Shown piece by piece: positions 1 to 64,000 of a stretch of 64,000 nt of DNA. The DNA lies in contig SXID01000053.1 in assembly GCA_005772955.1 (NCBI GenBank), positions 1-64,000 on the forward strand. Reading direction: 5' to 3'. The DNA comes from Planctomycetia bacterium. Its GTDB lineage: Bacteria; Planctomycetota; Planctomycetia; Gemmatales; Gemmataceae. The notes beneath the pieces are model-generated. The model was not told the DNA's origin. It did no database searches and saw only the letters and a list, made by a program, of their open reading frames with translations. The translations under genes and the position numbers were made by a program. The stretch's first letter is position 1. Every line of letters starts with the position of its first letter.

Positions 1-60
1 CCCTCGCCGGTCGCGTGGGTCGGTCAGTTCGCCAAGACGTTCGACCAGCGATCGGGCCAT
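1..60 (-). CDS. Transposase N-terminus, cut by window edge (ISAs1-like)
   Basis: Reading leftwards from an ATG at position 60, the first 20 residues are MARSLVERLGELTDPRDRRG. The pattern 'L..L..L.DPR..RG' is typical of the N-terminus of ISAs1-type DDE transposases (H-repeat associated family), which continue with a hydrophobic helix. A GGAG sequence lies about 6 bases upstream of the ATG. The rest of the gene lies outside the window, so neither the catalytic residues nor the element ends can be seen. The family call rests on one short motif and is tentative. Confidence 0.5.
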   Translation of the reverse strand, partial: MARSLVERLGELTDPRDRRG

Positions 61-174
61 GAGCGGCTCCACACAGAGGAGCACGATCCATACCCAACCA
101 AGCTACCTTGCCCAAGATCAATCCGTGCGTCGCCCTGGCTCAGAAGTCAAGTGAACAGGAAATAACAGTCGCGG

Positions 175-244
175 AGCCGCGAGCGGCTATGTTTCACCGC
201 TTGCGGCTTCGCGGGGAATACGGTCGAGAAGCCGCGAGCGGCTC
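175..244. repeat. Cluster of GCCGC-rn-GCGGC palindromes
   Basis: Three closely spaced short palindromes of the form AGCCGCGAGCGGCT or CCGCTTGCGGCTTCGCGG lie between the truncated transposase and the end of the DUF255 gene. The 61-257 gap holds no convincing gene. The same core, GCCGCAAGCGGC with a flanking CGAA or TTCG, recurs near 6.8, 16.0, 25.1 and 40.8 kb, so this is a dispersed family. It could terminate transcription of the leftward gene or be a REP-like element. Confidence 0.7.
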
Positions 245-257
245 AAGAAGAGAAAAA

Positions 258-2645
258 TCACTTCAACTTCAGCGTGCTGGCCGGGAGGCACAGCCCTTCC
301 TTGCACGCGCTCAGTTTCACGCGAACCTCGACCTCGCCCTCGGTCGCGGGGAACGTACCCTTGATCGTCACCGCGCCTTCGAATACCGCGTACTTCCCCA
401 CAGTTGCATCGGTGATCTCCTTCCCCTTCGGGTATTCCACCTTCGCCTCAACCTTCTTGCCGCCAACGTAAACGGTCACTTCTGTTTGCGATTCGACCAG
501 CGTGTCGGCGCCGGCGGGATTCGCGTAGAGGTGCCACGGGGCTTCCGTTGTCAGCGTGAGCGTGAAGGTTCGCTTTCCGTCCTTCGGTGCCTCGAGCGTG
601 AGTTTGGACGTAACCGTGTCGGCCGATACCTTCGGCTTCTTCGGATCGACCTTGTCCTTCGGTTTCGGCTCCTCGTCCCCGCCGGCCGCGTCGAGCAACT
701 CGTCGAGCGTGCGGAGCATCAGCGGCATCCCCGTCGGCCCGGTGCGCAGCGCCAGCGAGAACGCTTTCACGGTGCGAATGGCCCGGTCGCGGTAAGTGTC
801 GTCTTTCAGTTTCGTGCCGAGGCGGAACAGGTTGCGAGCCATCTGCGAATTACCCGACGGTTGCACGCCGTCGTAACTGTCCTTCGAGCGCGCAAAGAGC
901 TTCTCGCTGTCGCTTGCGGTGAAGTAGAATCCGCCGCCGACTGGGTCGCCGTGATGCTTCACCGTGAGGTCGGTGAGCTGCTTCGCCGCTTCCACCCACT
1001 TCTTCTCACCCGTGGCCTCGTGCAGGTTCAACAAGCCGTGAACGAAGTACGAGTAGTCGTCGATGAACGCGATGCCCTTCGCGCTCGCTTTCTCACCCGG
1101 TGCCGCCGCGAAAATGCGGTACAGGCGACCGTCCTTGTCGCGCATCTTCGTAAGGACGAAGTCGGCCGCGTCGGCCGCGGCTTGCGTGTACGCCTTGTCC
1201 TTGAAGACCGCGCCCGCCTTCGCGTACCCCGCGATCATCTGCCCGTTCCACGCGACGATGATCTTGGTATCAAGAAAAGGCCGCTCGCGCTTCGCACGCA
1301 CGTCGAACAACTTCTTCTTGAGTGGTTCCAACTTCGCGAGCAGTGCCGCTTCGGTGAGCTTCTGCTCCTTCGCGATCTCCGCGAACGCTTTCGGCAGTCG
1401 CAGGATGTGGAACTTGTCCTCGAAGTTCGGCGCGGTCACGCTGTAGACCGCCTTGAACAGCGTCGTGTCCGCGTCGTTGCCCAGCACCTTCTTGATTTCG
1501 TCACTCGTCCAGACGTAGAACTCGCCTTCCTTCTCGTTGCTGTCCGCGTCGATCGCGGAGTAGAAGCCCTTCTCCGGCGAAGTCATCTCGCGCTTGATGA
1601 ATTCGAGCGTCTCCGCAACCGTTCTCTTGTACTCCGGGCGCGGATCGAGCGCGTACGCCTCGCTGTACAACTCGACCAACTGCCCGTTGTCGTAGAGCAT
1701 CTTCTCGAAGTGCGGGACGGTCCAGGTGCGCTCGGTGCTGTAGCGGTGGAAGCCGCCGCCGAGGTGGTCGTAAATGCCGCCTTCGAGCATCTTCGCGAGC
1801 GTGTTGTCGGTTAACTTCTTGAGCCGCTCGTTGCCCGGCTTTTTGCTCTGCACAAGCAGGAAATTCCACACTGGCGGTCGCGGGAACTTCGTGCCGCGAT
1901 AGCCGCGCGACTTGTTGCCGGTGCCGCCGTGCTCGGGGTCGATGTCGAACGCGTCCACGCCGTCGGTCACGAGTTCGCGCTTGATCGGCACGAGAGCGAT
2001 GGCCTTACTGTTCAGTTCAAGCGCTTCGATGGTCATCTTCGCGATGCGGTCGGCTTGTTTCTCCAGGTCGGCACGATCCTTGTCGAACTCAATGACCTTA
2101 CCGAGCACCGTCTTGAAGCCGGGGATGGTGTCGTCCCCGATCTTCCGATCTTCCGGCGGAAAGTACGTCGCCCCAAAGATCGGCTTGCCTTCAGGCGTGA
2201 GGAACATGCTGAGCGGCCAGCCGCCTTGCTCACCGGTGGTCTGGAGCGCGGTCATGTAGATGTCGTCCACATCCGGGCGCTCTTCGCGGTCCACCTTGAT
2301 GCAAACGAAGTTCGCGTTGAGCAACTTCGCGATCGCGGCGTTGGAGAACGATTCGCGTTCCATGACGTGACACCAGTGGCACGCGCTGTAGCCGATCGAC
2401 AGGAAGATGAGCTTCTTCTCTTTCTTCGCTTTCTCGAACGCTTCCGGCCCCCACGGGTACCATTCGACCGGGTTGTACGCGTGCTGGAGCAAGTACGGAC
2501 TGCTCTCTTTCGCGAGCTTGTTCGGCTTGCCCTTCTCTTTCTCCTTGGGCTTCTCCTTGTCCTTCGGTTGCGACGTGGCTTCCGAGGTCGAGACGACGAG
2601 GGTACAAGCGGCGAACAGGAACAGCGCGAAGAGGTGTGATCGCAT
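258..2645 (-). CDS. Exported DUF255 (YyaL/SPATA20-like) thioredoxin-fold protein with DsbD-alpha-like C-terminus
   Basis: The protein has 795 residues from an ATG at 2645, which has GGAGAA upstream and a signal peptide of about 23 residues. A Lys/Glu-rich linker follows. The DUF255 thioredoxin-like domain (about 42-190) contains the redox motif ACHWCHVM (Cys89, Cys92) and a GGWP-type loop. The central part (about 230-650) resembles the six-hairpin glycosidase-like region of the YyaL/SPATA20 family. After an acidic linker, the last ~110 residues look like the N-terminal domain of DsbD (DsbD-alpha), ending with a Cys-x4-Cys-Leu-Pro motif comparable to the DsbD cysteine pair. A role in thiol redox or protein folding outside the cytoplasm is inferred; the family has no firmly known reaction. 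Longer in-frame starts exist, but they would hide the signal peptide. Confidence 0.88.
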
Positions 2646-2705
2646 GGCGGGGTTCTCCGTGGGAGGTAGAGATGATGATACGGAACCGGTCGTCCGCGCC
2701 AGGCG

Positions 2706-2725
2706 CACAGGGCTTCCGCCCTGTG
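2706..2725. repeat. Palindrome CACAGGGCTTCCGCCCTGTG
   Basis: This is a perfect 8-bp inverted repeat with a 4-base centre, between the end of the gamma-glutamylcyclotransferase gene and the start of the DUF255 gene, both leftward. Further copies lie at about 18,551, 18,648 and 34,056. It is a dispersed hairpin family that could also act as a terminator. Confidence 0.75.
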
Positions 2726-2750
2726 CTACGTCCGACGCGGACGCGGTGAC

Positions 2751-3104
2751 TCATAGCGGCCAGCGGTCGCCGGTCTTCGCGCCTTCGGGCACCGGCGTGT
2801 TCATGTAGTACGCCCACACCTCTCCGTGGCCTTCCACGTCGATCAGTTCGCGCACGAACGGTCCAGGAACTTCCTCGAACGTATCCAGTTCCGCGAGGCA
2901 CTTCGCGTCCACAGCGAACAGCTCGCCGTGAATCGCGAGACCGTCGAAGCTGTCGCAAATCAGCCCCGGGTGCGCGCTGAGATCGATCACGCGATACCGC
3001 GCCGCCGTCACGACTTCGCCAACGAACTCCTGATCCGCAAGCCGGAAGTAGTTCCGCCCGCCGCGTTTCAAGGTGCCGTACACGAACAGGATTGTTTTTG
3101 CCAT
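2751..3104 (-). CDS. Gamma-glutamylcyclotransferase-like (AIG2 fold) protein
   Basis: The protein has 117 residues from an ATG at 3104. The N-terminal motif FVYGTLKRGGRN is the substrate-binding signature of the GGCT/AIG2-like fold, and the Glu in LDTFEEVPG fits the family's catalytic acid. The ending (VWAYYMN) is also typical. Such enzymes cyclise gamma-glutamyl amines or peptides to 5-oxoproline, but the small bacterial members have varied substrates, so the exact reaction is open. There is no signal peptide, so it is cytoplasmic. It is divergent from the dimethylformamidase-like gene, with 57 bases between the starts. A longer upstream reading frame exists but overlaps that gene and is not used. 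Confidence 0.88.
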   Translation of the reverse strand: MAKTILFVYGTLKRGGRNYFRLADQEFVGEVVTAARYRVIDLSAHPGLICDSFDGLAIHGELFAVDAKCLAELDTFEEVPGPFVRELIDVEGHGEVWAYYMNTPVPEGAKTGDRWPL

Positions 3105-3161
3105 GAGCGCGCTCCGCGGTACACTGCGAACACTTCTCCCGCATCTTATGGGGCCGGCACC

Positions 3162-4580
3162 ATGAACGAACCCGTCTCCCGCCGCGCGGCCATTCAAGCC
3201 GGGACCGTTATCGCACTCGCCGGAACGCTTCCGTTCGAGGCCGCCGCGCAGGAGCCGAAACGCCAGGTGTGGGAGGGCTACACCGACCAGTTGAGTTACG
3301 CTCCCGGCGACGAGGTGAAGTTGCACCTCTCCTCCTCGGTGCCCAAACTGCGGTTCAGTGTTGTTCGAGGGGGCAGTGGGTTCCCGCCATACCCCGCCGA
3401 GGGAGAGATCGCGGGTGCCGCTGTACAGCCCATTCCGAAAGACGCCTCGTCGCACGGTTGTGGCTGGCCGGTCGCGCACAAATTCAAACTCCCCGCGGAT
3501 ACCGCCTCTGGCTATTACGCGGTCATCTGCCACGAGCCAGATAAGAACGCCGGACTCGCGGCGGCCTTCTTCATCGTGCGACCGAAGGAACCAGGCAAGA
3601 ACGCGAAGATCCTCATTCAGCTCGCGACCAACACCTACAACGCGTACACGAACTGGGGCGGCTACAGCCTCTACGCCTACCACGGACGGCACAAGGTTCA
3701 GGGGCGCCGCGTATCGTTCGACCGGCCCATCACGTCACAGTTCGGGCGGTGGGAAGACCCCTTTACGAAGTGGGCCGAGAAGGCCGGCTACGCGCTCGAC
3801 TACTGCGCGAACTCGGACCTGGAGTTCCGCCCCGAGTTGCTCAAGAAGTACAAACTGGTGCTCAGCGTCGGACACGACGAATACTGGTCCGCGCCGATGC
3901 GCGACGCTCTCGAAACTTACATCACGAACGGCGGGAACGTCGCGTTCTTCAGCGGCAACACCTGTTGCTGGCAAGTGCGAACGGAATCTGAGGGCCGCGC
4001 GCTCGCCTGCTGGAAACAGAACTTCGGCGATGACCCCGTCTACAAAACCGGCGATCACAAAACGCTCTCGTCTGCCTGGAGCCACTACCTCCTCAACAGG
4101 CCGGAGAACACGCTCACCGGTGTCGGGTTCCTGTGGGGCGGCTACCACCGGAGTCACGGGCAGTTCATGGACGGCAGCGGCGCGTTCACAACCCACAGAC
4201 CGGACCACTGGCTCTTCGCGGGCACCGATCTGAAACGCGGAAGCACGTTCGGCGCGAATCTACCCGGCTACAAGGTCGTGGGTTACGAGTGCGACGGGTG
4301 CGAACTCACCTGGAAGGACGGACTGCCGTTCCCCACATGCGGCGACGGCACGCCGAAGAACTTCGAGGTACTCGCGACCGCGCCGGCACGCTGGCACCCG
4401 GACGACGCGGAGTGGTACGAGAAATGGCAGAAAGGCCGTACCGGAAACGCGGTTGTCGGCACCTACACGCGCGGCGGAACCGTCGTCACCGTCGGCACCA
4501 CCGACTGGAGTTTCGGTCTCCGCGCGAACGACGCGAACGTCGCGCGGATTACGAAGAACGTGCTGGATAGGCTCTCGTAG
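3162..4580 (+). CDS. Exported N,N-dimethylformamidase beta-subunit-like protein
   Basis: The protein has 472 residues from an ATG at 3162. The N-terminus (SRRAAIQAG, then a hydrophobic stretch to about residue 30) is a twin-arginine type signal. The mature part resembles the large-subunit domain family of N,N-dimethylformamidase: an N-terminal beta domain, then motifs such as NTYNAYTNWGG, KLVLSVGHDEYWS and VAFFSGNTCCWQ, and a C-terminal GTTDWSFGL segment. The true amidase needs a small subunit and iron ligands; no small subunit is encoded here, so activity on dimethylformamide should not be assumed. The gene starts close to the divergent GGCT gene and ends in a hairpin. Confidence 0.82.
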   Translation: MNEPVSRRAAIQAGTVIALAGTLPFEAAAQEPKRQVWEGYTDQLSYAPGDEVKLHLSSSVPKLRFSVVRGGSGFPPYPAEGEIAGAAVQPIPKDASSHGCGWPVAHKFKLPADTASGYYAVICHEPDKNAGLAAAFFIVRPKEPGKNAKILIQLATNTYNAYTNWGGYSLYAYHGRHKVQGRRVSFDRPITSQFGRWEDPFTKWAEKAGYALDYCANSDLEFRPELLKKYKLVLSVGHDEYWSAPMRDALETYITNGGNVAFFSGNTCCWQVRTESEGRALACWKQNFGDDPVYKTGDHKTLSSAWSHYLLNRPENTLTGVGFLWGGYHRSHGQFMDGSGAFTTHRPDHWLFAGTDLKRGSTFGANLPGYKVVGYECDGCELTWKDGLPFPTCGDGTPKNFEVLATAPARWHPDDAEWYEKWQKGRTGNAVVGTYTRGGTVVTVGTTDWSFGLRANDANVARITKNVLDRLS

Positions 4581-4606
4581 GACAGGCTGGAAGCCTGTTC
4601 TACGAG
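4573..4606. terminator. Hairpin across the stop codon (ACAGGCTGGAAGCCTGT family)
   Basis: CTCGTAG-GACAGGCT pairs with AGCCTGTTC-TACGAG around a short loop. The stem includes the TAG stop of the dimethylformamidase-like gene and ends just before the stop of the convergent flgG gene. It probably stops transcription from both sides. A related, larger copy lies at 12,135-12,192. Confidence 0.6.
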
Positions 4607-4609
4607 GAA

Positions 4610-5392
4610 TCACCGGATCAGTTCAAACGTGGTCTGGAGTACTTGGCTCTCGATCTGAATCGCCTGCGTGTTGGAACTGAACGCTCGTTGCGCGATGATC
4701 AGATTCACCAACTCGTTCGGGAGGTTAACGTTCGACTGCTCGAGAAAGCCCTGCGTGACATTGCCGAGGCCGTTCGCGTTGGGCGCACTGGTGGTCGCGG
4801 TGCCGGAGGCGGCGGTTTCGGTGAACGCGTTGTCGCCGAACCGCGACAGCCCGCCCGGGTTCGCAAACCGCGTCAGCGCGAGCTGGCCAACCGGTTGCAG
4901 CCCGGCGTCTGTCGTGGCGGTCACTGTCCCATCTGGCCCGACCGAGATCGAGGTGGTGTTCGGCGGGACGATCAGGTTGCCAACCAACCGGTAGCCCTCC
5001 GGCGTGACTAATTGACTGGTGTTGTCCGTGGTGAAGTTGCCCGCTCGTGTGTACGCGGTCGTGCCGTCCGGGAGCGTCACGGCGAAGAAGCCTTCCCCCG
5101 TGATCGCGAGATCGAACTTCCCCGTCGAGACAACCAGTGTGCCTTGCGTGAACCGCCCGCTGATCGCATCGACGATCGCACCCGTTCCGATCTGCGTGCT
5201 GCCCGGCGGCGTAGTGCCCTGCCCCGTTGAGGAACCCGCCGCGAAGCCCGAATACAGGAGGTCTTGAAACGTGATCAACGACGTCTTGTAACCGGGCGTG
5301 TCCGCGTTCGCGACGTTGTTACTGGTCACGTCCAGAAAGCTGGACGCGGCCTGGAGGCCGGCATTGCTCGTTGTCAGTGCGATCAGTGCCAT
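4610..5392 (-). CDS. flgG: Flagellar basal-body distal rod protein FlgG
   Basis: The protein has 260 residues, the normal FlgG length. The N-terminal rod motif (NAGLQAASSFLDVTSNNVAN) and FQDLLY are those of FlgG. A central GEGFFAVTLPDGTTAYTRAG segment and the C-terminal SNVNLPNELVNLIIAQRAF motif complete the family pattern. FlgG is exported by the flagellar type III system and polymerises into the distal rod crossing the outer membrane and periplasm. The ATG at 5392 is chosen because a longer frame adds 19 unrelated residues. No other flagellar gene is present, so the operon is dispersed in this genome. Confidence 0.88.
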   Translation of the reverse strand: MALIALTTSNAGLQAASSFLDVTSNNVANADTPGYKTSLITFQDLLYSGFAAGSSTGQGTTPPGSTQIGTGAIVDAISGRFTQGTLVVSTGKFDLAITGEGFFAVTLPDGTTAYTRAGNFTTDNTSQLVTPEGYRLVGNLIVPPNTTSISVGPDGTVTATTDAGLQPVGQLALTRFANPGGLSRFGDNAFTETAASGTATTSAPNANGLGNVTQGFLEQSNVNLPNELVNLIIAQRAFSSNTQAIQIESQVLQTTFELIR

Positions 5393-5504
5393 GATGTCGC
5401 TTCGTGTGGTGTGAAGTCGCGTGGTTGCTGTTGACAGTTTCGGTTCCACTAACGTCCGCTGTAAACTGCTGAATGAATCTTACCCGTTCTTTCGGAGTCC
5501 CGCC

Positions 5505-6806
5505 ATGAGTACCCGCCGAACGTTCCTCAAATCCTCCACTCTCGGAGCAGCCGCGCTAACCTACGCCAACGGCGCGCCCGCGAAAGCCGGACCCGACAAA
5601 CTCACCGTCGCGCTCGTCGGCTGCGGCGGGATGGGCAAGCACCACCTCGGTCACCTCGTGAAGCACAAGCAACTGAACATTGCCTACGTGTGCGACGTGG
5701 ATGACAACCGGCTCGCGGACGCCGCCAAGATCGCGACGACTGCGGGGCACGCAGTGAAGGCCGAGAAGGACATGCGAAAGGTACTCGCGGACAAGACCCT
5801 CAACGCGGTCTGGATGGCGACGCCAGACCACTGGCACACGCCCGGCGCGATCCTCGCCGCCGACGCGGGCAAACACGTGTACGTCGAGAAGCCGTGTTCG
5901 CACAATGTCCGCGAAGGCCGACTCCTCATCGACGCCGCGACGCGCAACAAAGTCCACATCCAGGTTGGTACGCAATCGCGCAGCACCCCCACTTGCGCGG
6001 AGGCGATGAAACGCATCCACGGTGGCGCGATCGGCGAAGTGCTGGTCGTGAAGACATGGAACAGCCAGTTGCGCCGGAACCTCGGCAAGGTAAAGCCGAG
6101 CGAGCCGCCCAAGCACATCGACTACGCCCTGTGGCAGGGACCGGTCCCGGAAGCCCCGTTCTACACCAACCGCGTTCACGGTTCGTGGCGGTTCTTCCTC
6201 GACTACGGCGCCGGCGACATGGGCAATGACGGAGTCCACGACATCGACGTGGGCGTGTGGGGCATGAAACTCGACGCGCTCCCGAACCGCGTCGCGGCGC
6301 TCGGTGGTAAGTTCTTCTTCGACGACGATCAGGAGTGGCCCGACACGCAGTACGTGGTGTGCGAGTACGACGCCGGCAACGGCGGGAAGAAGCCGCGACA
6401 GTTCATCTTCGAGCAGCGCATCTGGTCGCCCTACGTTCAGGAGGGTTACGAGAACGGCTGCGCGTTTTACGGCACGAAGGGGGTGCTCATTATCGGCCAC
6501 AGCGAGGGGTGGAAGCTGTTCGGTGAGAAAAACAAGCCTCTCGAAGAGATGAACGGACGCGTCGATCTGCCGGCGCACCACCAAAACTTCATCGACGCGT
6601 GCTTGAAGGGTGATAAGCTCGCGGCTCCGGCGGAGGTCGGGCACATCTCGGCGGGTATCTGCCACCTGACGAACATCAGCAGTCGGTTGCGGAAGACGAT
6701 CGAGTTCGACCCGGTAAAAGAGACGATCACCAACAGCCCAGACGCGAACGCGATGCTGCGCCGCAAGTACCGCCCGAACCACTGGGCCGTGCCGAAGAAC
6801 GTGTGA
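5505..6806 (+). CDS. Exported Gfo/Idh/MocA family oxidoreductase
   Basis: The protein has 433 residues from an ATG at 5505. The N-terminus STRRTFLKSS followed by Ala-rich sequence is a Tat signal. A Rossmann fold begins with ALVGCGGMGKHHLGHL (NAD(P) binding), and the family motif EKPCSHNVREG holds the conserved Glu-Lys-Pro. The second domain includes GNDGVHDIDVGVWG. Planctomycetes carry many Tat-exported members that are thought to oxidise or epimerise sugars and sugar acids in the periplasm, with tightly bound cofactor. The substrate cannot be read from the sequence. It is divergent from flgG. Confidence 0.9.
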   Translation: MSTRRTFLKSSTLGAAALTYANGAPAKAGPDKLTVALVGCGGMGKHHLGHLVKHKQLNIAYVCDVDDNRLADAAKIATTAGHAVKAEKDMRKVLADKTLNAVWMATPDHWHTPGAILAADAGKHVYVEKPCSHNVREGRLLIDAATRNKVHIQVGTQSRSTPTCAEAMKRIHGGAIGEVLVVKTWNSQLRRNLGKVKPSEPPKHIDYALWQGPVPEAPFYTNRVHGSWRFFLDYGAGDMGNDGVHDIDVGVWGMKLDALPNRVAALGGKFFFDDDQEWPDTQYVVCEYDAGNGGKKPRQFIFEQRIWSPYVQEGYENGCAFYGTKGVLIIGHSEGWKLFGEKNKPLEEMNGRVDLPAHHQNFIDACLKGDKLAAPAEVGHISAGICHLTNISSRLRKTIEFDPVKETITNSPDANAMLRRKYRPNHWAVPKNV

Positions 6807-6815
6807 ACACATCGC

Positions 6816-6872
6816 GCCGCTTGCGGCTTCGTGAGGCGTTCTACGGAGAGCGCCCGCGAAGCCGCAAGCGGC
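6816..6872. terminator. Inverted repeat between convergent genes (GCCGCAAGCGGC family)
   Basis: Two perfect 16-base arms, GCCGCTTGCGGCTTCG and CGAAGCCGCAAGCGGC, face each other across about 25 bases between the stop of the Gfo/Idh/MocA gene and that of the convergent SMP-30-LRR gene. Each arm is itself nearly palindromic. A bidirectional terminator or a mobile palindromic repeat are both possible. Confidence 0.65.
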
Positions 6873-6881
6873 ATGAACAGG

Positions 6882-9029
6882 TCAGGGCACAATCACGGCT
6901 TTCGGCAGCGCCTTCGCGAGCTTCGCCTTCCCGTCGGCGGTGATCTTCGTCCCCGCGATGTTCAGCTTCCGCAATCGCTTCAACCCCGCGAGTGTGTCGA
7001 TGCTCGCGTCGGTCACCTTCGCGGAGTTGAGCGTCAGTTCTTCGAGCGTGGCCAACCCGGCCAGAGACTTCACGCCCGCGTCATCGAACGGCCCGCCGGT
7101 GAGCATCAACAACCGCAGCTTGGGTAACTTCGCGATCTGGGCACACGTCACGTTGCTCGCGGCCTTCTCGTACACGTCGAGTTGATCGAGTTCCGTCAAC
7201 TTCGCGAGGAACGGCAGCGCGTTCTCGGTGGTATCGTGGCTCGCCACATGCAACTGCCGCAAGGCGGTGAGATTCGCGACGTGCTTTAGCCCCACGTCGG
7301 TCACCTTTGAGTGAACGATTTCCAGGCGGCGGAGGTTCGTCAACTTGCCAATCGCTTCGAGACCCGCGTCGCTCGCGGGCGAAGAGTGAAGGTTGATCGA
7401 CTCGATCTGCTTCATCTCGCCGAGGTGTTTGAAGCCGCTGCCGGTGATCTTCGACGAACACACCACCATCCGCTTCATCTTGGTCATGCCCGCGAGGTGC
7501 TCGAACCCGTCGTCGCTCACGGCGGTGAGGCACACGTTCAGCACTTCGAGGTTCTTCAATGCTCTCAGGTGAACGAGGCCGGCGCTCGTGACCGCGGTGC
7601 CAGAGAGTTCGAGCCGGCGTAACGGATCCTGCCCGATGAGCCAATGCTTCAGCCAGTCGTCTGTAACGCGGTCGGTGAGTTTCTTCGGAGTCGGTTCCTT
7701 GTGCCCGTCGCTGCGCTCGTTCAGAAGTATCTCTGTGATGCGGCCGAACACCGCGAGGTGTTCGTCGCCCGCGATTTCGCGCAGCCACACCGGCGCGTCC
7801 ACTTCGACGCTCGCGGTGCCGCCAAGTCGCTTGATTTCGGCGAGCAGCAACTTGTCCTTCGCGTGCCCCAGCGCGGCCTGTTCGAGGGCAACGAATAGTT
7901 CTGCCTTCGCCGCGTCGGTGGTTGCGGCCGGGTGAGTGAGTGCGGCGATCATCTGGCGCAGCCCGGCCGCCGAGTTCGGCCCGATGTTGTTGCCCCCGCG
8001 GATCACGGCGGCGGCGGTCGCCTTCGCCAGTTCGCGCAATCTCTCCGCGTCTGGGTGCGCCTTCAGCGGCACCACGTTCAGCGCACGAATCGCCTTCATC
8101 GGTTTGCCGGGGTGACCGGCGAAGCCCTTCACGCCGACCTTCGCGTGGAACACGCCCGGCGGGTCGCCAGTGGTGCAGAAGATTTCGTCGTGGTCCTTCC
8201 CACCGAACGCGATGTTGCTCACCACCTTCGCGGGCACGTTCAGGTACGCGAGCGGCTTGCCTTCGGGACTCAGCACCGTGATGCGGCCCGTCTTCGAGTC
8301 GGGCCGGTGGAAGTCCGCGACCCACAGGTTGCCGGCCGCGTCGAACGCGCAGCCGTCGCCGCCGCTGCCGCCGAGGTCGTAGAACTCTTCCGGTTTGCCG
8401 CACAGTTCGTCGTCGGGCGGGAGGGCGTAGCGCAGAATCTTCTGGGTCTGCGATTCGATCACGTACAGGAACTTGCTCGCGGGATCGACATCGAGGCCGT
8501 TCGGGAACGCCAGCCCGGTCGCGACGCGATCCACGCGCCCGTCGGGCCGCACGCGGAACACGCTTCCGACGGGCGTCTTCGGGGTCGAACCTTCGGGGTC
8601 GGTCCAGTACACGTTCCCACGCGCATCAACGGTGACATCGTTCAGGCTGCGAAGTAGCTGCCCGTCCCACCGCTCAGCGATCACATTCACCTTGCCCGCG
8701 GGCGACACGTCGAGCAGCGCCTTGTACTTGTTGTCCACAACGAGCATGTGTCCGTCGGCGCGAAGCACGGTCCCGGCCGGATTCAGTTCGAGATACTTGT
8801 GAACAGCCTTCTTCTCGTCCACACGAAGCAGCGCGCCGCTACAGAAGAACACTTCGCCGGAGCGCCACGTCGGGCCTTCGGAGTAGCCCGGTGCGGTCGC
8901 ATACTGTTCGAGCTTCACGCCCTTGAGCTTCTTCGACAGCTCCGTGTCGGGGTCTTGCGCGCGTGTGTCAGGGGTGAGTAACCCCACGAGCGCGAAACAG
9001 AGCGAGACGTACCGTAAGCAAGTTGTCAT
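6882..9029 (-). CDS. Exported SMP-30/gluconolactonase-like beta-propeller fused to leucine-rich repeats
   Basis: The protein has 715 residues from an ATG at 9029, with a signal peptide of about 24 residues. Residues ~30-310 form an SMP-30/gluconolactonase/LRE-like propeller (SLNDVTVDARGNVYWTDPEG, GLAFPNGLDVDP, DGCAFDAAGNLWVADF), the fold of calcium-dependent lactonases. A helical linker follows (about 310-440). From about 445 to the end are roughly ten leucine-rich repeats of the 'L..L..L.L..T.VTD.GL..L' kind common in planctomycetes. The fusion suggests a secreted lactonase-like enzyme carrying a protein-binding scaffold. The substrate is unknown. A longer start at 9110 would hide the signal peptide. 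Confidence 0.85.
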   Translation of the reverse strand: MTTCLRYVSLCFALVGLLTPDTRAQDPDTELSKKLKGVKLEQYATAPGYSEGPTWRSGEVFFCSGALLRVDEKKAVHKYLELNPAGTVLRADGHMLVVDNKYKALLDVSPAGKVNVIAERWDGQLLRSLNDVTVDARGNVYWTDPEGSTPKTPVGSVFRVRPDGRVDRVATGLAFPNGLDVDPASKFLYVIESQTQKILRYALPPDDELCGKPEEFYDLGGSGGDGCAFDAAGNLWVADFHRPDSKTGRITVLSPEGKPLAYLNVPAKVVSNIAFGGKDHDEIFCTTGDPPGVFHAKVGVKGFAGHPGKPMKAIRALNVVPLKAHPDAERLRELAKATAAAVIRGGNNIGPNSAAGLRQMIAALTHPAATTDAAKAELFVALEQAALGHAKDKLLLAEIKRLGGTASVEVDAPVWLREIAGDEHLAVFGRITEILLNERSDGHKEPTPKKLTDRVTDDWLKHWLIGQDPLRRLELSGTAVTSAGLVHLRALKNLEVLNVCLTAVSDDGFEHLAGMTKMKRMVVCSSKITGSGFKHLGEMKQIESINLHSSPASDAGLEAIGKLTNLRRLEIVHSKVTDVGLKHVANLTALRQLHVASHDTTENALPFLAKLTELDQLDVYEKAASNVTCAQIAKLPKLRLLMLTGGPFDDAGVKSLAGLATLEELTLNSAKVTDASIDTLAGLKRLRKLNIAGTKITADGKAKLAKALPKAVIVP

Positions 9030-9134
9030 GGCGGAATCCCGGCGGAAGGTCTGCGGTGGGTTGTGTAAGATTACCCGCACCGCGAAGGGGCGTGAATAGG
9101 CTAATGTCACGCTGTTGAATTGTAAGGGGCCGTC

Positions 9135-10445
9135 ATGCGACCGGGCGACGTGATTCAGACCAAGCGCGATCGCGGAGAGCTATCGCCAGGGCAGATCCAC
9201 GCGTTCGTGAGCGCTGCGGCGAGCCTCGAAGGCAGCGGGTGGAAGACGTACCACCTCACCGCGCTCTTGATGGCGATCTACCTGAACGACATGACACCGG
9301 GCGAAACGGCCCACCTCACGCGAGCGATGGCCAACTCCGGCAAGTACCTCGACCTTTCCGACATCGACGGCCCAAAGATCGATAAGCACAGCACCGGCGG
9401 CGTCGGCGACAAGACTTCGCTGATCGTCGGGCCGCTCGCGGCGGCGTGCGGGGTGGTTGTGCCGATGATGTCCGGGCGCGGGCTGGGGCACAGTGGCGGC
9501 ACGCTTGACAAACTCGAATCCATCCCCGGCTTCAACGTTCACCTGACGGAAGCCGAGTTCCGCACCGCTCTCAAGAACGTCGGGTTGGGGATGATCGGTC
9601 AGACCGCGGACATCGCACCGGCGGACAAGATGCTCTACGCGCTCCGCGACGTGACCGCGACCGTGGAGAGCATCCCGCTCATCACCGCGTCCATTCTCAG
9701 CAAGAAACTATCGGAAGGTACCTCCGGTTTGGTGATGGATGTGAAGAGCGGCGTGGGGGCGTTCATGAAGTCGCGTGAGCGGTCACATGAGCTGGCGCAA
9801 TCCATCGTGAAAGTCGGCACCGCTAACGGCTTGAAGGTGATCGCGCTAATCACCGCGATGGACACTCCGTTGGGAGACGCTGTCGGGAATTCACTCGAAG
9901 TGGTCGAGTCCATCGAAACACTGAATGGCAACGGCCCCAAAGACCTCACGGAACTGAGCGTCACGCTCGCGGCGCGGATGGTGCGACTGGCGTTCGGCGG
10001 GACCGATGCTGATGCCGACGCACAAGTGCGCCGCGCGCTTTCTTCTGGCGCGGGCCTCGAAGTATTCCGCAAGTGCGTCGAGCAGCAGGGCGGCGACCCG
10101 CGAGTGATCGATGACTACACCCTGCTCCCCGCAACCAATGTGGCCGTTCACGTGAACACGGACTGCACTGGTTACATCACCACCATCGACGCGGAGAAGG
10201 TTGGTGTCGCGGTGCGGATGCTCGGCGGCGGTCGCAGTCGCGCGGAAGACACCATCGACCCCGCCGTTGGAATCATCGTTCGCGCGAAGCCGGGCGAGCG
10301 TGTCACCCCTTCGGACAGCGTGTTCGAAGTGCACTACCGCGACGGTGCGAAACTCGCTGCCGCGATGCCAATGCTGGCGAAAGCGTTTCAGATCGATGAC
10401 ACACCGCCATCCGAATTGCCGCTTATTCTGGAGGAGATCGCATGA
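9135..10445 (+). CDS. deoA: Thymidine / pyrimidine-nucleoside phosphorylase
   Basis: The protein has 436 residues, the usual length. It starts at an ATG with AAGGGG about 6 bases upstream. The family signature KHSTGGVGDKTSLIVGP (phosphate binding) is followed by MMSGRGLGHSGGTLDKLES, and MDVKSGVGAFM lies in the middle. The C-terminal domain (about 345-436) is of the nucleoside phosphorylase type. It splits thymidine, deoxyuridine or uridine with phosphate into base and (deoxy)ribose-1-phosphate in the cytoplasm. Whether it is DeoA (thymidine) or Pdp (broad specificity) cannot be settled here. It overlaps cdd by four bases and leads a pyrimidine salvage operon. Confidence 0.93.
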   Translation: MRPGDVIQTKRDRGELSPGQIHAFVSAAASLEGSGWKTYHLTALLMAIYLNDMTPGETAHLTRAMANSGKYLDLSDIDGPKIDKHSTGGVGDKTSLIVGPLAAACGVVVPMMSGRGLGHSGGTLDKLESIPGFNVHLTEAEFRTALKNVGLGMIGQTADIAPADKMLYALRDVTATVESIPLITASILSKKLSEGTSGLVMDVKSGVGAFMKSRERSHELAQSIVKVGTANGLKVIALITAMDTPLGDAVGNSLEVVESIETLNGNGPKDLTELSVTLAARMVRLAFGGTDADADAQVRRALSSGAGLEVFRKCVEQQGGDPRVIDDYTLLPATNVAVHVNTDCTGYITTIDAEKVGVAVRMLGGGRSRAEDTIDPAVGIIVRAKPGERVTPSDSVFEVHYRDGAKLAAAMPMLAKAFQIDDTPPSELPLILEEIA

Positions 10446-10831
10446 CAGACCCACTGATAGCCGCTGCGACTTCCGCGCGGGAGAACGCGTTCGCACGGTT
10501 CTCGAAGTTCAAGGTCGGCGCTGCACTCGAAACCACACAAGGCACCATCATTCCAGGCTGCAATGTCGAGAGTGCGAGCTACGGCCTCACGATGTGCGCG
10601 GAGCGCGTCGCGATCTTCCGCGGCGTGACGGACGGCTTCCACTGCTTCACTCGCGTGGCCGTTGTCACGGACACCGCGACGCCGACTCCGCCGTGCGGAG
10701 CGTGTCGGCAACTGCTCTGGGAGTTCGCGCCCGACGCCGAGGTGCTGCTCGCCAACCTCAAAGGCACTATCGTGAAATGGACCGTTCGCGACCTGATCCC
10801 CAGCGCGTTCGACGCGAAGCAGTTGGGATGA
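10442..10831 (+). CDS. cdd: Cytidine deaminase
   Basis: The protein has 129 residues, the size of tetrameric cytidine deaminases. The zinc and catalytic motifs are present: MCAERVAIF (zinc Cys and the proton-shuttling Glu) and PPCGACRQ (two zinc Cys). GCNVESASYG is the substrate-binding part. It converts cytidine and deoxycytidine to uridine and deoxyuridine, which the preceding phosphorylase can split. Its ATG overlaps the deoA stop (ATGA), so the two are likely translationally coupled. Confidence 0.95.
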   Translation: MTDPLIAAATSARENAFARFSKFKVGAALETTQGTIIPGCNVESASYGLTMCAERVAIFRGVTDGFHCFTRVAVVTDTATPTPPCGACRQLLWEFAPDAEVLLANLKGTIVKWTVRDLIPSAFDAKQLG

Positions 10832-10870
10832 TCGTCCCTTCGGGACGAACGCAGAACGAACGAGGGAAGT

Positions 10871-11500
10871 ATGGCCGCCGCAGTGTACGTTTCGACACAC
10901 CCGTTGATCCAGCACAAGCTCGCGCGGTTGCGAGCGATCGATACCAAGCCGCCGGAGTTCCGCGAACTGGTCGCCGGCATTTCGCGCGGGCTGCTCTTCG
11001 AGGCGACCCGCGACTTGCGTCTCGGGCCAGTCACAGTGAAGACGCCCATCACCGAAGTGACAGGCCACCAGATCGCGGACCGCGTGGGGTTCGTACCGGT
11101 GTTGCGTGCCGGGCTGGGAATGGCGGAGGCAATGCTCGAGGCGCTGCCGGAAGCGGCGGTGTGGCACCTCGGTCTTTACCGCGACCACGCAACGCTCAAG
11201 CCGGTGACGTACTACAACAAGCTGCCGCCGAAGCCGGAGATGGACGTGGGCATTGTGCTCGACCCGATGCTCGCGACCGGCGGCAGCGCGATCGCGGCGC
11301 TCGACATCTTGCGCAAGACCGGCATGCCGCGACTCATCTTCGTGGGCTTGATCGCGGCCCCGGAAGGCGTGACCTCGCTGCAAGCGGCTCACCCCGATGT
11401 ACCGATTTTCCTGGCCGCGATCGACTCGCACCTGAACGAGTTGGGTTACATCGTGCCGGGGTTGGGCGACGCGGGCGACCGGCAATTCGGAACCGCGTAA
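10871..11500 (+). CDS. upp: Uracil phosphoribosyltransferase
   Basis: The protein has 209 residues, the family length. The PRPP-binding loop VLDPMLATGGSA is clear, with upstream PVLRAGLGM and downstream GLIAAPEGV motifs of UPRTase. It makes UMP from uracil and PRPP. It is 39 bases downstream of cdd with a GAGG-like site, so deoA-cdd-upp forms a full route from cytidine to uracil to UMP. Confidence 0.95.
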   Translation: MAAAVYVSTHPLIQHKLARLRAIDTKPPEFRELVAGISRGLLFEATRDLRLGPVTVKTPITEVTGHQIADRVGFVPVLRAGLGMAEAMLEALPEAAVWHLGLYRDHATLKPVTYYNKLPPKPEMDVGIVLDPMLATGGSAIAALDILRKTGMPRLIFVGLIAAPEGVTSLQAAHPDVPIFLAAIDSHLNELGYIVPGLGDAGDRQFGTA

Positions 11501-11504
11501 CAGT

Positions 11505-11574
11505 ATTCAGTTTTCCGTGAAGACAGGACGCTCGCGCGGATCGTAACTGTTTCCGGCTGAAAACTGAAAACTGA
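11505..11574. terminator. Inverted repeat TTCAGTTTTC/GAAAACTGAA between convergent genes
   Basis: ATTCAGTTTTCC at the left and two tandem GAAAACTGA units at the right can pair. They lie between the upp stop and the stop of the convergent small secreted protein gene. The stem is AT-rich and ends in A/T runs, as expected of a bidirectional terminator, but the loop is long. Confidence 0.5.
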
Positions 11575-11578
11575 ACAC

Positions 11579-12121
11579 TCACTTCAAAGACTTCACCCAC
11601 GTCTCGAACGCCTTCGCGTGCTCCGCGATCGTGATCGATGGTCCGCTGAGCCGGAAGTGGTGCGTCTCCTCCTTCTCCTCGACTATCACCCAGATCACGC
11701 GCCAGTCTTCGAGCAACATCTCCTTCGACTTCGGGTCGAACGGCCGCTCCTTGAACTTCCACGTGCCGGTCACTTCGAGCACGTTCACGGTCGCGCCCTT
11801 CACTTCCCACTTCGCGGTCTTGCTGATGTCATCTACCGTCTTGCCTTCGGGCGCGACGAACGTGTTCTTCCACTTGGGAAAGTTCTTGTCCGCTCCCGGC
11901 AGGCTCTCGTTCATGACGCTCAGTTCCGCTTCCGGGTGATCCTTCGCACCCGGTAACTTGAACTGGAACGTGCGGAGCCGGTTCGACGGCTTCTCGCTCT
12001 TCCAGTTGGCCGGTGCGGTCGCGGAGAGCTTGTTGAGCTTCACCACGACGGGTTTGTCGTCCGCGCCGCGGGCGACGCCCACAAGGAGGAACGCGGCGAG
12101 AAGGTACGAAACGCGACGCAT
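11579..12121 (-). CDS. Small exported protein, function unknown
   Basis: The protein has 180 residues. A clear signal peptide (MRRVSYLLAAFLLVGVARG, cut near residue 19) precedes a soluble beta-rich domain. Features include LSATAPANWKSEKPSNRLRTF near the N-terminus and a C-terminal helix (EHAKAFETWVKSLK). The pattern 'PANW..E.P.N..R..QF' followed by 'FETWVKSLK' resembles secreted families in planctomycetes with no known activity. I do not recognise a catalytic motif. It starts 67 bases downstream of the PVC dehydrogenase stop and may be transcribed with it, although a hairpin lies between them. Confidence 0.75.
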   Translation of the reverse strand: MRRVSYLLAAFLLVGVARGADDKPVVVKLNKLSATAPANWKSEKPSNRLRTFQFKLPGAKDHPEAELSVMNESLPGADKNFPKWKNTFVAPEGKTVDDISKTAKWEVKGATVNVLEVTGTWKFKERPFDPKSKEMLLEDWRVIWVIVEEKEETHHFRLSGPSITIAEHAKAFETWVKSLK

Positions 12122-12134
12122 GGGGTTCCTCGGT

Positions 12135-12192
12135 GTAGGACAGGCTTCCCGCCTGTCATGGGTTGACGAGACAGGCTGGAAGCCTGTCCTAC
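12135..12192. repeat. Nested inverted repeat (GACAGGCTGGAAGCCTGTC family)
   Basis: GTAGGACAGGCTTCC (12,135-12,149) pairs exactly with GGAAGCCTGTCCTAC (12,178-12,192). Each arm is also close to a smaller hairpin. The right arm contains the TAG stop of the PVC dehydrogenase gene. Related to the hairpin at 4,573-4,606. Confidence 0.7.
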
Positions 12193-15100
12193 TTTCTGAC
12201 CTTCGTTTCTTCCGCCGAGGCGAGACTGAAGTAGAAGCCGTGCGGGTTGTTGCCGTTCGCGACCTTCAGCAACACCGTGTTCTTCCCCTTCACCAGTTTC
12301 ACGGAAACCTTGTGCGTTTCGGGCGCCGCGGCCTTCGTGTCGCGCGTCGTGAACACGTCCTTGCCGTTCACCCACAGTTTCGCGCCGTCATCCGGCCCGA
12401 GCAGAATCTCCGCGGATTGATCGACGGGCGATTCGACCTCGACGTACATGTACGACGCGGAGTTGTTGCCGGCTGTTCCGTGAAGTGCGGCGAGATCGAA
12501 GTAGCCCTTCCCGTCGGGGCGGATCGTCTTCCAAGCGAGCGAACCGAACTTCGCGGTGAGGTCGAACTCGCCCTTCTCCGGGCCGAACGCTTTGTCGATC
12601 GCGTCGTTCATGTCCTTCGCCGGGAACGGCCCAACGACGTGGAAGCTATCCGGCGTGAGGGCCGCCATCTTCAGCGTTTCGAGGTACGCGACGAGGTCAA
12701 CCAGTTCCTCTTCCGTCATCGCCGCGATGATGTCCTCCGGCATGATCGATACCTTCAGCTTGCGAACCGCGCCGTCGATGTCCTTCTTGGCGATGGTGGT
12801 ATCCTTGCCGTTCGCGTCGCGGAGCGTGATCGCGGCGGGCGTGTCGCTCACGAGCAACCCGCTCACGGTCACGTCCGCTGTAGTCGTGACCGAGTGCTGA
12901 ATGTACTGGTCCCCGATGGCCTTCGACGGCAACAGCAGCGACTCGTACAGGTTCTCGCGGCTCGTGGCCTTCTTGCCGATCATCGACAGATCCGGCCCGA
13001 CCTGACCGCCGACGCCGCGAAGCATGTGGCACTTCGCGCACTGCGCGGCCCCTGTGAGGCTCGCGTTCCAGACCGCTTTGCCGCGAGCCACGTCGCCGGT
13101 GCGCTTCGCGAGTTCGGTGACCGCGGGAAGGTTCTTGGGGTTCAGTTTGCCCGGTGCCGGGAACGCGAGCTTCGCGCGGTTCGCGAGGTCCGCGTATGCG
13201 GAGTTGCGCAGGAGCCGCCCGGTTTCCGCGAGCAGTTCCTTCGGCAAACCGTCCTTCGCGTGCGTGTCCAGCAACCACTGCGAACCGGCGCGGTTCGCCG
13301 CGAGTGCGCTCAGCGCCGCGGACTTCAGTTCCGGCGTGCCGCGATCACCCGCGTTGATGGCCCGCACGAGCGAATCGAGCGCGACCGTCGAATACTTCGC
13401 GGGCTTCGCACCCTTCGGGAGCAGTTCGCCGAGTGCCTGAACGCACGCGATCGAAAGCGGGTTCTCTGGGCTGCCAACATCGATCAGCGCCGACACGCTC
13501 TTGTCATCGGGCAGCTTGCCGAGCGTGCGAATCGCTTCTTTGCGAAGGTCGATCGCGGCCTCTTTGTTCTTCGCGATGGCAACCACCGCGTCGAGCCGGT
13601 CCACGGCGTTCGCTGCGGCGATGAGTTGCAAGCCGGTCACGGTGGTCTTGCTGTCCTTCAGCAGCGCGTCGAGCGCCGCGGCGAGTTCCTTGCCGGATTG
13701 CAGTCCCTTCCACTTCGTCGGCAGGAAGAGTTTGAGGTTCGCGATGGCCTGCGTCTTGGTTTCTGGAGCGGCATCGCCTTTGAGTACGTCCAACATCGTC
13801 AGCCCGGCGGAGGGGTCATCGCTGGTCGCGAGGATATCGACGATGCGGCCCTTCTGCGCCCCGGTGAGCTTCGGGTCCGCGAGCAGTTTGCCGAGTCGCG
13901 GGAGAACGGACTTGGGTCGCAGTTCCCACACGAGGTCCGCGACCTTGTCGTTCCACTCCGGGAAGTGCTTGTCGAAGTCCGCGAGGATCGCGTCGCGCCG
14001 CACCGGGTCGGTGCCGCACGCGATGTTCAGTGCCGCCCGGTAGAAGTGATCATCGCCGGGGTAAGCCTGCGCGAGCTTGTAGAAGGCGGGTTTGGCTTGC
14101 GCAGGTTCGACGGTCCGGAGAGCGATGAGAACCTCACGTCGATACCCCGCACTCCAACGGCGGACGCCTCCCCAATCCCGGCTGGGGCTAGGGGTAATGA
14201 TGATCGGGATTGGTCTCCCCGGAGGTCGAGGTTGCCCATCAAGGGGTGCCTCGACTGCTTCGTCGATATGAAACTTGGACATCCCGTTCACAGACGAGAT
14301 GCGAGGCCAGAAACCGCCGGAGTGTTCACCATCCAAGCGGGCGGCCTCGATTTCGGTAGTCAACAACAGTAACTGGCCCAAGTCATCTTTTGGGAGCGCC
14401 TTGATCCAGTCCCGGTGGATCGCGCAAATGGCCCAGACTGTGCGAGGAGTCAGTTCAGGTTTTTCCTTGTCCCCGGGTAGCAGGAGCCAAAGCAATTTAC
14501 TGTTGCTCGATATCGCACTCATCGCCAACGCCCGCGTTGCCAGGCACGGCGAGCCGAGCGCTGCCCGCAGTCCTTCCTTCGTGTCGAGCTTCACCTCCGG
14601 CACCTTGTACCCCTTGTGGCCCTTTGGCGTGATGCGGTAGATGCGGCCGTCGGTGGGGTCGCCCATGCCGTGCCCGCCGACGCCGCGATCGTACCAGTCG
14701 GCCACGAAGATGCTGCCGTCGGGGGCAACGCACACGTCGCTCGGCCGGAACCACGGGTCGCTACTCGTCAGCAGCAGTTCCTTATCGAGTTCGTAACCGG
14801 CGCCCTTCGGCTTCGGGAAGAACCACCGCACTTCGGACGGGGCGCAGTCGCAGTGCAGCAGTGCGCCCTTGTATCGCGTCGCGAGGAGCGAGCCTTCGTA
14901 GACCGTGATGCCGGTCGGGCTGCCCTGGCCCGTGCGGAGCGTCTTGTGGACGATACCGGGTTGTTCTTCGTGCCAGTGCGTCTGACCGGCGCCGCGCGGA
15001 CCGTAACCGTAGTTACCGCCGGGCATCACGAAGCAGATGCGCGTTTGTTGGTTGCCGTCGTCGTCGTTGTCCGAGAGCCACACCTCGCCGAAGCTGTTCA

Positions 15101-15830
15101 CGCAACACTCGTAGTTGTTGCGAAAGTTGTGCGCGATCAGTTCGAGGTTCGTGCCGTCCGCGTCGCAGCGCCACACGGTCGCCTTCTGCACGTCGGTGGT
15201 GTTCGAGGTCCACTTCTTGCCCTTCCCGTCGCTGCTCTGCAAGTCCTTCACGCCCGAATCGCCGACGGTGAAGTAGAGCTTGCCGTCCGGCCCGATGTTG
15301 AGACCGTGAACGCCGTGGTCGTGGTCGAATCCGCCGAACCCCGTGAGGAACTTCTTCGGCGGGCCGTCCGCGGTCAGGTCGCCGTCCTTGTCCTCGAACA
15401 CGAGGATGTCCGGCGATTGGCACACGAACACGCGCTGCCCCTTGCCATCGGCGTAGGGCGAAACGCACACTCCGAGCGGGCCGTAGATTTCCTTCCCCTG
15501 GTAGAAGGTCTTCGCCTCGCTCGCCTTCCCCTCACCCTTCGCGTCGATCAACACCACAATGCGGTCGCCCGCTTCGCGGATGATGGGCCGGTTGAAGTTC
15601 TTCCGCCGGTAGTTGACGGCTTCCGCGACCCACACGCGGCCCTTGTGATCCACGTCGATGCTCGTGGGGTTAATGAGCATCGGTTCGGCGGCAAACAGTT
15701 CCACCTGGAAACCGTCCGCGACCTTCAGCGCCGCGAGAGCCTTTTCGGGCGAGAGCGGCCCGCCTTTGGGCTGCGCGGAGAGTGGCGACGCGAGAGCAAA
15801 GAAGGCGATGAGGCAAACGAGCCGGCGCAT
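12189..15830 (-). CDS. PVC-type membrane-bound dehydrogenase with HEAT-like region and cytochrome c motif
   Basis: The protein has 1213 residues and a signal peptide (cut near residue 19). Residues ~25-400 match the PVC-type putative dehydrogenase propeller related to L-sorbosone/glucose dehydrogenases (GFQVELFAAEPMLINPTSID, VWVAEAVNY, GFDHDHGVHGLNIGPDGKLY, VADWYDRGVGGHG). A helical repeat (HEAT-like) region follows, to about 880. A heme c site, C931-A-K-C934-H935, precedes VGPDLSMIG, as in the planctomycete heme-binding domain. The last ~130 residues form a beta domain (AKLWVNGKDVF) like those of exported glycan-active proteins. It probably oxidises a sugar or alcohol in the periplasm and passes electrons through its heme. 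The start ATG at 15,830 is fixed by the signal peptide. Confidence 0.88.
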   Translation of the reverse strand: MRRLVCLIAFFALASPLSAQPKGGPLSPEKALAALKVADGFQVELFAAEPMLINPTSIDVDHKGRVWVAEAVNYRRKNFNRPIIREAGDRIVVLIDAKGEGKASEAKTFYQGKEIYGPLGVCVSPYADGKGQRVFVCQSPDILVFEDKDGDLTADGPPKKFLTGFGGFDHDHGVHGLNIGPDGKLYFTVGDSGVKDLQSSDGKGKKWTSNTTDVQKATVWRCDADGTNLELIAHNFRNNYECCVNSFGEVWLSDNDDDGNQQTRICFVMPGGNYGYGPRGAGQTHWHEEQPGIVHKTLRTGQGSPTGITVYEGSLLATRYKGALLHCDCAPSEVRWFFPKPKGAGYELDKELLLTSSDPWFRPSDVCVAPDGSIFVADWYDRGVGGHGMGDPTDGRIYRITPKGHKGYKVPEVKLDTKEGLRAALGSPCLATRALAMSAISSNSKLLWLLLPGDKEKPELTPRTVWAICAIHRDWIKALPKDDLGQLLLLTTEIEAARLDGEHSGGFWPRISSVNGMSKFHIDEAVEAPLDGQPRPPGRPIPIIITPSPSRDWGGVRRWSAGYRREVLIALRTVEPAQAKPAFYKLAQAYPGDDHFYRAALNIACGTDPVRRDAILADFDKHFPEWNDKVADLVWELRPKSVLPRLGKLLADPKLTGAQKGRIVDILATSDDPSAGLTMLDVLKGDAAPETKTQAIANLKLFLPTKWKGLQSGKELAAALDALLKDSKTTVTGLQLIAAANAVDRLDAVVAIAKNKEAAIDLRKEAIRTLGKLPDDKSVSALIDVGSPENPLSIACVQALGELLPKGAKPAKYSTVALDSLVRAINAGDRGTPELKSAALSALAANRAGSQWLLDTHAKDGLPKELLAETGRLLRNSAYADLANRAKLAFPAPGKLNPKNLPAVTELAKRTGDVARGKAVWNASLTGAAQCAKCHMLRGVGGQVGPDLSMIGKKATSRENLYESLLLPSKAIGDQYIQHSVTTTADVTVSGLLVSDTPAAITLRDANGKDTTIAKKDIDGAVRKLKVSIMPEDIIAAMTEEELVDLVAYLETLKMAALTPDSFHVVGPFPAKDMNDAIDKAFGPEKGEFDLTAKFGSLAWKTIRPDGKGYFDLAALHGTAGNNSASYMYVEVESPVDQSAEILLGPDDGAKLWVNGKDVFTTRDTKAAAPETHKVSVKLVKGKNTVLLKVANGNNPHGFYFSLASAEETKVRK

Positions 15831-16132
15831 GTGGGAGGCTCCACAGGGGAGGTAGGTGGGAGCTAGTGTACCGCGAAGGGTGGGAAGAACCTACCCCCCT
15901 CCCTCGCTCCCTGAAGGAAGCGGAGTTTGAAGCCGCTCGCAGGTTCGCGAGTGTCCTCTCGCGCGTCTCGCGAAGCCGCAAGCGGCTTTGGCTCCCCTTC
16001 CCTTCAGTTGGGGGCAGATTTCTTCGCGCCGCGACTCAACACCGACGTTGCGGATGTGACAACCTCGCTGGCTTGCGCCGGGTTTCCGGCCTAGAGTTCA
16101 TCGCTACGAACCCGTTCCGGCGAGCACACGCA
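15831..16132. other. Divergent intergenic region with one palindromic repeat
   Basis: About 300 bases separate the divergent dehydrogenase and kinase genes and must hold both promoters; I could not single out -35/-10 boxes. A CGAAGCCGCAAGCGGCTT copy of the dispersed palindrome lies at 15,971-15,988, with a decayed partner (GAAGCCGCTCGCAGGTTCGCG) about 45 bases before it. The reading frame of the kinase is open upstream of 16,133, but the encoded residues do not look like protein. Confidence 0.5.
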
Positions 16133-17536
16133 ATGATTGGCCGCGTCTTCATGGGTCGGTACGAAGCCCGGCGATTGCTCGGCGAAGGCGGCATGGGGAA
16201 GGTGTACCTCGCGCGCCAGATCGATCTCGGGCGCGAGGTCGTCGTCAAGGTGATGCACGAGCAGATCGCCACCGACCCGAAGTTCCGCGTCCGGTTCTTG
16301 CGCGAAACGCTCTTGATGGCTCGGTGCCAGCACCCCGGCGCGGTCACGCTTTACGACGCCGCACTCGACGACCCGCTTGGGCCGTGCATCGTGATGGAGT
16401 ACGTCCGCGGCATCAACCTCGAAGCGCTGCTCGCGAGGAACAAACGTATGAGCGCGCCGCGCGTCGGCCGCATCATCGGCGAGTTGTGCGAGGTGCTCCA
16501 GGCCGCGCACGAAGAAGGCATCATCCACCGCGACCTGAAGCCCGCGAACCTCATGGTCGTGGACGCGGACACACCGCGCGAGCGAATCAAGGTCATGGAC
16601 TTCGGTTTGGCGAAACTGATGGAGGGCGAGCCTGAAACGCGAAAGGTGACCGACACGAACGTGGATTTCGCTGTGGGCACACCGGGCTACATCTGCCCAG
16701 AGCAGGTTCGCGGTGAGGAAATGGACCACCGCGGCGACTTGTACAGCGTTGGCGTGATGATGTACGAACTGCTCACGGGCCGGCTCCCGTTCAACGGGCC
16801 GACCAGCATGGACATTCTGTTGGCGCACGCGACCGAATATGCGGCCTCGTTCGCGGAACTGGGGTTGGCGGGGTGGGTTCCCGCGGAAGTCGAAGAACTG
16901 GTGTTCGACACGCTGGCGAAAGACCCCGACGACCGTCCGCAAACAGCGAGGGAACTCGCGGAGCGGTTCGACACTGCCCTGAACCGCGCGCAGATGCAGG
17001 CGGATTCACGCATCTCGACCACCGGGCCGCGCTCGCACAGCGGCTCCGCGCCCGGCGGCTCGTGGTCCGGTTTCACGCACACGTCCCCCGCGATGCCATC
17101 ATCGGCAATCACGCCCCCGCCCTCTTCGACCCCGTCCACGACTCAATCGGGGACGAGCCGCGATAACGCCGCGCTGCCGTTTCACATGGAAGCGTGGATG
17201 CCCGAGCGGATCTCGATCATGAAACTTCGCGGATTCGTTCACGACGCGGGCGGCGAGGTGGTCGAGAGCGTACCGGGGCTAATCAAGGTCCGTCTGGGCG
17301 GTCGAAAGACCCCGACAGGCGGCCCGCTGTCGTGGCTCGGCTTGCGCCGCTCGTCGAACTTGATTGATGTGGAACTGCACCTACACCACCTGGACCCAAC
17401 CAAAGACAACTTAACGGTTCATGTGCTGTTCCGCCCATCACACCCGGCCCAGCTCACCGACTGCAACTGGCGGCAGCGGTGTACCCAGGTGTTCATCGAA
17501 CTCCGCTCGTATCTGATGGGCCGCTCGCCGGAGTGA
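16133..17536 (+). CDS. Cytoplasmic Ser/Thr protein kinase (PknB-like) with unknown C-terminal domain
   Basis: The protein has 467 residues from an ATG at 16,133. The kinase domain starts at once: glycine loop GEGGMGKVYLA (17-27), catalytic Lys39 in VVVKVM, HRDLKPANL (His132-Arg133-Asp134), DFGLAK, and GTPGYICPEQ as the activation-loop end. After about residue 275 comes a Ser/Pro/Thr-rich linker. The last ~120 residues (from HMEAWMPERISIMKLRGF) form a compact domain I do not recognise. There is no transmembrane helix or PASTA repeat, unlike many bacterial kinases, so this is a soluble kinase whose C-terminus may sense or bind something. Longer starts give residues unlike protein. Confidence 0.9.
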   Translation: MIGRVFMGRYEARRLLGEGGMGKVYLARQIDLGREVVVKVMHEQIATDPKFRVRFLRETLLMARCQHPGAVTLYDAALDDPLGPCIVMEYVRGINLEALLARNKRMSAPRVGRIIGELCEVLQAAHEEGIIHRDLKPANLMVVDADTPRERIKVMDFGLAKLMEGEPETRKVTDTNVDFAVGTPGYICPEQVRGEEMDHRGDLYSVGVMMYELLTGRLPFNGPTSMDILLAHATEYAASFAELGLAGWVPAEVEELVFDTLAKDPDDRPQTARELAERFDTALNRAQMQADSRISTTGPRSHSGSAPGGSWSGFTHTSPAMPSSAITPPPSSTPSTTQSGTSRDNAALPFHMEAWMPERISIMKLRGFVHDAGGEVVESVPGLIKVRLGGRKTPTGGPLSWLGLRRSSNLIDVELHLHHLDPTKDNLTVHVLFRPSHPAQLTDCNWRQRCTQVFIELRSYLMGRSPE

Positions 17537-17598
17537 AACGAAAGCGGAAGGCAGAAGACCGAGCAGAGGCACGCGTCTTGGTTTTAGCCCCTCATGCC

Positions 17599-18471
17599 TC
17601 ACCCCATGAGGCGTCTCAACGCTTCCTGGTACTTTGCGAGACTGCGCGTTACCACCTCGTCCGGCAACGGCGGCGGCGGGCTGGCCTTGTCCCAGGTGGT
17701 TGTTTCAAGCCAGTCTCGCACGAACTGCTTGTCGAACGACACCGGTGACGCACCCGGCTTGTACGTGTCCTTCGGCCAGTACCGCGAACTGTCCGGCGTC
17801 AGCACTTCATCGATGAGGATCAGCGAGCCGTCCGCTAACCTGCCCCACTCGAGTTTCGTGTCCGCGAGGATGAGGCCCTTGCTATCCGCGTATTCCGCGG
17901 CGCGGCGGTACACGTCCAGCGTCTTCGACTTCAGTTCGGCCGCAGTCTCGGCGCCCACCGCGTTCGCCATAACACCGAACGAAATGTTCTCGTCGTGCTG
18001 TCCGTCTTCGGCTTTGGTCGCGGGCGTGAAGAGTGGTTCCGGCAGTTTGCTCGCGAGCTTCAACCCCGCCGGAATCGCGATCCCGCAAATGGTGCCGTGC
18101 GCCTGGTATTCCTTCCACACCGAACCCAAAAGGTAACCGCGCGCGACGCACTCCACCGGCACGACGGTCGCCTTCTTCACGAGCATCGTCCGCCCTTCGA
18201 GTTCCTTCTGGCGGAACGCGGGCGGCAAGTCCGATAGGTCCGCGCTGATGAAGTGGTTCGGCACGTTCAGCCACTTTAGCCAGAAGAGTGTCATCGCGGA
18301 TAGGAGTTGGCCCTTACCGGGAATGCCGTTCGGCATGACCCAATCGAACGCGCTGATGCGATCGGTGGCGACGATGGCGAGCGTATCGCCGAGGTCGTAC
18401 ACGTCGCGCACCTTTCCGCGACGCGGTGTGAACCCTGGCACCTGACTCTGCAACAGCGGTGCAGTGAGCAT
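17599..18471 (-). CDS. purC: Phosphoribosylaminoimidazole-succinocarboxamide (SAICAR) synthase
   Basis: The protein has 290 residues and resembles the longer SAICAR synthases. The start (GKVRDVYDLGDTLAIVATDR) holds the ATP-binding signature, followed by SAFDWVMPNGIPGKG. VVPVECVARGYLLGS and LADTKLEWG are the family motifs for substrate and metal binding. It joins CAIR and aspartate with ATP in purine synthesis. It is convergent with the kinase gene and no other pur gene is in the window. Confidence 0.96.
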   Translation of the reverse strand: MLTAPLLQSQVPGFTPRRGKVRDVYDLGDTLAIVATDRISAFDWVMPNGIPGKGQLLSAMTLFWLKWLNVPNHFISADLSDLPPAFRQKELEGRTMLVKKATVVPVECVARGYLLGSVWKEYQAHGTICGIAIPAGLKLASKLPEPLFTPATKAEDGQHDENISFGVMANAVGAETAAELKSKTLDVYRRAAEYADSKGLILADTKLEWGRLADGSLILIDEVLTPDSSRYWPKDTYKPGASPVSFDKQFVRDWLETTTWDKASPPPPLPDEVVTRSLAKYQEALRRLMG

Positions 18472-18550
18472 CGGTTCATTCTCGTGCGGTGAAGACGGAT
18501 CGCATCGCTATTGTAGTGCCACGCGATCGAACCTCGTGCCGGCCTTCCGC

Positions 18551-18666
18551 GCAGGGCTTCCGCCCTGTGCTACGTCAGACGGCCCTCCGGGCGGAAGACA
18601 AGCCGAGAACGTGTTGTCTGACACCCCGGAGGGGTCGCCGGGCGTAGCACAGGGCGGAAGCCCTGT
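18551..18666. repeat. Large composite palindrome made of two CACAGGGCGGAAGCCCTGTG units
   Basis: Two copies of the CAGGGCTTCCGCCCTG palindrome lie in opposite orientation about 80 bases apart, each followed inward by matching sequence (GTGCTACGTCAGAC on the left, GTCTGAC and GTAGCAC on the right). An inner CCCTCCGG/CCGGAGGG pair completes a cruciform of about 115 bases. It lies in the divergent region between purC and leuS. Its size and nested symmetry look like a small non-autonomous repeat element rather than a plain terminator. Confidence 0.75.
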
Positions 18667-18767
18667 GCGGGGGCGAACCTCGTCTTTCTCTTTGTCTCTT
18701 TTCTGGACGCGGCTTTCGTGCGCGCGTAAGCCAACCCAACGATTCACACTGCACAGAAGGCCGAGCA

Positions 18768-21581
18768 ATGCCGAGTTATCACCCCGCCGATGTCGAACGT
18801 CGGTGGCAGCGGTTCTGGGAAACGAACAAGACGTTCCGCACGCCGGACCCCGGCGAACCGGGAACCGAGGGTAAGCCCAAGTGCTACCTACTGGACATGT
18901 TCCCGTATCCGAGCGGCTCCGGGCTGCACGTCGGCCACCCCGAAGGCTACACCGCGACCGACATCCTCGCCCGCTTCAAGCGCATGAACGGCTTCCACGT
19001 GCTGCACCCAATGGGCTGGGACGCGTACGGGCTGCCCGCCGAGCAGTACGCGGTGGAGAAGAACGTTCACCCGCGAATCACCACGCGAAACAACATCGAC
19101 ACTTTTAGGCGCCAGATCAAATCGCTCGGTTTCTCCTACGACTGGGACCGCGAAGTCGATACCACGGACCCAAACTACTTCCGGTGGACGCAGTGGATCT
19201 TCCTGACCATCTACGACACGTGGTACGACGCGGTTGCGCATAAGGGCCGCCCGATCAGCGAGCTGCCAATTCCGCCCGATGTGAGCGCGAAGGGCGACGC
19301 CGCAGTGCGGCAGTATCAGGACGATCACCGCCTCGCGTATCAGGCGGAAGTGCCGGTGAACTGGTGCCCGTACCTCGGCACCGTTCTGGCGAATGAGGAA
19401 GTGATCGACGGTAAGAGTGATCGCGGCGGGCACCCAGTCGAGCGCCGGCCGCTGCGTCAGTGGTTGATGCGGATCACCGCTTACGCCGAGCGCCTGCTGT
19501 CGGACCTGGAACCGCTGGACTGGTCCCACTCCATCAAGGAAATGCAGCGCAACTGGATCGGCAAGAGCGAAGGCGCGGAGGTAGAGTTCGCCGTGCGCCG
19601 CGAGCCGGAGCCGAGCGCGACGATCCGCGTCTTCACCACTCGTCCTGACACCCTGTTCGGCGCAACCTACATGGTGCTGTCGCCAGAACACGCGCTGGTG
19701 GCGAAAATCACCACGCGCGAGCAGAAGCAAGCAGTCGAGGAGTACCAAAAACAGGCATCGCGTAAGAGCGACTTCGAGCGCACCGAGACCGCCAAGAAGA
19801 AAACCGGCGTGTTCACGGGCGCGTATGCCGTGAACCCGGTCAACGGCTCGCAGATTCCGATCTGGATCGCGGACTACGTGCTGGCGACCTACGGCACCGG
19901 CGCGATCATGGCCGTGCCCGGGCACGACGAGCGCGACTTCGAGTTCGCGAAGCGGTTCGGCCTGCCCGTCGTTACCGTCGTGAAGCCGACCGAGGAGTGG
20001 CTGAAGAAAACCGGCAGCACGCTGAACGATCTGAAAGAGGCGTACTGCGAGGAAGGCGTCGCGGTCAATTCCGGGATTCTCGACGGTCTGCCGACAGCAG
20101 AAGCGAAGGCGAAAATCAGCGCGCGGTTGGAAGAGAATGGCATCGGTACGCGCCGCGTGAACTACAAACTACGCGACTGGCTGTTCAGCCGTCAGCGGTA
20201 CTGGGGTGAGCCGTTCCCGGTACTCCACGCCGCGAACGGCGAAACGGTCGCGCTCTCGCCAAGCGACCTGCCGCTCGTGCCGCCGGACCTGGAAGACTTC
20301 AAGCCGACTGGTACACCCGACGGCCCGCTGTCGAAAGCAACCGACTGGGTAAACGTGGAGATTGGTGGCGCGAAGTACAAGCGCGAGACGAACACGATGC
20401 CGCAGTGGGCCGGGTCGTGCTGGTACTTCCTGCGCTACATCGACCCGAAGAATGACAAGGCGTTCGCCGATCCCGCAAAGCTGAAGCACTGGCTACCGAT
20501 CGACCTGTACGTCGGTGGCGCGGAGCACGCGGTGCTGCACCTGCTGTACTCGCGGTTTTGGCACAAGGTGCTATTCGATCGCGGATACCTGCCGTGTACG
20601 GAACCGTTCCAACGCCTCGTGAACCAGGGCATGATTCTGGGCGAGTACGAGTACCACATCACACCGGAGGTCTACGCCGCTCACAAGGACACGTGTCTGG
20701 CAGAACTGAGGCTGATCGCTGTTCACGTTCCGAAGAAGGAAGACAACGAAAAGGAGAGTTACGTCCTGCGTGCCACGGGTGCGGAGACGGCTTCGATTCC
20801 CCTGCCAGACGAGATGCTCGAGAAGAGAAAGGGCAAGACGTATCTGAAGGGCACCGAGGTCGAACTGAGCGGCAAAGCAGAGAAGATGTCCAAGAGCCGC
20901 GGGAACGTGGTGAACCCGGACGACATCGTGAAGGAATACGGGGCCGACAGCCTGCGACTCTACGAGATGTTCATGGGGCCGCTGGAGGCGGTGAAGCCGT
21001 GGAACACGAAGAGCGTCGAAGGCGTGTACCGCTTTCTGACGCGTGCGTGGCGGCTGATCGTCGATGACGGCGAAGACTTCAAACTGCACGCAACCATCAA
21101 GGATGTCGAGCCGGACCGCGACACGCTGCGAGTGCTACACCGCACCATCCAGAAGGTAACTGAGGACACCGAGAGCTTGCGCTTCAACACCGCGATCTCC
21201 GCGATGATGGAGTTCGTGAACCACGTTACGAAGCTCGAGGCGCGCCCGCGAAGCGTCTTCGCCCCGTTCGTGCTGCTGCTGGCGCCTTACGCGCCGCACG
21301 TCGCGGAGGAGCTGTGGCGGGCGCTGGGGCACAGCACGACGCTGGCCTACGAACCGTGGCCGAAGTTCGATGCGGCGCTGGCCGCGGCCGACGAGATCGA
21401 CGTGCCGGTTCAGATCAACGGCAAACTGCGCACGGTGCTGAAGGTGCCAGCCGAGATCAATGATGCCGCGCTGGAAGCCGCGGCGCTGGCTGACGAAAAG
21501 GTGAAGGAGTCACTCGTGGGCAAGACGATCAAGAAGACCATCGTGAAGTCGAAGAAGCTGGTGAATTTGGTCGTGGGGTAA
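18768..21581 (+). CDS. leuS: Leucyl-tRNA synthetase
   Basis: The protein has 937 residues. The class I signatures are present: HVGH (residues 54-57, within [17 protein letters not shown]) and KMSKS (about 706-710, in [14 protein letters not shown]). The editing (CP1) domain is visible by its [18 protein letters not shown] motif and [29 protein letters not shown] and [17 protein letters not shown] lie in the catalytic core. It charges tRNA-Leu and hydrolyses mischarged products. It is slightly longer than many homologues because of an insert of about 60 residues before KMSKS. It is monocistronic. Confidence 0.97.
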
Positions 21582-21624
21582 CCTGTGTCGCGTAGCCGCG
21601 ACGCGCAGCGGAGCGCGGCACGCG

Positions 21625-22542
21625 CTACATCTCCGCGAGTGTGTGCCTGTACACTTTCGGCCCGCTCGCGCGGAGTGCGTTGTCCGCTCGTACGAACACC
21701 TTCTGCACTTCGGCCGGCTTGGTGCGATCGTTCAGGTAACGGCCCAGCGCCATCAGCGCGAAGTACGTTGCGCCCGGTTCGCGCCACGTCCCATCCGCGT
21801 GCTGCGTGCCGACGAGGAACTCCGCGCCGGCCCGCACTTCGGCGTTCTCACCCTCACCAGCCGCGAGTAGCGCGAGTACCGCCCAAGCTGTCTCCGATGC
21901 CGTTGATCCGCCCCAGCCAGCATCTTCGCGTTGCGACTCCTTCAAGCATCGAACGGCCCGGCGCACCGGCAACGCGAACACATCGAAGCCGACCGCGTGC
22001 AACCCCGCGAACACCTGCCAGGTCGTTTGAAGAGTGTTCGTGCCCGACTTGTTCAACCACTCGCTGCTCTCCGCCTGGCGTGAGAGAACGAATCGCACGG
22101 CCGCATCGACCGGCGACTGACCGAAGCGGAACCCGAAGTTCCCAAGCGCTTCGAGAATCTGCGCCGTGACGGCCGGGCAACTGGGATCGGCCTTCGGGGC
22201 GCAGTCGAACGCGGGCCAACCGCCGTCGCGGTTCTGCGTTGCGAGCAGGAAGTTGAGTCCGTCGTGAATGGTCGCGTGGCACCGCTGGCGCGCCGCGTTC
22301 CCGCTTCGCGCCAGCGCGATCAGCACCAGCGCCGTCGCGCTCACATCGGGCTGCGGGTTCGTCACGAGTAGAGACCGCACGGCGGTCTCACTCGGCGCGC
22401 CGGTGTCTGTTGTGGCGAGGAGCGTCAGCGCGGCGTCCGCGAGTTCTCGCGGTGTGAACAGTGTTGCGCGGCCGCGCGCGATCGTGTCCGCGACTTCTTC
22501 GAACCAGGCAGCGTCGCGCTCGGAATAATGTGCGTGCTTCAC
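21625..22542 (-). CDS. Terpene cyclase / prenyltransferase alpha-alpha barrel repeat protein
   Basis: The protein has 305 residues from a GTG at 22,542 with AAAGGA upstream. It is built from helical repeats containing QW-like motifs: QNRDGGWPAFD, QREDAGWGGS and QHADGTWREPG. These are the hallmark of the squalene-hopene cyclase / prenyltransferase barrel. It is about half the length of a squalene-hopene cyclase and lacks the catalytic DxDD motif, so it is probably not a cyclase. It may be a single barrel protein of unknown role. There is no signal peptide. Confidence 0.72.
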   Translation of the reverse strand: MKHAHYSERDAAWFEEVADTIARGRATLFTPRELADAALTLLATTDTGAPSETAVRSLLVTNPQPDVSATALVLIALARSGNAARQRCHATIHDGLNFLLATQNRDGGWPAFDCAPKADPSCPAVTAQILEALGNFGFRFGQSPVDAAVRFVLSRQAESSEWLNKSGTNTLQTTWQVFAGLHAVGFDVFALPVRRAVRCLKESQREDAGWGGSTASETAWAVLALLAAGEGENAEVRAGAEFLVGTQHADGTWREPGATYFALMALGRYLNDRTKPAEVQKVFVRADNALRASGPKVYRHTLAEM

Positions 22543-22690
22543 AGTGCGGAATCCTTTCCGTGCTGATGCGGGGAGGCGACTGTACCGAACCGAAACCGGT
22601 GGTCGCAAGGGCAACTGCTCTTCTCCGCGGAGCGCGCGGCGTCCTGCCCACTACTTCGCTTGTCGAATTGTTCCGCGGCGGAATCGCCCG

Positions 22691-25030
22691 TCACTCCTTC
22701 TTCGCATTCCACTCCACCAGCATCACCGGGCGCAGGATACCACCCAGGTCCAGTTCGGTGATCACGCGGTTATCGCACCGCACCGCGACCACGTTCGCGC
22801 CCGGCTTCACCGCATCGCCCAGCAACACGCGGAACGGCGCACGACGCGGAACCGTAACCGCCGCGGGCACCTTCGCGCCCTTCTTCGGCGGCACCGTGAG
22901 AACCGGCTCCGCGGGCATTTCCTTGCCGTTCACGTACACGGTCACGCGGCCGTCCACTTCGGGGAACACCATCGCGAGGTTCGCGGTCTTCTCCGGTGCG
23001 GTGAACGCCGTGCGGTACCACAGCACCGTCGTCGCGGCCAGCCCCTGCAAACTGAGCGTGGCCGAGTGCGTCGCCGCGAGCTTCCATTTCGCGTCGTCGA
23101 GATCGGTGGCCTCGAACTTCGCGTCGGCCATTTCGCTCTCGTCGGTGCGGAACTTCCACTTGTCCGACAGCACGCTCACCAACTTGTTCGGGTCGTTCGT
23201 CGCGATCACGCCGCCGTCGATGGCCTTCGACAAGAACCGCTTGAGGTACGATGTGCCGTATTCGGGGTTCGCTTGTTTCTTCGCGATGAGTCCCGCGATG
23301 CGGCTCGTCATCTCGTCGTAGGTCTTCTTCGCGCTCGCGAAGTCGCCCTTCGCCATCGCGGCGCAAATCGCGTGGTAGTCAGTGACGTTGCGGAACCCGG
23401 CCGCGTGCATCGCCACCCGCTCGCCGTATGGCCCCTTCGGGTCTTCGAGCGAAGCGTGTGCGCGGGCGATGGCCATTTCGCACGTGCGAACCACTTCCGG
23501 TGTGAACGCGGACGCGAGGCCGTAGAAGCCGCCGCTGTGGTTGTGCAACTTCGCCGTCGCCTGGTCGATCGTCATCCAGTACGCTTCCATGTTCTTCGCG
23601 GCCGGACCGTAGAACTTCGTGTAGTAGTCCTCCATCAGCTTCGCGGCGTCGAGCGTCGGGTCGTAGGCCTGGCGCAGGCTCAGGTAAATCTGCGGGCCGT
23701 AGATGTACCAGTTCGAGAGGACTTCGATGGTCATGAAGTCCAAGCCCTTCTTCGCGAGATACGGGAACTCCTCTTTGCACGGCGTGTACTTGAACATCGG
23801 CATCGTCGCGTCGGCGAGGTTGTACATGTAGTTGTAATAGCCGAGCCGGTGCGCCACCTTCGCCCAGCCGTCGATCATGTCGAGTTGTTGCTTGCGGCTC
23901 GGGCACTCCGGGTTGCCAATCGCGTGCAGCCGGCAGTAGCGGATGGGCGCGATCACGGCGCACAAATTGGGCGCAAGCTTCTCGGCGCGCTTCGGCGGCT
24001 GCGTGTAGTCCGCGTACACGTAGAAGCTCAGAACCGAATCGGGGTAGACTTTCCCCACGCGCTTCGCCACCTCGTCGAAGAAGTACGCGTAGCGCGTCGA
24101 AATGGAAGTCGTGCCGCTCGAAGGCTCGATCAACTTCGGGTCGTCGAGCGCCTTGCACTTATCGCACTGACAGTACCCGCGGCCGTCCGGCGGCGAGATT
24201 GAGGGGTTCTTCGCACCGCCCTTGATGACGCCAATCACGCCGTTGGCGAACACTTCGCGCGCACCGGGGTTCGACGTGCAGAGCCAGTCGCCGTCTTTGC
24301 GCTTGCCGTCCGCGCCTTGCGAGAAGTATTCCGGGTGTTCCGCGAACAGCCCCTTCGGGATGTAGCGGCCCCACGAGTGCGAGTGTGCGAAGCTCTCGCC
24401 GCCAGCGCCGTTCCAGTCCTTCCAGTAGCCGCCCATCCACGACGGGCCTTTCGGATTGCGGTACAGCAGTCCCGGCTTCTCGGTGATCGTGACCGGCTTC
24501 ACGCTCAGGTCTTGCGTACGCGGGAACACTTCGCCAAGCGGCGTGTCCATGAAGTAGCGGCAGCCGAGTTCTTCGAGGAAGCGGCACACGGCCTTCGCGG
24601 TCGCGTCCGCGCTCTGCCCACCGATCAGCACGCGGTTGTTCCCCACGACGATGCGCACGCCCTCCTTCGACTTGCTCTCGATGTCCTCGAGCTTCAGACC
24701 CACTTTGACCGCGGCTCGGCCAATGTAGATGACCGCGCCGCTTTCCGGTGCCTTCTCGGCAACGGGCACAGTCGCGTCGGTGATCTTCTTGAGCCACTCC
24801 GCGAGCAGAATCGCGGCACCGTATTCGGTGGTCGTATTCGCGGTTGGCTCCTTCTTCCCTTTGGGGAGCGGTGGCTTCGCATCAACGACGATGGTCGCGA
24901 CCGGCTTGCCGCCCTTCACGAGCGCGACCGGTTCGTCGGCCGCGTGTGCGGTCGGGGAAGTGGCCGCGAGCGCAGCGCTCGTGGCGCCAGTGGTGGCGAT
25001 GAACTGCCGCCGTGATGGGAGGGTTGGCAC
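22691..25030 (-). CDS. Tat-exported DUF4838 domain protein
   Basis: The protein has 779 residues from a GTG at 25,030 with GGAG eight bases upstream. SRRQFIATTGATSAALAAT is a twin-arginine signal. Next comes a glycosidase-associated alpha-beta domain (about 40-150; IYIGRAAVK, GVRIVVGNNRVLIGGQSADA), as found in front of glycoside hydrolase families. The central DUF4838 region (about 190-560) has GYCQCDKCK and Trp/Tyr-rich segments, and a beta domain ends the protein. DUF4838 is thought to be related to glycosidases, but no activity is established. It is divergent from the esterase-SMP-30 gene. Confidence 0.85.
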   Translation of the reverse strand: MPTLPSRRQFIATTGATSAALAATSPTAHAADEPVALVKGGKPVATIVVDAKPPLPKGKKEPTANTTTEYGAAILLAEWLKKITDATVPVAEKAPESGAVIYIGRAAVKVGLKLEDIESKSKEGVRIVVGNNRVLIGGQSADATAKAVCRFLEELGCRYFMDTPLGEVFPRTQDLSVKPVTITEKPGLLYRNPKGPSWMGGYWKDWNGAGGESFAHSHSWGRYIPKGLFAEHPEYFSQGADGKRKDGDWLCTSNPGAREVFANGVIGVIKGGAKNPSISPPDGRGYCQCDKCKALDDPKLIEPSSGTTSISTRYAYFFDEVAKRVGKVYPDSVLSFYVYADYTQPPKRAEKLAPNLCAVIAPIRYCRLHAIGNPECPSRKQQLDMIDGWAKVAHRLGYYNYMYNLADATMPMFKYTPCKEEFPYLAKKGLDFMTIEVLSNWYIYGPQIYLSLRQAYDPTLDAAKLMEDYYTKFYGPAAKNMEAYWMTIDQATAKLHNHSGGFYGLASAFTPEVVRTCEMAIARAHASLEDPKGPYGERVAMHAAGFRNVTDYHAICAAMAKGDFASAKKTYDEMTSRIAGLIAKKQANPEYGTSYLKRFLSKAIDGGVIATNDPNKLVSVLSDKWKFRTDESEMADAKFEATDLDDAKWKLAATHSATLSLQGLAATTVLWYRTAFTAPEKTANLAMVFPEVDGRVTVYVNGKEMPAEPVLTVPPKKGAKVPAAVTVPRRAPFRVLLGDAVKPGANVVAVRCDNRVITELDLGGILRPVMLVEWNAKKE

Positions 25031-25086
25031 GTGAGCGCTCCGAGGTGCGAGGTGGAATGAATCTACCCGCGACGCGCGCGGAAGGG

Positions 25087-25142
25087 AAGCCGCAAGCGGC
25101 TTCGCGAGTTGCGCCTTGCGCTCGCGAAGCCGCTTGCGGCGT
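25087..25142. repeat. Pair of facing GCCGCAAGCGGC palindromes
   Basis: AAGCCGCAAGCGGCTTCGCGAG and CTCGCGAAGCCGCTTGCGGC (the arms overlap slightly in sequence) face each other across about 12 bases in the divergent promoter region between the DUF4838 and esterase genes. Because the genes diverge, a terminator role is unlikely here; a mobile repeat or structural role fits better. Confidence 0.65.
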
Positions 25143-25185
25143 ACCTATAATGTCCGGCGGCACCTCTTCCTCCGCAGGGCTTCCC

Positions 25186-26931
25186 ATGTTTCGCACACGC
25201 TGTTTGATTGTGTTCGCGCTGACGGCGGTCGTTCCGCTGTTCGCGCGCTCCGCCGACCCGTTGCCCGTACTCGACGTGTGGCTGAAGGCCGCACCGGGTG
25301 AGAAGGGTAACGTCGGCGAAGAGAAGGCCACCGTGGGCAAGAGCGGCGGTATCTCTTCGATTACCAACATCTCGAAGCCGACCATCACGATCTACCGACC
25401 CGCGAAGGACACGAACACGGGCGCCGCGGTCGTGATCGCGCCCGGCGGCGGTTACAACAACCTCGCGTGGGAACACGAGGGCACGATGGTCGGTGAGTGG
25501 CTGCAATCCATCGGCGTGACCGGCGTACTCGTGAAGTACCGCGTGCCACGCCGCCCCGATTCGCCGAAGGGCGAACCGCCGTTGGGGGCGCTTCAGGATG
25601 CACAGCGCGCGATCAGTTTGACGCGCGCGAACGCGAAAGCGTGGGGCATCGATCCGAATCGCGTCGGGATGCTCGGGTTCTCCGCGGGCGGGCACCTCAC
25701 CGCGTGGGCCGCGACCAACTTCGACAAGCGCTCCTACGAATCGCTCGATGACACGGATAAGCTCAGTTGCCGCCCCGATTTCGCAGTGCTGATCTATCCG
25801 GGCGGGATGGTGGACAAGGTCGATAAGGAGAAGCTCGCGCCGGAGATTCGCGTAGCGAAGGACACGCCGCCGTGCTTCTTCGCGCTGGCTTACAACGATA
25901 ACGGCCCGCTCGACGGCAGCCTGAAGATGATGTCCGCGTTGAAGAAGGCCGGCGTGACCGCGGAACTGCACGTCTACTCTGGCGGCGGTCACGGGTTCGG
26001 GATGCGCGCCGGCGAGAAGCCACACACCACCTGGCCCAAGCGGTGCGAAGAGTGGATGCGCCTTGAAGGCTTCCTCACCGCGGCCAAGGCAGACGATGGT
26101 TCACCGGTCGCGCCGGGGGCGAAGCTCGAAAAGCTCGCGGGCGGCTTCAAGTTCACCGAAGGCCCGGCGCCCGACGCGGAGGGCAACGTGTACTTCACCG
26201 ATCAGCCGAACGACAAGATTCTGAAGTGGAGTACGGACGGTAAACTCTCCACGTTTATGGAACCGGCCGGGCGCTCCAACGGACTCGCGTTCGACAAGAA
26301 CGGCACCCTTTGGGCGTGCGCGGACGAGAAGAACGAGTTGTGGAAGATCGACATGAAGACGAAGGCGAAGACGGTTGTCGTGAAGGACTTTGGCGGCAAG
26401 TTGTTGAACGGCCCGAATGACATCTGGGTGCGCGACGACGGTAGTCTGTTCTTCACCGACCCGTTCTACAAGCGCGGCTACTGGAAGCGCGGCCCGATCG
26501 AGCAGGACAAGCAAGCGGTCTACTTCGTGTCCGCAGACGGCAAACTGAGCCGCGCCGACGGTGGCGACATCAAGCAGCCGAACGGCATTATCGGCACGCC
26601 GGACGGCAAGGCGCTGTACGTCGCCGACATCGGTGCTGGCAAGACTTACCAATACGACATCGAGGCCGACGGCACGCTGAAGAACCGCAAGCAGTTCTGC
26701 GCGCAAGGCTCCGACGGCATGACCATCGACGACGCGGGGAACGTGTACTTCACGCTGGGCAAGTTCGTGACGATCTACGACAAGACCGGTAAGAAGGTGA
26801 CCGCGATCGACGTGCCGGAGGGGACGACGAACGTGTGCTTCGGCGGCAAGGACATGAAGACGCTGTTCGTCACCGCGGGCACGGGGTTCTACTCGATCCA
26901 GATGAAAGTAAAGGGCGCGGCCCGGCAGTAG
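25186..26931 (+). CDS. Exported esterase / alpha-beta hydrolase fused to SMP-30/gluconolactonase-like propeller
   Basis: The protein has 581 residues from an ATG at 25,186, with a signal peptide cut near residue 23. The first domain (about 30-295) is an alpha/beta hydrolase of the BD-FAE/acetylxylan esterase kind: oxyanion motif APGGGYNNLAWEHEG, nucleophile elbow GFSAGG (Ser166) and catalytic His269 in SGGGHGFG. The second domain (about 310-581) is an SMP-30/gluconolactonase propeller (GLAFDKNGTLWACADE, LLNGPNDIWV). The pair could remove acyl groups from and open lactones of plant or algal polysaccharide breakdown products in the periplasm. The exact substrate is inferred only from the families. 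Confidence 0.88.
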   Translation: MFRTRCLIVFALTAVVPLFARSADPLPVLDVWLKAAPGEKGNVGEEKATVGKSGGISSITNISKPTITIYRPAKDTNTGAAVVIAPGGGYNNLAWEHEGTMVGEWLQSIGVTGVLVKYRVPRRPDSPKGEPPLGALQDAQRAISLTRANAKAWGIDPNRVGMLGFSAGGHLTAWAATNFDKRSYESLDDTDKLSCRPDFAVLIYPGGMVDKVDKEKLAPEIRVAKDTPPCFFALAYNDNGPLDGSLKMMSALKKAGVTAELHVYSGGGHGFGMRAGEKPHTTWPKRCEEWMRLEGFLTAAKADDGSPVAPGAKLEKLAGGFKFTEGPAPDAEGNVYFTDQPNDKILKWSTDGKLSTFMEPAGRSNGLAFDKNGTLWACADEKNELWKIDMKTKAKTVVVKDFGGKLLNGPNDIWVRDDGSLFFTDPFYKRGYWKRGPIEQDKQAVYFVSADGKLSRADGGDIKQPNGIIGTPDGKALYVADIGAGKTYQYDIEADGTLKNRKQFCAQGSDGMTIDDAGNVYFTLGKFVTIYDKTGKKVTAIDVPEGTTNVCFGGKDMKTLFVTAGTGFYSIQMKVKGAARQ

Positions 26932-26950
26932 GAGCCGCCCGCTGCTGTCG

Positions 26951-26992
26951 TTGGTATTGCCCTCTCCCGCAAGGGGAGAGGGCAATACCAAA
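26951..26992. terminator. Strong hairpin between convergent genes (CCCTCTCCCGCAAGGGGAGAGGG family)
   Basis: TTGGTATTGCCCTCTCCC pairs along its length with GGGGAGAGGGCAATACCAA around a GCAA-type loop. It sits midway between the stops of the esterase-SMP-30 gene and the convergent tricorn-like protease gene. The GC stem with flanking A/T bases fits a bidirectional terminator. The core recurs twice at 32,483-32,612. Confidence 0.75.
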
Positions 26993-27017
26993 GGCCTCGC
27001 TTCGCGCGACGGAACGC

Positions 27018-30000
27018 TTACGGCTGCTGCGGCAGTGCGCGTTTCGGGTACTCCGGGCGCACTATCTTCGCCGGCGGGTTCTGCTTCAACGCCTCCAACG
27101 CCAACTCGATCGCCTTCTCCAACTGCGGATCCTTCCCCGCGATCACGTCCTTCGGCCACATCGTCACGTCGTGGTCAGGCGCAACGCCCTCGTTCTCGAC
27201 GATGAACCCGCCTTCCGGGGACCAGATCGCGAAGCCGGGCGCCGTCACGCGACCGCCGTCCATGAGTTCCGGGTAACCGCTGATGCCGACCAACCCGCCC
27301 CAGGTGCGCTTGCCGACCAGCGGACCAACACCGAACTTGCGGAACATCCACGGCAGCATGTCGCCGCCCGAACCCGCGCCTTCGTCGATAATCATCACCT
27401 TAGGCCCGAACACCGCGGCGCTCGGTGAACGGTTGTCCGCACCGTAGCGCGGCGCCCAGTAGCTCGCGAACGGCCGGCGCAGGATGTCGATGTAGTAGTC
27501 GGCGATCTGCCCGCCGCTGTTGAACCGCTCGTCGATGATGAGCGCGTCCTTATCGATCTGAGGGAAGAAGTACCGCTTGAAGTCGGCCATGCCGCCCGCT
27601 GCGGTGTCGCGCACGTGAACGTACCCGACCTTCCCGCCGGTCGCCTTCTCGACCTTCTTCAAGTTGCCTTCGACCCAGTCCATGTTGCGGAGGTTGTACT
27701 CGCTCGTGATCGGCTCAACGGTCACAGTGCGCGACTTCGTTCCGTCCGCGTTCGGGCCGACGGTCAGTTCCGTGAGCTTGCCCGCGGTGTTCTCGAACAG
27801 CGAGTAGAGTTCCGTCGGCGCCTTCAGTTCCTTGCCATTCACCGCGAGCAGGAACTCGCCTTCCTTCACGTTCACGCCCGGCGCGGTGAGCGGTGAGCGC
27901 ATCGTCGCGCTCCAGTTCAAGCCGCCGTAGATCTTCTTGAACTTGTAGCGTTCATTCGCGATCTCGAAGTCCGCGCCGAGCAACCCGCCGGGCACGGTCT
28001 TGCGCTCGAAGGTGCGTTCGCCGAAGCTCGTGATGTAACTGTGCCCGACCGCGAGTTCCGATAGCATCCACCGGATGACGCGATAGAGATCGGCGCTGCT
28101 CGTCAGGTGCGGGAGGAACACTTCGTACTTCTTCTTCATGGCGGGCCAGTCGGCCCCGTGCATGTTCGGGTCGTAGAAGAAGTCGCGATTGATGCGCCAT
28201 GCTTCCTCGAAGATCTGTTTCCACTCAAGCCGCGGCTCGACGCGAACCTCGATGCCTTCAAAGTTTACCTTGCCGTCGCCGCCGGCGCTCGGGGCCGGCG
28301 CGGTCGGCGGACGCGCGCCGATCGGCGCGGCGCCACCGCCGCCGGTCGATGACGTGATGAACCAGTTCCCGCCGCCGGTGCTGTAGAGGAGCTTGCGGCC
28401 GTCCGGCGTGAGTTCGTAAGCTTGGACGCCGGCTTGCACCTGCGACGCGCGTTTGCGGTCGAGATCGTAGCGGAACAATGTCGCGCCCGCCGACCCGCCG
28501 GGACCGCCGGCACCGGCTTCCGGGCGTGTGACATAGAAGATTTGCCCCGTGCTCCCGGCACTGAGGCCCGCGTAACTGCCGGTCGGCAGCGGGAACGACA
28601 GGATGCGCTGGTCGATGTCCAGGAAGTCGATCGCGAACGCCGCGTCCTTCTTCTCGATCTTCGGTGTGGGTTTCTCGCCGTCGCCCTTCTCCTCGTCGCT
28701 CTCGCGCAGGAACGGACTCGGCAGGTTCTTGTTCAGCACTACAAGGTTGATCGACCAGCGCGGTTGGCGGCTGTCCGCGGCCGACTGGCTGAACCCGTGC
28801 TTGCTCATGCCGGTGTCGTTGGAACTGAGGAAATACAGGTACTTCCCGCTCGCGTCGAACGCAGGTTCGGTCGCTTCGGTCAAGCCGTCGGTGATCGCGA
28901 TGGACGCCTTCTTTTCCAGCGAGTACGCCCAGACACGGTAAATCTGCGCCGGTGTATTCATCGCGTAGACGATCCACTGCGAGTCGGGCGACCAACTCGA
29001 CGCCCTCAGCCCGCGACCCAGCCCGTGCTTCGGTTCGACTACTTTCGTGATCTTGCTCGTTTCGACATCGAGCCAGTACACACTTTGCGAGTTGTCGGTG
29101 AAGAGGATCTTCTTCGAGTCGCGTGACCAGATTGGGTTAAAGTAAAAACCGCTTCCCGTGAGTTTGATCTTCTTCGATTCGCCCTTGCCGGATTGCGACG
29201 CGAGCACCATCTGATACTCGCCACCGGCGTCGGAAAAGTACGCGATGGTTTTCCCGTCCGGGGACCACGACGGGTTGCGGTCATGGACATCGGCGGTGTT
29301 GGTAAGAATCCGCGCGTCGCCCTTCTCGGCGGGTACGGTCACAATCTCGCCGCGGAACTCCACCGCGACGCGCGAGCCGCTCGGCGAGATGCTCACGTCG
29401 CGCACGTACTTCGCGCCCTTCGCGAACCGCGCGCGCGACTCGCCGTTGTCGATCGCGATGCCGACCTTCAGCCGTGTGCTCTCCGTCCTCGGCGGGGTCA
29501 TGAGGTGGAGGTACCCAGTCTGCTCAAAGATGAGTTGCTTGCCGTCGGTGTTGATGTCGAGGACCGGTAAGTCCTTGAACTTGGTGAGCTGCTTCAGGTC
29601 CTTGTTGTCGGTGTCGTAGCTAAACACGTTGTACTCGCCGGCGCGGTCGGAGCGGAAGTACAGCGTGTGCCCGATCCAGTTCGGGTCAAGGTCGTTGCAC
29701 CGGTCCTTCGGTTGCGAGATTTCGGTCACGTCGTGCGTCTTGACGTTGTAAATCCAGATGCGCGAGTGCGTGCCGCCACGGTAGTGCTTCCACTGGAACG
29801 TGGCGTCGCGAACCGGCGTGTACGCAATGAAGTCGCCATCGGGCGAGTACGCCGCCTCGAAGCCCCACGGGATCGGGAGTTGAGTTGGCATTCCCCCGGT
29901 GAGCGGCACCGTAAAGAGTTGCTGGTAGCGAGTGCTGTAAACGTGGCGCGCCGACGAGAACAGCACGCCTTTGCCGTCCGGCGTGAAGCCTCGCACGGTG

Positions 30001-30344
30001 TCTGGTGACGGGTGCGACGTCAAGCGCGTCGGGGTGCCGCCCGCGAGCGGGATGGTGTACACGTCGGTGTTGCCGTCGTACTGCGCGCTGAACGCGATCG
30101 TCTGACCGTCTGATGTGAACACTGGGTTGGACTCAAGCCCCAGATCGGTGGTGAGTCGGCGCGGGTTCTTGCCGTCGATGTTCGCGACCCACAAGTCTTC
30201 GGCATACACGAACGCGATGTTCTTCGCGCTGACGGCCGGCATGGAAAGCAACCGCGTGTCGGTCGCGTCGGGCTGGGCGTTTGCCGTCGCGAATGGAGCA
30301 AACAGCCCCACCGCAAGCAGCGCGAGCTTGAGGGTGCGCTTCAT
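27018..30344 (-). CDS. Exported tricorn-like S41 peptidase
   Basis: The protein has 1108 residues from an ATG at 30,344, with a signal peptide (MKRTLKLALLAVGLFAPFATANA). Two propeller regions of WD40-like/TolB-like repeats (GKNPRRLT, SWSPDGKTIAYFSD, WSRDSKKILFTD) fill about residues 35-650. A tricorn core domain follows, then a PDZ domain (about 810-890), then the S41 catalytic domain with LIIDERFNSGG and GAGSGGDMLP (nucleophile Ser992). His768 in VGHSYI matches the tricorn catalytic His. Tricorn proteases degrade peptides released by upstream proteases. The signal peptide places this one in the periplasm. A longer frame to 30,446 would hide the signal peptide. Confidence 0.9.
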   Translation of the reverse strand: MKRTLKLALLAVGLFAPFATANAQPDATDTRLLSMPAVSAKNIAFVYAEDLWVANIDGKNPRRLTTDLGLESNPVFTSDGQTIAFSAQYDGNTDVYTIPLAGGTPTRLTSHPSPDTVRGFTPDGKGVLFSSARHVYSTRYQQLFTVPLTGGMPTQLPIPWGFEAAYSPDGDFIAYTPVRDATFQWKHYRGGTHSRIWIYNVKTHDVTEISQPKDRCNDLDPNWIGHTLYFRSDRAGEYNVFSYDTDNKDLKQLTKFKDLPVLDINTDGKQLIFEQTGYLHLMTPPRTESTRLKVGIAIDNGESRARFAKGAKYVRDVSISPSGSRVAVEFRGEIVTVPAEKGDARILTNTADVHDRNPSWSPDGKTIAYFSDAGGEYQMVLASQSGKGESKKIKLTGSGFYFNPIWSRDSKKILFTDNSQSVYWLDVETSKITKVVEPKHGLGRGLRASSWSPDSQWIVYAMNTPAQIYRVWAYSLEKKASIAITDGLTEATEPAFDASGKYLYFLSSNDTGMSKHGFSQSAADSRQPRWSINLVVLNKNLPSPFLRESDEEKGDGEKPTPKIEKKDAAFAIDFLDIDQRILSFPLPTGSYAGLSAGSTGQIFYVTRPEAGAGGPGGSAGATLFRYDLDRKRASQVQAGVQAYELTPDGRKLLYSTGGGNWFITSSTGGGGAAPIGARPPTAPAPSAGGDGKVNFEGIEVRVEPRLEWKQIFEEAWRINRDFFYDPNMHGADWPAMKKKYEVFLPHLTSSADLYRVIRWMLSELAVGHSYITSFGERTFERKTVPGGLLGADFEIANERYKFKKIYGGLNWSATMRSPLTAPGVNVKEGEFLLAVNGKELKAPTELYSLFENTAGKLTELTVGPNADGTKSRTVTVEPITSEYNLRNMDWVEGNLKKVEKATGGKVGYVHVRDTAAGGMADFKRYFFPQIDKDALIIDERFNSGGQIADYYIDILRRPFASYWAPRYGADNRSPSAAVFGPKVMIIDEGAGSGGDMLPWMFRKFGVGPLVGKRTWGGLVGISGYPELMDGGRVTAPGFAIWSPEGGFIVENEGVAPDHDVTMWPKDVIAGKDPQLEKAIELALEALKQNPPAKIVRPEYPKRALPQQP

Positions 30345-30461
30345 GGTGGCAATCCAGAATTGGAGGAGAGGAAATGACAGGGAACTGCGGGAATGATAGT
30401 CTCTGGGGAGAAAACGGCGCGGGATTCTGTCGGGCTCCATCCACACCGAAGGAAGTCGCTC

Positions 30462-31946
30462 ATGGGTGGGTTGTTCACAAAGAAACCGTTGGCGTTGGCG
30501 CTTGCCGACGCCGAGAAGAGTGGCGTGAAGCGAGTGCTCGGCCCGTGGGCGCTTATCGCGTTGGGAATTGGGGCCGTCATCGGGGCGGGGATTTTCGTTG
30601 CCACCGGCGAAGCCGCCAAGACGCGGGCCGGCCCGGCGCTGATCGTCTCGTACGTGCTGGCCGGGTTCGTCTGCGCACTCGCGGCCCTGTGCTACGCCGA
30701 GTTCGCAGCCATGACGCCGGTTTCCGGTAGTGCGTACACCTACGCGTACACCACGCTGGGAGAGCTGTTCGCGTGGATCATCGGGTGGGACTTGATCCTC
30801 GAATATGCAGTCGCCGGCGCCGCCGTGGCAACGGGGTGGTCGGGATACTTCTCGAGCTTCCTCTCGCTATTCGGGCTGACCGTTCCGCAGTCGCTCAACG
30901 AATCGCCGCTCGCCTACAAGGACGGCGAGTTCGTATTCACGTCGTCCTACATCAACCTGCCGGCGGTCATCATCGTTCTGATCCTGACCGCGATCCTCGT
31001 GAAGGGAATCCGAGAGAGCGCGCGGGTGAATGCCTTGTTGGTGGCGATCAAGGTCGGCGCGGTGGTGTTCGTGATTCTGGTCGGACTGTGGTTCATCAAC
31101 CCGGCGAACTGGACGCCGTTCGCTCCTTACGGCTGGACCGGGATCAATTTCTTCGGTTACGAGGTCCACGGACAGCACACCGCGAGCGGTGCCCCGCTGG
31201 GGATGATTGCCGGGTCGGCCATCATCTTCTTCGCGTACATCGGCTTCGACGCCGTTTCCACACAAGCGGAGGAAGCGAAGAACCCGCAACGCGACATGCC
31301 GATCGGAATCATCGGGTCGCTCGTGATCTGCACGATTCTGTACATCGGGGTCGTGATCGTGCTGACCGGGATGGTGAAGTACGACCAGATCGACGAGAAG
31401 GCGGGTGTTGCCGAAGCGTTCTCGCAAGTCGGGATACCGTGGGCCAAGGCGCTCATTACCCCGGCGGCGCTGGCGGGGCTGACCTCGGTTGTCCTCGTGA
31501 GCTTGCTCGGATCGAGCCGCGTGCTGATGGCGATGTCACGCGACGGGCTGTTGCCGCGGTTGTTCTCGACGATTCACCCGTCGCTGGGGACACCGTGGAA
31601 GGGGACCATCGCGGTCGGGGTAATGGTCGCGCTCATGGCCGGGTTGCTGCCCCTCGACGCTCTGTTGGAACTGACGAACATTGGGACACTGTTCGCGTTC
31701 GCCGTGGTGTGCGGAGCCGTACTGGTGATGCGCCGCACGAACCCGGACACGCCGCGCCCGTTCCGGGTGCCGCTGGTTCCGTTCATCCCGATTCTCGGAA
31801 TCCTCTGCTGTCTCTTGTTGATGCTGTCGTTACCGGCGCAGAACTGGTATCGACTGATCGGCTGGATGGCGCTGGGGCTGGCGATCTACTGCCTGTATGG
31901 TCGGGGCCACAGCGTTGTCGGTCGCCAGGGGCCGCCGACCGCTTGA
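30462..31946 (+). CDS. APC superfamily amino acid permease (cationic amino acid transporter-like)
   Basis: The protein has 494 residues from an ATG at 30,462, with about 12 transmembrane helices. The N-terminal helix holds ALGIGAVIGAGIFVATGEAA, the typical APC motif for substrate binding in TM1. Further family sequence is CALAALCYAEFAAMTPVSGS, then FFAYIGFDAVSTQAEEAKNP in TM6 and the following loop. It resembles YfnA/CAT type carriers that take up amino acids with protons. The exact amino acid is not known. It is divergent from the tricorn-like gene (117 bases between starts). Confidence 0.92.
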   Translation: MGGLFTKKPLALALADAEKSGVKRVLGPWALIALGIGAVIGAGIFVATGEAAKTRAGPALIVSYVLAGFVCALAALCYAEFAAMTPVSGSAYTYAYTTLGELFAWIIGWDLILEYAVAGAAVATGWSGYFSSFLSLFGLTVPQSLNESPLAYKDGEFVFTSSYINLPAVIIVLILTAILVKGIRESARVNALLVAIKVGAVVFVILVGLWFINPANWTPFAPYGWTGINFFGYEVHGQHTASGAPLGMIAGSAIIFFAYIGFDAVSTQAEEAKNPQRDMPIGIIGSLVICTILYIGVVIVLTGMVKYDQIDEKAGVAEAFSQVGIPWAKALITPAALAGLTSVVLVSLLGSSRVLMAMSRDGLLPRLFSTIHPSLGTPWKGTIAVGVMVALMAGLLPLDALLELTNIGTLFAFAVVCGAVLVMRRTNPDTPRPFRVPLVPFIPILGILCCLLLMLSLPAQNWYRLIGWMALGLAIYCLYGRGHSVVGRQGPPTA

Positions 31947-31970
31947 AAAGTGAGCCGCAACACCGTGGCG

Positions 31971-32444
31971 CTACCGTCGCGGGTACTCGACGGTGTACTG
32001 AACGCCCGCGACGACGCTCTGCGCGGCGTCGGTGGTGACCTGCGTCGCGGGGGGTTGTTTGGGCTGGGGCATGATCGGTTTGCCCGCGATGCACTCCTTC
32101 GGTTTGCTCCCACACCCGGCGAAGAACACAATCGCGAAGAGCGCCGCAGCCCACTTCGAGCGATTGTGAAGCCATTTCCAGGCGCGATCGCGTTTCGTGG
32201 CGCAGTCGGCGGTCATCACGCTCCCGTCTTGCCGCTTGTAGATGCGGAGGCACGGCAGTTTGTCGCCGTCGGTGAGCAGTTCCAGCGCTTCGGCGCGAGT
32301 GAGTTCGCGTACGTCGTGAACGTTCTGGCCGCACCTGTCGCAGAACCGCGTGCGGTTGTCGCCGTGCATCGCGTCCCACGACACCGGGCACGTCACGGGA
32401 ATAGTCACGGCGTCCAGCGCGTCGAGTGTGGGGAGGGGAATCAT
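31971..32444 (-). CDS. Membrane-anchored protein with Cys-x2-Cys and VHDV motif, function unknown
   Basis: The protein has 157 residues from an ATG at 32,444. The N-terminal half has FCDRCGQNVHDV, then LTRAEALELL and CLRIYKRQDGSVMTADC. This set, a small Cys4-like domain with 'NV.D...LTR.EA' and 'DG.V.T.DC', recurs in uncharacterised proteins of planctomycetes and other bacteria. A hydrophobic helix ends in FFAGCGSK and is followed by a Pro/Gln-rich tail. The conserved cysteines suggest metal or redox binding. A longer frame to 32,615 runs through a palindromic repeat and is not used. Confidence 0.72.
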   Translation of the reverse strand: MIPLPTLDALDAVTIPVTCPVSWDAMHGDNRTRFCDRCGQNVHDVRELTRAEALELLTDGDKLPCLRIYKRQDGSVMTADCATKRDRAWKWLHNRSKWAAALFAIVFFAGCGSKPKECIAGKPIMPQPKQPPATQVTTDAAQSVVAGVQYTVEYPRR

Positions 32445-32482
32445 TGGGGCGGCCTCTCGTGACGCGTGGGCTGTTTCTGTTG

Positions 32483-32612
32483 TCCCTCTCCCCTTGCGGG
32501 AGAGGGTGTCCGCGCTTCGCCGACGGGTGAGGGGTAGCGCCTTCTGAGGGCTATCGTTTCCCCCTCGCCCGTCTCGCAAAGCCTCGCCACCCTCTCCCGC
32601 AAGTGGAGAGGG
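32483..32612. repeat. Facing pair of CCCTCTCCC-gcaa-GGGAGAGGG hairpins
   Basis: CCCTCTCCCCTTGCGGGAGAGG at the left and CCCTCTCCCGCAAGTGGAGAGG at the right are two copies of the hairpin also seen at 26,951. Each is self-complementary and they also pair with each other. The roughly 80 bases between hold CGGGTGAGGGG and CCCCTCGCCCG, also complementary. The element fills the gap between the leftward htrA gene and the next leftward gene. A similar layout is widespread in GC-rich genomes. Confidence 0.7.
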
Positions 32613-32624
32613 CAAGTGAAGAGT

Positions 32625-34001
32625 TCACTTCAACTTCAAGACGACGAAGTCCACGTCGCCGTTTGCGCGAAGCACGTGCAGCAGCGCGCCTTTTTCGGTG
32701 CTTGCCTGTTGCAGCGACTGGTCGAAGGTCGCGGCCGACGTGACCACGATTTTGTCCACCTTCAAAACGACCAACCCCCGCGCGAGTCCGGACTTCTCCG
32801 CGAGGCTGTTCTTCTTCACCTCGGTGATCACCGCGCCCTTCAAGCCCAGCGGCCAGCCGTTCTTCTTCACGGACTCGGGTGTGAGGTCGATCAGTGTTAG
32901 CCCGACCGTGCTCGCGGTCGCATCACTGGGAGTCGGCGACGTGTCCGGGCGGAGCACCTGCGATTCCTCCTCGACCTTCACCTTGCCGATGTAGAACTTG
33001 CCGTCGCGCCAGAGCAGCACGTCCACCACTTCGCCGAACGGCAGCGAGGCGGTAATCTTCTGCACGTCGCGTGAGTCCTTCACCGCTTCGTTGTTGATCT
33101 TCGTAATCACGTCACCGATCACGACGCCGGCTTTCGCGGCGGGCGACTCGTCGAACACCTTCGTGACGACCGCGCCGTTCGTCGATTTCGCACCGGCCTT
33201 CTTCGCAGATTCTTCGTCGAGGTCGCGCACGGTCACGCCGAAGTAGGAGCGGCGCACCACGCCGTTCTTGAGCAGGTCGTCGCTAATCTTCTTCGCGAGA
33301 TTGCTCGACACTGCGAGGCCGACGCCCTGGAACCCGCTGGTGCGAGTCTTGATTGCGGACGTGAGACCGATCACCTTGCCGTTCATGTTCACCAGTGGCC
33401 CGCCGCTGTTGCCGGGGTTCATCGCAGCGTCCGTCTGGATGAAATCCTCGAACTGGTTCAGCTTCAGGTTGTTGCGGCTCTTCGCGCTCACGATGCCGCT
33501 GGTGACCGAACCCGTGAGGCCGAACGGCGCGCCCACCGCGAGGACGCGATCGCCGACTTCCATCGCGTCGCTGTCGCCAAATTCGACGAAGGGGAGGTCT
33601 TTCGCTTCGATCTTCACAAGCGCGAGGTCGGTCTTCGGGTCGCGTCGGATGTCGGCGGTGGTGAACCTGCGGCCGTCGGTGAGCGTGACTTCGACCGAGT
33701 CGAGGTCGGCGACCACGTGGTTGTTCGTGAGGATGACACCGGTCGCGTCGATGAGCACACCGGAGCCGAATCCGGGGTCGGCGTCTTCGCCCGCGGCGCG
33801 CTTCGCGCGGCCCTTGCCTTCGATGCACACCACGCCCGGAAGGACTCGCTTCACAACAGGCGAGAACGATTGCCACTCGCGGCCGGGTAAGGGCGGATCG
33901 AGCTTCGGCACCGCAGGCTGGCTGGCGAGTTGTTGCGTGACGAACATTCCCGCCGCAAGACCGATCGCGAGGAACCCAACGGCGAGCGGCAGGCGCTTCA
34001 T
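32625..34001 (-). CDS. Periplasmic HtrA/DegP-type serine protease with two PDZ domains
   Basis: The protein has 458 residues. A signal or anchor helix (about 5-25) is followed by the trypsin-like domain with the full triad: His95 in LTNNHVV, Asp125 in KTDLALV and Ser199 in NPGNSGGPL. A first PDZ domain (about 240-330; YFGVTVRDL, GDVITKINNEAV) and a second one (about 365-455; LGLKGAVITEV, KSGLARGLVVLKVD) follow. This is the Deg protease/chaperone layout for quality control of envelope proteins. The DegP, DegQ and DegS roles cannot be told apart from sequence alone. Confidence 0.95.
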   Translation of the reverse strand: MKRLPLAVGFLAIGLAAGMFVTQQLASQPAVPKLDPPLPGREWQSFSPVVKRVLPGVVCIEGKGRAKRAAGEDADPGFGSGVLIDATGVILTNNHVVADLDSVEVTLTDGRRFTTADIRRDPKTDLALVKIEAKDLPFVEFGDSDAMEVGDRVLAVGAPFGLTGSVTSGIVSAKSRNNLKLNQFEDFIQTDAAMNPGNSGGPLVNMNGKVIGLTSAIKTRTSGFQGVGLAVSSNLAKKISDDLLKNGVVRRSYFGVTVRDLDEESAKKAGAKSTNGAVVTKVFDESPAAKAGVVIGDVITKINNEAVKDSRDVQKITASLPFGEVVDVLLWRDGKFYIGKVKVEEESQVLRPDTSPTPSDATASTVGLTLIDLTPESVKKNGWPLGLKGAVITEVKKNSLAEKSGLARGLVVLKVDKIVVTSAATFDQSLQQASTEKGALLHVLRANGDVDFVVLKLK

Positions 34002-34055
34002 GATGTGGCTCCGAGGTGCGGTAACGTGAGGTGATTATACCGCGCTGGACGCGCA

Positions 34056-34075
34056 CACAGGGCGGAAGCCCTGTG
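34056..34075. repeat. Palindrome CACAGGGCGGAAGCCCTGTG
   Basis: This is a perfect copy of the hairpin at 2,706 and 18,551, in reverse orientation. It lies between the start of the htrA gene and the end of the small zinc-ribbon gene, both leftward. It could terminate the latter's transcript. Confidence 0.75.
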
Positions 34076-34090
34076 TTCTGAGTGGTGGGA

Positions 34091-34309
34091 TCAAGCGGCC
34101 CGGCGCGAGCGGGCGGCATCCCGCGTGTCGCGCCGGGTCGTTTCCGTTCGCGGTTCGGAGCAACTGAGGGTGTACGCCCCGCACGCCGGACACGGCTGAG
34201 ACTCCAGCGCCTGCCGTTCGTAGTCCGTCAGGCCGCCCGTTCGCTTCCAGGTCAGAGCGCAAGACGCGCACGTAACCGACCAATGCCCCACCGTACCCAC
34301 TTCAGTCAC
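34091..34309 (-). CDS. Small zinc-ribbon-like protein, function unknown
   Basis: The protein would have 72 residues from a GTG at 34,309. Two cysteine pairs, TCASC and PCPAC, lie about 25 residues apart, as in a zinc ribbon, and QALESQPCPACGAYTLS is plausible protein. The tail is Arg/Thr-rich. The start is uncertain; a second GTG lies seven codons further in. It lies 29 bases downstream of the GT39 gene and could share its transcript. Confidence 0.55.
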   Translation of the reverse strand: MTEVGTVGHWSVTCASCALTWKRTGGLTDYERQALESQPCPACGAYTLSCSEPRTETTRRDTRDAARSRRAA

Positions 34310-34338
34310 CGCTTGATCAAGTTATCCGCGTGCGCGGG

Positions 34339-36000
34339 TTAATAGCGTGGCTTACCAGTCGCCGGGTGTTTCTCGGGGAACCCCCGAAACCCGTGCCCAA
34401 CCCACACCCACCAGACGGCCACCGGTACGCCGTCTTCACGGTGAACCACCAAAGTCGGTGGTTCAATTCGCTCGAAGACGCTGGTGTCGGCGGGGAGTCC
34501 GTCCCCCACGAACACGAACGTGCGCCCGCGGAAGGCTTGCGCATCTGCGACGGGATTCGGGTGCCACATGTCGTACTGCGAGTGCCTGTCCGCCATCGCC
34601 AAGCCGAACGAATACGTCTCGGGGTGGCCCTTGCAGTACACGCCCAGTTCGCCGGGCACGTTCCACACGGTCCCCGCGACGAGCGGTTCTTCGCCCGTTT
34701 CCGAGCGCACGCGGGCACGGATCACATCCACTTCGGTCGCGAGTGTTTTCCAGCCGCGGAGCCGGGCCGTCGGGTCGAATTTCCGAATCGGGGTCGGGTC
34801 GCGCTCCGTCGGCGGCCCAGCTGCGGACGCGAGCGCGGACCGCATCAAGCCGGGGAAATGCACGAGCGTCGAAAGTCCAACGCCGAGCGCGATACCGAAG
34901 CTCACGAGGCGCGCGACGTGTTTGTGGTTCGGCGCGGCAAGTCGATCACGCACCCACGCGACACACAGCACCAGCCCGGTGACGTAGGCCGCGGCGGGCC
35001 AGTTGAGTTGCCCGGAAGCTTTGAAACTCGCCAACGCGAACACGGACCACACCGGCACGCAGGTCCACCACAGAAACGCAGTGGCCGGGTCGGTCGAGCG
35101 GCGTGTGCGCCAGACCGCAGCGACCCACACCACGAACCACACACCAATAAGGAATGCGGCTTGACCAGCCACGTAGGTGATCGGCCCGAACCACCGGACG
35201 CCGCTGCCGCTGGTGCCGGCCGCCTGCGTGCCAACGTGCCGGAACGTCACCCAGTCGTTCGTCGCGTTCCAGATCAGAACCGGCACCAGCCCCACGATCG
35301 AGCCAAACGCGAACAGCCAGAAGCCGGTGCGTTTTAACTCCACGCGTCGCGTGAAGAGGAGGTAACCGAAAACGCCGCACGGGAGGAGTACCATCGGGTA
35401 CTTCGCCATCACGCCGAGCGCGGAACACACACCCGCGAGCAGCCACCAGCGAACGCTCCTTCCGTTCAACCCCTTCCACACGCCGATTGTGGCCCAGCAC
35501 CAGCACGCGAGGAACGGCGGGTCGATGGTCATCAACACCGCGCTCGCGATCACCGGCGGCAGCGTCATTGCGATCGCCACGGTCGCGAGTGCCGCCCGGT
35601 GGCTTTTCAGCGTTGAGGCCGCGAGCACGTACCACCCCGCGAGCAACGTCGCGTGGGCCGCGAGCGCCGGTAACCGCACCGCGAGCATTGGGGAACCAAC
35701 TAGCGATTCACTGAGCGGGCCGAACACTTCGCACGACGCCCAAATGAGCCACGCGACCAGTGGCCCTTTGCTGTAGTAACTCCACGCGAGGTGGCGCGAC
35801 CACTGCCAGTAGTGCGCCTCGTCCGGCGCGAGGTCGAGCGGGCACGCGAAGATCAGGTACACAAGGTGGAACACGACCGACGCGAGGATGAGACCGCACG
35901 CGATGCGCTTGCACGCGCGATCCGAGAGGCCGCTTGCCAGATTCGCGGGAGTCGTTCCCGCGGGCAGGCGCGCGGCGGTCGGGGTCAGGCTCGGCACCAT
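34339..36000 (-). CDS. GT39/ArnT-like integral membrane glycosyltransferase
   Basis: The protein has 553 residues with about 11 transmembrane helices in the first 400. The first outward loop has DLAPDEAHYWQW, the Asp-Glu motif of GT-C enzymes (GT39/GT83, PMT and ArnT families), followed by AWSYYSKGPLVAWLIW. The C-terminal part (about 410-550) is soluble and likely faces the periplasm. These enzymes move a sugar from a polyprenyl phosphate donor to protein, lipid A or another lipid. The acceptor here is not known. Confidence 0.88.
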   Translation of the reverse strand: MVPSLTPTAARLPAGTTPANLASGLSDRACKRIACGLILASVVFHLVYLIFACPLDLAPDEAHYWQWSRHLAWSYYSKGPLVAWLIWASCEVFGPLSESLVGSPMLAVRLPALAAHATLLAGWYVLAASTLKSHRAALATVAIAMTLPPVIASAVLMTIDPPFLACWCWATIGVWKGLNGRSVRWWLLAGVCSALGVMAKYPMVLLPCGVFGYLLFTRRVELKRTGFWLFAFGSIVGLVPVLIWNATNDWVTFRHVGTQAAGTSGSGVRWFGPITYVAGQAAFLIGVWFVVWVAAVWRTRRSTDPATAFLWWTCVPVWSVFALASFKASGQLNWPAAAYVTGLVLCVAWVRDRLAAPNHKHVARLVSFGIALGVGLSTLVHFPGLMRSALASAAGPPTERDPTPIRKFDPTARLRGWKTLATEVDVIRARVRSETGEEPLVAGTVWNVPGELGVYCKGHPETYSFGLAMADRHSQYDMWHPNPVADAQAFRGRTFVFVGDGLPADTSVFERIEPPTLVVHREDGVPVAVWWVWVGHGFRGFPEKHPATGKPRY

Positions 36001-36112
36001 GAGGCACGGCTCCAGCGTCTTTCGGAACCGGAGCTAATAAACCCTGCTGCCAAAGGAAGCAACCCGAATCGCGCCGCTCGCCAGGTTTCTCCCGGTGATT
36101 GTCCTCGTCGTT

Positions 36113-36200
36113 ATCACGCTCCGCGTGATGTCGCGAAGCGGTGTGGGACGTTTCGGGGGAACGGTGCCCGGTAGTCATCACGCGGCGCGTGATGACTACC
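36113..36200. promoter_or_regulatory. Two inverted repeats sharing ATCACGC-N3-GCGTGAT in a divergent promoter region
   Basis: The first site (36,113-36,129) is ATCACGC-TCC-GCGTGAT. The second (36,170-36,200) is a perfect 14-base arm pair with a 3-base centre, and its inner part is again ATCACGC-GGC-GCGTGAT. The centres are 64 bases apart, about six helical turns. They lie between the divergent GT39 and HAD-like genes, a natural place for an operator. A dispersed REP-like element is the alternative. Confidence 0.5.
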
Positions 36201-36319
36201 CGCGTGACCCGATCGGGTGCTAACTTGATTCCGGCGCGGCGGGCTACTAGGCTACGCTGTTGAGGCGCAACCCATCGACCCGTCGCATCTTGCCGCCGGA
36301 CCTTTCCCCGGAACTGGCC

Positions 36320-37273
36320 ATGCCGCTAACACTGGAGCAATACGTCGAACGGCTCGACGCGCGCACGGACCTGCCGTGGCCCAAGGCGCCGCCAATCGAC
36401 ACGCCGAAGGCCAGGCCAAAGCTCAACGCGATGCCCGTGAATGCCGTGTTCTGGACTGTTTACGGCACGCTCGTCGCCGTCCCGCAAGGCGAGTTGCAGT
36501 TCGAACACCCACAAGACTTTGTAACCGCCGCGGCGTTAGAAAAGGTGATCAAAGAGTTCAAGATGTGGCAATCGATGAGCCGCAAGCCCGGCGCGCCATC
36601 GGAGTACATGAGGGAACTGTTCAACAAGGCGCTGACCACGCTGCGGCTCACCAGCGGCGGGGGCGGGGAGAAGTTCCCCGAGGTGCAGACTGAGCGCGTC
36701 TGGGACAACATCGTCAAGAAGCTCCAGCAAAAGGAATACACGTTCGACGCAGTGAACTACGGCTCGGTGACCGACTACGTGAAGAAGATCGCGTACTTTT
36801 ACCACGCCAGCATCCAGGGCGCCGGACCGTACCCCGGTGCAGCCGACGCATTGAAACTCACCGCTGATCGGGGCATCATCCAGGGGTTGCTCGCAGACGG
36901 TCAGTGCTTCACCGCGGGCCAACTGCAACGGTGCCTGAAACAAGAAGACCCCGACTTCGACCTCGACGCGGTGATTCCGCCCGCACTGCGAATCATCTCA
37001 AGCGAGAAGAAGGCACGCAAACCGTCGGACACGCTGTTCAAGGCGGCTGTCGCTCTGGCCGGCGCGAAGGGGATTTCGCCGGCGGCGGTGTTGCACATCG
37101 GGTCGAATTTGGAGCGCGATATCGGACCGGCGAAGAAGCACGGGTTCCGCACGGCGTTGTTCGCGGGCGACAAGAACAGCCTGTCCGCGACCGCCGAGCA
37201 ACTCAAAGACCCGGCCCTACGCCCAGACGCGATGATTACCGAGTTGCCGCAGGTGTTGGAGTTGATTGAGTAG
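36320..37273 (+). CDS. HAD-fold protein lacking the catalytic aspartate
   Basis: The protein has 317 residues from an ATG at 36,320 (an in-frame ATG at 36,260 would add 20 residues). The HAD motif I normally reads FDVYGTL, with the first Asp as nucleophile. Here it is W45-T46-V47-Y48-G49-T50-L51, so the Asp is Thr. Motif II (usually SN) reads LLADGQ, motif III keeps a Lys (RKPSDTLFK) and motif IV reads HIGSNLERDI instead of a GD-type motif. The fold appears kept while the chemistry is probably lost. It may bind a phosphorylated ligand or partner. There is no signal peptide. It is followed by the FabZ-like and trmB genes. Confidence 0.75.
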   Translation: MPLTLEQYVERLDARTDLPWPKAPPIDTPKARPKLNAMPVNAVFWTVYGTLVAVPQGELQFEHPQDFVTAAALEKVIKEFKMWQSMSRKPGAPSEYMRELFNKALTTLRLTSGGGGEKFPEVQTERVWDNIVKKLQQKEYTFDAVNYGSVTDYVKKIAYFYHASIQGAGPYPGAADALKLTADRGIIQGLLADGQCFTAGQLQRCLKQEDPDFDLDAVIPPALRIISSEKKARKPSDTLFKAAVALAGAKGISPAAVLHIGSNLERDIGPAKKHGFRTALFAGDKNSLSATAEQLKDPALRPDAMITELPQVLELIE

Positions 37274-37379
37274 GCCCGCTGCGGGTTCCGATGCAACAAA
37301 ACATTCGGCACACAGTTCGAGTTGTGCAACCGTGCCGGTCGGCTCGCGACACCTACCAAGAAGTCCGCAAGGAGAGTCC

Positions 37380-37889
37380 ATGTCCGCTGATGTGCCGGTG
37401 ATTGACCCGACCGCGTTCGACTTCTCGCGCCCCATCGCCGGGATCGAGGAGATTCGCGCGGTCAACCCGCACCGACACGAGTTCGAGATGCTCAGCGGCA
37501 TCGTCCACATCGATCCCGTCGCGCACGTCATCGTCGGATTCAAGGACGCGAAGCCAGACGACTTCTGGGCACGCGGGCACATGCCGGGGTTCCCGCTGCT
37601 TCCCGGTGTGCTAATGTGCGAAGCCGGCGCGCAACTGTGCGGCTACTACTACACCACGCAGAAGGTCGGCGCACCCGGCGCGCTGCTCGGGTTGGGCGGG
37701 TTCGACGAAGTGAAGTTCGTGCGCCAGGTGCGGCCGGGCGAGCGGCTCGTACTGGTCGCGACCGGGGTCAGGGTCCACCGCCGACTGACGCGATTCCGCG
37801 TGGTTGGCTACGTCGGCCTGGAGCGCGCGTTCGAGGCAATCGTGACCGGCGTCCCACTGGGCAAGTTGGAGGAGCTTCGCGGTGCGTAA
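37380..37889 (+). CDS. FabZ-like 3-hydroxyacyl-ACP dehydratase (hotdog fold)
   Basis: The protein has 169 residues from an ATG at 37,380 with GGAGAG upstream. The hotdog-fold active-site pattern GHMPGFPLLPGVLMCEAGAQ has the catalytic His67 and Glu81 in the FabZ arrangement (H-x-P-x3-P-x2-PG, then E). The C-terminus FRVVGYVGLERAFEAIVTG matches the family. FabZ removes water from 3-hydroxyacyl-ACP in fatty acid synthesis. As the gene stands apart from other fab genes and is a little longer than classic FabZ, it may be a second dehydratase. The last eight bases overlap trmB. Confidence 0.85.
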   Translation: MSADVPVIDPTAFDFSRPIAGIEEIRAVNPHRHEFEMLSGIVHIDPVAHVIVGFKDAKPDDFWARGHMPGFPLLPGVLMCEAGAQLCGYYYTTQKVGAPGALLGLGGFDEVKFVRQVRPGERLVLVATGVRVHRRLTRFRVVGYVGLERAFEAIVTGVPLGKLEELRGA

Positions 37890-38586
37890 GCCACGCCGGC
37901 TCTCCAACGATGAACTCGCCCCGTGGGTCGTTCCCGTGGGCAGTGGGCAGTGGGAAGAGAAGCAGACAGAAAGCGAATCGTCTCCTTCTCAAACTGCCCA
38001 CTGCCCACTGCCCACTGCCCCCTGGCCGACCCTCTTCGGCAACGCGAACCCCGTCGAAATCGAGGTCGGCATGGGCAAGGGGCTGTTTCTGCTGAACGCG
38101 GCGCTCGCACGACCCGAAACCAACTTCTTCGGCATTGAAATCGTCCGCAAATACCAGCTCTACGCCGCAACGCGGTACGCGATCCGCGGGTTGCCGAACG
38201 TGAAGACTGCGTGCGCCGACGCGAAGGGCGTCCTGCGCGACTTCGTGCCACCAGCGAGCGTGGCAGCAGTTCATGTGTACTTCCCGGACCCGTGGTGGAA
38301 GGCGCGACACAAGAAGCGGCGGGTGTTCACGCCAGAGTTCGCCGCACTCGCGGCTCGCGTCATCGTGCCGCGAGGGCGGCTCTACATCGCTAGCGACGTG
38401 GAAGAATACTTCGGCGTGATGACCGCGATCGTGGATGCGATGCCCGCCTTCGCGGTGCGCCCCGAAGAAGAGAACCTCGCGGCACCGCGAACCGAAGCCG
38501 GCTTCGCGACAAACTTCGAGCGGAAGGCCCTGGAAGGTGGTGGCGCGGTGTGGCGCGTGGTGTACTCACGAACCGAAGTAATGTAA
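37882..38586 (+). CDS. trmB: tRNA (guanine-46-N7)-methyltransferase with an in-frame repeat insertion
   Basis: The protein has 234 residues from a GTG that overlaps the end of the FabZ-like gene by eight bases. The SAM site EVGMGKGLFLLNAA and the TrmB signature VYFPDPWWKARHKKRRVF are intact, so m7G46 methylation of tRNA is the expected activity. Residues about 19-47 (SGQWEEKQTESESSP and on) are low in hydrophobic residues and derive from an inverted repeat of GGGCAGT units (37,936-38,014). They separate the N-terminal LSNDELAPWV from PTLFGNANPVEIEVG, which are normally close. The insert keeps the frame and lies before the catalytic core. Confidence 0.92.
   Translation: MRKPRRLSNDELAPWVVPVGSGQWEEKQTESESSPSQTAHCPLPTAPWPTLFGNANPVEIEVGMGKGLFLLNAALARPETNFFGIEIVRKYQLYAATRYAIRGLPNVKTACADAKGVLRDFVPPASVAAVHVYFPDPWWKARHKKRRVFTPEFAALAARVIVPRGRLYIASDVEEYFGVMTAIVDAMPAFAVRPEEENLAAPRTEAGFATNFERKALEGGGAVWRVVYSRTEVM
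37936..38014. repeat. Inverted repeat of GGGCAGT units inserted in frame in trmB
   Basis: GTGGGCAGTGGGCAGTGGGA at the left is repaired at the right by CTGCCCACTGCCCACTGCCC. A second complementary part, AGAGAAG and CTTCTC, lies inside. The whole is about 80 bases and adds about 28 codons. Palindromic elements within genes are known from Rickettsia (RPE); whether this is a comparable mobile family in this genome must be tested by searching the genome. Confidence 0.75.
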
Positions 38587-38590
38587 ACGA

Positions 38591-38640
38591 CCGAAGGCAG
38601 GCAGAAGACAGCACGGAAGCTGTTTCCTGCCCGCCTTCGG
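38591..38640. terminator. Hairpin between convergent trmB and cysteine-rich gene
   Basis: CCGAAGGCAGGCAG and CTGCCCGCCTTCGG pair (one bulge) around a smaller ACAGC/GCTGT hairpin. It starts a few bases after the trmB stop and precedes the stop of the leftward cysteine-rich gene, so it could end transcription in both directions. Confidence 0.65.
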
Positions 38641-38660
38641 TTCTTCCATTTCACATTCAG

Positions 38661-39068
38661 CTACTTCGCGGTGGCGATGCTCTTGGCCGCGCCGGCAACC
38701 GCGGAAGTCGGAGTGACGGCACACGCCGCGCAGCAGCCTTCGATCTCAACGGGCTTTGCGACCGCACTCGCCTTTGTCGCGGTACAGCAGGCGGCGTTAA
38801 TGATACAGCACTCTTCCTTCGCCGCGCAGCATGTGGGTGTCTTGGCGCTGACGCTCGTTGCGCTCGAGCAACATGCCTCTTGGAGGACGCAGCACGCGTC
38901 CTGCGTGGCGCAGCAATCCGGCTTGTCACCGGTCAAGCAGCACCCACCGGTCTTGGCTACCGGCGCGCTGGTGTTACAACCCGACTTCGAACAGGTTGAA
39001 GTCGAGTAGAAGTAGATCCCGCCGCCGGCCGCCATCAGGCCCGCTGTGATGATTGCAAACAGTTTCAT
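38661..39068 (-). CDS. Exported cysteine-rich protein with periodic Cys-Cys pairs
   Basis: The protein has 135 residues from an ATG at 39,068. A hydrophobic N-terminus (FAIITAGLMAAGGGIYFY) acts as signal or anchor. Of the rest, 19 residues are Cys, 16 of them in eight Cys-Cys pairs. Two blocks have pairs exactly seven residues apart (CCATQDACCVLQEACC and CCAAKEECCIINAACC), which would place them on one face of a helix. The tail is Ala/Thr/Lys-rich. I do not recognise the family. Binding of copper, zinc or another soft metal outside the cytoplasm is plausible but only inferred. It follows another Cys-rich exported gene in the same direction (121 bases apart). Confidence 0.75.
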   Translation of the reverse strand: MKLFAIITAGLMAAGGGIYFYSTSTCSKSGCNTSAPVAKTGGCCLTGDKPDCCATQDACCVLQEACCSSATSVSAKTPTCCAAKEECCIINAACCTATKASAVAKPVEIEGCCAACAVTPTSAVAGAAKSIATAK

Positions 39069-39189
39069 GATCGTTCTCCGAATTGTGGTGAAAAGAACTG
39101 TATTAGAACCGTGCGCGTGGCAAGTGCCTTGCGCGAGTGGATGATACTGTACCCCAATCGTGGGGAGAAAAGCGACCACAACTTACGGA

Positions 39190-39636
39190 TCAACAGCGCA
39201 GAACGTGGCGCTCGAAAAGTGCGGCGCAGCGGGCATCCACACCGGCTCGGTCGGATTGGTGAAACCCGCGGACAATGCCGCGGTGTTCGGGCGCACAGAG
39301 TAACCCGGCGAGCGCGAGGTATTCGCCGATCGGCTGTGGAAGCGTCTCGGTGAACGCACTCTCGGGAAGTGTGGCAGCGGGTTGCTCTTCGCAGCACGCG
39401 CAGGCGGGCACGCGTGGCGATGCCGGTTTGGGCGTGTCGTGTGTTGTGTTCGCAGTCTCGTCGCAACAGGTTTTCTTCGCCTTCAGACAGCACGATTCGA
39501 CCGGCGCGGATGGGGTTTGTGTGGAAACGTGCGATACCTGCGCGGCCTTTCCAAGCCCGCTCAACTTGCAGCAACAGAAGGCTGGGGCAAACACGATTGC
39601 CACCGCCAGCCCGACCTGAGCGACTGCTCGCGTCAT
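39190..39636 (-). CDS. Second exported cysteine-rich protein
   Basis: The protein has 148 residues from an ATG at 39,636. A signal-like N-terminus (MTRAVAQVGLAVAIVFAPAF) is followed at once by CCCKLSG. Further pairs are SCCLKAKKTCCDE and ACACCEEQP. The C-terminal half has fewer cysteines (CAPEHRG, RHVLRC). No known domain is recognised. The shared direction, short gap and shared Cys-Cys style suggest it works with the following gene, for example in metal handling. It diverges from the NanM-like gene. Confidence 0.7.
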   Translation of the reverse strand: MTRAVAQVGLAVAIVFAPAFCCCKLSGLGKAAQVSHVSTQTPSAPVESCCLKAKKTCCDETANTTHDTPKPASPRVPACACCEEQPAATLPESAFTETLPQPIGEYLALAGLLCAPEHRGIVRGFHQSDRAGVDARCAALFERHVLRC

Positions 39637-39756
39637 AGGTTCCCGTACGAGGTCTTCCCAACATTCTTATTCTGTCATCGACCGGTCGCGAAGTCAACTT
39701 CATACTGTCGGTGCTGCGCCGAAGCGCCGAAGGTCACCGAACTTGCGAGGCCCACC

Positions 39757-40782
39757 ATCATCACGCGATCTGCACTGATTCTCGTCGCGTTCGTCGTGAG
39801 TTCGGGCACGCACCGCGCCGAGTGGAAGCGGTTGCCGTCGCTGCCCGATAAAGAGGGCTTCGCGGCCCCGTTCGCGGGTGCAAGCAACGGTGCGCTGCTC
39901 GTCGCCGGCGGCGCGAACTTCCCCGACAAGAAGCCGTGGCACGGCGGCAAGAAAGTCTGGTACGACGGCGTCTTCGTGCTGGAAAATCCCGAGGGCGAGT
40001 GGAAGACGGTCGGCAAGTTACCGCGACCGCTCGCTTACGGCGTGAGCGTTACACACCGCGACGGTGTGGTGTGCGCCGGTGGCAGCGACACCGATCGCCA
40101 TTACGCCGACTGCTTCCGACTCGAATGGAAAGCCGGGAAACTGGTCACGACGAAACTCCCCTCGCTGCCCAAAACGGTCGCGAATGCGTGTGGGGCGCTG
40201 GTGGGTGACACGCTCTACGTCGCGGGCGGCCAGGAGAAACCGGACGCGAAAGAGGCTCTGCTCACGGTCTACACGCTCGACCTCAGCAACGCCCAAGCGA
40301 AGTGGCTGGAGGAAAAGTTGCCCGAACGCGGGCGGATACTCGCGGTGGCCGCGTCGTTCGAGGGGAAGTTCTGGATCGCGGGCGGTGCCGAACTCGTCGC
40401 GAACAAGGACGACAAAGTCGAACGGCGCTACCTGAAAGACGCGTACTTCCACGAACCAACGAAGGGTTGGGGGCGTTGTCTCTCGCTGCCGCACGCGGTG
40501 GTCGGCGCGCCGTCGCCAGCCCCGGTCGACAAAACCGGCTTCTACATCCTCGGCGGCGACGACGGTTCGCAACTGACGGCCACGCCGGAGCGCCACACGG
40601 GTTTCAACAAGAAGGTTCTGCGCTTCGACAGTAAGAAACGCGACTGGGTCGAAACTGGCGAGTTGACTGCGCCGCGCGTAACGGTGCCGCTGGTCGCGTG
40701 GAACCGCGTGTGGGTGATTCCGAGTGGCGAGGTGCGCCCCGGTGTGCGGTCCCCGGAAGTGTGGCGGTTCGCGCCGAAGTGA
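39757..40782 (+). CDS. Exported kelch-propeller mutarotase (NanM/YjhT-like)
   Basis: The protein has about 341 residues. It is a six-bladed kelch propeller: NGALLVAGGANFPDKKPWHGG, VVCAGGSDTDRH, DTLYVAGGQEK, FWIAGGAE and GFYILGGDD. The GGANFPD...GGKKVW start is that of NanM, the N-acetylneuraminate mutarotase family. A signal-like stretch (SALILVAFVVSSGTHRA) precedes it. No ATG, GTG or TTG lies in frame near its start. An ATC at 39,757 has GAGG six bases upstream and is the best guess; the next conventional start (GTG at 39,796) would delete the signal. The neighbour is an MFS transporter, as in sialic-acid-type uptake systems. The start, and the substrate, are uncertain. Confidence 0.8.
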   Translation: MITRSALILVAFVVSSGTHRAEWKRLPSLPDKEGFAAPFAGASNGALLVAGGANFPDKKPWHGGKKVWYDGVFVLENPEGEWKTVGKLPRPLAYGVSVTHRDGVVCAGGSDTDRHYADCFRLEWKAGKLVTTKLPSLPKTVANACGALVGDTLYVAGGQEKPDAKEALLTVYTLDLSNAQAKWLEEKLPERGRILAVAASFEGKFWIAGGAELVANKDDKVERRYLKDAYFHEPTKGWGRCLSLPHAVVGAPSPAPVDKTGFYILGGDDGSQLTATPERHTGFNKKVLRFDSKKRDWVETGELTAPRVTVPLVAWNRVWVIPSGEVRPGVRSPEVWRFAPK

Positions 40783-40785
40783 CTT

Positions 40786-40851
40786 TTTTGCCGCTTACGC
40801 TTCGCGGGTAGCGAGCCGGTCGTGTTACCCGCGAAGCCGCAAGCGGCAAAA
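40786..40851. repeat. Inverted repeat (GCCGCAAGCGGC family)
   Basis: TTTTGCCGCTTACGCTTCGCGG and CCGCGAAGCCGCAAGCGGCA form imperfect arms, continuing with GTA/TAC, around about 16 bases. It lies between the NanM-like gene and the MFS gene, both rightward, overlapping neither, and might weaken read-through between them. Confidence 0.65.
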
Positions 40852-40880
40852 CATGAAGCGCGAATGAGATTGGAACACGA

Positions 40881-42149
40881 ATGCTCTCCTCTCCCCCCTC
40901 ACTCGGTCGGCTCGCGTGGCTCACGGTCGCGCTGCTGTGGCCGGTCGCGCTCCTGAACTACCTCGACCGGCAGATGCTCGCGTCGATGAAGTTCTCCGTC
41001 ATGGCCGACATCCCCACCATCCTGAACGAAGCCAACTGGGGCTTCATGCTCGGGCAGTTCAAGTGGGTGTACGCGATCCTCAGTCCGATCGGCGGGTATG
41101 TCGCGGATCGGTTCAGCCGGCGGTTCACCATCTGCGGAAGTCTGTTCGTGTGGTCCGCGGTGACGTGGTGGACAGGGCGAGTCACCACCTACGACGAGTT
41201 GCTTCTGGCACGCTCGCTCATGGGCATCAGCGAAGCGTTCTACATCCCCGCTGCGCTCGCGCTGATCGCCGACTACCACACCGGCGGCACGCGGTCCCGC
41301 GCCGTGGGCTTGCACCAGATGGCGATTTACTGCGGGGTCATCACGGGCGGGTTCGGCGGATACGTCGCGGACGACCAGAACCTGGGATGGCGAATCGCGT
41401 TCACCGCGTGCGGCGTTTTTGGAATGGCTTACGCGATCCCGCTCGTGTTCATACTGCGCGACGCGCCAAAGTCGGAGGAAGCCGCGCGCATCCCGAAGGT
41501 GTCACCGGTGCGGGCCGCGACCGAGCTGCTCACCAACGTCGCGTTCATCCTACTGGTACTGTACTTCACGCTCCCAGCGCTCGCGGGGTGGGTGGTGCGC
41601 GACTGGATGCCAGCGATCCTGAAACAGCAGTTCAACATCGGCCAGGGGAAAGCGGGCGTCGCGGCGACTCTGTACTGGCAAGCGGCGGCGATCATGGGCG
41701 CAATCGGTGGCGGGTGGCTCGCGGACCGCTGGATGCAACACCACAACCGCGGTCGCATCTTCGTGAGCGCGATCGGAATGTGCCTCATCATCCCTGCGAT
41801 GTTCGGCGTCGGGAACGCGGGAACGCTCACGGTGGCGATCGCGTTCCTGATTCTGTTCGGACTGGGGTGGGGCTTCTTCGACTGCAATAACATGCCGATC
41901 CTGTGCCTGATCGTGCGACCGGAGTTGCGAGCCACTGGCTACGGGATCATGAACCTCGTGAGCATCAGTTGCGGTGGCCTCGCGGACTGGGGTTTTGGGG
42001 AGATGCGTGACCGCGGCGTGCCGCTGAACATCATCTTCAGCGTGTTCGCCACTGCCGCGATCGTCTCGGTAGTGCTCGTGCTGCTCATCCGGCCGAAACT
42101 GGAATTGATCCCCGTGCGAAAACCGGAGGAGCCGGCACCAACGGGGTGA
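40881..42149 (+). CDS. MFS transporter
   Basis: The protein has 422 residues with 12 predicted helices. ALLNYLDRQMLASMK in TM1, GGYVADRFSRRF (the loop 2-3 signature) and ARSLMGISEAFYIPAALALIADY are typical of the anion/sugar-acid:cation symporter group of MFS carriers. GGGWLADRWMQHHNRGRI is the matching second-half loop. Its place right after a NanM-like mutarotase suggests uptake of a sugar acid such as a sialic acid, but that is inference from position. No nan lyase or epimerase gene lies in the window. Confidence 0.88.
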   Translation: MLSSPPSLGRLAWLTVALLWPVALLNYLDRQMLASMKFSVMADIPTILNEANWGFMLGQFKWVYAILSPIGGYVADRFSRRFTICGSLFVWSAVTWWTGRVTTYDELLLARSLMGISEAFYIPAALALIADYHTGGTRSRAVGLHQMAIYCGVITGGFGGYVADDQNLGWRIAFTACGVFGMAYAIPLVFILRDAPKSEEAARIPKVSPVRAATELLTNVAFILLVLYFTLPALAGWVVRDWMPAILKQQFNIGQGKAGVAATLYWQAAAIMGAIGGGWLADRWMQHHNRGRIFVSAIGMCLIIPAMFGVGNAGTLTVAIAFLILFGLGWGFFDCNNMPILCLIVRPELRATGYGIMNLVSISCGGLADWGFGEMRDRGVPLNIIFSVFATAAIVSVVLVLLIRPKLELIPVRKPEEPAPTG

Positions 42150-42523
42150 GCCGAGAGGATTGAACCACACGATAAAGGGCGCAAGTCCACGGGCGGGTCG
42201 CGTTCCACACACGCAACCCAGATTGCCGCCAACGTGCTCTACGCGGCCCTCGCCGCGAGCGTCCTGTTCCAGATCGTTACCACCACTCGCGTCGCGTCGC
42301 GTGAAGGCGGCAGCGGCACGAACAATTCAATGAGATCGACAGCATCGCCACTCCTTCTTGAACTTTTCCCGCTATTTTGAGCGGCAGCGCCGTTCGTATT
42401 TTGCGGCGCGCCGGACAAATCCAGCAAAGCCGTCACAACCGGTCAACTCGGAGCCTTATTCGTCCGATACTCAGTGCGGGACACCGTACCCGGACGGGGG
42501 GCCCGTTCGCAACGGAGGGCGCC
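42150..42523 (+). other. Intergenic region without a convincing gene
   Basis: About 370 bases separate the MFS gene and the proline-rich lipoprotein gene, both rightward. A 65-codon leftward frame (42,239-42,436) has no recognisable features and no good start. An AT-richer stretch around 42,355-42,410 may hold the lipoprotein promoter, but no box could be set with confidence. Confidence 0.4.
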
Positions 42524-43387
42524 ATGCGGCGGGTCGTCATCCTCGGTCTCGCCATTACGCCGCTACTCTCAGGCTGCAACATCGCTTACTACTCCGCGCA
42601 CAACCTCGTGAACGAGCCGTTGCAGGCGATCAAACAGCACAAACTGCACCATCGAATGCGGGCTGAGGCACACGCCACGTGGCAAGCAGAGTGTGCGCGT
42701 ACGCCGGGGGCGTTCTCCCGAGCGTACGCGGACGGCTTCGTCGATGGCTACGCGGACCACTTGAACAACGGGGGCACGCCCGCCCCACCCAGCGTGCCAC
42801 CCCCCCACTACCGCCGACACGCGAGCGACTTCACCCCTACCGGACAGGCCGCGCAGCGCGACTACATGGCCGGGTTCAAGCACGGTGCCGAAGCCGCGTG
42901 CGCCGCGGGCAGCCGGCAGGATGTCGTCGTCCCGATCCGGATGCCGAGCCCCCTGCCAGAGCCGCCGCTGAACATCATCTGCATCCCGGCGTCACCCGAA
43001 TCGCCCAAGATACCGCCCGCTGGTCCGCCGCCGATGCCCCCGCCGGTTCCGCCGCCAGGCTTTCCGCTTCCGCTTCCGCTTCCGGTCCCGGCCCCACATC
43101 CGTTGCCGGCCGCGAAGCCGGGACCGGTCCCGAGGCCGGTGCCGCCGACCAAAGGCGAAGAAGGCGATACCGTTTGGTGGCCCGCGAAGCCGGTGCCACC
43201 CGCTGGCATTCCTAATCCGGGTGCCGGCCCGAACGTTCGCGGGGCCCTACCCCCGCCGTTGTTGTTGCCACTGGAGCGAGAGGGCGGAGCGACAACCCGT
43301 CCAGGGCCTGTGATCCCGGCCGGGGGGGGCGACCGGGGTCTTCCAAAGGTCGAGCACGTAGAGTGGTCCGCGAGCGGTTCCCGTTGA
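42524..43387 (+). CDS. Proline-rich lipoprotein, function unknown
   Basis: The protein has 287 residues from an ATG at 42,524 with GGAGGGC upstream. The N-terminus MRRVVILGLAITPLLSGCN carries a lipobox (LSGC, Cys18), so it is probably lipidated and sits in a membrane. Residues ~35-135 form a helical domain with repeated AYADGFVDGYADH and DYMAGFKHGAEAAC motifs. The rest is rich in proline (PPPMPPPVPPPGFPLPLP type), likely an extended wall- or envelope-spanning arm. A similar build occurs in planctomycete envelope proteins of unknown role. The gene ends inside a large hairpin and is followed by the Wza-like gene. Confidence 0.75.
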   Translation: MRRVVILGLAITPLLSGCNIAYYSAHNLVNEPLQAIKQHKLHHRMRAEAHATWQAECARTPGAFSRAYADGFVDGYADHLNNGGTPAPPSVPPPHYRRHASDFTPTGQAAQRDYMAGFKHGAEAACAAGSRQDVVVPIRMPSPLPEPPLNIICIPASPESPKIPPAGPPPMPPPVPPPGFPLPLPLPVPAPHPLPAAKPGPVPRPVPPTKGEEGDTVWWPAKPVPPAGIPNPGAGPNVRGALPPPLLLPLEREGGATTRPGPVIPAGGGDRGLPKVEHVEWSASGSR

Positions 43388-43427
43388 CGGCTCGCGGACC
43401 ACTCTAAAGACCTTTGAAAGACCGGGG
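43332..43427. terminator. Large two-tier inverted repeat at the end of the lipoprotein gene
   Basis: An outer stem, ACCGGGGTCTTCCAAAGGTC with GACCTTTGAAAGACCGGGG, encloses a perfect inner 16-base stem, AGAGTGGTCCGCGAGC with GCTCGCGGACCACTCT. The loop holds the TGA stop codon. This is the strongest secondary structure in the window. It may end the transcript ahead of the Wza-like gene or stabilise the 3' end. Confidence 0.75.
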
Positions 43428-43700
43428 CGGCCGGGCCTTGCCACCCGCCCCGCTTACCCCCTCGGGATCGCGCGGCAGAGTCGGCCCGACTTACGGCGCC
43501 TGTGTTCTCGGTTTGGGCGCCGAGTGGGCACTCGCCAAACGGTGGTCCGAAATGACCGCCGAGTTCGGTCTCCCGGTGTGACAGCCGGTGCGAGCGTTCC
43601 GCCCGTCCTGCGGTGGCGACCTGAGGGGCTACACCCGAGTCGGCCGCGGCGTGGCCGAACGATTTTCGTCCAAGTTCGTGTCCCGTGCCGGACCCAGACC
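43388..43700 (+). other. Leader region of the Wza-like gene
   Basis: These 313 bases follow the lipoprotein stop; after the large hairpin I see no gene and no repeat in them. The frame of the Wza-like gene is open upstream to 43,524, but the residues (Arg-rich, no signal) do not look like protein. The promoter of the polysaccharide export gene should lie here. Confidence 0.4.
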
Positions 43701-44993
43701 ATGACCCGCACCGCCATCCTGTTCTTTGTGGTCACCGCGTGCGGCTGCGCGTCGCTGACCAATCCGGTCGCGGACGGCGTGCCGGTCAACCGCCTCCCCG
43801 CGGAGGTGAAGGGCCGGCCAAAGGCGGACCTCCGCGCGGTTCCTCTAACGCTACTCCGCCAAAAAACGCCGACCGAGTACATCCTCAGCGCCGGCGATGT
43901 GCTCGCCGTGAGCGCTAACGAGATCTTCGCCCCCGGCGACCAGATCCCCCCGGTTCGCTTGAACGGCCAAGGCGGCCAGGCGCCCGTCGTCGGCTATCCA
44001 GTGCCCGTTCGCGACGACGGGACCATTTCCATCCCCCTGCTCTCACCGCTGTCCGTCCGCGGGAAGACCGTGAAGGAAGTCGAACGCCTCCTACGCGACG
44101 CAATCACGGGGAAGAGCGGAGGTCCGGAAATCGTGAAGCCGGGCGCCGCGCGCGTCTCAGTGCAACTCCTCCAGAAACGTCAGCACCAGATTCTGGTGGT
44201 CCGGCAGGACTCTCCGGGTGGTGCCTCGAACCAGGGGGTTAGTCCAGCCGGGTTGGGCAACCTGCTCGGCGGGGTGGGCGTATTTAGCGGGGGCGAGGGA
44301 AAGCGCGGGCTGGGGTTCACCCTGAACCTGCCGGCCTACGAGAACGACATTCTCCGAGCGCTGAACGCGTCGGGCGGGCTGCCAGGCTCGGACGCGAAGA
44401 ACGAGGTGGTGATCGTCCGCGGCGGGCGGAACTACTGCGACGGGGCGGACCCAGCCTCCCGCACGATCCGCATCCCACTCCGCATCTATCCCGACCAGCC
44501 ACTCACGATCCGGGAGGAGGACATCATCCTAAACGACGGCGACGTCGTCTCGATCGAATCACGGGAGTCGGAGGTGTTCTACACGGCCGGGCTGATCGGC
44601 TCTCTCGTGGTTCCCCTACCGCGTGACACCGACCTGGATGTGCTTCAGGCCATCGCGCTGGTTCGTGGGCCCCTTGTGAACGGGTCGTTCACCCAGACGG
44701 CGTTCACCTCATCGGCGGTGAACAGCGGGATCGGCAACCCTAACGCCAGCCTCTGCACGGTCCTCCGCCAGTTACCGGACCACCGCCAGATCGCCATCCG
44801 GGTCGATCTGAATAAGGCGCTCATCGATCCTCGGGAGCGGATCCTGATCCAGCCAGGCGACATCCTCGTGATGCAAGAACGCCTCGGCGAGGCGATCACC
44901 CGGTACTTCTCCCAGAGGTTCAGCCTGCTGGGCATGTTCAACGTCTTCCGTCGAAGCGACGCAAACGCCGTTCTGTCAACGACCCTACCTTGA
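43701..44993 (+). CDS. Wza-like polysaccharide export lipoprotein
   Basis: The protein has 430 residues from an ATG at 43,701. The signal ends in ACGCAS, a lipobox-like site. The polysaccharide export (Poly_export/PES) domain starts at EYILSAGDVLAVSANEIF and runs through VRDDGTISIPLLSPLSVRGKTVKEVERLL. Two SLBB-like domains follow (NDILRALNASGGLP; DTDLDVLQAIALVRGP), then RILIQPGDILVMQERLGEAI near the end. Wza proteins form the outer-membrane channel for capsule or EPS. It points towards the minus-strand EPS run and their ends are 67 bases apart. No Wzc partner is seen. Confidence 0.9.
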   Translation: MTRTAILFFVVTACGCASLTNPVADGVPVNRLPAEVKGRPKADLRAVPLTLLRQKTPTEYILSAGDVLAVSANEIFAPGDQIPPVRLNGQGGQAPVVGYPVPVRDDGTISIPLLSPLSVRGKTVKEVERLLRDAITGKSGGPEIVKPGAARVSVQLLQKRQHQILVVRQDSPGGASNQGVSPAGLGNLLGGVGVFSGGEGKRGLGFTLNLPAYENDILRALNASGGLPGSDAKNEVVIVRGGRNYCDGADPASRTIRIPLRIYPDQPLTIREEDIILNDGDVVSIESRESEVFYTAGLIGSLVVPLPRDTDLDVLQAIALVRGPLVNGSFTQTAFTSSAVNSGIGNPNASLCTVLRQLPDHRQIAIRVDLNKALIDPRERILIQPGDILVMQERLGEAITRYFSQRFSLLGMFNVFRRSDANAVLSTTLP

Positions 44994-45060
44994 CCGAGAT
45001 GCCAGCGGAATACCACGATCGATCCATACCGAAACGGATCATTCATTGGCGAGGAGCGTA

Positions 45061-46302
45061 TCAGCACGCTGTCGAACGGGGGGAGCACAGGAGGGCGCGC
45101 AACTCTGTGTCCCACTGGTCAAGTTGGCGGGCCTTCGAGAAATGCTCGTGGTAAACAGCGTGGCACCGGGTTCTGAGAGCCGCGAGACGCCCCGTGTCCG
45201 CAGTCAGACTGCGGAGGTCAGCGGCGACAGCGGCGACGGAGTTTGGGGTGAGTACCCAGCCCACGCCATACTCGGCCACCCATCGGCCGATCGCGGACTC
45301 CGGTGACCCCGCGTAGATTATCCCACGACCGGTGGCGAGAGCGCCGAAGAATTTAGATGGAACGACGGTCCCCGCCCACTCCGCTCTAAGGCTGACGAGG
45401 TGCAGGTCACACGCCCCGAGCCTCCTTTCTAGTTCCGCCTCCGGGGCGAACCCGGCGAACGACACATTCGTATCGCTTGGCGTCACCGCCGCTTTCAACT
45501 CGTCCATACGGTTCCCACGTCCGGCAAAACACAGACGAACTGGAGCGCCGTGAACCGCCCGCGCCAAATCCAAGAACTCAGTGTATGCGTGCGCCCGGCC
45601 GAAGTTCCCAGAGTACAGCAGGCCAAGCGCGGCGTTGCCGAACAACTCTCGACGGGTAGCCGGGTCGGGTTCCAACGGGCGTGCCGGTTCCACCAAAGCC
45701 CATGGGGTGAGGGTGGTCGGCCGCGCCCGTGACCCATACCGCGCGAGCCGGTCGCGCATGCATGGCCCCAGGTCCGCAATCGCGTCACATCGCTGGTATG
45801 CGGCACGCAGTAACCACTTCAGTGCTCGCGTGGGGAGTGAGTTTGCCTTCAACATCCCATCGGCGATCAGAGCGTCCGGGTACAGGTCGTGGCACCAGTG
45901 GACGATCCCGGTCCGCCGCCGGAGAGACCGCCAGGGGAGCGCGGCCAGGACTCCGAGAACAGGGTCCGTGCCCACGACTACCACTTCCTGCCGACGGCGG
46001 GGGAGCGAGACAGCCGCTCTTGCCCATGCGAGCAGCATCCAGGCCGCGTTGAGGAGTCGGCCACGGCTGGACGCCTGCCGGAACGGCGGACGCCACACCC
46101 GCCGAATTCGGACCCCACCCCACTCCTCAGCGAGTGGGTGTGTGGCCGACTCGTCGCGACAACCGCGGTTGCACGGGACCGCCGTGACGTCCCACCCCCG
46201 CGCGACGAGCCCGGCGGCGAGGTCAGAGAACAGCCGAGCGCTGATCACGTCATCAGGATGAAAGTAGTGGTACAGGAGAACAGCGTGCGGGCGCGCGGGC
46301 AT
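45061..46302 (-). CDS. GT4-type glycosyltransferase (WcaI/WbuB-like)
   Basis: The protein has 413 residues from an ATG at 46,302. The N-terminal domain starts AVLLYHYFHPDDVISARLFSDL, the acceptor-side pattern of WbuB/WcaI-like enzymes. The C-terminal domain has LGLLYSGNFGRAHAYTEF and a nucleotide-sugar site near GTVVPSKFFGALATGRGIIY. Such enzymes add a sugar (often fucose or a HexNAc) to an undecaprenyl-linked chain at the inner face of the membrane. It is the last gene of the leftward run and follows GDP-fucose synthase, so it may use GDP-fucose, which is only inference. Confidence 0.87.
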   Translation of the reverse strand: MPARPHAVLLYHYFHPDDVISARLFSDLAAGLVARGWDVTAVPCNRGCRDESATHPLAEEWGGVRIRRVWRPPFRQASSRGRLLNAAWMLLAWARAAVSLPRRRQEVVVVGTDPVLGVLAALPWRSLRRRTGIVHWCHDLYPDALIADGMLKANSLPTRALKWLLRAAYQRCDAIADLGPCMRDRLARYGSRARPTTLTPWALVEPARPLEPDPATRRELFGNAALGLLYSGNFGRAHAYTEFLDLARAVHGAPVRLCFAGRGNRMDELKAAVTPSDTNVSFAGFAPEAELERRLGACDLHLVSLRAEWAGTVVPSKFFGALATGRGIIYAGSPESAIGRWVAEYGVGWVLTPNSVAAVAADLRSLTADTGRLAALRTRCHAVYHEHFSKARQLDQWDTELRALLCSPRSTAC

Positions 46303-46406
46303 AGTCACCGAGGGTGTGAGCGCGGATGTCCGCCATTTTGGCTCTCTTCGCACGCCCCAGACAGCGCCTTGGGGCGGTCACCGAGCGCCGGCCGAGGTTT
46401 CCGCAG

Positions 46407-47357
46407 TTAGGTACGCTCTGACGTCCGGCCCTGCTCGTACCAAGCGATCGCCTCGCGTAACCCGTCGCGAAAGTCAGTCTTCGCTACCCACCCGAACCGC
46501 TCCTTCGCGCGGCTAACGTCGAGGCACCGCCGAGGCTGGCCGTCTGGCTTGGTCGGATCCCATCGAAGTTGGCCATCAAAACGACACAACTCGCAGATCA
46601 GTTCGGTCAGCGCCCGGATAGTGATCTCGCGACCGTTCCCCAGGTTCACCGGCTCCGGGTCGTCGTACCGCTCGGTCGCGAGAACGATCCCCTCCGCCGC
46701 GTCGCGGACAAACAGGAACTCGCGGGACGCGGCGCCCGTGCCCCAGACGTCGATGTACCGGCGCCCCTCATCACGTGCGTCGATCACCTTCTTGACGATT
46801 GCCGGGATGACGTGGCTCGACTGCGGGTCGAAGTTGTCCCCTGGGCCATAGAGGTTCACCAGGAGCAGTGTGACGACGTTGAACCCGTACTGTTGGCGGT
46901 ACGCTTGCGCCTGAACCAGTTGCGATTTCTTGGCGATCCCGTAGGGCGCGTTTGTCTCCTCTGGGTAGCCGTTCCAGAGGTCATCTTCCTTGAACGGCAC
47001 CGGCGTGAACTTCGGGTACGAGCAAATGGTTCCGATGTTGACCATCTTCGAGACCCCGTGCCGCCGCGCCTCTTCCATGAGCAGAATGCCCATGATCGCG
47101 TTCTGGTAGAAGTACAGACCGGGGTTCTCACGGTTCGCCCCGATCCCACCGACAGTAGCCGCGAGGTGGACAATCAGGTCCGGCCGCCGCTCGTCGAGCA
47201 GTTTGCGGACCGCCGCCTGCTCGGTCAGGTCGTACTCGGCTTTCCGCGGCACGACGATCTCGGCCGGCTGATGCTTCTGGATCTCGGCGCAGACGGCCCG
47301 ACCGAGAAATCCCGCACCGCCCGTGACCACCACGCGTTGACCGGATAATCGCCCCAC
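46407..47357 (-). CDS. fcl: GDP-L-fucose synthase
   Basis: The protein has 316 residues from a GTG at 47,357. The NADP-binding start [15 protein letters not shown] is followed by [15 protein letters not shown], typical of Fcl. The catalytic residues are in [11 protein letters not shown] (Ser) and PYGIAKK (Tyr-x3-Lys). [19 protein letters not shown] is another Fcl hallmark. It converts GDP-4-keto-6-deoxymannose to GDP-L-fucose by 3,5-epimerisation and reduction. The upstream enzyme, Gmd, is not in the window. This gene predicts fucose (or a relative) in the polymer. Confidence 0.92.
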
Positions 47358-47369
47358 GGCAGAAGCTCC

Positions 47370-48278
47370 TTAAACGCCGCCCGGACGGGCACGGGGCGCA
47401 GGATCTAAATCGTCCGCCGCCCGCCGCCGCAGTTCGTACATCTTTGCACGAACATTTGAGATATAGTCGGCGCGGATACGGCAGGCGATGAAACCGGCGC
47501 GGCCCTCGAGAAACCCGAAGTTGAGGACGTAGTGGTAGACGAACCAAACGAACGACTCACCGGGCATCCGGACCACGAGCTTCTTCAGGAACCGGCGCCG
47601 CTCCTGCGCGTTGCCGAACAACCGCGGCTCGATCTGGGACTCCCCGTACCGCCCCGTGATGAGGAACTGGTGGCGCAGCCGGGCCTCCCAGGTCGAGTAC
47701 GTGTTATGCCGATCGAGGTACGCTTCGAGACCCTTGAAGTCGTCGTGGATCAGTGGCGTCTTCAGCCGACCTAGTGGCCCGTCCACGACCACCCGCTCGT
47801 GTACCTCCATGTCGAGCGCGCCGGCGGGGTCGTCCAGCAGTCGCTCAAACCGGGCCCGCCCGTGTCGGATCAGCAGGACGGCCGCGAACGAGAACCCTCC
47901 GAACCGGAAACGTCGATTGAGGAAGTGAAAACCCTTCGTCACCAGAAACCCGTTCGGCGCGTGGGGCGAGCCGACTGCCGCGGTGATTTCGGTCCACAGT
48001 TCGGGCGGGACCACCTCGTCGGCGTCGAGCAGCAGCACCCACTCAGTCATGATAGGGATGTTGTCGAGCACCCACTGCCGCTTCTTCGGATACCCGCCCG
48101 CGTAGTCGAACTGAACCACCTCGGCCCCTGCCGCCAACGCGATCTCTGCGGTCCGGTCTCGGCTGTGGGAGTCGGCAACGATCACCCGGTGCGCCGGTCC
48201 AAGGGCGGCCAGACAGCGGGCGAGGTTGGCCTCCTCGTTCTTCGCCGCGACGATCACGGTAATCGACGGACGGGTCAC
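47370..48278 (-). CDS. GT2 glycosyltransferase (WaaE/KdtX-like)
   Basis: The protein has 302 residues from a GTG that overlaps the acyltransferase stop (GTGA). The GT-A fold begins SITVIVAAKNEEANLARCL, and the metal-binding motif is in WVLLLDADEVVPPELW. HDDFKGLEAYLDRHNTYS followed by a hydrophobic C-terminus resembles WaaE-like enzymes and their relatives in EPS clusters. It would transfer a single sugar from a nucleotide sugar to a lipid-linked acceptor. A very long reading frame upstream (to 49,070) is an artefact of the acyltransferase's other strand frame. Confidence 0.88.
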   Translation of the reverse strand: MTRPSITVIVAAKNEEANLARCLAALGPAHRVIVADSHSRDRTAEIALAAGAEVVQFDYAGGYPKKRQWVLDNIPIMTEWVLLLDADEVVPPELWTEITAAVGSPHAPNGFLVTKGFHFLNRRFRFGGFSFAAVLLIRHGRARFERLLDDPAGALDMEVHERVVVDGPLGRLKTPLIHDDFKGLEAYLDRHNTYSTWEARLRHQFLITGRYGESQIEPRLFGNAQERRRFLKKLVVRMPGESFVWFVYHYVLNFGFLEGRAGFIACRIRADYISNVRAKMYELRRRAADDLDPAPRARPGGV

Positions 48279-49471
48279 TGGGGCTCCGGGAGCGGGCGGG
48301 ACCGTGGGCGTCCGGTCAGGACGGACCAGACGCGGGCGGGCCAGTGTTTGGTCATAAACGGCCGCTCCGCGATCACGAAGAACACGGCCGACCCGGCGAC
48401 CACCACCGGGACGAGCACGGCCATCTGGATCAGGAGGTTCACCGCGAACGAATCGGTCACGAGAACCCGACCGGAAAGTCTGCCGACCAACGAGATCAGC
48501 AGATAATGAACGAGGTAAATACTGTAGCACATCCCCCCGATCCGCGCCACCGGGGTGAACCCGAACACCCGACGGCTGGCGTGTCCACGGATCGCCGCCG
48601 CGGTCAGCATCGTCAGGACCGGCGGGAGGAGCCAGAACGTCGCCGCTGCGGACTCCCAGATTAGGAAGAGGGCCGGCCACCCGACCAGACTCACCCCGTC
48701 CCACAACCGGCCGGTGAGCACGCCGGGCGGCCGGACCCAGCGTGTAACCGACAGGCCCGCGAGCAAGAAACCGCCCAGGAAAAACTGTGCGAACCCGGCC
48801 AACGTGAGGAAGTGTGGCACGTGCGTGCCGCAGGTGACCCACTGGCCGATCATGACGGCTGCGGCCAGGGCGAGAAGGAGCCGGGCATAGGCGTGGCGAC
48901 CGGCGAACGCGAACGCGAGGAGCGGGGCGAGGACGTAAAACTGGACCTCGATTTCGAGCGACCAGGCGACGAACTGGACCCCCGGCGTTCCCGGGAAGAG
49001 GAGATTGTGGAGGTACGCGACGTGCGCCAGGAGGTGCGGGGCGAGTTCGCCCACCGGTTCGCCTCTCCAAGCGACGAGCAGGCCGAACATCAGCAGCAGG
49101 CTGATGATGTAGGGGGGCTCCAGCCGGGTGACCCGGCGCGCGAAGTACGCCCCGAGGCGCACCGGCGGCCCGCCGGCGAGGTAGGCGGCCGCGAACGGCC
49201 GGCCGAGTACGAACCCGCTGATGACGAAAAAGAGTTGGACCCCGAAGTGCCCGTGCAGCGCCGCCCGCCCGAGCCAGTCCTGGTCAGGCGGGACGGCCCA
49301 CCCCCCGGCGGGAGCGAATTTGGCCGCGACGTACCCCCGGACGTGGAAGGCCACCACCATCATGATGGCCACGAACCGGAGCCCGTCGATCTCGGGGATG
49401 TACCTCCCCCGCGACATGACCCGCGACAGGGCGGCGGACAGGACGGCCCAAACGGACGGTAATCGGGTCAC
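48275..49471 (-). CDS. Acyltransferase family 3 (OafA/YrhL-like) membrane O-acyltransferase
   Basis: The protein has 398 residues from a GTG at 49,471. About ten transmembrane helices are predicted. Family motifs are EIDGLRFVAIMMVVAFH (with the conserved His), FFVISGFVLGRPF, SLEIEVQFYVLAPLLA and YSIYLVHYLLISL. It would add acetyl or another acyl group to hydroxyls of the glycan during assembly. It starts 20 bases after the previous gene ends and overlaps the next by four bases. Confidence 0.92.
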   Translation of the reverse strand: MTRLPSVWAVLSAALSRVMSRGRYIPEIDGLRFVAIMMVVAFHVRGYVAAKFAPAGGWAVPPDQDWLGRAALHGHFGVQLFFVISGFVLGRPFAAAYLAGGPPVRLGAYFARRVTRLEPPYIISLLLMFGLLVAWRGEPVGELAPHLLAHVAYLHNLLFPGTPGVQFVAWSLEIEVQFYVLAPLLAFAFAGRHAYARLLLALAAAVMIGQWVTCGTHVPHFLTLAGFAQFFLGGFLLAGLSVTRWVRPPGVLTGRLWDGVSLVGWPALFLIWESAAATFWLLPPVLTMLTAAAIRGHASRRVFGFTPVARIGGMCYSIYLVHYLLISLVGRLSGRVLVTDSFAVNLLIQMAVLVPVVVAGSAVFFVIAERPFMTKHWPARVWSVLTGRPRSRPLPEPQ

Positions 49472-49491
49472 GGGAAGAGGGTGCTCGCGGG

Positions 49492-50607
49492 TTACGAGGC
49501 GGTTCCAAACGACTGATACAGGTCGGCGAGGCGGCGACCGGCCGCGTGCCAGTCCAGTTCGACCACCCGCTGCCGCCCCGCGACCGCGACGCGGTCCTGG
49601 GCGACCGGATCGTCCAACAGTTGGAGCACCGCCGCTTCGAGGCCACCGGTGTCATCGAACCCGACCACCCGCCCGTCGCGTCCGTCGGTCAGGTCCGCCC
49701 CCAAACCGGTCGGGGTCGTGACCACCGCGCACCCGCGGGCCATCGCCTCGGCAAGCGCGAGGCCGTAACCCTCGTACCGGCTCGGGAAAACGTACACCCC
49801 GATCCGCCCTAGCCCGTCGGCGAGTTCCTGGGTGGACATTTTCGGGTGCACGATGACCCGGTCGCGAATGGCCTCGGCGAACGCGCCGCGGACCTGCTCG
49901 GCGGGACAGCGGGACGTTCCGAACACGTCGAACCGGACGTCCGGGCGAAGGGCCAAAACGCGGTCCATCACCCGGACCAACTGGTCCACCCCTTTGCGAT
50001 CGATCCAGCTCCCGCTGTACCCGACCCGTGGCCCACGGGACGAGGCGGGCGTCACCGGCCCGGCCCGGTACGGCGTGTCCAGCCCCGGTTCAACAACCGT
50101 CACCCGATCCGCTGCGAGGAGCCCCTGTTCCACCGCCCACCGGGCATCCGCCCCACACAAACATACCAGCGCATCGACCGACCGGAGCCACACCCGAGAG
50201 AACCGGAGGTGCGTCGCCCGGTCCAGCCACTTCCGAAGCACACCTGGGGGTCGATGGGCGGCCTCCCGGGCGTGGGCGAGCAGTTCGAGGCCGTTCGTGT
50301 GGGCAACGAGGACCGGGCGCGGGCGGGCGGCGTGGAGAGTCCGGGCGGCGAGCCAAAAGTCGTCGCCGTAAAACTCAACGAGGTCATACCCGGTGGCCAT
50401 TTTGCGCGCGACCGCGTGGGCGGCCCACCGCGCACGCCGGAACTTGCGGGCCCGCTGTGTCCACAGGTGAGCCGGCTCGTAGTCGGCAGGCTCCAGGACG
50501 TCCACCGTGTGCCCGGCCGCCCGAAGACCTGCAGTGAACATCAGAACCGTCTTGCCGGACCCCAGTGTCAGATCGAGCGGGCAGTTGGTGACTGTCAAAA
50601 TGCGCAC
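49492..50607 (-). CDS. GT4 glycosyltransferase
   Basis: The protein has 371 residues from a GTG at 50,607 which lies inside the preceding FkbM gene (13-base overlap). The C-terminal GT-B domain has VGYSGSWIDRKGVDQL and the E-x7-E motif in SRYEGYGLALAEAMARG. The N-terminus (ILTVTNCPLDLTLGSGKTVLM) has the glycine-rich acceptor loop. A retaining transfer from a nucleotide sugar is expected; donor and acceptor are unknown. Confidence 0.9.
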   Translation of the reverse strand: MRILTVTNCPLDLTLGSGKTVLMFTAGLRAAGHTVDVLEPADYEPAHLWTQRARKFRRARWAAHAVARKMATGYDLVEFYGDDFWLAARTLHAARPRPVLVAHTNGLELLAHAREAAHRPPGVLRKWLDRATHLRFSRVWLRSVDALVCLCGADARWAVEQGLLAADRVTVVEPGLDTPYRAGPVTPASSRGPRVGYSGSWIDRKGVDQLVRVMDRVLALRPDVRFDVFGTSRCPAEQVRGAFAEAIRDRVIVHPKMSTQELADGLGRIGVYVFPSRYEGYGLALAEAMARGCAVVTTPTGLGADLTDGRDGRVVGFDDTGGLEAAVLQLLDDPVAQDRVAVAGRQRVVELDWHAAGRRLADLYQSFGTAS

Positions 50608-51371
50608 GGGATCCTCGCCGGCGACACACAGAGGAGATTCGAGTACCCGCCGAGCCGACCGAACTCCGCCTCCGTCAGTGGGACCGGGTAGGGGGCGGCG
50701 TTGCTCACGTGAAAGACGGACTCATAGCCCGCCGCGCGGAGGAAGTCCAACAGGTTCCGAGCCGTGTAGCCGAACCCTTTGATCCAGTCCGGGTTCATCT
50801 CGATGTACAGGGACGGTTTCCACCGCGCGACGGCCTTCTCCAGCCCTCGGAGGGCCAGCAACTCGGCCCCCTCCACGTCGCACTTCACAAAGTCCAGACG
50901 GTTCAGACCAGACTCGGCGATGTAGTCGTCAAGCCGAACGGCGGTGCAGGTGTACTCGTGGACCTGCCCGCCAGCCCACGAACCGGTAGCGTGGCGTGCG
51001 AGAGAGGCCTGCCCGTCGTCGTCGCCGGGCATGTAGATCGTGAACTGCCCGGGGCGGTCGGAGGCAGCCGACGGCACCAGGCGTGTGTTCCCGACCGCCC
51101 CCTCGGCGGTCACACGCTCCGACAGCCGAGCAAATGTCGGCGGAACAGGCTCGAAAGCGTACACCGTTCCCGTCGGCCCGACGATCCGGGAGAACAGGAC
51201 CGTGAACGCCCCCCGGTTCGCCCCAATATCGAACACGACATCACCGGCGCGGACCAGGCGGGTAAACGTTCGGAGTTCCGCGGTCAACGTGCCTTTGAGT
51301 CGGAGAGCGGCCCGGTACAACGCCGGTCGCCGCATTAACAACGGGAGTACCCAGGCCCGTATCGTTCGCAC
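50595..51371 (-). CDS. FkbM family SAM-dependent methyltransferase
   Basis: The protein has 258 residues from a GTG at 51,371, chosen because AGGAG lies seven bases upstream; a GTG at 51,425 would add 18 residues but has no good ribosome site. The SAM-binding motif is VVFDIGANRGAFTVLFSR, then VYAFEPVPPTF. The FkbM motif FVKCDVEGAELLALRGLE follows. FkbM enzymes add O-methyl groups to sugars or polyketides; in this setting a methylated sugar in the polymer is likely. The tail overlaps the next gene by 13 bases. Confidence 0.88.
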   Translation of the reverse strand: MRTIRAWVLPLLMRRPALYRAALRLKGTLTAELRTFTRLVRAGDVVFDIGANRGAFTVLFSRIVGPTGTVYAFEPVPPTFARLSERVTAEGAVGNTRLVPSAASDRPGQFTIYMPGDDDGQASLARHATGSWAGGQVHEYTCTAVRLDDYIAESGLNRLDFVKCDVEGAELLALRGLEKAVARWKPSLYIEMNPDWIKGFGYTARNLLDFLRAAGYESVFHVSNAAPYPVPLTEAEFGRLGGYSNLLCVSPARIPCAF

Positions 51372-51470
51372 AGCCACGCTCCTGATCGATTGAAGATGGC
51401 GAAAAAGGACTTGGGGAGCAGCCACGTCGCCTGCTAGCCGTGGTCGGGTTCTGCATTCGCGATGAGTTCC

Positions 51471-52631
51471 TCAGCCGGAGCGCCCGGCGGAAAGTATCCG
51501 CGTGTACTGATCCGTCAGCCGGGCCACCAGCGGCCCCCAGCCGAACCGGTCGCGGACCCACCGGCGGGTCGATTCGGACCACTCAGCCGTCACCGCCGGC
51601 CGTGTCAGGGTGGCCCTCAGCGCGGCCCGCCACACCGCCGGTTCCAGCGGGACGGTCTCGGCGTACCCCTCTGCCGCCCGTCCGGCGTCCGCCCGGTCGG
51701 ACGCGAGTACCGGCGTGCCGGCGGCAAGCGCCTCGATGATCGTGACCCCGAAGTTCTCGTGCTCGCTGGGCAGGGCGAACAGCCGGGCGCCTGCCAGCAG
51801 AGCGTACTTGTCAGCCCCGACCACGGGGCCCAAGAACGCGACACGGTCCGCGGCCGCCGGGTCACGCAGGTATCGACCGGCAAGATCGGCCCACAACCCG
51901 ACCTCGTCCGGCCCGGCGAACACTAAATGGCAGTCGGCTGGGGCGGATGCCAGGAACGATTCCAACATCAGGTCGGGCCGCTTCAACGGATGAATCCGGC
52001 CCAGGAACAGCACATACGGGCGGTCGCTGATCCGGGGCCACCGGGTCGCCACCGCTTGGCGCGCGGCCGCGCGGTCGATCTCAAAGGGTTCCGGATCGAT
52101 CCCGAGTCCGAGGACGAACCGCGGGCTGTTATCGTACGGCCAACTCTCCGCCGCCTCCTCGTCGGACGTGTAGTGCCACACCGTACACGCCCGCCGGACC
52201 AACCCGCCCCAGATCGACAGGTAAACCCGCTTCTGGCGGGGCGACATCACCAGCCGCCTGCGGTGCAGTATCCCGTGCGGGGAAAGTACGACCGGAACCC
52301 GGCTCTTCGCTGCGGCGCGGAGCGTGGCGTGAACGGGGTAGGTGAACACCGAGTGGACGTGGAGGATGTCCGTTCGCGGCAACTGGTCCCGGACCAGTCG
52401 CGCGAACCCGGGCGCGTACGCCACCCGGTCTGGGCCGATCACTTTCGCCACCCGCTCTTGAACCCCGGTCGCCAGCGGGACCGGCCGCTCGCCGCGTCGC
52501 GCCCCCTGGTCGGTGCGGAGTACGGTCACATCCAACCCGGCCGCGACCTGGTGCCGGGTCAGGGCTTCGAGAACGGTGGACGTGCCGCCCCGTTCGTACG
52601 TTAGCCCCGGGATGACGTGGGTGACTCGCAT
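51471..52631 (-). CDS. GT4 glycosyltransferase
   Basis: The protein has 386 residues from an ATG at 52,631. The N-terminal domain begins VTHVIPGLTYERGGTSTVLE and contains ILHVHSVFTYPVHA and PVVLSPHGIL. The donor domain shows VLFLGRIHPLKRPDLMLESF and the E-x7-E motif in SEHENFGVTIIEALAAG. This is a standard retaining GT-B enzyme of polysaccharide assembly. A large hairpin lies between it and the preceding gene, so it may begin a separate transcript. Confidence 0.9.
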   Translation of the reverse strand: MRVTHVIPGLTYERGGTSTVLEALTRHQVAAGLDVTVLRTDQGARRGERPVPLATGVQERVAKVIGPDRVAYAPGFARLVRDQLPRTDILHVHSVFTYPVHATLRAAAKSRVPVVLSPHGILHRRRLVMSPRQKRVYLSIWGGLVRRACTVWHYTSDEEAAESWPYDNSPRFVLGLGIDPEPFEIDRAAARQAVATRWPRISDRPYVLFLGRIHPLKRPDLMLESFLASAPADCHLVFAGPDEVGLWADLAGRYLRDPAAADRVAFLGPVVGADKYALLAGARLFALPSEHENFGVTIIEALAAGTPVLASDRADAGRAAEGYAETVPLEPAVWRAALRATLTRPAVTAEWSESTRRWVRDRFGWGPLVARLTDQYTRILSAGRSG

Positions 52632-52638
52632 CGTTTGT

Positions 52639-52756
52639 CTAGTCCAGTTTCGCGTCCCCGTAGCGTCTCAACGAGCCGCGACCGCAAGGTAGCGGTTTAA
52701 CGTTAGCCACACCCTTGCGGTCATGGCTCGCTACAAGGACGCTGAAACGAGACTAG
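52639..52756. repeat. Long imperfect inverted repeat (MITE-like) within the EPS gene run
   Basis: The left arm (52,639-52,689: CTAGTCCAGTTTC, GCGTCC, GTAGCG, GAGCC, GACCGCAAGG in order) pairs with the right arm (52,713-52,756), which carries the complements in reverse order ending in GAAACGAGACTAG. The arms differ at a few bases and by a 7-base insert. The 23 bases between hold TTAACGTTAGCC. It fills most of the 200-base gap between two glycosyltransferase genes. No open frame lies inside. Size, arms and lack of coding fit a small non-autonomous element; a terminator is another possibility. Confidence 0.75.
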
Positions 52757-52831
52757 AACAGTCTGGCACTGGGCGTGGGTCAGGGTAAAGAATTTAAGCA
52801 GGCACGGGCAAGACTTCGGTGAACGAATAGT

Positions 52832-53938
52832 TCACCCCTCTCGCCTGGTCAGACGCCGTACCTCGGCGGCGAACCGGTCCCGGAAGTGCGGGTAGTCGAA
52901 CTCGTCCTCGAACCGCTTCCGCCCGGCCGCCCCGAACGTGAGCGCCCGGTCCCCGCTCACGTCGAGCAGCCCGTCGATCAGTTCGGCCTCGTCGCTGGCG
53001 TCTACCGCCCGCCCGGTCACCCCGTCCACAACCACTTCCCGCCCCGCGTCCAACCGGCCGGCCAGCACCGGTTTCCCCTCCCGCATCGCCTCCAGGTAGG
53101 CCAGCCCGAACCCCTCGGCCTTGGACGGCATGCAGAAGCACCGGCACCGCCGCAAGCACTCGTCTCGGGTGCGGTCGTCCGCCGCACCGAGGAACCGGAC
53201 GTTCGCCCCGAGTTGCCTGGCCAACGCCTCCAGGCGTGGCCGGTCGTCGCCGTCCCCGATGACCACCAAACTCAGCCCGGGGCGTTCCCGCTCGACGGCT
53301 GCCCAGGCCCGAATCATCTCCTCATGGCCCTTGTACCGCTCCACGCTCGAGATACGACCGATCGTTAAGGCGAACGGCTCTTGAACGCCCGGCGGGAGAG
53401 AGCCCGAGGCCGAAGGTCCGGCTGTCGGCATCAGCCCGAGGTAGCAGACCGCGTCGTCGAGTCGCCGCAGCCAGGGGTTGGCTGCGTAACTCCGGTCCCG
53501 GGCGTGGGTCGAATCGTATAGCATCCGGTCGATCTGGAGCATCCCCCGCCGCCGCAGCCCGGTCACCGGGAGCCACGCTTCCATGCTGTAGACCCACCCC
53601 AGGACCGGCACCCGCCGGAGCGGCCGGGCGATGTTCAGTAGGGAGGAGAAGTTGATGTGAGCCAGCAGGATCAGATCCCAGTCACGGAGCAGCCACCGTC
53701 GAAGGGTCAGGGCCGCCGTCCGGGTCCGGCTGCCCCCGGCTCCGACAGCGTCGACCGGAACCCCGAGGCGGGACACGTCGATCACAGGGTCGACGATCGT
53801 GACGAGGCTCAGTTGGGTGGTCGGGCCGAAACTGTCATACAGGGCGCGAACCATCATCCGGGAGGCGTACTGGACACCCCCAAAAGTATCGACCGACGTT
53901 GTCAAAATCAGGCAGCGCATTGGACGGATTCCGGTCAC
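52832..53938 (-). CDS. GT4 glycosyltransferase
   Basis: The protein has 368 residues from a GTG at 53,938 overlapping the preceding stop (GTGA); an ATG six codons in (53,920) is also possible. MRCLILTTSVDTFGGVQYAS gives the N-terminal glycine loop. The donor domain has FALTIGRISSVERYKGHEEM, VIGDGDDRPRLEALA and SKAEGFGLAYLEAMREG with E-x7-E. The acceptor is unknown. It may be the last gene of its transcript, as about 200 bases with a large hairpin follow. Confidence 0.9.
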   Translation of the reverse strand: MTGIRPMRCLILTTSVDTFGGVQYASRMMVRALYDSFGPTTQLSLVTIVDPVIDVSRLGVPVDAVGAGGSRTRTAALTLRRWLLRDWDLILLAHINFSSLLNIARPLRRVPVLGWVYSMEAWLPVTGLRRRGMLQIDRMLYDSTHARDRSYAANPWLRRLDDAVCYLGLMPTAGPSASGSLPPGVQEPFALTIGRISSVERYKGHEEMIRAWAAVERERPGLSLVVIGDGDDRPRLEALARQLGANVRFLGAADDRTRDECLRRCRCFCMPSKAEGFGLAYLEAMREGKPVLAGRLDAGREVVVDGVTGRAVDASDEAELIDGLLDVSGDRALTFGAAGRKRFEDEFDYPHFRDRFAAEVRRLTRREG

Positions 53939-55173
53939 CCGGCAACCAGGTCGCGGACCAACGTCTCGAACCGCTTGCGGTAGTCAGCCCAGGTCCAGCG
54001 TTGGGCGGTCTCGTAGGCCATCCGGGCCATTTCCGCACCTTCAGTTGGCCGGCTGAGCAAGCGGTCGAGACCGGCGGCCAACTGCTCGTCCGAGTCGGAC
54101 GGGTAAATCACCCCCTCGCGACCGGTTTCAAGATACCCCGGTGCGCCGGTGTGGTCGCTGACAACGACAGGAACCCCAGCCGACAGCGACTCGTTGATGA
54201 CCAGTCCGAACCCGTCACCCACCGACGGGAAGGCAAAGATTCGGGCGGCGGCGTAATGCGCTTTGAGCTGCAAATGAGGCTGAGGCGGGACGTATTCGTA
54301 CATCCCCGAATAGTCCGCCAGAAACCGGTCAGTCAATAACTGCCGCCCGACCAGACGGAGCGTGTGCGTTCGGTAGGCTCCGAGGCGTTTCCAGGCCGCC
54401 AGCAGCCGGGGAGTCCCCTTCCGAAGACTCAGGTGGCCGACGCACAGAACCAGGTTCGGCCGCGCGGAGTACGGGACCGGCTCCGGACCAGGCTCGCACC
54501 CGTAGGGAATGACGGTCGCGACCCGCGCTTTTTCCACCGGCAGGCTGTCGCGTACGAATCGAGAGGCGATCACCACGGCGTCGGCCGCGTCCAGTTCGTC
54601 CCGCTTCCGACGCATTCGGGGAATTGAGAACTCCGCGGCCGGTGGAGGCTCTGTGGTCGCTCCGGGGTATCGCGCGTGTTCCGCTTCTAACGCGGCACGA
54701 AGGGTTTCGTAGTAGACGATCGGCAGATCGAGCAGCCGCTTGATGCCCTGCCGACCGGCGGCTCGGAACACAGACAGACAGGCGTCCTCACGCGCGACAA
54801 CTAGTCGGACCCCCTCTGATAACTGGCTTACGACGGTTCGGGTGAGATCCCGGCCATGGGCGTCGAACGCCTCGGCCATCCCGGAAAGACCCAAACGACG
54901 TTCCAACCGGTACCGAAACTCAGGCCAGAACGCCGGGGAGAGACACTCCAAGGGGACTTCGTTTACGGCCCTCTGTGCGAAGCGGGCCCCCAAATCGGTC
55001 GCGAAGTAGCGGTCCACAGTTTGTAACAAGCGGGACAACATCCCGTCCCGGTGAAACGACCAGGAGGTCACGAACCGCCTGAGCAGTCCGGCGTCGGCCA
55101 GGGCGCGGACATAGTGCCGAACGTCCTGAGGGAGACCGGCCGAGATACAAACGATGCTTTTGGAATTGACCAT
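53935..55173 (-). CDS. GT4-like glycosyltransferase
   Basis: The protein has 412 residues from an ATG at 55,173 that shares a base with the upstream stop (TGATG). The N-terminus VCISAGLPQDVRHYVRALADA and the segment VVIASRFVRDSLPVEKARV are typical of family 4 relatives. In the donor domain NLVLCVGHLSLRKGTPRLL precedes SVGDGFGLVINESLSAG, where the first Glu of E-x7-E is replaced by Asp. Activity is still likely, as this variation occurs in some active families. A longer frame to 55,299 is not used. Confidence 0.88.
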   Translation of the reverse strand: MVNSKSIVCISAGLPQDVRHYVRALADAGLLRRFVTSWSFHRDGMLSRLLQTVDRYFATDLGARFAQRAVNEVPLECLSPAFWPEFRYRLERRLGLSGMAEAFDAHGRDLTRTVVSQLSEGVRLVVAREDACLSVFRAAGRQGIKRLLDLPIVYYETLRAALEAEHARYPGATTEPPPAAEFSIPRMRRKRDELDAADAVVIASRFVRDSLPVEKARVATVIPYGCEPGPEPVPYSARPNLVLCVGHLSLRKGTPRLLAAWKRLGAYRTHTLRLVGRQLLTDRFLADYSGMYEYVPPQPHLQLKAHYAAARIFAFPSVGDGFGLVINESLSAGVPVVVSDHTGAPGYLETGREGVIYPSDSDEQLAAGLDRLLSRPTEGAEMARMAYETAQRWTWADYRKRFETLVRDLVAG

Positions 55174-56372
55174 CACGTGTCTGTTCTGCCCGTCTTCACG
55201 GCCTGAACCGCTTCGACCACGCCTGCTGCGGCCGCTCGGACCGAATAGCGGCCAACGCACTCGCGACACGCGGCACGTACCTCGGCGTTCCGACACCAAC
55301 TTAGAGCCGTTTTTAACGCGCCTGCTAACCCGTCGACCGACCCGGCTGGGAAAATTTCACCGGTCCGGCCGGGCGTCACGAGGTCGGGGCCGCATCCGAC
55401 GCGATCCGACACCACCGCCGCAAGCCCGTGGAGCAGGGCTTCGTTGACGACGAGCCCCCAGGTCTCGGATACCTCGCTCGGGAGAATGAACAGGTCAGCG
55501 GCGTGAAAAAAACGGCTGAGCCGCGTCTGGTTCTGGAACCCAGTGAACACGACCCGACCGGGCATCAGTTTGGCGGCCCTCGCTTCGAGGGCTGGGCGGA
55601 GCTCACCATCGCCAACAAACAGGATCGCAACTTTGCTGCGGACGGACTCGGGCAAACGGGTCACGGCCTCGATCAACAGGCCCGGACATTTTTTCGCGAT
55701 CAGTTTCCCCGAAAAGAGGACGACGATCGCCTCGTTCGAGAGCCCGAATTCGGCGCGGGTCGATTCGCGAAGGGCGGCGCGGTCAGAGTCCCCGGTCGAG
55801 AAGACCGTCGCGTCCACGCAGTACGGCGCAAAAAGCAGCTTACCGTCGTCAACACCCAACCGGCGGAAGTGGGCGCGTGAATTTTCCCCAATGTAGAGGA
55901 GTTTTGCGAATTGTCGGTAAAACCGGCGGAGCGCCCAGTCGCGGGCGACGCGCTTGAGCACCCCCCGCTGGACCGCCTCGTCGGTCGTTTCACCCCGGAA
56001 TATCAGCGGGCAGCCCCCCCTTGTGGCGGTTCGGACCGCCTCCCGATAAAACTCCGGGCGGTATGCCGTGACGAGCACGGTCGCGGGCTTGAGGTCCGCG
56101 AGGATGCGGTCGAGCCCACGGGTCGAAGTCCCCTCCGGGCGGGCTGCACCGCCATCGGCGACGCGGCCCAGAAAGTGCACCTCGTAGCCGGAGAGCAGAT
56201 CGACATCCCAGGCGAACGAGCGATTGAACTCGCGATCCCGGTAACCGGCGACGCTGAAGTCCGAACCGTACACCGCCGCGACCCGAAGTCCGAACTCCTG
56301 TTGAACACACCGCCAGACCGGAGCGTGGTACTGGACCGGGTGCGTCTGAACAACAACGAGGTCCGGTGCCAT
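55173..56372 (-). CDS. GT4 glycosyltransferase
   Basis: The protein has 399 residues from an ATG at 56,372 (TAATG overlap with the methyltransferase stop). VVVQTHPVQYHAPVWRCV is the N-terminal acceptor loop. The donor domain has VVLFSGKLIAKKCPGLLIEA, FVGDGELRPALEARA and SEVSETWGLVVNEALLHG with the E-x7-E motif. The exact sugar is unknown. Confidence 0.9.
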   Translation of the reverse strand: MAPDLVVVQTHPVQYHAPVWRCVQQEFGLRVAAVYGSDFSVAGYRDREFNRSFAWDVDLLSGYEVHFLGRVADGGAARPEGTSTRGLDRILADLKPATVLVTAYRPEFYREAVRTATRGGCPLIFRGETTDEAVQRGVLKRVARDWALRRFYRQFAKLLYIGENSRAHFRRLGVDDGKLLFAPYCVDATVFSTGDSDRAALRESTRAEFGLSNEAIVVLFSGKLIAKKCPGLLIEAVTRLPESVRSKVAILFVGDGELRPALEARAAKLMPGRVVFTGFQNQTRLSRFFHAADLFILPSEVSETWGLVVNEALLHGLAAVVSDRVGCGPDLVTPGRTGEIFPAGSVDGLAGALKTALSWCRNAEVRAACRECVGRYSVRAAAAGVVEAVQAVKTGRTDT

Positions 56373-57163
56373 TAGGCCGTTGCTCCTTCGGGTTTCCGGA
56401 ACACCAGGCCGCCGCCCCGCACGAACAGCCGCCGGACGAAGGCGTCGTGGCCGGGCGCCTCCCACCCGCGGCTCCGGAACCAGAGCACGACTTCGTGCGG
56501 GTCGATGCTGTTGCACGCGTCCGAGTCGGCCTGCCAAAACACCTCGAAGTTAGGAGCCAAGTGCTGGTGGCGCAACCGGGTCGGGGCACCGCCGCTGAAG
56601 AGGCGTGCGCCCTCCCGTAACAGCCGACGGGCAAGCACTGGCGGCGTCCGGAACCAAACGGAATCGCGAACCGGGACGCTCGCCTTCGTCAACTTCTCCC
56701 GCCGTGTCAGATCCCGCCAGGGCCGGACCATCACCCCGGACGCGGCCCAAGACCGGCAGAACCACGCGGGCTTGATGAGAACGACCCCGCCCGGCCTCAC
56801 AACTCGGGCGAGTTCTTCGAGCGCCGCCTCCAGTGGCGACACGTGTTCGAGTACGTGGATCGTCCAGGCGGCGTCGAAGGACGAGTCGGGGAACGGGAGC
56901 TTTTCGGCCGGGGCGCAGAAGAACGGTTTGTGAATCCCCGCCCCCGCGCTCTCCGCGAGATCGACTCCCGTCCAATTCGCGACGAGGTTCTGATACCACC
57001 CTCGCCCGCAGCCGACCTCCAGTACCGATTTGGTTTCAAGACCGTACGTGCGAACAAATTCTTTCAGCAATTCTACCACGCGTAGGTCCGCGGCTCCGCT
57101 GTAACCGTCCTGACGGTACTGCTCTTCGTAGAAAGGTTTCGCGCCCGAAATGCTGTTCGTCAT
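56372..57163 (-). CDS. Class I SAM-dependent methyltransferase
   Basis: The protein has 263 residues from an ATG at 57,163. Motif I is SVLEVGCGRGWYQNLVANW, then GVDLAES. EKLPFPDSSFDAAWTIHVLE with the following HVSPLEAA and RVVRPGGVVLIKPAW are the Methyltransf_11 pattern. It may methylate a sugar or lipid carrier in this pathway. It starts seven bases after the GT-C gene stop and ends at a TAATG junction. Confidence 0.88.
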   Translation of the reverse strand: MTNSISGAKPFYEEQYRQDGYSGAADLRVVELLKEFVRTYGLETKSVLEVGCGRGWYQNLVANWTGVDLAESAGAGIHKPFFCAPAEKLPFPDSSFDAAWTIHVLEHVSPLEAALEELARVVRPGGVVLIKPAWFCRSWAASGVMVRPWRDLTRREKLTKASVPVRDSVWFRTPPVLARRLLREGARLFSGGAPTRLRHQHLAPNFEVFWQADSDACNSIDPHEVVLWFRSRGWEAPGHDAFVRRLFVRGGGLVFRKPEGATA

Positions 57164-57170
57164 GCCAGTT

Positions 57171-58454
57171 TTAGCTCGCGTGTTTGGGGGATGCGTCGTT
57201 GGGCCCACCGAACAGGTACGCGGCAGCGAGCCAAGTCCAGCAAACGACGGCCAGACCGGACGCCGTGAGCGACACCACGTCGGCTATCTCAGGCGTGACG
57301 AAACCGCCCCACCGCGACGCCGGCTGATGGAGGCAATTGTGCAACAGGTTCACAACCAACAAACAGTTGAGAAGGGAGGCCGGGATCAGCACTCTCCGGT
57401 CAAACACGGCCCAGGCGGCCGCACTCGCGGCACCAAAGACGAGAAACCGCTCACTCAAACCCGTCAGGAACAAGAAACACGCGAGAAGGTAAACGGTTGA
57501 CAGCCCGACCCAGGATCTCGGGCGGCCAACCACGTAGAGCAGCCCCGCGAGCCCTCCGACCACCGCGACCACAAGCATGCCGAAGTGCTTACACGTCACT
57601 CCGAACACGCGGTCCGAGTCCATCGCCGCAATGCCGGCCGCGTGGGCGACCCACCAGAAGTTAAATGCCGTAGATGTCACCCCCACGGCGCCTTCCGTGG
57701 CCGCCCGACTGTAGCCGGCACGGAGCCAGGCAGTTCCAGTCGAGAGAGCGAACGGGGCGGCGAGCGCGACGACAACGAGCGCGAATCCCAGTCCCCATTT
57801 TCCGAACCCTGTGAGGGAATGACGCCTGAGTGAAAGAAAGACCACGAGCGGGGCAAAAAGCAAAAACTGAGGCTTGGACATTGCACCGAACCCGGACAGA
57901 ACGCCCGCACCGAGATCTCTGCCTTGTGCTTGGTGACCGAGGGAGAAGTACATTATCCCCCACAACAATACATCAAATTGGCCCCACACGGGTCCGGCTA
58001 ACAGGAGCGCCGGATTCACACTGAAGAAGGCGAAGGCTACGCCCCGTGCGGAGCGAGAAGGAGGCGTTTGCCGAAGGACCGCAAGAAAGAGGAGCCACTG
58101 ACCGACCGCAATTGGAAGCCGAAAGAACAGGTTGATCCCTGGGGACGGCCAGACCGGCCAGATCCCGATCATCTGAAGGGCACTATATAGGGGGTGAAAA
58201 AACCAGAAATACAGAGGCGGGTAGTTAGCGTTGAAACCACCATTGAAGCGGTCAGCGACTTCCTGGTCCGTCCAGGAGTACACACTCAAAAAACCCCGTT
58301 CGGACGCCATTTCGAGCCAGTTTAACATGAACCGGGGGTCTTGCGGCGTCGGGAGAATGAATTCGGCAGCGACAAGGGTTAGCAAATGGAAGACCGCTGA
58401 CGCGATGGCCCACGATTGGAACGGCTTCATATGGCTGACCAGCAATCTCATCAT
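57171..58454 (-). CDS. Multi-span GT-C-like membrane protein
   Basis: The protein has 427 residues with about ten transmembrane helices. The outward loop holds NANYPPLYFWFFHPLY, and the next conserved motif is LLAGPVWGQFDVLLWGIMYF. Both (N-YPP and GPVWGQ-D) are typical of GT-C enzymes of the ALG6/GT87 or GPI mannosyltransferase kind, which use polyprenyl-linked sugars. It could add a sugar to the chain on the outer side. The start is either ATG at 58,454 or the one eight codons in (58,430); neither has a clear ribosome site. Its DNA looks less GC-rich than the flanking genes. Confidence 0.8.
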   Translation of the reverse strand: MMRLLVSHMKPFQSWAIASAVFHLLTLVAAEFILPTPQDPRFMLNWLEMASERGFLSVYSWTDQEVADRFNGGFNANYPPLYFWFFHPLYSALQMIGIWPVWPSPGINLFFRLPIAVGQWLLFLAVLRQTPPSRSARGVAFAFFSVNPALLLAGPVWGQFDVLLWGIMYFSLGHQAQGRDLGAGVLSGFGAMSKPQFLLFAPLVVFLSLRRHSLTGFGKWGLGFALVVVALAAPFALSTGTAWLRAGYSRAATEGAVGVTSTAFNFWWVAHAAGIAAMDSDRVFGVTCKHFGMLVVAVVGGLAGLLYVVGRPRSWVGLSTVYLLACFLFLTGLSERFLVFGAASAAAWAVFDRRVLIPASLLNCLLVVNLLHNCLHQPASRWGGFVTPEIADVVSLTASGLAVVCWTWLAAAYLFGGPNDASPKHAS

Positions 58455-58477
58455 AATCTACAACGCGAACATCGGAT

Positions 58478-59725
58478 TTAATATATCTCTCGACCTGATG
58501 GCGCAAGCATCGCCCCTATAGACGCTGCACTGATTGCACACAAAAAAGTTGTGCTAATATGATTGAATGCTGGCCCATGAAGAAAAAAAGCCAATGCCGC
58601 CCAGAATCCGGCTTGGCATACTGTCGCGCCGAACCGGCTCTTCGCGCCGCTGTTTCGCGTACCGGACCAGATCAAATGGAGCCACATGACTCTCGCCGCC
58701 ACGACTCCGATTAATCCGATGACCCCCACTTCAACCACGACTCGTGCCAACTCCGCTTCGTAGACCGCCGTGCTGAGTTGGCCCGCCCGCGCACGTTCCG
58801 CCGCTTGGGTCGAACCGAACCCCTCCCCGAACGGTACCTCGTTAATCGCCAAGAAAATCTGCACTTGGGCGGAAAAGCGGTCATCGAATCTGTCCGAAGA
58901 CGCATGCCGCACGAACAGCCCGGTGAGCAGGTCGTTGCCGCTCAGCGTTGCCAACAAACCGAGCCCGACCACCAAACCAACAGCCAAGCCGAACCGCCGC
59001 GCGCTGAACAGCATCCCGACTGTTACGACAGCGGCAAACAAAAAACCATACCGCGACATTGAAGCCAAGGCGCACGCAAACCCGCTGGCGAGGGTGGTGA
59101 AGCCGAGTCGCTGGTAGTTCAGAAGCACGAGGATACACCCGGCCCAGGCGCCGACGATCGCTGAATCACCCATTCCACTAATAAACGAGAAGGTGCCGTT
59201 GGCGCGAGTCCGAGCAACGTCTGACAGATCTGTTGTGTGCGAGACAAGATCCTCTTGAACCTGGCTGTTCAGAGCGTGGTCGGCCGGTAGGTAGAACTGC
59301 ACCGCCCCGAGCGATGCGTTCAGCACCACGAGCACGCTGATCGTGCGCACGATAAGGAGGATGCTCGCTGGAGAGCGGAGTCCCTTCGCAATGGGGATCG
59401 CGAGAAGGGGGTAGAGGACCATGGTCCGAAACGACACGATTGCGCCGACCAGGCGCAAATCGGCAAAGTTGACCGCGGCCCCGAGCAGCACAATCGCGCT
59501 GAACATGGTGCTTAGCGTCCCGAACCCTCTCAACCTCGCCGAAGCGGCTCCCACTCGCCCCCCGACGACCGCTGCCGCAAGGATGAAAACGTCCTTCGCG
59601 AAGTACGGAATGGCCTGAATCACAGGCGGAGCGCTCGATAGCACCCACTTCCGAACGGCACCGTCAAGCACACAACAAACGATCGCAGCGGCAAGAAGCC
59701 GAGCCGTGAGTGACGCGTCTCTCAT
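58478..59725 (-). CDS. Wzy/O-antigen-ligase-like membrane protein
   Basis: The protein has 415 residues with about 11 hydrophobic segments. It starts at an ATG that shares a base with the preceding stop (TGATG). The long periplasmic loop near the middle (about 145-200) and the sequence FGEGFGSTQAAERARAG followed by ELARVVVEVGVIGLIGVVAA match the Wzy/WaaL (Wzy_C) layout. It probably links repeat units into polymer on the outer side of the membrane. As usual for Wzy, sequence similarity is low and the call rests on topology and place. The gene's DNA has more A/T than its neighbours, especially at its end. Confidence 0.78.
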   Translation of the reverse strand: MRDASLTARLLAAAIVCCVLDGAVRKWVLSSAPPVIQAIPYFAKDVFILAAAVVGGRVGAASARLRGFGTLSTMFSAIVLLGAAVNFADLRLVGAIVSFRTMVLYPLLAIPIAKGLRSPASILLIVRTISVLVVLNASLGAVQFYLPADHALNSQVQEDLVSHTTDLSDVARTRANGTFSFISGMGDSAIVGAWAGCILVLLNYQRLGFTTLASGFACALASMSRYGFLFAAVVTVGMLFSARRFGLAVGLVVGLGLLATLSGNDLLTGLFVRHASSDRFDDRFSAQVQIFLAINEVPFGEGFGSTQAAERARAGQLSTAVYEAELARVVVEVGVIGLIGVVAARVMWLHLIWSGTRNSGAKSRFGATVCQAGFWAALAFFLHGPAFNHISTTFLCAISAASIGAMLAPSGREIY

Positions 59726-60984
59726 CAGGCTTCCTGCCCAGGCACAACCGCGCCGAGACTCGGTGATCGGGCTGGCTCTGCATCAGCGACCTCCCTGAGC
59801 ACCTGTTCGAGTGCCTGCGCGTGAGTTTCGGGTGCGAAGCGAAGGGCCAACTTACGGGCCCCTTCCCGAAGTTGGGCATACCGGAGCGGATCGCTCAAGC
59901 AGTGCGCCGCAGCATCGGCAAGTCCGTCCGGGGTTGGGGGGTCACTCGGAGCAAGTTTACCATTCACCCCATCGGTGAGCCACTCGGGAATGCCGCCGAT
60001 GGCAAACGCGACCGCTGGCAGTCCGCGGTGTCCGGTCTCGGGGCCGACCAAGCCGAACGGCTCGGGCCATAGACTCGGGACGACCAGGAGATCGGCCTTA
60101 TCGACGGCGTCCAAACGGGCGTCCGAATCGAGCCAACCGGGGAACTCGATCCGCACGTCGGGGTGATCGCGAGTCACGTCGGCCGCAGCCGACGCCCACG
60201 AAGCCCGCTCCGGGCCGTCGCCGGCCATTGTCAGTCGGACGGGCCGACCGAGTCGCGACCGAATCAGCGGCAGAGCGGCCAAGAGCATCTCTCCGCCCTT
60301 CGTTCCGTCCATCCTTCCGAGGAAGAGCAAGTGGTTCGGTTGGTAGTCCGGTACGCGGACCGTTTCGGACCGTTGGCTCGGGGCAGGAACGGGGTAATGA
60401 ACGGTCCGAACGACGGCCTCACCAAGCCCGTGGTGTAAGTACTCCCTCCGCATGTGCTCGGACGCCGTTAAAATGCACTTGTATTGTGACAACAGGTCCA
60501 ACCGCCGGCTCTGGTCTCGGTAGTGCCGCAACAATGTTAATGGGTTCCGTCCCCCGCACCGACGGGGAAAGTACAGCGCGAGGCACGCGCGCCCGAATAT
60601 CCTGGTACAGGCCACCGGCGGCCCGGGCCACGAGTGGGTCTTGGTTCCGCTGATACATGTCCCGTAGTACGTGTGCGCAAAAAACACCGCCGGTGCCACT
60701 TTCAGCAGTCGCTTCCCTATTTCAGCGTCGAGCAAGCTGTTGACGAACAAGACATCAGGGCGCCACTCCGCGAGCGCGGCCAGCGCGGTCCCGACGTCAC
60801 CCGCGGCGGAAACCCGGTCGCAATTGGCGGGGAGGCCGATCCGGCGCTGGTCGCCCTGGGAACTGGTTTCGTGCCAAAACAGCAGTTCGTGCCCGCTACT
60901 GGCGAGGCCCTTCGCTGCTGCAGCGACGTACACTTCCTGCCCGCCGACGAGTTCATCGGACCAGTGAATAATCGCGACCCGCAC
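59725..60984 (-). CDS. GT4 glycosyltransferase
   Basis: The protein has 419 residues from a GTG at 60,984 with a strong GGGAGGT site. AIIHWSDELVGGQEVYVAAA is the N-terminal loop, and VFFAHTYYGTCISGTKTHSW is a family feature. The donor domain has LLFLGRMDGTKGGEMLLAAL and SLWPEPFGLVGPETGHRG, with the family-4 Glu pair. It overlaps the Wzy-like gene by one base. The donor sugar is unknown. Confidence 0.9.
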   Translation of the reverse strand: MRVAIIHWSDELVGGQEVYVAAAAKGLASSGHELLFWHETSSQGDQRRIGLPANCDRVSAAGDVGTALAALAEWRPDVLFVNSLLDAEIGKRLLKVAPAVFFAHTYYGTCISGTKTHSWPGPPVACTRIFGRACLALYFPRRCGGRNPLTLLRHYRDQSRRLDLLSQYKCILTASEHMRREYLHHGLGEAVVRTVHYPVPAPSQRSETVRVPDYQPNHLLFLGRMDGTKGGEMLLAALPLIRSRLGRPVRLTMAGDGPERASWASAAADVTRDHPDVRIEFPGWLDSDARLDAVDKADLLVVPSLWPEPFGLVGPETGHRGLPAVAFAIGGIPEWLTDGVNGKLAPSDPPTPDGLADAAAHCLSDPLRYAQLREGARKLALRFAPETHAQALEQVLREVADAEPARSPSLGAVVPGQEA

Positions 60985-61038
60985 ACTTACCTCCCGCGAT
61001 TGAAGCGGTCCGACCGTGTCACCACTCAGAACGGTCGA

Positions 61039-61233
61039 TCACGCTTCCCGCTCGGACAGTCGGCCAGGAGGCGTTCTGGAGGGGGACGCAGACCGAGCGG
61101 TAGCCACCCCAGACCGGGCTACGCGTCGGCCGAAACCGGTGCGCCGTTCCTCGTGGTATTCCAGTTCGGGGTAGTACTGCTTGAGCAGATCGATGGTCCC
61201 GGTTCTGACAGGTGTCCCGATCGCTCTGGACAC
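61039..61233 (-). pseudogene. Possible gene remnant in an alternative frame
   Basis: In the frame starting at a GTG at 61,233 the residues RTGTIDLLKQYYPELEYHEE have the composition of real protein, while what follows (Ser/Arg/Pro-rich) does not. The segment overlaps the tail of the preceding glycosyltransferase frame. No family was recognised. It could be the rest of a deleted gene of the polysaccharide locus, or chance. Confidence 0.25.
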
Positions 61234-62420
61234 CGAGTGTGCCCCGAACTCGGATCGAACGCTTCTGAAACGGGTTCGTCACAGGTCGTGGTTCCCGCGA
61301 GTCGGGCGAGCGTCCTCGGAAGGGCGAACTGGGCCGAATAGAGTTCCGCCCCGGCCGCCGCAATCCGCGCACGCCGAATCGAGTCGTCGAGCAAGTGACC
61401 GACAGCCGCGGCCAGTTCTTGCGTGCCGGCCGCAGACAGGCAGACCGCGCCGGTTTCTGCCCACACCGATTCGGTGATCCGGGCCGGGGTCGTGACCACC
61501 GCTTTTCCGTGGGCCAGTCCCGCCATCACGGACGTGTTCCGGCTCGTCACCCCCTCGGGTATCGGTTGCAACAGCACGTCGCAGGCGGCCAAGTGGAGCG
61601 ACACCTCTGCGAGCGGAAGACGCCCGGTCGCCGTTACCCGCCCCGCCAGTTCTGGGCGCGCGGTGAGGAGTTGTTCACAAAATCGGTCGCTCCCGCCACC
61701 TATCAGGAGCACCGCGGCATCCGCTCGGTCGGCGAGCAGTCGCGGTATCGCGTCCGCCAAGAGCCGGTCAACGGCCAGCCCGTGGTTGCCGAATCGTCCG
61801 ACCAGGAATCCCGTCGGAGCGAGCCGGTTTCGGATCGCTGCTGTTGCTGCCGGATCAGCGACGGGGGGCACGGTGGCAGGGATCGGTAACCAGCCGAACG
61901 GGACCCGCCGCCCTAACAGGTACGGTCGGCACATCGCTTCCCAGCCCGGGATCGCGACCCAAACCACGGACGCAGACCGGAGGAGGAGCGCGATCATCAG
62001 CCGGTGAACGGCTGCCGCGAACCGCTGCCGAAGTCCGCCCGCGAACGGGAGCGCCACCTCGTGGACCATCAACTCGATCCGGTCCCCCCTCCGGGCGCGG
62101 TTCCACACCCATAAACAGAAGGGAAGGTTCATCGACCCGAGCCGGTAGCCGTGCGGCACCCATTGCACGAGGATTCGACGCGGTCCGGTGGCCGCGTTCG
62201 AGAACAGTCGGTCCATTCGGACGAGCGCCGCGGGCCCCAGATCGCCTAACTCTCGCACCACGCGGACCGAACCGGGAACTTCCGCCGCGACCTGACCGGG
62301 ACACCAAACCCGTACCACTTGACCCGCGGCGGCTAACCCTTCGGCGATGAGTCGGCAATAATCGCTGACCCCTCCCGGTTGAGGCGGATACTCGCAGGTG
62401 ACGACATCGAGCGTGTTCAT
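61119..62420 (-). CDS. GT4-like glycosyltransferase with an odd C-terminal tail
   Basis: The protein has 433 residues; its ATG overlaps the flippase stop (ATGA). VVTCEYPPQPGGVSDYCRLI is the N-terminal acceptor loop and HEVALPFAGG a further element. The donor domain (about 200-370) has FLVGRFGNHGLAVDRLL and IPEGVTSRNTSVMAGLAHGKAV, where E-x7-E is altered. From about residue 375 the tail is Ser/Thr/Cys/Pro-rich and unlike a glycosyltransferase. In the overlapping frame at 61,039-61,233 the residues TIDLLKQYYPELEYHEERR look more like protein, so the real gene may once have ended near 61,290 and the tail may be read-through into a remnant. Confidence 0.85.
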   Translation of the reverse strand: MNTLDVVTCEYPPQPGGVSDYCRLIAEGLAAAGQVVRVWCPGQVAAEVPGSVRVVRELGDLGPAALVRMDRLFSNAATGPRRILVQWVPHGYRLGSMNLPFCLWVWNRARRGDRIELMVHEVALPFAGGLRQRFAAAVHRLMIALLLRSASVVWVAIPGWEAMCRPYLLGRRVPFGWLPIPATVPPVADPAATAAIRNRLAPTGFLVGRFGNHGLAVDRLLADAIPRLLADRADAAVLLIGGGSDRFCEQLLTARPELAGRVTATGRLPLAEVSLHLAACDVLLQPIPEGVTSRNTSVMAGLAHGKAVVTTPARITESVWAETGAVCLSAAGTQELAAAVGHLLDDSIRRARIAAAGAELYSAQFALPRTLARLAGTTTCDEPVSEAFDPSSGHTRCPERSGHLSEPGPSICSSSTTPNWNTTRNGAPVSADA

Positions 62421-63940
62421 GAGACCTCAACCGGTTTGCGCCCGACGACTCGACCCCAGGCGCTCCCAATCGCGGTTCCCAGTGGTGTCTGTCGGATCAC
62501 CGGCCACATCACAAGCGAATAGACGCACGTGGCCCCGAGCACGCCCGCAGCCAACTGAAAAAGGGCGTGCGGGTCGCGCAGGGCGGGCACCGGAAGCACG
62601 GCCCCGGCCCACGCCGCGGCGCCCGCGACCGGGACGAACCGGACCGCCCAGCCCGCGATCGATCTCCACCCCACACCGACCGTCGCGCGCAGCGCGAACA
62701 GGTTGAGTGGGAGGCTGACGAGGGCCACCCCACCGAGCGCACCCAGCGGAACGCCGACCGACCCGACGCCGTTGACCAACAAGTAGGAGAGGCCAAGCGT
62801 TACAAGCCCGTCAGCGAGCACGGTCAGGGTCAACCGGTAGTTGTAGCCAAACGCAAACAGCGAGAAGATGACTGCCAGGTTCCAGTGCCGGACCAGCATT
62901 GCCGCCAACAGGAACCCGTTGAGTACCTGCCCGGCGTAGTATTCCGGCCCGACCCACCAGCCGATGAACGTCCCGTTCACGAGCAGAAGGACAGAGACCA
63001 CGAGCCCGCTGACCAACAGGAGAGTGAGGGTGAGGGCGGACGCGGCCCGCCGGGCCTGCTCGCCATCGCCACCCGCGCCAATCTCGGCGAGTGTGGGGAG
63101 CGCCATCTGGGCCGCCGCTTGGGCCTGGTTCCCGAGCACCAGAATCAACCGACCGGTACACGAGTAGACCACGACGGCCGCGGGTCCGATGAGATACCCG
63201 ATCAAAAAGACATCGATCGCAGACAGGAGGGTCACTCCGAACTGGTTCAGGGTCACGGCAAACCCTTCCCGGGCTTGTCGCCCGAGGCATGTTCGTCCGG
63301 GCCAGATAGCCAGAGCGAACCGGTACGCCGGGAACCGCGCCCGGAGCCGCAGCCAGCACGCCACCGGCGACAGCGTCTGTCCCCCCAACCACCCCCACGC
63401 CAACGACTCGATCCCGCACCCCACGACCAAAAGAGCAACACTGACCCCGGTCGCCGTCAACCACCCCAGCGTCTGGGCACCACTGACGAACGAATAATCC
63501 TGTTCCCCCTGGAGGACGGCGACAAACACCCGGCTCGGAGCCAGAACGATGGAGCCTGCCAGGGTGATGGCAAGGGCCGGTCGCAGGGCCACCCACGCTT
63601 CCGGAAGGTGTGCCCAGACGACCGCTCCGATGAGAGCAGCCCCCAGACCCTGAGCGAATGACAGCCAGACGGCGGCCCGGATTAGGTCGCGCCTTTCGTC
63701 GTCGGCGTTGCTCCCGCACCCCCGAAGTCGGCCGAGGTCTCGCGGAAGGAGGGCCACAACCCCGAAATCGACCAGACCGAGATAGGTCAAAAGTTGCTGG
63801 CCGATCAACCACAGGCCGTAGTTCGTGATCCCGAGCAACATCAGGACCAAAGGCGTGATCCACAGCCCCAGAATCAGGATGACCAGTTGACCGCCGTAGT
63901 GGACACCAGCGCCCGAAATCAACCGGCCTCTGACGCTCAT
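62417..63940 (-). CDS. Wzx-type polysaccharide flippase
   Basis: The protein has 507 residues from an ATG at 63,940, whose first bases overlap the stop of the preceding partial gene (ATGA). About 12-14 transmembrane helices fill the whole length. The first segments (GAGVHYGGQLVILILGLWIT, then LLGITNYGLWLIGQQLLTYL and LVDFGVVALLPR) are typical of the MATE/MVF-type polysaccharide exporters (Wzx, RfbX). It turns the lipid-linked repeat unit to the outer face. An 11-codon longer start lies inside the upstream gene and is less likely. Confidence 0.92.
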   Translation of the reverse strand: MSVRGRLISGAGVHYGGQLVILILGLWITPLVLMLLGITNYGLWLIGQQLLTYLGLVDFGVVALLPRDLGRLRGCGSNADDERRDLIRAAVWLSFAQGLGAALIGAVVWAHLPEAWVALRPALAITLAGSIVLAPSRVFVAVLQGEQDYSFVSGAQTLGWLTATGVSVALLVVGCGIESLAWGWLGGQTLSPVACWLRLRARFPAYRFALAIWPGRTCLGRQAREGFAVTLNQFGVTLLSAIDVFLIGYLIGPAAVVVYSCTGRLILVLGNQAQAAAQMALPTLAEIGAGGDGEQARRAASALTLTLLLVSGLVVSVLLLVNGTFIGWWVGPEYYAGQVLNGFLLAAMLVRHWNLAVIFSLFAFGYNYRLTLTVLADGLVTLGLSYLLVNGVGSVGVPLGALGGVALVSLPLNLFALRATVGVGWRSIAGWAVRFVPVAGAAAWAGAVLPVPALRDPHALFQLAAGVLGATCVYSLVMWPVIRQTPLGTAIGSAWGRVVGRKPVEVS

Positions 63941-64000
63941 TGGGCACCCGCCCCGGCATACGCCTCCAGGCACCGCCGAACGACGACCGGCCAGGTGAAC
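63937..64000 (-). CDS. C-terminal end of a further gene, probably a glycosyltransferase (cut by window edge)
   Basis: The last codons before a TGA at 63,939-63,937 read FTWPVVVRRCLEAYAGAGAQ. 'F.W...V.R.LEAY' is the usual C-terminal helix of GT4 enzymes. The stop overlaps the flippase start (ATGA), which supports a real, coupled gene. Only about 20 residues are visible, so the call is tentative. Confidence 0.5.
   Translation of the reverse strand, partial: FTWPVVVRRCLEAYAGAGAQ

Follow-up and report, generated by a model that had tools for sequence, protein, structure and literature searches.

A palindrome of seven-base repeats in frame within trmB and its likeness to dispersed palindromes of Gemmata

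The trmB gene described here raises the question of how an inverted repeat came to lie within the reading frame of a conserved tRNA methyltransferase, and whether it is part of the protein. We analyzed a 64 kb stretch of planctomycete DNA (the window), in which an earlier note had placed an inverted repeat of GGGCAGT units inside trmB. The repeat is present and is slightly longer than described there, with units at positions 37938–37954 and 37993–38020. The reading frame, which had been said to be unbroken with TrmB motifs intact, is open throughout (37882–38586), and its product matches the TIGR00091 model with 134 bits (cut-off 112.65) in a profile search. The explanation that we favor, with a probability of about 0.78, is that a dispersed short palindromic element landed in the flexible linker near the N-terminus of TrmB, where its translation yields a disordered segment. 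The features of the locus are as follows.

37882–38586, plus strand: trmB, tRNA (guanine46-N7)-methyltransferase, 234 aa (ORF list, TIGR00091, alignment with 29 relatives)
37882–37935, plus strand: conserved N-terminal segment VRKPRRLSNDELAPWVV (conservation in Gemmataceae, confident helix 9–15 in the model)
37936–38020, plus strand: heptamer-array palindrome of the GGGCAGT family, in frame (repeat search, lag-7 scan, RNA fold)
37938–37954, plus strand: left arm, two GGGCAGT units and GGG (lag-7 identity 0.87)
37955–37992, plus strand: variable core, purine-rich and then pyrimidine-rich, partly self-complementary (sequence, fold)
37993–38020, plus strand: right arm, four units of ACTGCCC, the inverse of GGGCAGT (lag-7 identity 0.96)
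38021–38583, plus strand: methyltransferase core of TrmB, motifs intact (TIGR00091 from residue 47, structures from residues 32–60)

The palindrome and the N-terminus of TrmB

The arms at positions 37936–37957 and 37994–38015 are 22 nt long and 95% complementary. Folded as RNA, the palindrome has an energy of -56.1 kcal/mol (z = -7.96), which was equaled by none of 200 shuffled sequences. We scanned the window for arms with 7-nt self-periodicity and an inverted partner. The trmB palindrome was the sole match in the 64 kb, and the same scan at lags 4–6 and 8–11 produced no match. Five shuffled windows, used as a control, gave one match at lag 7.

The earlier note had allowed that the real start of TrmB might lie after the repeat, which would then be outside the gene. 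As can be expected in that case, the family model, whose match begins at residue 47, and solved TrmB proteins, which align with the product from residues 32–60 onward, agree well with it only from about residue 47. However, both the sequence and the position of residues 1–18 are conserved across the genus, and in part of the family, with the same GTG start (37882, overlapping the stop codon of the upstream ORF). The earliest in-frame start 3′ of the repeat, ATG at position 38072, lies within the SAM-binding motif, and its use would drop the invariant residues E59 and G63. Since residues 1–18 are conserved in the genus, the true start must be upstream of the repeat; a downstream start is hardly credible and was rejected. 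Judging from this conservation, the insert would be present in the mature TrmB. In an AlphaFold2 model, the helix formed by residues 9–15 is confident, while residues 23–39, which are encoded by the repeat, have pLDDT below 50, and the insert is thus predicted to be disordered.

Two adjoining ORFs of the window on the minus strand (38661–39179 and 39190–39636) are rich in CC pairs, and the first of them has a possible N-terminal signal or membrane segment. They possibly encode small exported cysteine-rich proteins.

Protein and RNA sites that hold palindromes

It had been predicted that TrmB homologues would lack residues of about 19–47. The sequence of relatives does differ there, but the residues are not simply absent: every Gemmata TrmB has a linker of variable length and sequence in this region, and it is different in every species compared. 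None of the 29 aligned relatives shares the residues found here. A separate dispersed palindrome, GGCGAGCGGGRGGC, is present within the linker of G010 and G004 and, with one mismatch, of G018 (species are referred to by genome number, G000 being the genome of the window). There are 47–230 copies of GGCGAGCGGGRGGC in G000, G001, G010 and G015, where the reversed pattern is near zero; G000 has 47 matches (L313 is an example), and the highest number, 230, is found in G015. Linkers of G014 and G001 hold other hairpins. Overall, RNA fold z-scores below -3 were obtained for 4 of 13 TrmB linkers vs. 0 of 13 equal-length stretches from the same genes. The linker therefore appears to be permissive and to have taken up different palindromes, and in some species it resembles other palindromic repeats.

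One can suppose that the repeat is kept for a function, e.g., that trmB expression is tuned by an mRNA hairpin or a G-quadruplex. The RNA hairpin is very stable, and G-rich heptamers of such type form quadruplexes in vitro (PMC4692102). Yet the repeat is not conserved at trmB in any relative, the site is filled with unrelated sequence in other species, and copies are found at unrelated genes, which makes the functional explanation highly unlikely compared with the landing of a dispersed palindrome in the linker.

Because the linker varies in all species, no clean empty site was found among the Gemmata TrmB sequences compared, and the comparison was instead taken from MnmG, whose sequences were collected from the genus. 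One MnmG loop contains a palindrome of GGGCAGT in G013, GCGGGGC in G016, GGCGGAA in G001 and GCGGAGC/TCGGAAC in G003, and other palindromes in G004 and G014. The same loop is short (EETSSGKRVRG) in G017 and G011, and Aquifex MnmG is without ca. 26 residues at the insert site. In a tree built from MnmG and TrmB, whose deep branches are weakly supported, the four heptamer carriers belong to separate lineages. The simplest reading is that palindromes arrived independently at a hotspot; it is also possible that an old insert was repeatedly replaced and lost. With filled and short species of one loop at hand, the cost or benefit of inserts is directly testable.

In L238 (G006) and L235 (G005), the MnmG loop carries C-rich palindromes, and the downstream frame breaks off in the sequences as collected; in L235 there is an assembly gap at the palindrome. 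The break may be due to sequencing error in C-runs or to a real frameshift, both being equally compatible with these sequences.

In-frame candidates in other genes were defined by an open frame and GC3 periodicity on both flanks and were named by family models, except for kinases L148 and L194, which were identified from motifs only. Four weak-scoring GC3-based candidates (e.g., L156, L175, L188 and L206) were not counted as intragenic. GGGCAGT palindromes were found in frame in genes of three Ser/Thr kinases, polyphosphate kinase (PPK), a UbiD-type decarboxylase, GlnE, HemW, a ClpA/B-like ATPase, TilS, a DUF697 protein, a class III aminotransferase and MnmG. Palindromes of other heptamers are in frame in genes of a ModF-like ABC protein, an FAD-oxidase/FeS protein, YgiQ, MutS2, RecD2, QueG and PutA and, in this genome, of a PSD1 protein and a fourth kinase. 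Counting TrmB, CarB and three further MnmG cases, the total is 26. The inserts of all three GGGCAGT kinases lie between HRDLKPxNILL and KVxDFGLA. In this conserved fold, the turn between the catalytic loop and DFG is highly permissive. The four Ser/Thr kinases (L147, L148, L194 and L409) come from three species and represent two heptamer families at this one turn before DFG.

Stop codons are absent from all six frames of a GGGCAGT array; the inserts read as GQWAVGS-type peptides in the left arm and TAHCPLP-type peptides in the right arm. Seven is not divisible by 3 and three heptamers make 21 nt, so that every frame leads to the same heptapeptide cycle. This suggests that palindromes can pass through genes when their unit length is not a multiple of three and their arrays are stop-free in any frame. 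Loci of the stop-free heptamer GCGGAGT are located in genes in 8 cases out of 20, vs. 2 out of 20 for the stop-containing GGATGAA, which is a trend only and is confounded by species. A census of frames based on GC3 of the flanks gave 20 in-frame loci and 19 on the same strand that were out of frame or had a stop, and it cannot decide the matter, since intergenic copies between tandem genes also fall into the second class.

Palindromes of this kind are also present in RNase P RNA. The rnpB gene at a G013 locus was confirmed by Rfam, and rnpB matches were obtained in 15 of 19 genomes of the genus. According to our own reading of these sequences, helices P3 and/or P12 are heptamer palindromes in 12 of the 15 species; none was found in P3 or P12 of G002, G011 and G017. 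The heptamer is GGGCAGT in P3 of G013 and P12 of G010, GTGTTTG and GAGTTGT in this genome, GTGTTTG in G001, and GGATGAA in G008 and G004; the remaining species carry other heptamers. The Rfam alignment of L181 alone threads the 5′ strand through the insert, and the wider rnpB match begins upstream of the insert.

Thus, in planctomycetes with large genomes, palindromes lie in frame in core enzymes that act in tRNA modification, DNA repair and signaling, and they are also present in RNase P RNA; repeat DNA in Gemmata appears to keep adding peptide segments and RNA stems. The idea of the earlier note that repeats create protein segments is borne out by the dispersal and the in-frame copies, but its one-element scope was too narrow, as many heptamers and the RNase P helices are involved.

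Dispersal, families and origin of the palindromes

The expectation that the GGGCAGT repeat would be found elsewhere was confirmed. Doubled GGGCAGT is present at three places in this genome: in trmB, in carB (in frame, at a contig end, GRGQWAVGCHARVSRPTAHCPLPAGEDEVRAES) and in one intergenic region upstream of a gene that reads as citrate synthase. Many more copies are found in sister species. GGGCAGT pairs were detected in 23 of 95 genomes of the family, with up to 48 matches per genome and a reversed-pattern control near zero. The repeat is not confined to one genus, a possibility that was ruled out by the detection of a 21-mer in scattered genomes (6 of 294) from other families within the phylum. 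Sixty fetched loci mostly have the structure (GGGCAGT)n, core, (ACTGCCC)n and a length of ca. 60–230 nt. Unit numbers and cores differ widely among copies, although some unlinked copies have cores in common, with up to 93% identity over 166 nt. Common cores at unlinked loci imply copying between loci; since most cores differ, direct copying is demonstrated for some copies only. In G010, loci L155, L158, L159 and L161 have GGGCAGT arms around a shared core of ca. 130 nt with a stem of its own, ACAGGATGAACACGATGAAC ... TTCATCCTGTTTATCCTGTC, as if one palindrome were nested inside another.

GGGCAGT is one of about ten palindrome families with a 7-nt arm period; it is the architecture that they have in common, not the sequence. 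For 25 arms from rnpB, MnmG and TrmB, self-identity averages 0.70 at lag 7 vs. 0.28–0.33 at lags 3–6 and 8–11, and 24 of the arms peak at lag 7. The sole exception, from P12 of G013 RNase P RNA (L216), belongs to a long hairpin whose arm matches itself best at lag 6. These arms were delimited by hand, and an unbiased scan of genome samples, on which our palindrome census rests, carries more weight. In 301 kb of this genome, it retrieved 12 matches at lag 7 and 0–3 at the others; 400 kb of G013 gave 21 matches at lag 7 and at most 11 at others (11 at lag 9, a codon multiple). No lag-7 excess was found in samples of 200 kb each from G012 and G016. Doubled GGATGAA has 43 matches in this genome and none in G013, while doubled GCGGAGT has 50 matches in G013 and none in this genome. 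Within a single genus, heptamer families are replaced from one species to another. In two small Gemmata genomes, G011 and G017, searches for three heptamer pairs and for Y1_Tnp gave no match; their MnmG loops are short and their RNase P helices ordinary.

Palindromes could also originate locally if slippage multiplied a heptamer and template switching made the inverted arm in fast-evolving loops, with no mobile element involved. The wide variation of cores and unit numbers and the presence of different heptamers at one site in different species agree with this explanation. On the other hand, one heptamer is found at tens of unlinked places in a species and is absent in its sisters, unlinked copies share cores, and neither the period of 7 nor the inverted pairing is explained by slippage alone. 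We therefore consider a local origin unlikely.

A dispersed element would need some activity that copies it, and a RAYT-type transposase (Y1, PF01797), which moves REP/REPIN, is one candidate. Y1_Tnp genes are present in 16 of 19 genomes of the genus, and two of the three genomes without them are G011 and G017, which are also without the three tested heptamer pairs and have the short MnmG loop. However, the density of lag-7 palindromes around 22 Y1_Tnp genes was 0.028 per kb vs. 0.04–0.05 per kb in genome samples, and RNase P P12 contains a heptamer palindrome in G007, which has no Y1_Tnp gene. In the absence of enrichment in these 22 neighborhoods, Y1 was rejected as the mover, and this route must be regarded as quite unlikely. 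No cognate transposase was found.

We return to the explanation that a dispersed palindromic element landed in the TrmB linker. The element consists of two inverted arms, each an array of seven-base units, flanking a variable core; it would move as DNA by some activity, and its repeat number would slip. Its tolerance in genes may have three sources: a GGGCAGT array is stop-free in any frame on either strand (GQWAVGS and TAHCPLP cycles), the hairpin is nearly symmetric, so both orientations would read alike, and selection would retain copies of frame-fitting length in exposed loops. The insert would then be translated and near-neutral, selection being the reason for its frame.

The observed dispersal, in-frame presence, filled and short MnmG loops, recurrence at the same sites and RNase P helices also allow a wider proposal, which we make tentatively and which may well fail. 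Gemmata could harbor mobile palindromes whose defining trait is a period of seven bases and not a particular sequence. Some activity would make or copy heptamer arrays in inverted pairs, the heptamer would be swapped between species, and permissive sites (the MnmG loop, the kinase turn before DFG, the TrmB linker and RNase P P3/P12) would be refilled repeatedly. If this is true, repeat DNA continually supplies free-living bacteria with new protein loops and RNA stems.

Comparison with known repeat systems

To our knowledge, in-frame palindromic repeats in conserved genes are known mainly from Rickettsia and Wolbachia, both obligately intracellular, in which they could be due to relaxed selection. 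The Rickettsia palindromic elements (RPE) were reportedly described by Ogata in 2000 and 2002 (as cited in PMC2229807), and the insert in Rickettsia Gmk is said to be translated, with the enzyme still active. The likeness to RPE that the earlier note drew holds for behavior. RPE are found in frame in protein genes, in intergenic regions and in the gene for RNase P RNA (M1), and a transposase is not known for them (PMC2229807); the Gemmata palindromes are also dispersed, in frame in conserved protein genes and present in RNA genes (RNase P P3/P12), and no cognate transposase was found for them either. However, RPE form families of 105–146 bp in obligate intracellular bacteria (PMC2229807). The Gemmata hosts, in contrast, are planctomycetes with large genomes, and the heptamer design of their palindromes, with arms that are tandem arrays, variable cores and many heptamer families, is unlike the description in PMC2229807.

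With respect to architecture, tandem arrays of a 7-nt unit, with 24 of 25 arms peaking at lag 7, make the Gemmata arms similar to STRR heptamers. The latter have been described as tandem repeats in heterocystous cyanobacteria. They also occur in the RNase P RNA gene of cyanobacteria (Vioque 1997, as cited in PMC2858038). In Gemmata, many conserved protein genes hold in-frame copies, for which we found no counterpart reported among STRR.

G-rich heptamers, GGGAATC in Xanthomonas and GGGGA(C/T)T in Nostoc, are under-represented in coding regions (PMC4692102). They resemble the Gemmata repeats in forming genome-wide arrays that start with GGG and vary in unit number, but paired inverted arms, which are the rule in Gemmata, are not described for them, and in Gemmata in-frame copies are common. 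REP/REPIN with RAYT transposases (PMC3116915) are likewise small dispersed hairpins, whereas Gemmata arms are heptamer arrays for which we found no Y1_Tnp link. Coding palindromes of Nematomorpha mitochondria (PMC6649704) are also long inverted repeats in translated genes; those are perfect repeats in mitochondrial genes, while the Gemmata ones are imperfect and built on dispersed heptamers. Our literature search revealed no title bearing on Gemmata palindromic repeats, and for planctomycete heptamer inverted repeats it returned only unrelated work.

We assign the Gemmata palindromes to neither RPE nor STRR, as the likeness is one of behavior and architecture. They work like RPE and have the build of the heptamer repeats of cyanobacteria, and they join two curiosities that have been studied separately, coding palindromes and heptamer repeats.
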